30,420 bases of DNA from a virus, in IMG/VR virus record IMGVR_UViG_3300020051_000062, positions 1 to 30,420 of that record; one strand, written 5' to 3'. A program made the translations under genes and the position numbers. Below the pieces are notes generated by a model. It searched no databases. It was not told the DNA's origin and saw nothing but the letters and a program-made list of their open reading frames with translations. Below, one piece after another: positions 1-30,420 of the stretch. Numbering within the stretch: position 1 is the stretch's first letter; each line of letters begins with the position of its first letter.

Positions 1-20
1 AAGTTTATACTTGTATATTA

Positions 21-35
21 GTTATACTATATAAC
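21..35. repeat. AT-rich inverted repeat
   Basis: GTTATA and TATAAC form perfect 6-bp arms around a 3-nt centre (CTA). The function is unknown; it is one of a cluster of dyad-symmetric sites in the non-coding region. Confidence 0.5.
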
Positions 36-205
36 ATGTATTACTTTATTTTAAGTTAAAACACTTAAAGTTTAACTATAGGCTGCTACTGCTACGCAGT
101 TATACTTAGTTTTACCCCCTAGTCAACCCCCTATTATGGATATAAAATGCTAAGTTGTTGTATTTCAACGAAAGAAAGTTGTACTGGTAACGCTTTTCCC
201 TAGTT

Positions 206-224
206 TTGTAACATGTTGTAACAT
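206..224. repeat. Tandem 9-bp direct repeat
   Basis: TTGTAACAT occurs twice with a 10-bp period, about one helical turn apart. The junction forms the small palindrome AACATGTT. This could be a protein-binding site, but two copies are too few to call iterons. Confidence 0.4.
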
Positions 225-312
225 AAAGTTACTACCCTGTGGTCCAGTAGGGGGTGTATATGGAGGGATACACGTAAAAAGTGTGGCTTAAAATACCCCT
301 TCTGTGTGCTTA

Positions 313-326
313 TACATATATATGTA
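313..326. repeat. 14-bp perfect palindrome, AT-rich
   Basis: TACATATATATGTA is a perfect palindrome. It may be a regulatory dyad or an easily melted segment. No further evidence for a role. Confidence 0.4.
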
Positions 327-486
327 ACCACATACCCACGGGTGGCCCTCGCCGCCCCCCTCTTTTGATGTGCTTTTGTTGTTTCTGCACAGTTTTGTAG
401 TGCTAAGGTGTTGATTCTATTAGGTTTTATTACTGATTGGTCTTCAATCCAGCAGGGAAAAGCGTGTAATTTCAGTGAGTTACAGA

Positions 487-500
487 TTTGTGATCACAAA
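487..500. promoter_or_regulatory. Operator-like palindrome, copy 1
   Basis: TTTGTGATCACAAA is a perfect 14-bp palindrome that recurs identically at 561-574. The 74-bp centre-to-centre distance is close to seven helical turns, so both copies would face the same side of the DNA. The half-site TTTGTGA recalls those of dimeric winged-helix (GntR- or CRP-like) regulators, but the regulator is not identified. Confidence 0.6.
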
Positions 501-560
501 CGCAAGATGGATGTACGATATACCCCTAACGCAAGCACACCCCAAAGCCATACCCCCTTA

Positions 561-574
561 TTTGTGATCACAAA
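561..574. promoter_or_regulatory. Operator-like palindrome, copy 2
   Basis: Second exact copy of TTTGTGATCACAAA. The flanking bases differ from those of copy 1, so only the 14-bp core is conserved, as expected for a selected binding site rather than a recent duplication. Confidence 0.6.
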
Positions 575-842
575 AGTATCACCCAAGTAAAAGCTAATAT
601 AGTACCCGCGTACACGTGCGCGTTCTTGTTTCCCTTAAAAGATGTCTATATCCGTTTGGATAGTTTTATATATCCATTATTTCCGTTGCAATCTGTGAAA
701 CTAATTTGCATAGTGGATACATCGAAAGCGACAAGATACAAACAGCAAGCAACGTAGTTCTTCAAAATGTATCAGCGTCCTATTCGACGGCACGGTGAAA
801 CGCCCTTGCAACAACACAAAAGAATAAACGCTATTTGACATG

Positions 843-856
843 GCAACCCCGGTTGC
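843..856. promoter_or_regulatory. Inverted repeat next to a TTGACA box
   Basis: GCAACC and GGTTGC form 6-bp arms around CC, starting 2 nt after a consensus -35-like TTGACA at 835-840. I see no -10 box at a normal distance; the nearest candidate, CATATT, is 23 bp away. A promoter here is only possible. Confidence 0.3.
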
Positions 857-1033
857 ACCCCGACATATTTCACAGTGATATGTTGGTATATATTCAAAAC
901 ACTGTCTTTGTCGGTACTCTCTGACATTGCACCAATAGGCGGCACAAGTGTATATACGCGATAATTGCATCTTGTGTCCACGGCTGAACGGGTGGCGTGT
1001 GGCATATGCAAAGCACGACAACACAAAACTTTC

Positions 1034-1064
1034 TTGACAGATAGGCATCGAGTGTGCCTATTCT
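1034..1064 (+). promoter_or_regulatory. Candidate sigma70 promoter with internal operator dyad
   Basis: TTGACA at 1034-1039 is followed after 18-19 bp by CTATTC/TATTCT at 1058-1064. Between and overlapping the boxes lies ATAGGCA (1041-1047) and its reverse complement TGCCTAT (1055-1061). It stands just upstream of the first rightward gene, whose ribosome-binding site begins about 15 nt downstream of the -10 box. It probably drives the left-arm genes; repressor control through the dyad is inference. The spacing is slightly long for sigma70. Confidence 0.5.
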
Positions 1065-1090
1065 CTGGATAGTTTGTAGGAGGACTAGAC

Positions 1091-1225
1091 ATGAAACTGT
1101 ATCTTGTACTTGTGTATGATGCTGATGAAGGTAGGCATATCGTATGGGCAGATTATGACAATGAAATGGACGCACTAGATACGATTGCTGAATGTGGTGG
1201 TATTCTTAGAGTAGTGGAGGTATGA
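1091..1225 (+). CDS. Small hypothetical protein (44 aa), first gene of the rightward cluster
   Basis: A 44-residue protein beginning MKLYLVLVYDADEGRHIVWA, preceded by the strong ribosome-binding site AGGAGGA at 1079-1085. It looks like a small beta-strand-rich acidic protein with no recognised motif. It is the first gene after the candidate promoter at 1034-1064, so it is likely expressed early. The next start codon follows its stop by three bases, and its last codons carry the GTGGAGG ribosome-binding site for that gene. Function unknown. Confidence 0.65.
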   Translation: MKLYLVLVYDADEGRHIVWADYDNEMDALDTIAECGGILRVVEV

Positions 1226-1228
1226 CAC

Positions 1229-1819
1229 ATGACACAATATGTTCGCAACATCTTGAAAGTATATCGCCGCGCTACTGAGGCTGACATTTCCCACGGCATT
1301 GAGTGGTATGACCGTGCCAAGCGTATGGCAGAATACATTGCAGAAAACACAGAACTGGACATTCATACTGTGATCGGTGTGATGGCTGCACTATCGCCAA
1401 ACAACAAGTGGGAACGCAACTGTGAGAACACGATGACGATGTGCGTTGCGTGGATCAATGGTGACAGCTTAGATAGTTTCAAAGTATCATGCTATAACAC
1501 GATGAAAGCCAAGGCATGGTCTATTCTTGACGATGAACTGACAGACCATGACGATATACTGACACGGCTCAACGGTCAAAAGATACGCAGCTTTTACTCT
1601 AATATCGTAGGGCTTGACGAGGTGACTATTGACGGACACGCTCTTAATATTGCCCGTGGGTATCGTGCTGGTCTGACTACAGATGCAACGAACATGGGCA
1701 AGAAACAGTATAAGGAATTGCAACTTGCCTATGTCAAAGCTGCCCAGCGCGTCAAGGTAAAACCCCATGTATTGCAAGCGATCACATGGACAACATGGAA
1801 ACGTGAGTTTGGTATCTGA
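1229..1819 (+). CDS. Conserved phage protein, DUF7178-like
   Basis: A 196-residue protein that resembles a family common in phages (DUF7178, from memory). Recognisable stretches are AALSPNNKWERN at about residues 53-64, a central KIRSFYSNI and the segment VTIDGHALNIARGYR in the second half. The pattern of a helical domain followed by a conserved D-G-H reminds me of helix-hairpin-helix glycosylase folds, but this is inference and no catalytic assignment is made. The start is fixed by GTGGAGG at 1214-1220. It lies in the early small-gene cluster, so a role in nucleic-acid handling or host takeover is plausible but unproven. Confidence 0.8.
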   Translation: MTQYVRNILKVYRRATEADISHGIEWYDRAKRMAEYIAENTELDIHTVIGVMAALSPNNKWERNCENTMTMCVAWINGDSLDSFKVSCYNTMKAKAWSILDDELTDHDDILTRLNGQKIRSFYSNIVGLDEVTIDGHALNIARGYRAGLTTDATNMGKKQYKELQLAYVKAAQRVKVKPHVLQAITWTTWKREFGI

Positions 1820-1835
1820 TAAAGAGAGTGAGACA

Positions 1836-2000
1836 ATGAAAGACACACTAACACCTAACAATCTATTCGCAACACCACAAAGCATAGAGGATCTAGTGTC
1901 ATGGCTAGACAGCTTTAAGGGTGAAGAAAAGATGATTGCTTTGACTGCTGCATCTATGGCATGGAACCTAGCTTCTAAACTTGTGAATGAACAAACATAG
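1836..2000 (+). CDS. Small hypothetical protein (54 aa)
   Basis: The start at 1836 follows the purine-rich AAAGAGAGTGAG and comes after the stop of the preceding gene. The product begins MKDTLTPNNLFATPQSIED and has a helical, amphipathic centre with a WLDSFKGEEKM segment. No family recognised. Its last bases contain the AGAGGAG ribosome-binding site for the next gene. Confidence 0.6.
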   Translation: MKDTLTPNNLFATPQSIEDLVSWLDSFKGEEKMIALTAASMAWNLASKLVNEQT

Positions 2001-2013
2001 AGGAGACAACGTA

Positions 2014-2205
2014 ATGCTAAAAGTTATTAACGTGAGGTTCTTTGTTGATACTTTGGATGACCTAGACGTGAACGAGGTGACATACCAAGAATTTGTTGAC
2101 CTTTACGCAGAGGCACCAGATTCCCGTGTGGATGTAGAATTGCACAGCGTGTACGCCAATGGTGTGCGTCAACTGTGCGTAACACTTAACGGGAGTGCAG
2201 CATGA
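2014..2205 (+). CDS. Small hypothetical protein (63 aa)
   Basis: I chose the ATG at 2014 because AGAGGAG lies at 1999-2005; the in-frame ATG at 1987 has no such site. The product is acidic, begins MLKVINVRFFVDTLDDLDVN and seems mixed alpha/beta. Similar small proteins occur in many phage early regions, but I do not recognise a named family. It overlaps the next gene in an ATGA-type junction. Confidence 0.65.
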   Translation: MLKVINVRFFVDTLDDLDVNEVTYQEFVDLYAEAPDSRVDVELHSVYANGVRQLCVTLNGSAA

Positions 2206-2381
2206 TGGACACACAAGAAGAACTGCCTTTGAATCATGAACCTAGCCTAGATCATTGGGCTAAACTTAGGGCAGATGAAGGTGTATCAGAGGGTGACTAT
2301 TCAAACTGGGATCATGCTTATGAATCAGAGTGGATGTATCTAGATGCAGAGTTTAATTATGACTATGAGTATGGAGAGTAG
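2202..2381 (+). CDS. Small acidic hypothetical protein (59 aa)
   Basis: The start ATG at 2202 overlaps the preceding stop by four bases; a second ATG follows immediately. The product is very rich in Asp, Glu, Tyr and Trp (SNWDHAYESEWMYLDAEF) and strongly acidic, with no Cys or obvious fold signature. Such small acidic proteins in phage early regions sometimes mimic DNA or bind host proteins, but nothing here proves it. Confidence 0.6.
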   Translation: MMDTQEELPLNHEPSLDHWAKLRADEGVSEGDYSNWDHAYESEWMYLDAEFNYDYEYGE

Positions 2382-2385
2382 AACA

Positions 2386-2574
2386 ATGAACACACAAGAT
2401 GCAATTATGATTTGTGAACAGCTAGTACCAGCAGACTACGACGAAGAAGTAGAAGCATGGCAACATCTTATTGACACAGCCCTAGTGTGGAGTTTACAAG
2501 GGTGGTACGGGAGAACAGCAACACGCCTGATAGAGGAGGGCATTTGTAATGCACCAGAGTGGGCCAATGACTAA
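2386..2574 (+). CDS. Small conserved phage protein, paralogue of 3838-4041
   Basis: A 62-residue helical protein. The core EAWQHLIDTALVWSLQGW, then an R/T-rich helix and EEGIC, aligns without gaps with EAWQVLIDTGVASKLNG...SLGYC in the gene at 3838-4041, so the two are paralogues. I recall many short phage proteins with EAWQ-LIDTG motifs and unknown function. Start at 2386 follows GGAGAG; the longer frame from 2344 would run back into the preceding gene. It overlaps the methyltransferase-like gene by 26 nt. Confidence 0.7.
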   Translation: MNTQDAIMICEQLVPADYDEEVEAWQHLIDTALVWSLQGWYGRTATRLIEEGICNAPEWAND

Positions 2575-3313
2575 GGGTATCGTACTATCACTGTATGACT
2601 ACACAGGTGAAGCACTCAAGCCATGGGCAGAGGCAGGGTATGATTGCTATGCCTTTGACATCCAACATAAAGGTCAAGGTATTAATGGTACAGGTCAGGC
2701 AGAAACAGAATGGTTTGATGGTGGTGGTTGCATACGCTATTGGCACAAGGATCTGTGGAACCTAGACAACATTAAACTCCTACACAAAGCATTCAAGAAC
2801 GACAACGTAGTATTTGGTATGGCATTCCCAGTGTGTACTGACTTAGCTGTATCAGGTGCAGCACACTTCAAACGTAAGGCAGAACGTGATCCTGAGTTTC
2901 AGATCAAGGCAAGCAATCATGCCAAGTGGTGTGGTGAACTGTTCGACAAGCTCGGTGTGCCATACTTTATTGAGAACCCTGTGTCACGTCTTGCCACACT
3001 ATGGCGCAAGCCTGACTATTCGTTCCAGCCATATGAGTATGGTGGCTACATCCCAGAGGCACAGGCAGCACACCCCAAGTGGCCTGCGTATATCGCACCC
3101 CGTGATGCGTATCCTAAAAAGACTTGCCTCTGGACAGGCAATGGGTTTAACATGCCAGAGAAACAACCAGTACCCGTAGAGGATGGGTATTCACGTCAAC
3201 ACAAGAAGCTAGGCGGCAAGTCTATGCGTACCAAGAACATCCGCAGTGCAACACCCCGTGGCTTTGCCCGTGCAGTGTTCGAAGCAAACAAAGTGAAGGA
3301 GACAGCACAGTGA
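2549..3313 (+). CDS. Cytosine-C5 DNA methyltransferase-like protein
   Basis: A 254-residue protein with a SAM-binding-like start (LSLYDYTG, residues 13-20), a motif-IV-like loop FPVCTDLAVSGA with Cys96 as candidate catalytic residue, and ENPVSRL at 142-148, matching the conserved ENV/ENP step of C5 methyltransferases. Further family-typical pieces are TCLWTGNGF and TPRGFARAVFEAN at the C-terminus. Phage members usually read PPC at the loop; here it is PVC. Likely role is cytosine modification of phage DNA or nucleotides, perhaps protecting against host restriction. The start at 2549 has AGAGGAGGG eight bases upstream; an alternative ATG at 2567 is less well supported. Target sequence cannot be told. 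Confidence 0.75.
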   Translation: MHQSGPMTKGIVLSLYDYTGEALKPWAEAGYDCYAFDIQHKGQGINGTGQAETEWFDGGGCIRYWHKDLWNLDNIKLLHKAFKNDNVVFGMAFPVCTDLAVSGAAHFKRKAERDPEFQIKASNHAKWCGELFDKLGVPYFIENPVSRLATLWRKPDYSFQPYEYGGYIPEAQAAHPKWPAYIAPRDAYPKKTCLWTGNGFNMPEKQPVPVEDGYSRQHKKLGGKSMRTKNIRSATPRGFARAVFEANKVKETAQ

Positions 3314-3609
3314 TACAAGATAAGACGTATAAAGTAAAAGTGTGGGACCATAATGACGCAGTGATAACTGTGTATGAACGCCATTACAAAAAGAAGGCTC
3401 ACCCTAAAGATCCAGATAAAGAGATTTACTGGGCTGAGCTTAAGCCTATTACTGTCATTCCTGTGGATCATGCTTGCACCCTAAGTGATGATGCCTTTAT
3501 TGAGTTGGTAAACAACACAGTGAAAGCACTGAGTGCCTTGTATGAACATACGCCTGACTTTGAGGTAGGCATAAGCTGCACCTTTAACTATCCCTATGTG
3601 AGTTGCTAA
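3310..3609 (+). CDS. Hypothetical protein (99 aa)
   Basis: Starts with GTG at 3310, overlapping the preceding stop by four bases. The N-terminal half is basic and strand-forming (KVKVWDHNDAVITVYERHYK), the C-terminal half helical and ending in a Tyr/Phe-rich tail with two Cys residues. No family recognised. It sits between the methyltransferase-like gene and an HTH gene. Confidence 0.65.
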   Translation: MIQDKTYKVKVWDHNDAVITVYERHYKKKAHPKDPDKEIYWAELKPITVIPVDHACTLSDDAFIELVNNTVKALSALYEHTPDFEVGISCTFNYPYVSC

Positions 3610-3628
3610 TAAAGAAAGGACTAACAAT

Positions 3629-3841
3629 ATGAAACATCAACACACAACAATCCTGAAACACCTACGCGCAACCAAAGGTCTGACTGTGCGTGAGGCTATG
3701 ATAGACTACAGCATCCAGTCTTTCACCAAGCGTATCAGTGAGTTACGCAAGATGGGATACAACATTCACGGCGTAAAGTCTAAGCACCCTGTGACAGGCC
3801 AACGCTACACACGCTATGTATTGATAGAGGAAGCATCATGA
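3629..3841 (+). CDS. Helix-turn-helix domain protein (70 aa)
   Basis: A 70-residue basic protein matching the small winged helix-turn-helix domain (HTH_39-like) often found in phages. HLRATKGLTVREAMIDY forms helices 1-2, SFTKRISELRKMGYNI the recognition helix, and GQRYTRYVL a C-terminal strand pair. It probably binds DNA and could regulate early transcription, possibly through one of the palindromes at 1-1090, which is inference. Preceded by AAAGAAAGGA. Its stop overlaps the next ATG by four bases. Confidence 0.75.
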   Translation: MKHQHTTILKHLRATKGLTVREAMIDYSIQSFTKRISELRKMGYNIHGVKSKHPVTGQRYTRYVLIEEAS

Positions 3842-4041
3842 CAGAGTTAGAAGCATTTCGTATCATAAATGGTAATGTGAATTGCCGTGACCACCAGTGG
3901 GTAGAGGCTTGGCAGGTTTTAATTGACACAGGCGTAGCATCTAAGCTAAATGGTGTAATAGAGACTACGGCGGCGGCACTGGTATCACTAGGATACTGCC
4001 GACACAATGGACACACATATATGGAGAACAACAATGCCTAA
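3838..4041 (+). CDS. Small conserved phage protein, paralogue of 2386-2574
   Basis: A 67-residue protein sharing the EAWQ-LIDTG helix pair with the gene at 2386-2574, including the helix that precedes a conserved C (LGYC here, EGIC there). The two lie 1.4 kb apart with different genes between them, so this is dispersed rather than tandem duplication. Function unknown. It starts inside an ATGA junction and overlaps the next gene by eight bases. Confidence 0.7.
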   Translation: MTELEAFRIINGNVNCRDHQWVEAWQVLIDTGVASKLNGVIETTAAALVSLGYCRHNGHTYMENNNA

Positions 4042-4528
4042 TTGGTGTATGAATACAGTAACGATCCGTGGCACAACAGAGAAACTGCAAGCTATACTAG
4101 ACGCAGCCAAGGATGACAAACTACTAGAACACCTTGTGCCTATCGGTGAGTGGGAGTATGGCAAGGCACTAGAGAATTGGGGTACCAAGTGGGATGTAAA
4201 TCAGTGTGATGCTGACTGGACAGGTAGCCCTGACAAGGACGAGATCTACCTAAACTTTGACACAGCATGGGGTCCACCTACTATTGCATATGACAATTAC
4301 ACCCGTGACAATGAGGACATGCAGATCGAAGCGTCCTACTATGAGCCGGGAATGGCTTTCATTGGTGAGTATGACAGTGAACTAGACATTGACATATCGC
4401 ATGAAGTAGACTTTAGTGACGACGATTGGGACGAATATATTCCAGATAACCTGATTGATGATTGGGGGTTGGCAGAAGAATATGCAAACTGGAAAGAGTA
4501 TAACGATGAAGGAGAGGACGACGAATGA
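4034..4528 (+). CDS. Api92-like phage protein (DUF1281-type)
   Basis: A 164-residue protein with the hallmark start MPNWCMNTVTIRG, followed by ENWGTKWDVNQ and FDTAWGPPTIAY, then YYEPGMAFIGEY. This is the ferredoxin-like fold family of phage Api92-like proteins. The C-terminal 50 residues are extremely acidic. The real start is 4034, with GGAG in the overlapping upstream gene. Function of the family is not known to me; a role in host interaction or protein binding is possible. Confidence 0.8.
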   Translation: MPNWCMNTVTIRGTTEKLQAILDAAKDDKLLEHLVPIGEWEYGKALENWGTKWDVNQCDADWTGSPDKDEIYLNFDTAWGPPTIAYDNYTRDNEDMQIEASYYEPGMAFIGEYDSELDIDISHEVDFSDDDWDEYIPDNLIDDWGLAEEYANWKEYNDEGEDDE

Positions 4529-4677
4529 AACGCTACCGAGTTAAAACATACAACCCCGCTGGTAAGTTAATCTGCTGGTATAGCACACCATCACGAGAAG
4601 AAGCTAAACGCTATTATTTCAGTGTAATCAATGGCTTACAAGGTAATGTTAAGGTAACAATAGATGTCACAGCCTAA
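4525..4677 (+). CDS. Small basic hypothetical protein (50 aa)
   Basis: Begins in an ATGA overlap with the preceding gene and encodes MKRYRVKTYNPAGKLICWYS followed by a Lys/Arg/Tyr-rich helix (REEAKRYYF) and a short strand. It looks like a small beta-alpha-beta protein. GGAGAGG nine bases upstream supports the start. Its end overlaps the next gene by 14 bases. Family not recognised. Confidence 0.65.
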   Translation: MKRYRVKTYNPAGKLICWYSTPSREEAKRYYFSVINGLQGNVKVTIDVTA

Positions 4678-4849
4678 GAAAGATAACCGTATCGTATCGT
4701 CACAGTGGTATCACAACAAGGTAATGCAAGAGGTTGACGAAGCCTTTTGGATCGGTGATACAGACACAGGAAAGTTTCTGCAACAAGAAGCAGACTTTAT
4801 AGAGGAACACTATATCAGTAAGGGTGAGTCATGGTATCCAAACTTCTAA
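4664..4849 (+). CDS. Small hypothetical protein (61 aa)
   Basis: A helical, mildly acidic protein (SSQWYHNKVMQEVDEAFW near residues 12-29). It overlaps both neighbours, by 14 bases upstream and 19 downstream, suggesting translational coupling. Family not recognised. Confidence 0.6.
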   Translation: MSQPKKDNRIVSSQWYHNKVMQEVDEAFWIGDTDTGKFLQQEADFIEEHYISKGESWYPNF

Positions 4850-4932
4850 TGTTTCTACTCCCACTGGTAGTAATCATAGCCTATGTGATAGGGTTCCTAT
4901 ACTTATGGTATAAACATGCAACAGACGGATGA
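4831..4932 (+). CDS. Very small membrane protein (33 aa)
   Basis: The frame from ATG 4831 encodes MVSKLLMFLLPLVVIIAYVI followed by GFLYLWYKHATDG: one membrane helix with two positive residues at the C-terminal border. AAGGGTGAG precedes the start. Small single-pass proteins in phages can be holin regulators or exclusion factors, but its location in the early cluster rather than the lysis region argues against a lysis role. Function unknown. Confidence 0.6.
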   Translation: MVSKLLMFLLPLVVIIAYVIGFLYLWYKHATDG

Positions 4933-5083
4933 TCCACATGATGACTGTACTCATTGGGCTGGCAATTTATCTGAAGAGAATACTAATAGCGACAAGCGTG
5001 CTGCTAAACGTATTGCTCGGAGGACACCTAAACCAGACGTTCTCAGCGAGGAACTGGGAACGCAAACGCAAGGGCAAGACTAA
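4916..5083 (+). CDS. Small hydrophilic hypothetical protein, possibly frameshifted into the next frame
   Basis: ATG 4916 opens a 55-residue frame beginning MQQTDDPHDDCTHWAGNLSE and continuing through a basic helix RAAKRIARRTPKPDV. These look like genuine protein sequence. The overlapping frame ending at 5168 looks like shadow sequence in its first half but genuine near its end. One protein spread over both frames by a +1 shift around 5040-5083 is therefore possible, as is a one-base assembly error. The gene overlaps the membrane protein by 17 nt. Confidence 0.55.
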   Translation: MQQTDDPHDDCTHWAGNLSEENTNSDKRAAKRIARRTPKPDVLSEELGTQTQGQD

Positions 5084-5168
5084 TCTGGTCTGGCTCATAG
5101 ATAAACTACTCGGTGAGGATCACTGTTCTTACAGTTGGTCCTACTGGAAAACAAGGAGAGATTGGTAA
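4929..5168 (+). CDS. Overlapping frame; C-terminal half probably translated
   Basis: This frame (79 codons from ATG 4929) has an implausibly Leu/Ile-rich first half that is antisense-like shadow of the 4916 gene, but its last ~35 residues read RKRKGKTNLVWLIDKLLG followed by an acidic, Trp-rich tail. It stops in a TAATG overlap with the integrase start, the same junction type used by real neighbouring genes. I take the C-terminal part as real coding sequence, either of a separate gene with a non-obvious start or of the 4916 gene after a +1 shift. Confidence 0.45.
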   Translation: MIHMMTVLIGLAIYLKRILIATSVLLNVLLGGHLNQTFSARNWERKRKGKTNLVWLIDKLLGEDHCSYSWSYWKTRRDW

Positions 5169-6082
5169 TGAAGAATATCCCCAAGGCATCCGCTAAACTG
5201 CGTGAGGTAGTAGACTTTTACTTAGTCTCACCCGCATTCCGTAGACTCAAGTCCTCCTCCCAGCGAGACTACGAAGTGCATCTGTCAGCAGTAGTAGACA
5301 CACCAGTCGAAGGGCGTTACCTTGGGGATTATCGCTGTAAGAATATCAAGGTACGCCACTTAACACAGGCATACGAGCAATGGTTACAGGTAGGTGTTCG
5401 CACTGCCAACTACAGAAAAGCTGTACTGTCCACAGCTTGGAAGAATGCCATGCGCTATGACGTGTTTACACATGACCCTGTATCCCTAGTTCAAGCAATA
5501 ACAGAACAACCCAGACGGACTGTTTGGACTAAGGATCAGGTGCGTACATTTCTTGCTACATCTTACAGCGACTTTCGTTGGCGCAGCATAGGGCTGATCG
5601 TTCATATGTCATACGACTGGGCGCAACGTGTAGGTGACATGCGTTTACTTACATGGGATGCACTAAACCTAGATCAGTGTACGATGGACTTGACTCAGAG
5701 CAAACGTAATGCAGAGATCCACCTCCCAATCTCTAAAGGTTTGTGTGATATGCTGCGCCAGCAGAAAGAACAGTTTGGCTTTCAGGATTATGTAGCACCC
5801 AAGGTTCAGCCTGAGTTCGGCTGCTACAATCCATACAGTAAGCTAGAAATACATAGATATATCAATGAGATACTAGCCAAGGCAAACCTACCCAGTGAAC
5901 TAACAGCCATGGACTTACGGCGTACAGCAGTGCGTGAAATGATGGAGGGTGGGGTTGACTTGAGTAACATCATGCAGGTAACAGGACACAAGAATGTCAA
6001 TTCGGTTAAGCCATACATGGTGAATACATTAAGCGGTGCATCGAAAGCACTAGCAGCAAGAGGGAATAATGAGGATGAGTGA
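5168..6082 (+). CDS. Tyrosine recombinase (phage integrase)
   Basis: A 304-residue site-specific recombinase. Residues ~10-110 form a SAM-like core-binding domain, and ~115-304 the catalytic domain. Visible catalytic residues are Arg154 (AQRVGDMRLLTW), Lys179 on the beta-hairpin, Arg251 (MDLRRTAV), His274 (TGHKNV) and the nucleophile Tyr283 (KPYM). The usual His of the HxxR box is Met248. The start follows AAGGAGAG at 5153-5160. It should cut and rejoin phage and host attachment sites, or resolve multimers. No excisionase or attachment site is evident nearby; the only tRNA gene is almost 11 kb away. Confidence 0.88.
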   Translation: MKNIPKASAKLREVVDFYLVSPAFRRLKSSSQRDYEVHLSAVVDTPVEGRYLGDYRCKNIKVRHLTQAYEQWLQVGVRTANYRKAVLSTAWKNAMRYDVFTHDPVSLVQAITEQPRRTVWTKDQVRTFLATSYSDFRWRSIGLIVHMSYDWAQRVGDMRLLTWDALNLDQCTMDLTQSKRNAEIHLPISKGLCDMLRQQKEQFGFQDYVAPKVQPEFGCYNPYSKLEIHRYINEILAKANLPSELTAMDLRRTAVREMMEGGVDLSNIMQVTGHKNVNSVKPYMVNTLSGASKALAARGNNEDE

Positions 6083-6860
6083 CTGGAAGAAACACAGAGA
6101 ACATGCAGAGGCGGTGAGTGCATCAGGCTTTCACCGTGGTGACTGTCCATTCTGTGGTGGACGTAACACATTTACTGCAACGCAAGAGACAGGGCGGCTA
6201 CAGTATAACTGCTACAAGCTAGGCTGCACAGTGGGTGGCATCTTTGACACTGACATGACAGCATCAGAGATCATGCGACACATGCGCCCAGCGCAAGAGC
6301 TAGACGTATACGATCCTATCACCATGGAGATACCTGAGTATGTCGTAGAGCCAGGGTTGGAACACAAGAAGTTTCATAGATTCGTCAAGCGCTGGGCGTT
6401 ACCTGCCTATAGCTTGATGTATGATGTTAAGGATGAACGTGTTGTATTTCCGATACACTATAAGGGACGTATGATTGATGCAGTAGGACGTGCTGTTGGT
6501 GACAAGCTACCCAAGTGGTATCGCTATACAGGTGCAGCAGATTACTTTGTAACAGGATCAGGTACTACTATCATTGTTGTGGAAGATGTTATCTCTGCAA
6601 TCGTAGCTACCCTTGAGGTACCGCACTGCGCATCCATGGCTATCCTTGGTACCAGCCTATCAGACAAACACATAGCCAAGCTAGGCGAGTACGACAGGGT
6701 AATCGTAGCACTAGATCCTGATGCCCTACAAAAGACAATCCAGTTTCGTCGTGAGATAGAGTCGTGGACTGGAGTAGATACACACGCATTAAAACTTGAC
6801 GATGATATTAAGTATCGTGTACAAGAAGACATAGAACGTATCGAGGAGTTATGCAAATGA
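6069..6860 (+). CDS. DNA primase with zinc finger and Toprim domain
   Basis: A 263-residue primase. An N-terminal zinc-binding domain carries Cys26, Cys29, Cys48 and Cys53 (CPFCGG...CYKLGC). A Toprim domain follows with Glu172 (VVEDVISA) and the metal-binding pair Asp216/Asp218 (ALDPDA). It should make RNA primers at specific trinucleotide-like sites for lagging-strand synthesis. In T7 the primase is fused to the helicase; here the helicase is a separate gene at 8205. ATG 6075 is an alternative start (spacing ten from AGAGGG instead of four). It overlaps the integrase end by 14 nt and the thyX start by 10 nt. Confidence 0.9.
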   Translation: MRMSDWKKHREHAEAVSASGFHRGDCPFCGGRNTFTATQETGRLQYNCYKLGCTVGGIFDTDMTASEIMRHMRPAQELDVYDPITMEIPEYVVEPGLEHKKFHRFVKRWALPAYSLMYDVKDERVVFPIHYKGRMIDAVGRAVGDKLPKWYRYTGAADYFVTGSGTTIIVVEDVISAIVATLEVPHCASMAILGTSLSDKHIAKLGEYDRVIVALDPDALQKTIQFRREIESWTGVDTHALKLDDDIKYRVQEDIERIEELCK

Positions 6861-7480
6861 TTGAAGCAACTTACATTGACCATATGGGTAGTGATCTGTC
6901 AGTGGTAAACGCAGCACGGGTGTCGTTTGGTAAGCACTCAGGCAAGTACACAGAGGAACAGAACAATAAGCTGATCCGCTACCTAGCCAAGCACAAACAC
7001 ATCTCACCATTCGGTCATGCCTTTGCATCGTTCCATGTGAAAGCCCCAGTGTTCGTCGCACGTCAGTTGGTCAAGCATAAATTCCTGAGATGGAACGAGA
7101 TCAGTCGTCGCTATGTCGATGATGAACCAGAGTTCTACACACCTGAAGTATGGCGTGGTCGTAGTGCTGATAAGAAGCAAGGCTCTGAAGGTGTCGTTGA
7201 TGTAGGCGAATGGGGAGATACTAACTGGGCGTGTCTTATTGCATACAATGACTTGCTTAAACAGGGGGTAGCACCTGAGCAAGCCCGTATGGTACTACCA
7301 CAGTCAACCATGACTGAGTGGTACTGGTCAGGTTCACTAGATGCGTTTGCTTCCATGTGCCAGCTACGGTGCAAGCCAGACACGCAGTATGAAAGCCGTG
7401 TTGTAGCAGAGGCTATTGATGATAAGATGGCAGAGTTATTCCCTGTATCATGGGAAGCATTGCGAGCAAACGAGGAATAA
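6851..7480 (+). CDS. thyX: Flavin-dependent thymidylate synthase ThyX
   Basis: A 209-residue ThyX, which methylates dUMP to dTMP using methylenetetrahydrofolate, FAD and NADPH. Family signatures are SPFGHAFASFHVKAPVFVARQ, the motif region around residues 75-88 ending NEISRRY, and EQARMVLPQSTMTEWYW. The signature RHRx7S is written K75-H76-K77-x7-S85, both arginines being lysines. It supplies dTTP during infection independently of host ThyA. GAGGAG sits just upstream inside the primase gene; the second ATG at 6857 is an alternative start. Confidence 0.93.
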   Translation: MQMIEATYIDHMGSDLSVVNAARVSFGKHSGKYTEEQNNKLIRYLAKHKHISPFGHAFASFHVKAPVFVARQLVKHKFLRWNEISRRYVDDEPEFYTPEVWRGRSADKKQGSEGVVDVGEWGDTNWACLIAYNDLLKQGVAPEQARMVLPQSTMTEWYWSGSLDAFASMCQLRCKPDTQYESRVVAEAIDDKMAELFPVSWEALRANEE

Positions 7481-7485
7481 AAGAA

Positions 7486-7668
7486 ATGAAATACGCAGTT
7501 ATGTTTGAGATTGAGCATGGACAATGGGAGTACATGCGAGAGAACACAGCAGTGTTTGACAACAATACCCCAGTGAAAGTGTTTGAACTGTTAGCCGCAG
7601 CACAGGCAGCAGCAGACACATGGAACACAGGCCGAGTAGTGGAGTGGCATTATGGCAAAGGAACCTAA
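7486..7668 (+). CDS. Small hypothetical protein (60 aa)
   Basis: Starts at 7486 after GAGGAA; it is six bases beyond the thyX stop. The product is strand-helix (KYAVMFEIEHGQWEYMR, then FELLAAAQAAADTWN), rather like a minimal alpha/beta unit. No known family. Its end overlaps the next gene by 17 nt. Confidence 0.6.
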   Translation: MKYAVMFEIEHGQWEYMRENTAVFDNNTPVKVFELLAAAQAAADTWNTGRVVEWHYGKGT

Positions 7669-7795
7669 AGAGTGGCACGTAGATCGTGCTAAACATATCC
7701 GTGAGATGACTAAAGAAGAACGCCAACGTGCCAAGGAACGTGAGAAAGCAAACCAGGATGACTGGGATGATTGGCACGAGGGAGATATAGACTGA
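7652..7795 (+). CDS. Small charged hypothetical protein (47 aa)
   Basis: A short, highly charged helix: MAKEPKEWHVDRAKHIREMT and onward to a DDWDDWHEGDID tail. The start follows GTGGAGTGG and the stop shares one base with the next ATG. It may be a coiled-coil or disordered adaptor. No family recognised. Confidence 0.6.
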   Translation: MAKEPKEWHVDRAKHIREMTKEERQRAKEREKANQDDWDDWHEGDID

Positions 7796-8037
7796 TGTTT
7801 ACTGTAGAGTTTGAGAAAGATTCAACTGTAATCACTACACTAGATCAGCGTGACAAGTACGAGGACGTGGAAGTTATACTAGCTGATGACGGATCTGTAT
7901 ATATGCGACAATACGAAGAGACACTTGACGAATACCAAGTGCTGTATATGTCATACCAACAGCTACTTGACATCTTTGCTTCTATGCAGCAGACAGAGGG
8001 AGCGTACTACGCTATAACGGAGAACCGATATGATTAA
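7795..8037 (+). CDS. Hypothetical acidic protein (80 aa)
   Basis: Begins in a TGATG overlap with the preceding gene. The sequence is mostly beta in the first half (FTVEFEKDSTVITTLD) with a Tyr-rich helix in the second (YQQLLDIFASMQQ). No family recognised. It overlaps the next gene by eight bases. Confidence 0.65.
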   Translation: MFTVEFEKDSTVITTLDQRDKYEDVEVILADDGSVYMRQYEETLDEYQVLYMSYQQLLDIFASMQQTEGAYYAITENRYD

Positions 8038-8227
8038 CTTTTTAAGTGGCATGGTGTTTATGTATGTGTTGGCTATGCCACTTATGATTTACATTACTGA
8101 ACCCATGGACGAGGATGACACCAACGCACCCCTAAGATTTGCTTTACTGTGGCCTCTGGCTTGTATTGAAGTCTTATACCGTATGATTCGAGGAGAGAAA
8201 GACGATGATGGAACTGGCTCTAATTAA
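8030..8227 (+). CDS. Small membrane protein (65 aa), two predicted helices
   Basis: Residues 2-23 (FLSGMVFMYVLAMPLMIYIT) and about 36-53 (LRFALLWPLACIEVLYRM) are hydrophobic enough for membrane helices, separated by an acidic linker. It ends in a charged GEKDDDG tail. It overlaps the helicase gene by 23 nt. Similar small membrane proteins occur beside replication genes in several marine phages, from memory; function unknown. Confidence 0.6.
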   Translation: MINFLSGMVFMYVLAMPLMIYITEPMDEDDTNAPLRFALLWPLACIEVLYRMIRGEKDDDGTGSN

Positions 8228-9425
8228 GACGCTACTAAAGCGTGAGTTTTATGATGACCACAAGGGTATCCGCTGCCCAGATAAGATCTTTAGTAAAGAT
8301 ACACGCAAGATCAAACAAGCGTTAGACACTGCCATGGAAGCCTACGATGGTGACCTGACAGTGCAGGACTTACATGCTGTATTCAATCGCATGAACCAGA
8401 GCATGACCACAGCTACACGTACAGCATACGATGATCTGTTTCGTCGCATCGAAGTAGCTGAGCCTATCAAGAAAGAGATTGCAGAGGATACACTATCCCA
8501 GTTATTCCAGCAGCACGTAGGCGACAAGGTAGCCAACCTTGGCTTTGACTTTGTGAATGGTGCAGAGACTAGCCTTGAGCCGCTGCGCCGTTTACTTGAC
8601 GATTACAATGATAACTTCACACCTAACCTACGTGTTGACTGGGATGACAACAGCATTGAAACCATCCTTGAGGCTAACGAACTAGAGAGCCGCTGGAAGT
8701 TTAACATCTCTACACTTGCTCGTAAGATTGAAGGTGTCAGTGGCGGTCACTTGATCGTTGTAGGTGCACGTCCTAACACAGGTAAGACTAGCTTCCACGC
8801 ATCCCTTATTGCAGGTGACGGTGGCTGGGCACACCAAGGGGCTAAGTGTATAGTCTTATGTAATGAAGAGTCATACCAACGGGTAGCTGCACGATACTTA
8901 TGTGCCGCAGCTAACATGACAATGGCAGAGGTACGTGATAACGTAGCCTTGGCAAGCAAGCGTTACAACCCTGTGCGTGAGCTAGTGTCGTTCAAGGACA
9001 GCACAGGTAAGAACATGTCATGGGTTGAGTCCATCGTTAAACATGAGAAGCCTGACATCGTAGTACTAGACATGGGTGACAAGTTTGCTGACGTGAAGAG
9101 TGAACGTAGTGACATCACACTAAAGGTTGCAGCGATCCATGCACGTAACATTGCAAAGCAGTATGACTGTACTGTTATCTGGATGTCACAGCTATCAGCA
9201 GAGGCAGAAGGTAAGGCAGACCTGAACCAGTCTATGATGGAAGGATCTAAGACAGGCAAGGCAGCTGAGTCAGACTTGATGATCCTGATTGGCAAGACAC
9301 AACAGGCAGAGGGTGAAGAGGTTGACCCTGTACGCTATTTAAATATTGCCAAGAACAAAATAAACGGTTATCAGAATCGTATTACATGTATGCTGGACGG
9401 AGGCCGTTCACTATACACCGCATAG
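8205..9425 (+). CDS. DnaB-like replicative DNA helicase
   Basis: A 406-residue RecA-fold helicase. The N-terminal ~160 residues are a small helical domain. Walker A is GARPNTGKTS at 187-196, the catalytic Glu follows in CNEES (about 221-222), Walker B ends in Asp289 (VVLDMGD), and an SQLS element lies about residue 330. It should form a hexamer that unwinds DNA ahead of the polymerase and recruits the separate primase. The T7 counterpart is the C-terminal half of gp4. A second ATG immediately follows the first. It is separated from the polymerase by only nine bases. Confidence 0.9.
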   Translation: MMELALIKTLLKREFYDDHKGIRCPDKIFSKDTRKIKQALDTAMEAYDGDLTVQDLHAVFNRMNQSMTTATRTAYDDLFRRIEVAEPIKKEIAEDTLSQLFQQHVGDKVANLGFDFVNGAETSLEPLRRLLDDYNDNFTPNLRVDWDDNSIETILEANELESRWKFNISTLARKIEGVSGGHLIVVGARPNTGKTSFHASLIAGDGGWAHQGAKCIVLCNEESYQRVAARYLCAAANMTMAEVRDNVALASKRYNPVRELVSFKDSTGKNMSWVESIVKHEKPDIVVLDMGDKFADVKSERSDITLKVAAIHARNIAKQYDCTVIWMSQLSAEAEGKADLNQSMMEGSKTGKAAESDLMILIGKTQQAEGEEVDPVRYLNIAKNKINGYQNRITCMLDGGRSLYTA

Positions 9426-9434
9426 GAGAGAGAC

Positions 9435-11483
9435 ATGAGGCTAGTACTGGACGTAGAAAACACTGTAACAAAACGGAATGGTAAGGATCACCTTGACCCC
9501 TTTGAACCTACCAATGAGTTAGTCCAGGTTGGTATGCTTAACGTGGATAACTTAAAAGACGAGATGCTTATCACGTTGAACCACAATGAGTATGTAGACA
9601 AGAGTGGTGTAGGGGCAAAGAACATTCAGTCTGTGTTAGACATGACAGAACTACTGATCATGCACAACGCACAGCACGACTTGATGTGGCTATGGGAGTG
9701 TGGCTTCAAGTATGACGGGGCAATCTATGACACGATGCTTGCGGAGTACTTGCTATTACGAGGACAGAAACAACCACTCGGCCTAGCTGCATGTGCAGAA
9801 CGCCGTAACCTAGAGGTACAGAAAGATGACACGCTTAAACGCTACTTCAAAGAAGGGTACAACACTAACGAGATACCTCTCAATGAGCTTAGCTTTTATC
9901 TTCGGCATGATCTCCTCACAACTCGTGAGCTGTTCCTTAGTGTCGAAGCAGACTTCGCAAAGCCAGAATCCAAGTCCCTTCATACAGTCAGAACCGTTAC
10001 ATTCGACACCTGTAAAACCCTCACAAGATTGTACATGTCAGGAATCAAAGTCGATCTTCAAGAGCTGGGGCGAGTAAGAGAACAGTTCGAGACTGAACGT
10101 GCTGAGATAGAGGATCGCTTACAGCGTAAGGTACGTGAGCTTATGGGAGATACACCCATCAATCTAAACTCACCAGAGCAAATGTCTCAGGTGGTATTCT
10201 CTGTTGCGGTAAACAACAAGAAGGATTGGCATGGGTTGTTTGAGTTTACCAATACACCAGAAGAGTTTCGTGCTGCTGTTAAGGCTAACAGTCACCCAAT
10301 CTTTCGTACCAAGGCATTCACCTGTCCAACCTGTGAGGGTAAAGGTAAAACGTATAAGGTAAAGAAAGACGGTACACTGTACAGCAAGCCTAACAAATGC
10401 AAGGATTGTGATGCACGTGGGTATCAACTGAAAGAGACAAAGCAGGTAGCTGGACTACGCTTCTCTGCTCCTAATAAGAAGTGGGCAAGCGCCAATGGTT
10501 TCAGCACTAGCAAAGACAATCTTGATATTCTTATTGCTACCGCCCGTAATAATAACATGGCTGATGCTGAGTCTTTTCTCACAGATCTTAAACGTCTGTC
10601 TGCTGTTAGTAGTTACCTATCTAGTTTTGTCGATGGGATTGATAACTACACAAAGCCAGACGGTTTCCTACACGTTGGACTTACCCAGCACATTACAGCA
10701 ACAGGACGTTTCAGTGGAAGAAATCCTAACATGCAGAATATGCCAAGAGGTGGTACCTTCCCAGTAAAGCGTGTGTTTGTATCACGTTGGGCTGGCGGTC
10801 ACATCATGGAAGCTGACTTTGCCCAGCTAGAGTTTCGCACGGCTGCGTTCCTAGCACAGGATGAAACAGCTATGGAAGAGATCGACACAGGCTTCGACGT
10901 ACACAGCTACACAGCACAGGTTATCTCTGATGCAGGGCAACCTACCTCACGTCAGGATGCTAAGGCTCACACCTTCGCTCCGTTGTTCGGTGCTACTGGT
11001 TACGGCAGGTCCAAGGCTGAGCAAGCATACTACGAACACTTCACAAAGAAGTATAAGGGTGTGGCTGCGTGGCATCAGAACCTAGCAGAGGAAGCCATGC
11101 GCTTTAACAAGATCACTAACGTGTCAGGTAGGCAGTACGCTTTCCCTGATGTATCACGCCGTGCCAATGGTAGTGTTACACACTTTACGATGATTAAGAA
11201 TTACCCTGTCCAGGGTTTTGCTACGGGTGATGTTGTGCCTGTTGTACTAAACGAAATGCACAAGCGTCTAGGTGACATGCAGTCCTGCCTAGTCAACACA
11301 GTTCACGATTCGATGGTGATCGACATACATCCTGATGAAAAGGATAAAGTAATTCAGATGGTGAACGACATGAACGAAGGCTTGGCTGATTTGGTTGCAT
11401 CTGTCTATGGGGTACAGATGAATGTCCCTCTATTATTAGAGGCAAAAGTTGGACCGAATTGGCTTGACACAGTAGACGTATAG
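9435..11483 (+). CDS. polA: Family A DNA polymerase with DnaJ-like cysteine insert
   Basis: A 682-residue replicative polymerase. The 3'-5' exonuclease domain occupies about residues 1-175, with LDVEN near the start, HNAQHDL, and a YLRHD ExoIII motif. Polymerase motif A is Asp461 (EADFAQLEFR), motif B RQDAKAHTFAPLFG with Lys510 and Phe514 (Phe762 position of E. coli Pol I), and motif C HDS at 624-626. Between exonuclease and polymerase (about 290-340) lies a CPTCEGKG...CKDCDARG insert with four Cys (297, 300, 322, 325), two CxxCxxxG units like half of the DnaJ zinc domain. I recall this trait from HMO-2011-type phages. GGAGAGAG precedes the start. Confidence 0.95.
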   Translation: MRLVLDVENTVTKRNGKDHLDPFEPTNELVQVGMLNVDNLKDEMLITLNHNEYVDKSGVGAKNIQSVLDMTELLIMHNAQHDLMWLWECGFKYDGAIYDTMLAEYLLLRGQKQPLGLAACAERRNLEVQKDDTLKRYFKEGYNTNEIPLNELSFYLRHDLLTTRELFLSVEADFAKPESKSLHTVRTVTFDTCKTLTRLYMSGIKVDLQELGRVREQFETERAEIEDRLQRKVRELMGDTPINLNSPEQMSQVVFSVAVNNKKDWHGLFEFTNTPEEFRAAVKANSHPIFRTKAFTCPTCEGKGKTYKVKKDGTLYSKPNKCKDCDARGYQLKETKQVAGLRFSAPNKKWASANGFSTSKDNLDILIATARNNNMADAESFLTDLKRLSAVSSYLSSFVDGIDNYTKPDGFLHVGLTQHITATGRFSGRNPNMQNMPRGGTFPVKRVFVSRWAGGHIMEADFAQLEFRTAAFLAQDETAMEEIDTGFDVHSYTAQVISDAGQPTSRQDAKAHTFAPLFGATGYGRSKAEQAYYEHFTKKYKGVAAWHQNLAEEAMRFNKITNVSGRQYAFPDVSRRANGSVTHFTMIKNYPVQGFATGDVVPVVLNEMHKRLGDMQSCLVNTVHDSMVIDIHPDEKDKVIQMVNDMNEGLADLVASVYGVQMNVPLLLEAKVGPNWLDTVDV

Positions 11484-11525
11484 TGTATAACTAAGACTCT
11501 TTTGACTCTATAGAAAGGTATAGAA

Positions 11526-12401
11526 ATGAGTACAGAACTAGCAATCGCAAATGAACGTGGTCAGTCAATGGCAGAACTGATGGGTGTGTCTGCATCCAGC
11601 GGTGAGGCTACGCCATCTATTGCACGTGTCGGTATGCTACACCAGCCTATCATGGGTGAGGTAGACTTTAACGGTAAGATGATTAAGACAGAGGTTGTAT
11701 CTGTAGGTGCGTTCATCCTGAACATGGGTGAAGAAAAGATCTACAGCAACGGTATTACTTTCCGTGTCTTCGCCCAGCGCCAACAGTGGCAACGCTGGAA
11801 CAGTGAAACAGAAGAGATGGAAAAGTCCGTCCAGTCTACATCACTTAATGGTGACTTGAAAGATAGCATTGGTGGCTTAAACTTGGGCCGTCCTACAGGT
11901 TACATCGAAGACTTCAATTCACTGGACGAAGCAACAAAGCGTGTCATGCGTAGTGTTAAGCGGGTAACAGTTTATTACGGAACTGTAACATTAGATGCAC
12001 CTATGTCATCAGATGGTACACCATTGAATGCAGCGGATTACAAAGACATCCCTTGTATCATGGACGTTAAGAACCGTGACTCACTGAAAAGCATCAACGC
12101 TGTTATGGGTGCCTTCAAGAAGAAGAACATGCTGCCTATCATGGGTACTGTTAAGATGGAAGGCATCGAAGATAGCATCCCAACAGGTGCTAAGTTCGGT
12201 AAGATCGTAGCATCTATGGGTGACAAGGTTGAACTAGCTGAGTCAGACAACGACACACTGAAAGACTTCATCGAACTGATTGAGTACAGTAACGGTAAGA
12301 TCTTAGACTTGTACAATGAACGTGCAAACAAAGAGCTATCCTCTTCTGATGCTGCAATGGTAGACGACATCTTGAACAACGACTACATCGAGGTGGAGTA
12401 A
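11526..12401 (+). CDS. Conserved hypothetical protein, possible ssDNA-binding protein
   Basis: A 291-residue protein with an apparently beta-rich centre (RVFAQRQQWQRWN, GTVTLDAP) and an acidic C-terminal tail (DDILNNDYIEVE). Position between the DNA polymerase and a RecB-like nuclease, abundance-type ribosome-binding site AGAAAGG, and the acidic tail fit a single-stranded DNA-binding protein as in T7 gp2.5. I see no sequence motif that proves it. The 42 bases upstream form one of the larger gaps in the replication cluster and could hold a promoter, but I find no good -35/-10 pair. It shares one base with the next gene. Confidence 0.6.
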   Translation: MSTELAIANERGQSMAELMGVSASSGEATPSIARVGMLHQPIMGEVDFNGKMIKTEVVSVGAFILNMGEEKIYSNGITFRVFAQRQQWQRWNSETEEMEKSVQSTSLNGDLKDSIGGLNLGRPTGYIEDFNSLDEATKRVMRSVKRVTVYYGTVTLDAPMSSDGTPLNAADYKDIPCIMDVKNRDSLKSINAVMGAFKKKNMLPIMGTVKMEGIEDSIPTGAKFGKIVASMGDKVELAESDNDTLKDFIELIEYSNGKILDLYNERANKELSSSDAAMVDDILNNDYIEVE

Positions 12402-13261
12402 TGAATCACCCTGCTGAATTAGCTGTCTACAGTTTCTTGCAGAAAGCTATGGCAGGGGAAACCACTATGACAGAGGAGGTAGCCAAGCAGGTTGCCTCCG
12501 ATGTAGAAGCTGCACTGTACAAGCAGTTTGATAGTGGACCTCGTGACGAGTTTCGTTTACGTATGTCTAACATAGGTAAGCCTAAGTGTCAGCTATGGTT
12601 CGAGAAGAATGACTCAGAAGACAAGACACCCTTCCCACCACACTTCCTAATGAACATGATCCTTGGTGACATTGTTGAGGCTGTGTTCAAGGGGCTGCTA
12701 CGTGCAGCTGGTGTTGAGTTCAAGGACAACGAAAGGGTTGTACTCAAACTACCACATGGTCAGGAGATCAAGGGTGAGTATGACATGGAAATGGATGGTA
12801 AGATTGATGACGTTAAGTCTGCATCACCATGGTCTTACCAGAACAAGTTCGCATCCTTTGATGCACTAGCGCAGGGTGACAGCTTCGGTTACATCTCACA
12901 GCTAGTAGGTTACGCAGAGGCAGCTGGCAAGGATGTCGGTGGCTGGTGGGTAGTTAACAAAGGTAACGGCGAGTTCAAGTACGTGGATGCTTCTAGCGTA
13001 GACAAGCAAGCTGAGCTAGATAAGATCCAAGCACTGGTAGATTACATCGACAACGACGAACCCTTTGAGCGTTGCTTTGAGCCAGTACCTGAAACGTATC
13101 GCCGTAAGCCATCAGGCAATCTTGTACTACCATCAGGGTGCAAGTTCTGTGACTTCAAACACAAGTGTCACAAGACACTACAGACTATGCCAAGTCGTGT
13201 GTCACAGGCAGTTAACCCGCCAGAGGTAGACTATGTATTCATAGGAGATGAGCTTGGCTAA
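12401..13261 (+). CDS. RecB/Cas4-like nuclease with probable 4Fe-4S cluster
   Basis: A 286-residue PD-(D/E)XK nuclease. Core motifs are GEYD (Asp128), DDVK (Asp137, Lys139) and the QxxxY box Gln167/Tyr171. A lone Cys63 before the core and C247-x2-C250-x5-C256 after it copy the iron-sulfur staple arrangement of Cas4 and AddB. It should degrade or resect DNA ends, 5'-3' or 3'-5' direction not deducible, in host DNA breakdown or recombination. It stands between the putative ssDNA-binding protein and endonuclease I, as the exonuclease does in T7-like replication modules. The start overlaps the previous stop. Confidence 0.85.
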   Translation: MNHPAELAVYSFLQKAMAGETTMTEEVAKQVASDVEAALYKQFDSGPRDEFRLRMSNIGKPKCQLWFEKNDSEDKTPFPPHFLMNMILGDIVEAVFKGLLRAAGVEFKDNERVVLKLPHGQEIKGEYDMEMDGKIDDVKSASPWSYQNKFASFDALAQGDSFGYISQLVGYAEAAGKDVGGWWVVNKGNGEFKYVDASSVDKQAELDKIQALVDYIDNDEPFERCFEPVPETYRRKPSGNLVLPSGCKFCDFKHKCHKTLQTMPSRVSQAVNPPEVDYVFIGDELG

Positions 13262-13691
13262 GACAAGACGTAAACATAACTCACGTCTTTATCGCAGTGG
13301 TCTTGAAGAAGAGGCCGCTGCTTTCCTTAAGACAAGACAGAAGACAGTTGAGTATGAGAAGCTAAAGATTGAGTGGGAAGATCTAAAGTATCGCACATAC
13401 ACACCTGACTTTGAGCTAGACAACGGTATCATAATCGAAACAAAAGGCATATTTAGTGCGGCAGATAGGCGCAAGCACATTGAAATACAGAGGCAACACC
13501 CTATATTAGACATTCGCTTCGTGTTCAGCAATGCTCATGCTCGTTTGTATAAGGGTGCTAAGTCAAGATATTCTGATTGGTGTGAACAAAAGGGTTTCCT
13601 TTGGGCGCATCGTGTGATACCAGAAGAGTGGCTCGAAGAAAAAGGTACACGTATGAAAGAGCAACGTGTCAAAGTAAAAAGGAGACTGTAA
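13248..13691 (+). CDS. T7-type endonuclease I (Holliday-junction resolvase)
   Basis: A 147-residue enzyme of the T7 gp3 family. The active site can be read directly: Glu20/21 (SGLEEEAAAF), Asp54 (TYTPDFEL), Glu64 and Lys66 (IIIETKG), with the spacing D-x9-E-x-K found in T7. RRKH after the active site is also typical. It cuts branched DNA and host DNA, freeing nucleotides and resolving replication intermediates before packaging. The first ATG at 13248 has ATAGGAG upstream and overlaps the previous gene by 14 nt. Confidence 0.93.
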   Translation: MSLAKTRRKHNSRLYRSGLEEEAAAFLKTRQKTVEYEKLKIEWEDLKYRTYTPDFELDNGIIIETKGIFSAADRRKHIEIQRQHPILDIRFVFSNAHARLYKGAKSRYSDWCEQKGFLWAHRVIPEEWLEEKGTRMKEQRVKVKRRL

Positions 13692-14053
13692 TGTCCTACA
13701 ACTTAAACCCTGGTGACATCGCCATTATCTTACGTCCGACCGAAGAGGATGGTGAATGGGATGGTAACATCCACGTAGGTATCGCTTTCGGTAAAGAGTA
13801 CATGGAAGAAGGTCAACGTGCTGCACTTAACATGGCTTTGACTATGGCTGTATCACAACACATCATTGATGACTATCCAGACATTGAGGATGACTTCGAC
13901 TTTCATAAAGCTAACATGTTACAAGAGATGTTCCCTGAGATATATGCAGAAGCTGAGAAGCAAATCTCTGAACAAGAGTACGACGAGACAGTTAACGTAC
14001 AAGGTAACGTATACACACTAAACGCATGGTCAAAGACAGAGGGTAGTGCATGA
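13691..14053 (+). CDS. Hypothetical acidic protein (120 aa)
   Basis: The start is the ATG at 13691, sharing a base with the preceding stop and preceded by AAGGAG. The protein begins MSYNLNPGDIAIILRPTEED, contains a likely beta hairpin then helices, and is strongly acidic. No catalytic motif or family recognised. It overlaps DUF3310 by four bases. Confidence 0.65.
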   Translation: MSYNLNPGDIAIILRPTEEDGEWDGNIHVGIAFGKEYMEEGQRAALNMALTMAVSQHIIDDYPDIEDDFDFHKANMLQEMFPEIYAEAEKQISEQEYDETVNVQGNVYTLNAWSKTEGSA

Positions 14054-14271
14054 CAGACAATGTGAATAACCCAGTACACTACAACACAGGTGGCATCGAA
14101 GCTATTGAAGCTATCCTAGCTGCTACCAATGAGCAGAGTGAGGGGTACCTACAGGGTAACATTATGAAATACATCTGGCGTTACCGATACAAGAATGGCT
14201 TAGAGGATTTACAGAAAGCACAGTGGTACTTGAATAAGTTGATTGATGTATACCAAGAGAAACACAAATGA
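14050..14271 (+). CDS. DUF3310 family protein
   Basis: A 73-residue member of DUF3310, a family spread among phages and often encoded beside nucleotide-metabolism genes. The signature is NPVHYNTGGIEAIEAI near the start, GNIMKYIWRYRYKNG, and EDLQKAQWYLNKLI at the end. Some relatives are annotated as nucleotide-kinase-like, but I do not know a proven activity. Here it lies next to mazG and nrdJ, which supports a link to nucleotide supply. Confidence 0.88.
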   Translation: MTDNVNNPVHYNTGGIEAIEAILAATNEQSEGYLQGNIMKYIWRYRYKNGLEDLQKAQWYLNKLIDVYQEKHK

Positions 14272-14432
14272 AACGATTCAGTGTAACGTTTGTATTAAAG
14301 GTTGAAGAGGAGAACAACATCCTCTCTTCCTATGACGAGAACCACGAAGAAGATATACACGACTTGATTACAGATGTTATGTATGACGTGGATGATACAG
14401 AAATAGAAAGCTTAAACGTAAAGGAACGATGA
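14268..14432 (+). CDS. Small acidic hypothetical protein (54 aa)
   Basis: Begins in an ATGA overlap and encodes MKRFSVTFVLKVEEENNILS followed by an acidic helix and strand (ending VKER). It looks like a small ferredoxin-like or beta-alpha-beta unit. No family recognised. It overlaps mazG by four bases. Confidence 0.6.
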   Translation: MKRFSVTFVLKVEEENNILSSYDENHEEDIHDLITDVMYDVDDTEIESLNVKER

Positions 14433-14806
14433 TGTTAAGCAAGGATGACCTAGAAAACTTTGGGTACTACGAAATGTTCCAGACCTCTAGTGACGGACAG
14501 GATGCGTATTCAAAGTGGGTAGAAGAAAAGATCCTTACGTATGGGGATGAACGCCTAGTAGAGAATACGCTAGGCTTGGTTGGTGAAGCAGGTGAAGTAG
14601 CTGAAAAGATTAAGAAACTTATCCGTGACTCTAGCCGCTTCAACAATGAAGAGATCCTAAAAGAGTTAGGAGATGTTGTATTCTACGCAACAGCACTTGC
14701 AAACATCTATGGTAATGGGTTACAACAAGTGTTAGAACTAAACATGAAGAAACTAGATGATCGCCAGAAGCGTGGCAAACTAAAGGGAAGTGGAGATAAC
14801 CGATGA
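14429..14806 (+). CDS. mazG: MazG-like nucleotide pyrophosphohydrolase
   Basis: A 125-residue all-alpha NTP pyrophosphatase. The metal-binding motif is ExxE at 53-56 (VGEAGEVAEK) followed by ExxD at 79-82 (ELGDVVFYATALAN). Phage MazG proteins hydrolyse (d)NTPs or ppGpp and are thought to adjust the host nucleotide pool or delay starvation signalling. It has one MazG domain only. It overlaps nrdJ by four bases, so the two are translationally linked. Two successive ATGs (14429, 14432) could serve as start. Confidence 0.88.
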   Translation: MMLSKDDLENFGYYEMFQTSSDGQDAYSKWVEEKILTYGDERLVENTLGLVGEAGEVAEKIKKLIRDSSRFNNEEILKELGDVVFYATALANIYGNGLQQVLELNMKKLDDRQKRGKLKGSGDNR

Positions 14807-16710
14807 ACAATATGTTACCAACAGACTACCAAGCCTTCATTCACACATCACGTTATGCACGATGGTTAGAAGATGAAGGGCGGCGTGAGTCTTGGAGTGA
14901 AACAGTATCTCGTTATGTAGAGAACCTTGTTACACCTAAGCTGGACAGCAACCATAACAAAGTTGTATCAGAGATTAGCGAGGCTATCCTGAACCTAGAG
15001 GTTATGCCTTCTATGCGTGCTATGATGACAGCTGGCCCAGCGCTTGAGCGTGACAACACAGCAGGGTATAACTGCTCATACCTACCAGTAGATGACCCTA
15101 AGTCTTTCGACGAGGCTATGTTCATTCTGTTGTGTGGTACAGGCGTAGGCTTCTCTGTAGAGCGTCAGTTTGTTACTAAGCTGCCAGAGGTACCAGAGTT
15201 GTTCGACAGCGAGACTACAGTCGTAGTCAAGGACAGCAAAGAAGGTTGGGCTAAGTCACTACGTCAAGTCATTGCATTGCTGTACTCAGGTGAGATCCCC
15301 AAGTGGGACGTGTCACGTGTACGCCCTGCAGGTGCACGACTAAAGACGTTTGGTGGACGTGCTTCTGGCCCAGCGCCACTGGTTGATCTGTTTAACTTTG
15401 TTATCCGCATCTTTAAAGACGCACAGGGACGTAAGTTATCCAGCATGGAAGCACACGACATCATGTGTAAGATCGGTGAAGTTGTAGTCGTTGGTGGTGT
15501 ACGCCGCAGTGCTATGATCTCTCTGTCTAACTTGAGTGATGACCGTATGCGTCACGCTAAGTCTGGTCAGTGGTGGGAGAACAATCCACAACGTGCATTG
15601 GCTAATAACTCTGTGTCGTACACTGAGAAGCCCGACAGCCTATCGTTCATGCGTGAGTGGATGGCATTGGTTGAGTCAGGCTCAGGTGAACGTGGTATCT
15701 TCAACCGTCAAGCATCTAAGAAACAAGCAGCTAAGAATGGTAGACGTGATCCTAACCATGAGTTCGGGACGAACCCCTGCAGTGAGATAATTTTGCGGCC
15801 TTATGAATTTTGCAACTTAACGGAGTGTGTTGTTCGTGCTACAGACACTATTGAAGATCTGGAACGGAAAGTTCGACTGGCTACAATTCTTGGGACTATT
15901 CAGTCTACATACACCAAGTTCCCTTACCTGCGAAAAGTGTGGCAAAAGAACACAGAAGAAGAGCGACTACTAGGTGTGTCTCTGACAGGCATCATGGATA
16001 ACCCACTGATGACCACAGAGAATGCTGGCCTAGATAAAACACTGGAGCACCTACGCAATGTTGCTGTTACTACTAATGCTGAATGGGCTGAGCGTCTTGG
16101 TATACCTGTCGCTGCTGCTATTACCTGTGTCAAGCCTTCGGGTACTGTCTCACAACTCGTTGACAGTGCCAGTGGTATTCATGCTCGCCACTCTCCATAT
16201 TACATTCGTACTGTACGGGGTGACAACAAAGATCCACTGACACAGTTCATGAAGGATCAGGGTATCCCTGCAGAGCCAGACGTGTTCAAACCAGATCAGA
16301 CTACAGTGTTCTCGTTCCCTATCAAGTCACCTGACAATGCTGTTGTTACCTCAGACGTATCAGCTATTGACCAGCTAAAGATGTGGCTAGCGTATCAGCG
16401 TAACTGGTGTGAGCATAAGCCATCTGTGACTATCAACGTCAAGGCTAACGAGTGGTTCGAGGTAGGTGCATTTGTGTATGAACACTTTGACGAGATGTCA
16501 GGTGTGTCATTCCTGCCGTACAATGAGCACACATACCAGCAAGCACCGTACCAAGAGGTAGGCAAGTCTGAGTATGAGCAACTACTATCATTGATGCCTA
16601 AGTCAATCGACTGGGCTAAGCTGAAAGAGTATGAAGCAGAGGACAACACCTCTGGTATGCAGACACTAGCTTGCTCTGGCGACTCATGCGAAATCGTAGA
16701 CCTGACGTAG
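14803..16710 (+). CDS. nrdJ: Class II (B12-dependent) ribonucleoside-triphosphate reductase
   Basis: A 635-residue monomeric class II reductase like that of Lactobacillus leichmannii. The redox pair and radical site are visible as Cys91 (GYNCSYL), Cys326, Glu328 and Cys337 in NPCSEIILRPYEFCNLTE, spaced as in the known enzyme. VKPSGTVSQL is the phosphate-binding piece. The C-terminal Cys624/Cys629 pair (ACSGDSCE) passes electrons from a thioredoxin or glutaredoxin. It needs adenosylcobalamin, so the host must have or import B12. No class I partner subunit is present. The glutaredoxin gene is 250 bp downstream. Confidence 0.93.
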   Translation: MNNMLPTDYQAFIHTSRYARWLEDEGRRESWSETVSRYVENLVTPKLDSNHNKVVSEISEAILNLEVMPSMRAMMTAGPALERDNTAGYNCSYLPVDDPKSFDEAMFILLCGTGVGFSVERQFVTKLPEVPELFDSETTVVVKDSKEGWAKSLRQVIALLYSGEIPKWDVSRVRPAGARLKTFGGRASGPAPLVDLFNFVIRIFKDAQGRKLSSMEAHDIMCKIGEVVVVGGVRRSAMISLSNLSDDRMRHAKSGQWWENNPQRALANNSVSYTEKPDSLSFMREWMALVESGSGERGIFNRQASKKQAAKNGRRDPNHEFGTNPCSEIILRPYEFCNLTECVVRATDTIEDLERKVRLATILGTIQSTYTKFPYLRKVWQKNTEEERLLGVSLTGIMDNPLMTTENAGLDKTLEHLRNVAVTTNAEWAERLGIPVAAAITCVKPSGTVSQLVDSASGIHARHSPYYIRTVRGDNKDPLTQFMKDQGIPAEPDVFKPDQTTVFSFPIKSPDNAVVTSDVSAIDQLKMWLAYQRNWCEHKPSVTINVKANEWFEVGAFVYEHFDEMSGVSFLPYNEHTYQQAPYQEVGKSEYEQLLSLMPKSIDWAKLKEYEAEDNTSGMQTLACSGDSCEIVDLT

Positions 16711-16859
16711 GTACTGTACCTTCACCCTGCACAAAAGTCTGTCGCATAGAAGATGGGTATTGTGCAGGGTGCAAGAGGACCATTGACGAGATTCGTGAGT
16801 GGTCTATAATGTCAGAGTATGAACAACAAAAGCTACTGTACGAATTAAAAGCACGGTAG
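16686..16859 (+). CDS. DUF1289 family small cysteine-rich protein
   Basis: A 57-residue protein with VPSPCTKVCRIEDGYCAGCK, RTIDEIREW and a closing helix. This is the DUF1289 signature, common in proteobacteria, probably metal-binding through its four Cys. The start at 16686 lies within the last 25 bases of nrdJ. It is likely a captured host-type gene. It may have a redox or Fe-S role near the reductase, but this is inference. Confidence 0.78.
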   Translation: MRNRRPDVGTVPSPCTKVCRIEDGYCAGCKRTIDEIREWSIMSEYEQQKLLYELKAR

Positions 16860-16864
16860 CTTGA

Positions 16865-16941
16865 CCACCCTTAGCTCAACTGGATAGAGCATTGACCTTC
16901 TAAGTCAGTGGTTGCAGGTTCGAATCCTGCAGGGTGGGCCA
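16865..16941 (+). tRNA. tRNA-Arg (anticodon UCU)
   Basis: A complete cloverleaf: acceptor arms CCACCCT and AGGGTGG pair fully, D stem GCTC/GAGC, anticodon stem TTGAC/GTCAG with loop CTTCTAA (anticodon TCT at 16899-16901), T stem GCAGG/CCTGC with loop TTCGAAT. The discriminator is G and CCA is encoded (16939-16941). It would read AGA and AGG arginine codons, probably scarce in the host. It might also derive from a tRNA integration site, but the integrase is far away. Confidence 0.95.
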
Positions 16942-16957
16942 ACTATAAGAGGATAAT

Positions 16958-17194
16958 ATGTGGGTGATAATCAGTAGGAACCAGTGCAACTTCTGTGACA
17001 CTGCTAAGGCATTACTAAAAGCTAAGAACTTACCCTATACAGAATACAACGTACAGACTGCTAGTAGTAAATGGGTATTGACATTGATTAAACAAGCAGG
17101 TATGACTACAGTACCGCAAGTATTCTCTCCAGATGGGACACATGTTGGAGGGTACACAGAATTACGAGAACTCTTGAAAGGAGAAACACTATGA
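16958..17194 (+). CDS. Glutaredoxin
   Basis: A 78-residue single-domain glutaredoxin. The active site is Cys10-Asn-Phe-Cys13 (RNQCNFCDTA), the cis-proline appears in TTVPQVF, and the GGYTELRELL helix follows. It can reduce disulfides using glutathione and most likely supplies electrons to the ribonucleotide reductase encoded just upstream. GAGGATA precedes the start. It overlaps the next gene by four bases. Confidence 0.9.
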   Translation: MWVIISRNQCNFCDTAKALLKAKNLPYTEYNVQTASSKWVLTLIKQAGMTTVPQVFSPDGTHVGGYTELRELLKGETL

Positions 17195-17364
17195 TTGAAT
17201 CGGTTATCTTTATTGGATGGTTCCTAATGGGTGCCGTAACTGTTGATAAGGTTATTGTACCTGCAGCGCAAGAAGCAAACACAGCCTATGTCCAGCCTAC
17301 TATTGAATACACTAAAGACAAAGTAGGCGAAGGCGTTGATTACGTTAAAGAAAAGTTGAACTAA
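17191..17364 (+). CDS. Small membrane-anchored hypothetical protein (57 aa)
   Basis: An N-terminal hydrophobic segment (ESVIFIGWFLMGAVTVDKVIV) followed by an amphipathic helix with regular Tyr/Val (YVQPTIEYTKDKVGEGVDYV). It looks like a single membrane anchor with a short coil. GAAAGGAG supports the start. No family recognised. Confidence 0.6.
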   Translation: MIESVIFIGWFLMGAVTVDKVIVPAAQEANTAYVQPTIEYTKDKVGEGVDYVKEKLN

Positions 17365-17366
17365 TC

Positions 17367-17555
17367 ATGTGGGTTCTAGTAGCTGTATTAACACTCGGTG
17401 CGGACACCATGGCCTTTGTAGATCCCTACGTTTACAGCAGTTATTCTGCTTGTCATGAAGAGGCTCAAGTTCGATACGAGTTCTATATGGCTACTAGACC
17501 TGACCCTGATGCCACAGCTTTAGTGTGGTGTACTGAGCAACCAAAGGGAATCTAA
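17367..17555 (+). CDS. Small hypothetical protein with hydrophobic N-terminus (62 aa)
   Basis: Begins MWVLVAVLTLGADTMAFVDP, which could be a short signal peptide or membrane anchor, followed by a Tyr-rich part with two Cys (YSACHEE and LVWCTE). Two Cys after a signal would fit a periplasmic disulfide, but this is a guess. The start lies two bases past the preceding stop. Confidence 0.55.
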   Translation: MWVLVAVLTLGADTMAFVDPYVYSSYSACHEEAQVRYEFYMATRPDPDATALVWCTEQPKGI

Positions 17556-17563
17556 GGATTAGT

Positions 17564-18187
17564 ATGGCTGTATGTAGAGATTGCAACGATTTGCTGACGG
17601 ACAATAACTGGGCACCTTCATTTAAGAAGAACAAGAATGAAACGTGCAAGCACTGTTATAACAATCGTCATAACGCAAAGAACAACAAAGAGAACAACCC
17701 TAAAGCCTTGTATATAAACGGCAAGTATGTATCTCGCAAAGACCCACGATATAAGATCTTCAAACCAGGTAACTACAAGAACATAGGAGATGCTATCTTT
17801 GAGCAATCCGCAGCTAGTAGTATCAAAGAAGGTTACGTCTACGTCATAACAAATGAAGCGTGGCCTGACTGGGTTAAGATAGGAATGGCTATTGATGCAG
17901 AGGATCGCTTGAGTGGCTATCAAACTAGCAGCCCTCACCGTGACTACGTGTTAGAGCATAGCGTTGCATCTAATGATAGACGTAAGGCAGAACAACAGGC
18001 TCACACCCAAGCACTTAAAGTTGCTGTTGACACCAATGGCGAATGGTTTAAGATGACAGTGCAACAAGCAATCAACATACTGGATAACCTAGATGAACAT
18101 GGAACTAGAGCCACCCAAGAAGCAGACACGTACACGCCGCAAAACAAACTACAAGAACAGCCAGTCCAAGGCGACTTCGGGTTTTAA
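17564..18187 (+). CDS. GIY-YIG (T5orf172/MUG113-like) nuclease-domain protein with zinc ribbon
   Basis: A 207-residue protein. The N-terminal ~30 residues form a zinc-ribbon-like unit (CRDCND and CKHCYNN). The second part, from about residue 90, matches the T5orf172-type GIY-YIG domain: GYVYVITNEAWPDWVKIG, then a conserved Arg in EDRLSGYQTSSP, an AEQQAH helix bearing the likely metal-binding Glu, and GEWFKM. It may be a DNA-binding nuclease or a degenerate relative of homing endonucleases. The last 95 bases overlap phoH in another frame, unusual for this genome. Preceded by AAGGATTAG. Confidence 0.75.
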   Translation: MAVCRDCNDLLTDNNWAPSFKKNKNETCKHCYNNRHNAKNNKENNPKALYINGKYVSRKDPRYKIFKPGNYKNIGDAIFEQSAASSIKEGYVYVITNEAWPDWVKIGMAIDAEDRLSGYQTSSPHRDYVLEHSVASNDRRKAEQQAHTQALKVAVDTNGEWFKMTVQQAINILDNLDEHGTRATQEADTYTPQNKLQEQPVQGDFGF

Positions 18188-18806
18188 AGCACGTACAGAT
18201 AACCAAAAGAAGCTGTGGGATTCTATGCGTGATAGCACTCAGGTGCTAGTGCTAGGTCCTGCAGGTACAGGTAAGACATATGTTACAGCTACCTACGCAG
18301 CAGATCTGTATACCCTCAAAGAGATTGACAAGATTGTTATCACACGCCCACACGTAGCTGTAGGTAAAGACATAGGGTTCCTGCCAGGTTCACTAGAAGA
18401 AAAGACTTACCCATGGGCACTGCCAGTGTTAGACGTACTGCAGAAACACTTAGGCAAAGGCGTAGTAGAGACAGGCATCAAGAATGGTAACATTGAGATG
18501 GCACCTCTTGCACTTATGCGTGGGCGTAGCTTCGAGAGTACCTTCATTATTGTAGACGAAACTCAGAATATTACTACCCATGAGTTGAAGATGTTATTGA
18601 CTCGTGTTGGTGAAGATAGTACAATAGTATTGAATGGTGATGTTCAGCAGTCTGACTTGAAAGAGGCAGATGGTTTATCTAAGATTATACACTTAGCTAA
18701 GAAGCACATGCTGCCCATCCCCATCGTTGAGTTTGGTATTGATGACATTGTACGCAGTGACATCTGTGCTGAGTGGGTTAAAGTGTTTATGAAGGAAGGT
18801 CTATAG
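18093..18806 (+). CDS. phoH: PhoH-like P-loop ATPase
   Basis: A 237-residue PhoH-family protein. Basic, probably disordered residues 1-30 precede TDNQKKLWDSM, then Walker A GPAGTGKT at 55-62, VITRPHVAVGKDIGFLPGSL, Walker B FIIVDETQN (Asp155, Glu156), and LNGDVQQSDL. This is the common phage PhoH core, an RNA/DNA helicase-like ATPase of unclear function. No internal start preserves the conserved N-terminal motif, so the start is 18093 (or the ATG at 18099), giving a 95-nt overlap with the GIY-YIG gene. Confidence 0.88.
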   Translation: MNMELEPPKKQTRTRRKTNYKNSQSKATSGFKARTDNQKKLWDSMRDSTQVLVLGPAGTGKTYVTATYAADLYTLKEIDKIVITRPHVAVGKDIGFLPGSLEEKTYPWALPVLDVLQKHLGKGVVETGIKNGNIEMAPLALMRGRSFESTFIIVDETQNITTHELKMLLTRVGEDSTIVLNGDVQQSDLKEADGLSKIIHLAKKHMLPIPIVEFGIDDIVRSDICAEWVKVFMKEGL

Positions 18807-18988
18807 TGACTAAGAAAGAAGTAGTAACAGGCGTTACATCAGTAGAGATTGAGTTCGCTGATAACGGCTTTGTAGTAAGCTACCGTGGCGAAGACAAGGA
18901 AGGTGACTGGGCAGAGGCTAAGCTTATCTGTCGTGACCTAGCCGAGGTAGGCAATCTAATGCAGCGAATCAAAACAGATATGGCATGA
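18806..18988 (+). CDS. Small hypothetical protein (60 aa)
   Basis: GTG start at 18806 overlaps the phoH stop by one base; GAAGGAAGG lies upstream. The product is a beta-rich, acidic protein (TSVEIEFADNGFVVSYRG then EGDWAEAKL). It resembles small phage proteins sometimes found after phoH, but I cannot name a family. Confidence 0.65.
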   Translation: MTKKEVVTGVTSVEIEFADNGFVVSYRGEDKEGDWAEAKLICRDLAEVGNLMQRIKTDMA

Positions 18989-19188
18989 AACTAGAACAAG
19001 AGGCTAGAGCACACATCAACGCTAAGAAGCGTCAGTTCAGTCAAGCCTTACGTGAACATGCAGCTAACACAGAGCAATACCTCATGGATAATCTGTATGC
19101 CACACATGAACTAGACAACGCTATGCGTAGCTTACGAGCAGCAGTACTCTGGGCAGAAGAAGCAGCAGAGATACACGGAATAAAGTAA
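18985..19188 (+). CDS. Small helical hypothetical protein (67 aa), last gene of the rightward cluster
   Basis: All-helical, with QEARAHINAKKRQFSQALRE and a second helix ending AAVLWAEEAAEIHGIK. Similar short proteins with an ...A-EAA-IHG-K ending occur in marine phages, from memory. It begins in an ATGA overlap with the previous gene and ends one base before the terminator stem. Function unknown. Confidence 0.65.
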   Translation: MKLEQEARAHINAKKRQFSQALREHAANTEQYLMDNLYATHELDNAMRSLRAAVLWAEEAAEIHGIK

Positions 19189-19206
19189 AGGGGCCTAACG
19201 GCCCCT
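19189..19206. terminator. Bidirectional Rho-independent terminator
   Basis: AGGGGCC and GGCCCCT form a perfect 7-bp GC-rich stem around the loop TAAC. On the plus strand it is followed by CTCTCTCTTTTA; on the minus strand by TTTACTTTATT. It lies exactly between the end of the rightward cluster (19188) and the end of the leftward one (19214), so it should stop transcription from both sides. Confidence 0.85.
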
Positions 19207-19213
19207 CTCTCTT

Positions 19214-22200
19214 TTATAGCTTAGCTACTTCTTCGTACATCTCTTCGAGATAATCTACATATTCCATAAACAAGTCTAGCTCATTAAAGTTAAACTCATC
19301 TATCTTACCTTCGATACCATACTGTAGCTTCATCAGCTTGAGTGCTTCCTTGCGTATCTCTTTGTTACCCTTAGTCGCAGCCTTAGAAGCTAGGCGTAGT
19401 CGTGCAGCATCTGTGCCACCATAGCCTTCAGCCATCTGAGAGCGTACCTCTTTCTTAGTATCAGAGACAAGAGTCTTCAGCATCTTACGCTTACCTGTCA
19501 GGCTAGCCTTCTTGAATGCCTCTGAGTTAACAAGGTAATTAGTACGGCGTTCCAGTGCAGGAGCCAACATGCTATTCATAACCTTGTCATACGCAGGGAT
19601 CTTTGTACGTTCACTAGCAGTCCACGGTTGCATCTCTGCAATAGAGTAAGCTTTCTCTGTAGCTGTGCGTCCTGGTTTAACTGTGATACCAAAGATACGT
19701 GCGAATGGGTTAGCATCGTATACCTCACCCTCACGAGTAGCAACACGTAGTTCCTCACCTGTCAGGGTATCTGTCTTATCACTGAATGCTTCGAACAGAT
19801 TATCTACATACTTAGTAGCCGACTGTGTAAAGATAGCACCTGCACCTTCTGCCTGACGAACATCCTTAGCTGTATCTGTACCAGTAGCAAATCCAACGAT
19901 CTTGTTTACAGCATCTAGAGGACGTGTTACACCTGATACAAAGTTACCTGCTACTTTAGAGAAGCCATTAAACAACTCACCTGTACCTACTTCATCAGCA
20001 TTAACAAGAACGTCAATCAGATTGTTAAGGTCATTACCAAACTGAGCATCACGTGCAAGCTGTCCTACAGCAAGTTGTGTTGTCAGTTCTTGTGTTAACT
20101 CTCCTGGTACCTCTTCTCCGTTCTGACGCATGTTGTACACACGCCCTGCAGCAAGGAATAGAGAGAACGGGAATGTGTTCTTAGCGTCAACAATAGTGCC
20201 GCCACCTACGTCTACATCGTATACACCCAAGCCCTTCTCACGGCGCTCCTTGTCATATTCTGCAGCCGAAAGCAACCCAACAGAACCTACAAAGAAACGC
20301 GCAAAGATTTCACGCTCAGCTACGTCCATACCTTCGTCCTTTAGGATCTTACGCCCAAAAGGTTTGATCAAAGAAATCACAGCTAAAGGTGACCACTGGT
20401 ATGCAGTAGCAACTACGTTATTGAAGAAGCGTCCAAATGGTAGGATAACACCTATACCAGGTGTGTTAGATACAGTCTCAACAAACTTAGCAGTGGTACG
20501 AATAAGTTCACCCTGATCCTTTGTTGTGTAGTCCTTAGCAAACACAGACTTGAGTGTAGTATCTAGGGCACCTTGCAGAGAGCGTTCATCAATGACGTTT
20601 TCATCCATCATCAAAGCTTCTTTAAGGGTGATATCCTTCTCAACACGCAGGTACTTATCTAGCTCAGTCATAAACATCTGTGACTTAGTGAAGCTATCCT
20701 GAATACGTACACCTGTGATTTGGTTCGCTGCAGTAGCCATAGCTTCAACGTTCTTGAACAACTTGTCGTCAGGGCTAATACCGTAACGCTTAGCTGTAGC
20801 ATCCACGCCACCTGCCATAGTCTCAAACAATACCTTCTGCACATCTTGGTTCTCATCTAAGAACTTCATGTAGGCATCGTGTGTTGTGTAAGGGTCCATC
20901 AAGTTACGTGCACGCTGTGCGACGATAGCACTGTAAGCACGTGCCTGACGCATAGACTCGGCTGCGCCCAGCGCATCACCAGTAATACGTTGACGTGCAG
21001 CAATAGCCATCAAGCTTGTGTGGTTAAACAGATCAGCCATAGTCTGACCTACAGCAAACTGTGCATAACCTGCAACGTTCAATGCTGTGGTAGCAGGAGA
21101 TGAAACAAGCAAGCGTTTCCAGATAGACTGACCATAGCTAATGCCGCTAGACTTCTTAGCATTAACCATCTCTTGCTGCAGCATCTCTTCTGCTTCAATA
21201 GTATCAAGCGTAGCCTTCATCTTATCTTGTGATGCTACGATACCAGAATCAAGAGTACGGCGTACCTGAGACATAACGTTTAACGTCTTACCTGCTTCGT
21301 TGATACGCTTAGCTACCATGTCACCCAGCTGGATACGTGTTGCAGATAGTTCACCCATCTGTATGCCAGAGTATTTAGCCATCTCTTTATTGATAGCAGC
21401 CAAGTCTTCCTGTGGCATGAAGCGCATGACGTTAGTCATTACATCAGATAGATGTTTCTCACGCCCAATCTTAATGCCTTTATCTTTGTAGATCTTAGCC
21501 AAGCCACCCTTGCCATCTTCACCTAGCATGATCTGCTTGATAAGTTCAGCTGGCATAAGGTCACCAGAGAAATCAGCACCCGCTTCTACCTTACTATTCC
21601 AAGCCTTTACGTTATCTAGGATAACACCTGCAGCTTCGTCTGTTTCTTCTTTGGTAAACTTAGGGGCTAACTCGTCAATGACATTGTTGGCTACTTTCTC
21701 TAATGCTGAACCTGTATCTTCAAGACCCGATGCACCACGGAACTTACCGAAGCCTAGTTGTGCAGCACCAGCAACACCACCTAACAGAGATGAGAAGCCT
21801 GTCTGCAATACGCTGTACTCTTCCTGAGCACCTGCTTCTAGCATAACATTCTGTGCCATGATGTCTTGCATAACAGCAGCACCAGCATCAATAGCTGTAG
21901 TCTGTTTCAGTGAACGTGTCGCTGCAGTTTCAAACAACTCTTTCTGTTTAGCTTTCATTGCATCCTGTGCAATAGCTCTACGCCCATCCTTAGCAACACG
22001 TTCTGCTACATCCTTGTAGGCTTGACCTGCTACACGGGTAGACATACCCTTTTCAACAGCACGCTTCGCAGCCTCAATACCAGCCTTCTCAGCAGCCTCT
22101 TTAGCTACCTGACGTGTGGCACCGCTAGACAGAGCTTCCCGCCCTGCAGCACGCACTATAGCCTTGATAGTCTGCTTTCCTGTTACAGCCAAACCAGCTG

Positions 22201-22699
22201 CACCTGCACGACCAATACCACCAGTCAGTAGACCTAAGTAGTTTGTAGGGTCAGTCGCTGCAGCAGATACATAATCCCACACACCACTGACAGCACCCAT
22301 GGCACCATCATTAACAAAGACATTACCTAGCTGGTCATAGATTTGGTATGCACGTTTAGCTTTCTCTTTACGGGCTTCATCTGCTTTACTAATAAAGCGT
22401 ACCTCGCCTGCAGTAGAGACAGTGTTAGCATTAAAGTAACGCATGTGCTGAACAAAATCATCCACAACCTCTTCATCTGCTATATCTTTGTAGTCAACAC
22501 CCTTACGATCAACCATGTACTCACGGATATTGTTTAGGTACTGCGGTTTAAGCAGATCGTCTTTCTTTAGCGTAGCATTAGAGTCAAGCACAAAGTCATC
22601 CTCTGGCTCATCATCCATACGTGCTACAGTAGACGTGACTTTATCAACAGTAGAGGTGGTAGTACCACCCCACTTGTTCTTTAATTCATTAATATCCAT
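19214..22699 (-). CDS. Very large virion protein, probable ejected internal protein
   Basis: At 1161 residues the longest gene in the window and the last of the leftward cluster. The start is acidic and disordered (DDEPEDDFVLDSN). Several hydrophobic, Gly/Ala-rich segments follow (VWDYVSAAATDPTNYLGLLT, SSLLGGVAGAAQLGFG, GVILPFGRFFNNVVATAYQW), between long helical Ala/Lys/Glu stretches. Size, position after the tail fibre genes, and hydrophobic segments resemble the internal core or ejection proteins of T7-like phages (gp15/gp16), which build a channel for DNA entry. No lysozyme motif is visible here. The name is based on context and shape, not on a motif. Confidence 0.65.
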   Translation of the reverse strand: MDINELKNKWGGTTTSTVDKVTSTVARMDDEPEDDFVLDSNATLKKDDLLKPQYLNNIREYMVDRKGVDYKDIADEEVVDDFVQHMRYFNANTVSTAGEVRFISKADEARKEKAKRAYQIYDQLGNVFVNDGAMGAVSGVWDYVSAAATDPTNYLGLLTGGIGRAGAAGLAVTGKQTIKAIVRAAGREALSSGATRQVAKEAAEKAGIEAAKRAVEKGMSTRVAGQAYKDVAERVAKDGRRAIAQDAMKAKQKELFETAATRSLKQTTAIDAGAAVMQDIMAQNVMLEAGAQEEYSVLQTGFSSLLGGVAGAAQLGFGKFRGASGLEDTGSALEKVANNVIDELAPKFTKEETDEAAGVILDNVKAWNSKVEAGADFSGDLMPAELIKQIMLGEDGKGGLAKIYKDKGIKIGREKHLSDVMTNVMRFMPQEDLAAINKEMAKYSGIQMGELSATRIQLGDMVAKRINEAGKTLNVMSQVRRTLDSGIVASQDKMKATLDTIEAEEMLQQEMVNAKKSSGISYGQSIWKRLLVSSPATTALNVAGYAQFAVGQTMADLFNHTSLMAIAARQRITGDALGAAESMRQARAYSAIVAQRARNLMDPYTTHDAYMKFLDENQDVQKVLFETMAGGVDATAKRYGISPDDKLFKNVEAMATAANQITGVRIQDSFTKSQMFMTELDKYLRVEKDITLKEALMMDENVIDERSLQGALDTTLKSVFAKDYTTKDQGELIRTTAKFVETVSNTPGIGVILPFGRFFNNVVATAYQWSPLAVISLIKPFGRKILKDEGMDVAEREIFARFFVGSVGLLSAAEYDKERREKGLGVYDVDVGGGTIVDAKNTFPFSLFLAAGRVYNMRQNGEEVPGELTQELTTQLAVGQLARDAQFGNDLNNLIDVLVNADEVGTGELFNGFSKVAGNFVSGVTRPLDAVNKIVGFATGTDTAKDVRQAEGAGAIFTQSATKYVDNLFEAFSDKTDTLTGEELRVATREGEVYDANPFARIFGITVKPGRTATEKAYSIAEMQPWTASERTKIPAYDKVMNSMLAPALERRTNYLVNSEAFKKASLTGKRKMLKTLVSDTKKEVRSQMAEGYGGTDAARLRLASKAATKGNKEIRKEALKLMKLQYGIEGKIDEFNFNELDLFMEYVDYLEEMYEEVAKL

Positions 22700-22701
22700 T
22701 A

Positions 22702-24234
22702 TTAGTTATCCAGCTGATAGCGTTTCAAGATGTTGGATGTAATGTTCTTGGCTTTCTTTTCGTCACCTTCGTATTCCATAATCTCAATAGCAGGGTTGGA
22801 ACCACGGAAAGCACCATCATCCATAGAGTCTAGTTGCTCTTTAGTTACATGGTAGGTACCACGCCCCTTGATCTTAATCTTGTATGTATCCTTTGTCAAG
22901 TTACGCTTGATGTTAAGGTTACGTAGTGGTGCTTCAATAAGTTCATTAATGTCATCACGGAAATAGAAGTTCATTCCACCTATCGTTGACTCAGGTAGGT
23001 TACGCTCACGGCGTTGCTTACGTGTCATATCTTCCCACTGATCACGTGTATACTTGTCTGAGTATTTATCTTCATCATCTGTAAAGATAGACTTACTACT
23101 CAAGGCATCAGCAACGATAGCCTTACCTTCTTCATCTAGTGGTATAGATGTAGGGAACTCTTCATCAAAGTCCTCCTCTGATACAGAACCCTCAAAGGTA
23201 ACTTCCTCGACGATTACATTACCGTCACCCTCCTCAAGACCTTCACCTTCAGGTGACATATCTGTGTCACTCTCCTCAGTATCGTCTTCTGCTTCTACAA
23301 TACCGAATGTCTCTTTAAACTGCGTAAGTGCACTAGGGCTTAACACGTCTGCAATCTGACGCATAGTTAATTCATTATCAAAGAAGCCGCCATACTTGTA
23401 GATGTCTGCATATGTGTTGATCAAGTTAACAGACGCACGTTCCTGTATCTCTTTAGTGGCTAGATCCGCTGCTTCGTCAACATCTAATCCAGAATCCGAA
23501 GCAGCTATTCGTGCAGCCTTGATGTAAGCCTGACCTTCTGAGCTAGACACAGCATCACTCATTGTCTTTGCTAGTGTCGTGCTAAAGTCTAGTGCATCTT
23601 TAGGTGTGTAGTACTCAATGTCACTCATTGTCAGGGAAGCATCTGGGAACATAGACTGGTACTCTGCCTGTGCTGCAGCTGCGTTAACGTCTGCGATAGA
23701 CATGTCACCCATGTAACCTGACTCGGATAGCTCTTGCTTGGCTTTACGCATCTTACCAAAACCTAACAAGCTTGGTACAAAGCCTACCTCTTTCTCTTCT
23801 ACTTTAGGAGCACGTCCACTTACGCCATATGTACGGGCAGCAAAGTCCTGTAGAGACATGTCTGCCATGTTAAGATCCATAGCTGGAATCTCTGGCATAT
23901 TTACAATAGCTTCAATATCATCAGGGCCTAGACGTTTACCAGGCATCTGATTAGCAGCCTCCTGCAGCTTCTCATAGAACTCAGAGATACCAGTGACACC
24001 AGAAGACATAGCAGTACGTACTTGCTCTTCTGTTGCGCCCAGCGCCATAGCACGTTTACCTAACTGTGCAGCCTGCTTAGCACGTTGATCACGTTGCTGT
24101 AACACATTAAGGTTACGCAGAGCCGAAGCTTCCTGTTTCTCTTTATACTTAGCAGCCTCGGCTTCACGTCTGTCCATACCCTCAGAGAGAGTTTCAAAGA
24201 AGCCTGCTGCAAAACTATCAAAATTAAATGCCAT
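22702..24234 (-). CDS. Probable internal virion protein (510 aa)
   Basis: Begins MAFNFDSFAAGFFETLSEGM, an amphipathic helix typical of small membrane-active virion proteins, then a long charged coiled-coil (residues ~25-65). The centre (about 320-345) is extremely acidic (EAEDDTEESDTDMSPEGEG). The C-terminal ~100 residues seem folded (YKIKIKGRGTYHVT). No family recognised. It lies just upstream of the 1161-residue gene with a two-base gap and is probably co-translated with it in the ejection-protein module. Confidence 0.6.
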   Translation of the reverse strand: MAFNFDSFAAGFFETLSEGMDRREAEAAKYKEKQEASALRNLNVLQQRDQRAKQAAQLGKRAMALGATEEQVRTAMSSGVTGISEFYEKLQEAANQMPGKRLGPDDIEAIVNMPEIPAMDLNMADMSLQDFAARTYGVSGRAPKVEEKEVGFVPSLLGFGKMRKAKQELSESGYMGDMSIADVNAAAAQAEYQSMFPDASLTMSDIEYYTPKDALDFSTTLAKTMSDAVSSSEGQAYIKAARIAASDSGLDVDEAADLATKEIQERASVNLINTYADIYKYGGFFDNELTMRQIADVLSPSALTQFKETFGIVEAEDDTEESDTDMSPEGEGLEEGDGNVIVEEVTFEGSVSEEDFDEEFPTSIPLDEEGKAIVADALSSKSIFTDDEDKYSDKYTRDQWEDMTRKQRRERNLPESTIGGMNFYFRDDINELIEAPLRNLNIKRNLTKDTYKIKIKGRGTYHVTKEQLDSMDDGAFRGSNPAIEIMEYEGDEKKAKNITSNILKRYQLDN

Positions 24235-24238
24235 TATA

Positions 24239-24787
24239 TTAACCCTTCGCCATCAAGCCCATAGGCTTTGCTTCTTGCATCTCTTCTGCAGGTGCTTCTT
24301 CTTCAGGCTCATCTTCCGCTGCTTCAACCATGTCACTCAACATAGTCTTACCTTCGTCTGATTCATCCATACCCTCATCCTCTAAGTACTTAGTAGCAAG
24401 AGCCATAAAGCGATTCATCTCTGCTTTCTCTGCATGTTCCTGTGGATCTTCGGGTGAGTCCTTAACCTCGATACCCATATCTGTAAAGACAGCCTTGAGT
24501 AGGTTGTGGATCATAGGTGCTACAAGCATACCTGCATCAATGGTGTGTAGACCACGCATAACACCCATCATGTAGACAGACTCTACGATAGGGGCTAGGG
24601 GTACGTCTAGTTGCACCATAGCAGCTAGATCATCTAGTACATCTTGGTTAGCTAGTCGCTCAACGTAGAACTTTGCTACGTCTTCTACGTCTGCCATCTC
24701 AGGTGGCTGTTCCCAAGGGTTGTTACGTGGTTCAGTTGTAAGAGACTGACCTGGGATTGGTCTATCAAAAGGTCCAGCTACTGCCAT
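24239..24787 (-). CDS. Hypothetical acidic virion-cluster protein (182 aa)
   Basis: I chose the ATG at 24787, preceded by AGGA with eight-base spacing and lying past the previous stop; an upstream GTG at 24817 would overlap that gene. The product starts MAVAGPFDRPIPGQSLTTEP (disordered), has helical middle parts with Met-rich segments (VYMMGVMRGL), and an acidic tail (EDEPEEEAPAEEMQ) ending KPMGLMAKG. No family recognised; structural or chaperone role from context. Confidence 0.6.
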   Translation of the reverse strand: MAVAGPFDRPIPGQSLTTEPRNNPWEQPPEMADVEDVAKFYVERLANQDVLDDLAAMVQLDVPLAPIVESVYMMGVMRGLHTIDAGMLVAPMIHNLLKAVFTDMGIEVKDSPEDPQEHAEKAEMNRFMALATKYLEDEGMDESDEGKTMLSDMVEAAEDEPEEEAPAEEMQEAKPMGLMAKG

Positions 24788-24797
24788 TTCAAATATC

Positions 24798-25244
24798 CTA
24801 TTTAGTAAATCCTGCACCGAAGTATAAGCCTACAATAGCTGATACAATGTGCGTGTCTAGTGGTGTGATAACAAATCCTGATGCGTACTTCCACTTAATG
24901 ATCTCAGTGCCACCACCGAATAGACCACTAAGGAAACCAGTCTGCATCTCTGAGTAACCAACGATTACTTGTACTTCAGGATACCATACTGCTACCAGCT
25001 TTGGCAATACAATAATTGCAAACACAGCTGATAGAGCGATAAGCCTACGTGTCCATGCGAAGTGTTTGTCGTTCTTACCTGCGTCACGTGCCATTGCTAC
25101 TTGCTTAGCATTAAAGTTGGCACGCTCCATTAGCATCTTCTGTTGGGCTTCTTTAGCTTTAATGCTTTGCCCCCAGATAGACATGACCCCACCTAACACG
25201 GTGGAGCCTAACATTGTGATAAGTTCTAGGGGAAGTCCTAACAT
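24798..25244 (-). CDS. Membrane protein, candidate holin-type (148 aa)
   Basis: Three hydrophobic segments: near the start (LPLELITMLGSTVLGGVMSI), about residues 70-88 (LIALSAVFAIIVLPKLVAVW) and near the C-terminus (HIVSAIVGLYFGAG), with a charged helix between the first two (KAKEAQQKMLMERA). The layout resembles three-helix holins of gene-transfer agents and marine phages, though I cannot exclude a virion membrane protein. The start is ATG 25244, sharing a base with the preceding stop and spaced seven from AAAGGTG; a TTG two codons upstream is less likely. Confidence 0.65.
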   Translation of the reverse strand: MLGLPLELITMLGSTVLGGVMSIWGQSIKAKEAQQKMLMERANFNAKQVAMARDAGKNDKHFAWTRRLIALSAVFAIIVLPKLVAVWYPEVQVIVGYSEMQTGFLSGLFGGGTEIIKWKYASGFVITPLDTHIVSAIVGLYFGAGFTK

Positions 25245-26488
25245 TACCAAACACCTTTACTATTCTTACGTACAGACTTTTGCTTGTTCTCGTATATATT
25301 AGAGGCGCGTGTAGTTTCTTCTGTGTGCAGCAAGTTACCATCTTTATCATAATACTTAAACTTTGTATTAGTACCAGAGTTATCAGCATCAATCCGTGTA
25401 ATCTCTTTACCGCCTGTTGCTGAAGTAGTTTCGTTCCAAGCGTTAGCACGTGCTTTGGCAATGCCTATTGAAGCACCGCCACCTAACACGGTAGAACCTA
25501 CCAAGATTTTGCTGTATAGGTTTTCGGGATTAGGTTCATCTTTTGCTAGCTCTGCGTAGATTGCCTTAGCTGATTTACCTGAATACCATCCCGCACCCTT
25601 GTTCCAGCCAATCTTTACTACAGCTTTCTTACTGCCTTCGCTCATGCTAGACCAGCTGTCACCTGCTGCAGCTTCTGCTTGATTAGCAAACTCTTCAATG
25701 ACACCTTTAGCAAATGCCTTGTCGCTGTCAAAGTCACTGCGCTTTACAGTGGTACTACCTACAGTCTTATAGGCACCTGATGTATCTAGCTTACCTTTAT
25801 CAAAACCTGTAACAACAGAGGCACCTTGAGTAAAGTCTTTACCATTATACTTCAAGCCATCAGGTACCACCCCTCCTGCAAGTGTAATGTTCTTGTTATC
25901 TTGCCCTACGTGGGCCTCGTCACCCTCTTGCTTACTTTCAACAAAATCACTATAAACTAAATCTGTAAGGGTAGTGGTAGCTTTTTCTTCTGTCGCAGGC
26001 TTAGACATCAAGCCCTTACCCTCTGCCTTCACAGGGGTAGCTTCTAGTTCTTCCTCTGTTACATCTACTGGAGGTTCAATAGGTACATCTGCATCTTCTG
26101 CATCTACAAACTCTGGCTCTGGGCGTAGTTCTGGTACAAGAGATTCGTCTTCGTCTAGCTTCTTAAGCCGCCCTGGTTCAGCTAGTGACTCACTGATACC
26201 TGCTTCCATGCGATTAAGTGCAGCAACCTCTGCGGAACGCCGTGTCAACTCATCAAAGTCTTTCAGCGACATCTCACTGCGTTCATAGAGAGATGCAGGG
26301 TTTGTGTCGGTGAATGGTGTGTCAGCTAGTGTACCCCCCGCTGCAGTAAACGACTTAGTGAAACGTGTGTACCAGTCTTCCTGTAAAGGTTCTGCAGGCT
26401 TGGACGTAGGAGTACCTAAGCCTTTTGAGGTAGGCGCTGTAGCTGCTACAGGCTCTGGTCTTAATTGGGGGCGTAGTGAGTAATCCAT
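25244..26488 (-). CDS. Virion protein with lysozyme (GH24-like) region
   Basis: 414 residues from ATG 26488; a longer frame upstream is only a shadow of the neighbouring gene. Residues 1-165 are Pro/Glu-rich and probably disordered (LRPEPEFVDAEDADVPIEPP). Residues ~175-352 resemble phage lysozyme: Glu188-x8-Asp197-x4-Thr202 (QEGDEAHVGQDNKNIT) approximates the E-x8-D-x5-T triad, KKAVVKIGWNKGAGW is the helix typical of ALVSFAFNVG in lysozymes, and GIAKARANAWNE matches GLVRRRAAE. The remaining C-terminus is beta/charged. It may cut peptidoglycan during DNA entry or at lysis. Similarity is moderate and visual only. Confidence 0.6.
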   Translation of the reverse strand: MDYSLRPQLRPEPVAATAPTSKGLGTPTSKPAEPLQEDWYTRFTKSFTAAGGTLADTPFTDTNPASLYERSEMSLKDFDELTRRSAEVAALNRMEAGISESLAEPGRLKKLDEDESLVPELRPEPEFVDAEDADVPIEPPVDVTEEELEATPVKAEGKGLMSKPATEEKATTTLTDLVYSDFVESKQEGDEAHVGQDNKNITLAGGVVPDGLKYNGKDFTQGASVVTGFDKGKLDTSGAYKTVGSTTVKRSDFDSDKAFAKGVIEEFANQAEAAAGDSWSSMSEGSKKAVVKIGWNKGAGWYSGKSAKAIYAELAKDEPNPENLYSKILVGSTVLGGGASIGIAKARANAWNETTSATGGKEITRIDADNSGTNTKFKYYDKDGNLLHTEETTRASNIYENKQKSVRKNSKGVW

Positions 26489-26501
26489 TGGTGTACCTTT
26501 A

Positions 26502-28385
26502 TTATAATCCAAAGATGGCGTTTGCTGCATTCTCTGCAAGCTTACCAAGGAAATTACCAGCAGCTTTAGAACCAGCAGAAGTTTTAGCGTTTTCAATCTT
26601 AGCAATGGCAAGGTTAGCATCTCTGTTAGCAGCATTCTCAGCAGACTCCCATGCCCATGCTAACAAGTCACGCTCACGCTGTACGACATTGTTGTATGCT
26701 GTCATTGTAAAGTTATTAGCCGCTAGTGCAGCATTACGGTTAGCTTCGTTCTGTGCAGCATTCTCAGCTGTAGTAAGGTTCTGGAACCACTGAGCATTAG
26801 CCTGCGCTACAATCAAATGGTTCTGTGAATTAAACTGATCACGAGCATTCTGTTGTGCTGTATTAAATTGTGCCAGAGCATTAGTCTCACCAGCATTGAA
26901 ACGTTCCATGGCATTCTTTTGCTCAGTGTTAAACTGTGATACCTGTGTAGACAGGGAAGCAAAGAACTGGTTAGTCTGATTCTCAGATGAGGCATTGAAC
27001 TGACGTGCTGCATTATCAGCTGCAGTGTCACTCATGATAGAGTTAACACGCTCCTGTGCTTTGAACATGGACATCTGTTGTTCATTACTCAAGTTAGTCA
27101 TATCCATCTGTAGGAATGCTTGAGCGTTTTGTACTTGTGCTTGCTGACGATTGTTAAGGTTGGTCATGTCCATCTGAGACATGGTTGCAGCGTCAGCCAT
27201 AACCTTAGCTTGTTTATTGGATAGGTTAGCTAAGTTCATGGTCTGTGCCATCTTAGCATTCTCTAGTGCAACTTGTTGTTCAGCTGAGAAGTTAATGTTA
27301 GCAATCTCACTAACACGTGCAGCATTACGTACCTTAGCTTGGAACTCTTGATCGAAGTCCATACCCATGAACTTAGCACGTTGCTCAGCCTTAAGCATAG
27401 CCATCTGTTGCTTGTTAGAGGCATCCATCTGTGCAATAGGTAGAGCAGATTCCATAGCAGCCTGTACAAGAGCCATACCTGCCATAGAGGATGCACTCAA
27501 TCCACGTGCAGCCATCTGTGCTGTAGCATTACGCATAGCACCAGCCGCCCATGCAGGAGGTTGCTTACCTTGGAATTGGTTCATCAAGTTAGCCATCTCA
27601 CCCTGAACGGATGCAGCCTGCACTTGACCTGTACCAAAGGTAGCGTCTACCTGTGCTTGGTCAACACCAGAGCCACTAATAGTTTCAGCTGTAGTCATCT
27701 GCATAGGAGAAGGCATACCTTGGACAGTAGCCGCTTGTCCTTGTGCAGCCTGTAAGCCTAGCTGTGCTAGTTGTTGAGGGCTACCCTGTGCAGCCTGCAT
27801 CTGTGCTTGCTGTGACACTTGGCCCTGTGCAGCCTGTTGTCCTTGTAGGGCTTGACTCACTGCAGGGGCAGCTGTAGCAGCCTGAACTGTCTGAGTAGGG
27901 GTAACAGGTGCAGCCTGAGCAGCCGCAGCAGGAGTTGCCGTAGCTGCTGTAGCAGTAGTAGCAGCCGCAGGTGCTTGTCCTGTAGGCGCATCCATCTGAC
28001 CACCAGCAATCTGAGCAGGAGTAGAACCAGCTACAGTAGGTGTAGTAACTACAGAGGTAGGATCGGCTGTTATAGCCTTAGTCATTTTGCTTGCGTTGCT
28101 AGGTTGAGGCTTAGGAGTAGGTCTTGGCGTAAGTTTAGTCTTACCTAAAGCCGCGATTATAGGTCCTACCGAATTTAACACACCACCAGATGCCATCTGT
28201 ACGGGTTCACCCTCAATAGTGCGACGAGCAGCCAGAGTGTACTTACCCATCTTAGCAGCAGCTGCAGGGTTAGACGCTAGGAAAGCGTTAATAGATTTCT
28301 CATCCGTAGGACCATCATAGCCCAGCGCTGGAAGGATCTTATTCTGTAATGTCTCAGGCTTAAACCCTGCAAACTTCTTAGCCAT
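26502..28385 (-). CDS. Large repetitive virion protein (627 aa), 11/22-residue helical repeats
   Basis: Residues 1-70 are a small folded start (KPETLQNKILPALGYDGP), followed by a Pro/Thr/Ala/Gln low-complexity region (about 85-260; QAAQGQ, TPAAAAQAAP). From residue 321 to about 550 the chain is a continuous 22-residue, then 11-residue repeat (see the repeat entry). The end is AKIENAKTSAGSKAAG plus a hydrophobic closing helix. Composition and position after the fibre genes suggest an internal or ejected virion protein forming a long helix bundle. No named family. Confidence 0.7.
   Translation of the reverse strand: MAKKFAGFKPETLQNKILPALGYDGPTDEKSINAFLASNPAAAAKMGKYTLAARRTIEGEPVQMASGGVLNSVGPIIAALGKTKLTPRPTPKPQPSNASKMTKAITADPTSVVTTPTVAGSTPAQIAGGQMDAPTGQAPAAATTATAATATPAAAAQAAPVTPTQTVQAATAAPAVSQALQGQQAAQGQVSQQAQMQAAQGSPQQLAQLGLQAAQGQAATVQGMPSPMQMTTAETISGSGVDQAQVDATFGTGQVQAASVQGEMANLMNQFQGKQPPAWAAGAMRNATAQMAARGLSASSMAGMALVQAAMESALPIAQMDASNKQQMAMLKAEQRAKFMGMDFDQEFQAKVRNAARVSEIANINFSAEQQVALENAKMAQTMNLANLSNKQAKVMADAATMSQMDMTNLNNRQQAQVQNAQAFLQMDMTNLSNEQQMSMFKAQERVNSIMSDTAADNAARQFNASSENQTNQFFASLSTQVSQFNTEQKNAMERFNAGETNALAQFNTAQQNARDQFNSQNHLIVAQANAQWFQNLTTAENAAQNEANRNAALAANNFTMTAYNNVVQRERDLLAWAWESAENAANRDANLAIAKIENAKTSAGSKAAGNFLGKLAENAANAIFGL
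26733..27425 (-). repeat. 22- and 11-residue in-register protein repeats
   Basis: Within the 627-residue protein, residues 321-452 split into six 22-residue units, each starting with an N/D-[LF]-x-N/A-[KRE]-Q-like motif (NLSNKQ, NLNNRQQ, NLSNEQQ) and often ending QMDMT. From 453 onward the same register continues as 11-residue units ending QF/RF (QTNQF, AMERF, LAQF, ARDQF). The hendecad period fits a continuous amphipathic helix or right-handed coiled coil, like apolipoprotein- or stalk-type repeats. At the DNA level the copies are diverged. Confidence 0.75.
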
Positions 28386-28387
28386 AA

Positions 28388-28645
28388 TTATTGTTTCCCT
28401 AATTGCATATACACAGCTGTTGCGATAAAGCTGAGTATAGCTACGGTTGTTATCTTAATGAATGTGTTCCATATACTTCTACGAGTATCTTTCCATGTGT
28501 CTAGGAGGCTGCGCATCTCACGTAGATCTGTTGCAGCACTCTCATCATGAAGTCCTAGTTGATGCAATACTTCCTTGGCACCACGTCTAGCAGCACGGTC
28601 AAGCATAGCCTCTAATTCGTCTGGTGTCAAGTTAATCTCTGGCAT
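28388..28645 (-). CDS. DUF6127-like membrane protein (85 aa)
   Basis: Residues 1-60 are a charged helix with LDRAARRGAKEVLHQLGL, ATDLREMRSLLDTWKDTRRS, followed by one C-terminal membrane helix (ITTVAILSFIATAVYM). It matches DUF6127-type proteins of alphaproteobacterial phages and gene-transfer agents, from memory. These resemble XhlA-like/holin-associated proteins. It lies among fibre and internal virion genes; a role in lysis or membrane attachment is plausible. Confidence 0.7.
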   Translation of the reverse strand: MPEINLTPDELEAMLDRAARRGAKEVLHQLGLHDESAATDLREMRSLLDTWKDTRRSIWNTFIKITTVAILSFIATAVYMQLGKQ

Positions 28646-28657
28646 CTTAAAACCTTG

Positions 28658-29380
28658 TTACGGTGTTAGAACGTAAGTACCAGGGGTACTATAGGTATAA
28701 TTTGTCCCATTAACGGTAAGTTGAGCGTAGCCATTGGCTCCGTTACCGCCATCATAGCCCGTTGCAGGTGCAATACCGCCAGAGCCTACATAAATAGTTA
28801 TGCTATAACCAGGGACGAGCCAATAGGATCCTGATTTGTATGATGACGCTACGCCACCTTCTCCAGAGCAACCGCCTGAATCGAAGAAGCTTCCGCTGTC
28901 ACCACCACCGCCGCCGCCTCCAGAGCCGTAGTTAACAGCGTCTGCGCCGCTGCTATTAAGTCCACCACCAGCCCCGCCAGAACCATAATACGAGGCTCCT
29001 CCATTTGTACCTGATGTAGATCTGTTACCCTTACAGTTCTCACCGCCACGACCACCATACGAGATAATCGAGGAGCTAGGGAAAGCTATTCTAGACTGAC
29101 TGCCTGCAGGCGCATAGGTACCTCTATTACCTTCGCCACCATCGTCTACACCGTAACCGCCTGCGCCACCGCCACCAATTACAATGTAATTAACGTAGTA
29201 GGCTTTATACCTACCTCGCATGTTAGACATAGAGATCGTACCACTACTAGGTACACTTGTGTTGTTACCTGTAATGTAAGATCCATTATAGTAATACTCT
29301 GACAGGCTAATAGGATTACTACCGCCAAACTCAGTCTGTACCTGAGACAGAGATATAGGTCCAGTTGATGGTAGAGACAT
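28658..29380 (-). CDS. Glycine-rich tail fibre/adhesin-like protein (240 aa)
   Basis: Starts with MSLPSTGPISLSQVQTEFGG and SLSEYYYNG, a start found in many phage tail proteins, repeated in part as VPSSGTISMSNMRG. Residues ~68-210 are a glycine-rich sandwich with GGGGAGGYG, GGRGGEN, SGGAGGG, SGGGGGGG and GSGGIAPATG blocks. The C-terminus (ANGYAQLTVNGTNYTYSTPG) is strand-like. Such polyglycine helices form receptor-binding tips in phage adhesins (for example T4-like gp38). It follows the S74 fibre gene by one base and may be its distal partner. Confidence 0.75.
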   Translation of the reverse strand: MSLPSTGPISLSQVQTEFGGSNPISLSEYYYNGSYITGNNTSVPSSGTISMSNMRGRYKAYYVNYIVIGGGGAGGYGVDDGGEGNRGTYAPAGSQSRIAFPSSSIISYGGRGGENCKGNRSTSGTNGGASYYGSGGAGGGLNSSGADAVNYGSGGGGGGGDSGSFFDSGGCSGEGGVASSYKSGSYWLVPGYSITIYVGSGGIAPATGYDGGNGANGYAQLTVNGTNYTYSTPGTYVLTP

Positions 29381-29381
29381 A

Positions 29382-30420
29382 TTACTTAGCCTTCTTTAGA
29401 GATTCAACCTCTGCTGACAATTCTTTGACTGCTTCGATCAGTACACCTACAAGGTTACCGTATGCAACAGACAAGTATTCGCCATTCTCTTGTACTACTT
29501 CTGGGATAACTTTCTGTACCTCTTGGGCGATTACACCTGTTGATGCCTCACCGTCCTTGGTAAAGTTAACACCACGTAGAGCTTTTACTTTCTCTAGTGC
29601 GTCAGGGATAGTAACGATGTCAGACTTCAAGCGTTCATCTGAGTAAGCCGTTACGTCACCCGCTGCTAGTATACTACCCGTAGAATAGAAGCTTTTACCA
29701 TTATAGGTACGAACCCATGTGGAGTCTTCCATATAGATGCCACCACCATAGGTGCTACTATACCAACCTGTCTGTCCAGTAGATCTAAACCAGTTGCCTG
29801 CTTCAAAAGACGAAGCATACAAGAAGTCTGTATAAGGGTTGCAGTAGATGTTAGAGGTACCATATACCTGGTTACCTGAACCCCACAACATCTGGTATGT
29901 GCCGCTACTATTGTCACTGTAATTGATAGTAACTTGACTTGCTATACTTGCGGAAGAAGCGTTACCAGAAACACTACCAGTAAAAGTAGCATCAGTACCG
30001 TTTGTACCGTTGTTTAGTACAACTGTACCGTTACTTGCTCTAATATCTCCTGTAACATCTCCTGTAACATTACCTGCTACATTACCTGTAATATTCCCTG
30101 AGACATTACCTGATACATTACCTATGAAAGTACTTGCTACAAAGTTCTCTGTACCAACAGTCCAGCGGTCATTAACCTCATCCCATGTCAATGATTTATT
30201 AATAGCTGTACCACGTTCAATCTCAATACCAGCACTCTGAGAAGGTGTCCCTGTCTCGTCACTGTTAAGGGTAATGATGTTATCAGCTAAGTTGATTGTA
30301 TTTGTATTAACAGTAGTAGTGGTACCGTTAACGATAAGATCTCCACCAACTGTAACTGTACCTGATGTAGTCAGGGTATTCATAAGGTTAGCACCTGTAG
30401 AGGTAACGTTACCTGTCAGG
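29382..30420 (-). CDS. Tail fibre with S74 intramolecular chaperone domain (N-terminus cut by window)
   Basis: The frame stays open to the window edge and continues upstream (LTGNVTSTGAN before the internal Met at 30383), so the gene is longer than shown. Counting from that Met, residues 1-115 hold beta-strand repeats (TVGGDLIVNG, GNVSGN units), 120-245 a triple-beta fibre shaft/head, and 246-333 the Peptidase_S74 chaperone: SDERLK with Ser248 as cleavage-site residue and its Lys, STGVIAQEVQ, IPEVVQ, and a trimer coil. The chaperone folds the trimer and then cuts itself off before Ser248. This is likely the main receptor-binding fibre. Confidence 0.85.
   Translation of the reverse strand, partial: LTGNVTSTGANLMNTLTTSGTVTVGGDLIVNGTTTTVNTNTINLADNIITLNSDETGTPSQSAGIEIERGTAINKSLTWDEVNDRWTVGTENFVASTFIGNVSGNVSGNITGNVAGNVTGDVTGDIRASNGTVVLNNGTNGTDATFTGSVSGNASSASIASQVTINYSDNSSGTYQMLWGSGNQVYGTSNIYCNPYTDFLYASSFEAGNWFRSTGQTGWYSSTYGGGIYMEDSTWVRTYNGKSFYSTGSILAAGDVTAYSDERLKSDIVTIPDALEKVKALRGVNFTKDGEASTGVIAQEVQKVIPEVVQENGEYLSVAYGNLVGVLIEAVKELSAEVESLKKAK
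30042..30122 (-). repeat. Short GNV/GDV repeats in the tail fibre
   Basis: Residues 88-114 of the fibre, counted from the internal Met, repeat a four-residue unit (GNVS GNVS GNIT GNVA GNVT GDVT), with 12-nt units in the DNA. This is typical of a beta-helical or collagen-like shaft and could vary in copy number between strains. Confidence 0.7.

Follow-up and report, generated by a model that had tools for sequence, protein, structure and literature searches.

A hendecad-repeat gene heads a cassette that closes the tail module

The stretch of DNA analysed here, which we call the window, is 30.4 kb long. It comes from an IMG/VR virus record and represents an HMO-2011-type podophage, the nearest cultured relative of which is Roseobacter phage CRP-207. 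Genes for a DnaB helicase, DNA polymerase, Cas4-type exonuclease, ribonucleotide reductase and PhoH are on the plus strand, and the structural genes are on the minus strand. Note that the window also contains an integrase gene, at positions 5135-6082. Hence, the phage may be temperate. The gene of interest, at 26502..28385 on the minus strand, encodes a 627-residue hendecad-repeat protein that is a candidate pilot, or ejection, protein. On one side are tail-fibre genes and, on the other, those with which the structural module ends. Directly upstream, 28388-28645 encodes an 85-residue protein of the DUF6127/phrog_10540 family, followed by genes for a Gly-rich adhesin-like protein (28658-29380) and a tail fibre with an S74 tip (29382-30383).

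Homologues were found in 26 cultured-phage records and more than 500 candidate IMG/VR stretches. The closest comparison is with CRP-207 gp44; the proteins share 70% identity, homology is full-length and, according to gene tables, both occupy the same cassette position. This protein and HMO-2011 gp25, each annotated as hypothetical, are direct homologues with the same gene order and repeats. HMO-2011 gp25 differs in having one extra 11-residue unit and another C-terminal extension, of the CWVAREVYG type. Scans of the 627-residue protein against Pfam, PHROGs and NCBIfam gave no meaningful match, and no match to tape-measure proteins. Similarly, searches of the PDB by sequence, repeat and profile matched no solved structure. 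Foldseek comparison of an AF2 model with viral models recovered family members and, otherwise, weak matches to long helices with TM-scores of about 0.3 or less. Four matches resulted from a scan of bacterial genomes. These are on short MAG contigs (5.5-29 kb), are probably phage contigs, and make no case for a prophage.

Four further minus strand genes complete the cassette. The first open reading frame, 25244-26635, overlaps the end of the repeat gene, and in-frame ATG codons near 26530 or 26488 are likelier starts; the probable internal start gives a gene at 25247..26503. In relatives, this gene is of the peptidoglycan-hydrolase or LysM type. Briefly, LysM is present in the counterparts from L323 and CRP-207 (gp43), the latter also having a weak GH19 match, and a domain search with the window copy returned no matches. 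Next are genes for a 192-residue protein (24239..24817), found at the same position in relatives, with 22 cultured-phage records, and a 510-residue protein (22702..24234), a candidate middle ejection protein supported by hmmsearch matches at the same position. The module ends with a 1161-residue protein (19214..22699), a candidate large ejection protein. AF2 predicts this to be mostly helical with low confidence (mean pLDDT 47.6), and the model was unusable for fold searches. In most relatives, the order is repeat protein, a variable gene (LysM, lysozyme or other), a protein of ~165-195 residues, one of ~500-600 residues, and a large protein. At the extremes, the fourth protein has 365-928 residues and the last 817-1893.

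Further observations concern the neighbours of the gene in two relatives. In pelagiphage HTVC115P, gp46 (L084:10486-10935), directly downstream of the hendecad protein, is a lysine acyltransferase of the HlyC (RTX toxin) type (PF02794, E 1e-15), which might acylate a virion protein. In HTVC033P (L091:5163-7277), the tail module contains, immediately upstream of the repeat gene, two genes for 2OG-Fe(II) oxygenases and one annotated as a ferrochelatase, for which we found no Pfam match.

Domain organisation of the repeat protein

The protein begins with a helical domain (residues 1-66; 28188..28385, minus strand, as for all segments below), predicted by AF2 with pLDDT 75-89 for residues 11-60. 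This domain is kept in close relatives and, according to the alignment, missing from the CHOED, MQM1 and RHph members. Residues 67-257 (27615..28187) form an A/Q/T/P-rich linker, predicted to be disordered (pLDDT mostly 35-69), that varies freely in length among relatives. A conserved helical module, PxWA...RGLSASS...SALPIAQ, spans residues 258-320 (27426..27614) and anchors the start of the repeats. Here, the mean top-residue frequency is 0.80 and AF2 places helices at 278-294 and 301-339. The repeats occupy nucleotides 26733-27425, corresponding to residues 321-551, and comprise six 22-residue units (residues 321-452; 27030..27425) followed by 11-residue units with the consensus QFNaxxxNAxx (residues 453-550; 26736..27029). 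Residues 551-627 (26505..26735) are a helix bearing the WAWxSAEN anchor, the spacing of which is constant at 45, and a short Gly/Ala-rich tail. Of 15 family members scanned, only those of CRP-3 (L089) and CRP-738 (L090) have a C-terminal S74 endosialidase-type chaperone domain, which is absent from the window protein.

The repeat is periodic and conserved at the protein level

An earlier note, made from the DNA sequence alone, had described an unbroken run in which six 22-residue units lead, in one register, into 11-residue units. Our data bear this out. Compared with 2000 shuffles, self-identity of residues 321-550 peaks at multiples of 11 only (z-scores of 5.0, 7.7, 4.6, 6.2 and 4.8 at lags of 11, 22, 33, 44 and 55, respectively). 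In residues 321-452 the dominant lag is 22 (z 7.3, compared with 2.7 at lag 11), as for a 22-mer array, and residues 453-550, with z-scores of 4.9 at lag 11 and 4.6 at lag 33, behave as an 11-mer array; the register is continuous between them. The same autocorrelation gave no signal in the flanks (residues 258-320 and 551-602). Six Phe residues are exactly 11 apart between positions 463 and 518, a number reached in none of 5000 shuffles. Six consecutive F/W residues with this spacing were also detected in 122 of 185 family members, and seven in none. Across 80 close homologues, the run differs in length only by a single 11-residue unit, located at the N-terminal edge; two further close-homologue loci stop at their contig ends.

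The earlier note had also proposed that absence of an 11-based hydrophobic period, or of conservation in homologues, would refute its reading. Both properties were found. Hydrophobicity peaks at 131 degrees (11/4 residues), with a power of 16.6 compared to 9.1 for the 99th-percentile shuffle, and the mean top-residue frequency is 0.73-0.76 in the repeat versus 0.45 in the linker. At 98.2 degrees, the power over residues 321-550 is 0.0, because the two halves differ in phase, and it is at most 0.8 at 98-103 degrees. An amphipathic stripe of 3.6-3.67 residues does not, therefore, span the whole run. The most conserved hendecad position is position 1 (0 of 3000 permutations), where 76% of residues are Asn or Asp. 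Since position-1 residues are 11 apart, they align on one straight Asn/Asp ladder. Note that no DNA-level tandem repeat is left in the repeat region. Hence, the units are old and have been maintained at the protein level.

Repeat length changes only in whole 11-residue units

Measuring repeat length between anchors within the repeat could fake multiples of 11. We therefore redid the test with two conserved anchors outside it, PIAQ before and WAWxSAEN after. Among 183 distinct homologues, the anchor-to-anchor span is 179, 190, 201, 212, 223, 256, 267, 322, 355 or 377 residues. All ten values equal 3 modulo 11, so every difference is a multiple of 11. As a control, we used the distance from M1 to the first anchor. 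In 86 homologues this took 64 values, covering all modulo-11 classes with no preference. A tree of the flanking, non-repeat sequence requires no fewer than 13 span changes. If changes are independent, and residue classes equally likely, the chance that 13 would all obey the rule is (1/11)^13, or ~3e-14. The rule is kept in phages of Sinorhizobium, Rhizobium, Vibrio, Aeromonas, Pseudoalteromonas, SAR11 and SAR116 and, in the divergent member set, down to 28-38% identity.

Some span changes are of a single 11-residue unit and the quantum is therefore 11 rather than 22. Eleven residues make three helix turns, at 3.67 residues per turn, so that gain or loss of whole units leaves both ends in phase. 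Unequal recombination between repeats, which also yields whole units, was considered and rejected; there is no DNA-level repeat and there are zero indels of any other size between the anchors. We conclude that selection acts on phase rather than on length, as would be expected of one unbroken hendecad helix built from three-turn units. Note that CRP-207 and CRP-3, which infect one host strain, have spans of 256 and 201 residues, five units apart. Hence, span is not simply set by envelope thickness, and simple envelope-spanning control of length is doubtful.

Predicted shape of the helix

An AF2 monomer model was built from a 35-sequence alignment. It is helical between residues 301 and 602, interrupted briefly at 340-345, 383-389 and 429-433, and residues 434-602 form one helix, with pLDDT 65-81 in most of it. 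Since pTM is 0.27, we make no claim about tertiary structure. Even so, as modelled, the protein looks like one very long helical rod. On a hendecad wheel, residues 321-452 have hydrophobic positions 2 and 10 on one side and 8 opposite, giving stripes at 98-164 and 327 degrees. In the 11-mer half, F11 and position 8 form a stripe at 262-327 degrees, and Ala a weak one at 98. Two opposite hydrophobic stripes would suit a helix that touches two neighbours in a wide ring.

The repeat period had been taken to fit either apolipoprotein-like amphipathic helices or hendecad coiled-coil helices. The AF2 model and the 11-residue rule favour the second, a long hendecad-type helix; the first loses ground, as no single face persists over the run. 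Exchangeable apolipoproteins have 11- and 22-residue repeats, a single lipid-binding face and Pro punctuation. The window protein is alike in period and lacks the other two features. The suggestion of membrane-crossing helices is likewise unsupported. There is no transmembrane-like stretch in the repeat, for which the best 19-residue hydropathy mean is 0.22 (at most 0.92 in 12 relatives), and 29% of residues are Asn or Gln. Despite the shared period, it is therefore very improbable that the repeat lies on lipid as apolipoprotein-type helices, or crosses membranes as a bundle; power at 98-103 degrees is negligible and, furthermore, independent helices lying on lipid would need no strict phase rule. 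We also give very little credence to the repeat being an N/Q-rich, low-complexity or prion-like tract with no defined fold. The composition is suitable, and prion-like domains are reportedly common among podovirus proteins (PMC5694896), but the strict modulo-11 rule, site-specific conservation and helix prediction all argue otherwise.

Comparison with known hendecad proteins

The earlier note knew of no described phage protein with this design. This holds for the podoviral family, of which we found no description, but not for the design, since both a hendecad tube and tape-measure proteins with F/W-x10 spacing have been described. The nearest working model is the DNA pilot protein H of phiX174, a decameric alpha-helical tube (PDB 4JPP; PMC7354561), in which hendecads form a straight helix and the tube is lined with Q, N and R (PMC7354561). 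Common to H and the window protein are Gln/Asn-rich hendecads, a long straight helix and a conserved polar stripe, and neither the tube part of H nor the repeat needs a transmembrane segment. There are also differences. In H, three hendecads are followed by heptads, with one dominant hydrophobic face, whereas the window protein has ~21 unbroken units and two faces. In addition, phiX174 is an ssDNA microvirus with a tube, while the window phage is a dsDNA podovirus for which a tube is our inference. Comparison of the protein, the repeat and a profile with the PDB detected no sequence relation to H.

The second parallel is with tape-measure proteins that carry F/W every 11 residues (PMC3271669; TP901-1, PMC5099701). 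As here, Phe recurs every 11 residues, copy number varies by whole units, and phase outweighs side chains. For TP901-1, deletion of half a repeat abolishes visible plaques, while replacement of a repeat with 11 Ala is tolerated (PMC5099701). The length rule described above is the natural counterpart of that experiment, with the same phase rule. Tape-measure proteins, however, belong to long-tailed phages. Here, tails are short, markers fewer and the gene neighbourhood different, and there is an Asn ladder and a 22-residue sub-array.

An ejected pilot protein and its alternatives

The setting of the gene, which the earlier note had assigned to an ejection module, supports that assignment; the gene is the first in a cassette with the look of a podovirus ejection module. 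Lying at the end of the tail module, and having a size gradient, the cassette resembles T7 13-14-15-16 and P22 7-20-16. SU10 gp20-24 offer a further parallel, as virions contain these proteins before, but not after, releasing the genome (PMC9509320). Like the SU10, T7 and P22 cassettes, that of the window shares gene order, size gradient and an A/N/Q-rich helical protein at its head. Homology was not detected. Using hhalign, the repeat protein and cassette proteins gave probabilities below 5% against T7 gp13-16 and P22 gp7, gp20 and gp16. Comparisons with proteins of T7, P22, SU10, 7-11 and PVA1 gave only S74-region or near-noise matches. Among these, a match to SU10 gp22 (E 0.01-0.05) was not accepted, and the gp7all match arises from S74 and the Gly-rich tail. 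Furthermore, 11-residue periodicity is absent (z <2) from P22 gp7 and gp20, T7 gp14 and gp15, and SU10 gp22. Hence, the likeness between cassettes is an analogy of position and make-up. In the literature searched, we found no virion proteomics placing the family in the particle.

We consider it an evenly balanced prospect that the protein is a virion pilot (ejection) protein in which the C-terminal 300 residues form one straight hendecad helix, with copies assembling into a tube or bundle. Such a protein would be stored in the virion and released ahead of the DNA, with its flexible N-terminal linker allowing passage through the portal. Several long helices, side by side, would then make the tube or bundle, with the position-1 Asn/Asp ladder on one polar face. 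This structure would bridge part of the cell envelope while DNA is delivered. Virion presence, ejection, an oligomer, a tube and an amide-lined lumen are thus all things that we infer.

The main rival reading, which we regard as rather unlikely, is a tail needle or trimeric fibre, with the repeat as an external trimeric coiled-coil shaft topped, in some members, by S74 as an intramolecular chaperone. The gene sits just after those for tail fibres, the P22 needle gene 26 is two genes before gene 7, and the CRP-3 and CRP-738 members end in S74, a domain typical of trimeric fibres. S74 is indeed commonest on tail fibres, but the S74 of these members is also shared with annotated DNA ejection or injection proteins (phrog_4287; phages 7-11 and PVA1), and separate fibre genes exist. 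The pattern of conservation is the opposite of that expected, the N-terminal half being variable or missing and the C-terminal helical half most conserved. There are two hydrophobic faces instead of one heptad stripe, and hhalign found no match to P22 gp26.

A tape-measure-like rod, which would lie stretched out along the tail or portal channel and fix a length as the particle assembles, seems improbable to us. The F-x10-F spacing equals the published tape-measure pattern (PMC3271669) and the phase rule is that of TP901-1 (PMC5099701). Note that tape-measure families were compared only by the published pattern and general PHROG and Pfam scans. The family has six consecutive F/W markers, though, where published pattern 1 has seven, and the phages are podophages. 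The MQM1 tail measures 9.2 nm (PMC10410586), while the 223-residue span of the MQM1 protein would be ~33 nm as a helix (0.15 nm per residue). Hence, this span, if extended, is too long for the outer tail, and a tape-measure role there is unlikely. We see little chance that the protein is an internal head or core component that acts like a scaffold or organises DNA and is retained by the particle rather than ejected. An N/Q-rich, near-neutral rod could serve in this way, but the gene is distant from the portal, scaffold and coat genes, at the tail-module end and, in relatives, beside a peptidoglycan-acting gene.

We return to the pilot protein as the best explanation; the repeat protein is probably part of the device that delivers viral DNA into the cell. 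A stronger proposal, which we think rather unlikely, is that podophages of this group, one of the most abundant among marine viruses, use one modular hendecad rod to make an alpha-helical DNA tube that is lined with Asn and ejected. Such a tube would have arisen independently of phiX174 H, its length evolving only in whole three-turn units. That span has changed at least 13 times in nature, always by multiples of exactly 11, argues unusually cleanly for a rod that is helical without interruption, and leads to the prediction that whole units are tolerated and fractions are not. The same rule connects podophages with phiX174 H and siphophage tape-measure proteins, which share the hendecad design. 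Hence, a protein that had no functional hypothesis, in a very abundant group of ocean phages, now has one.
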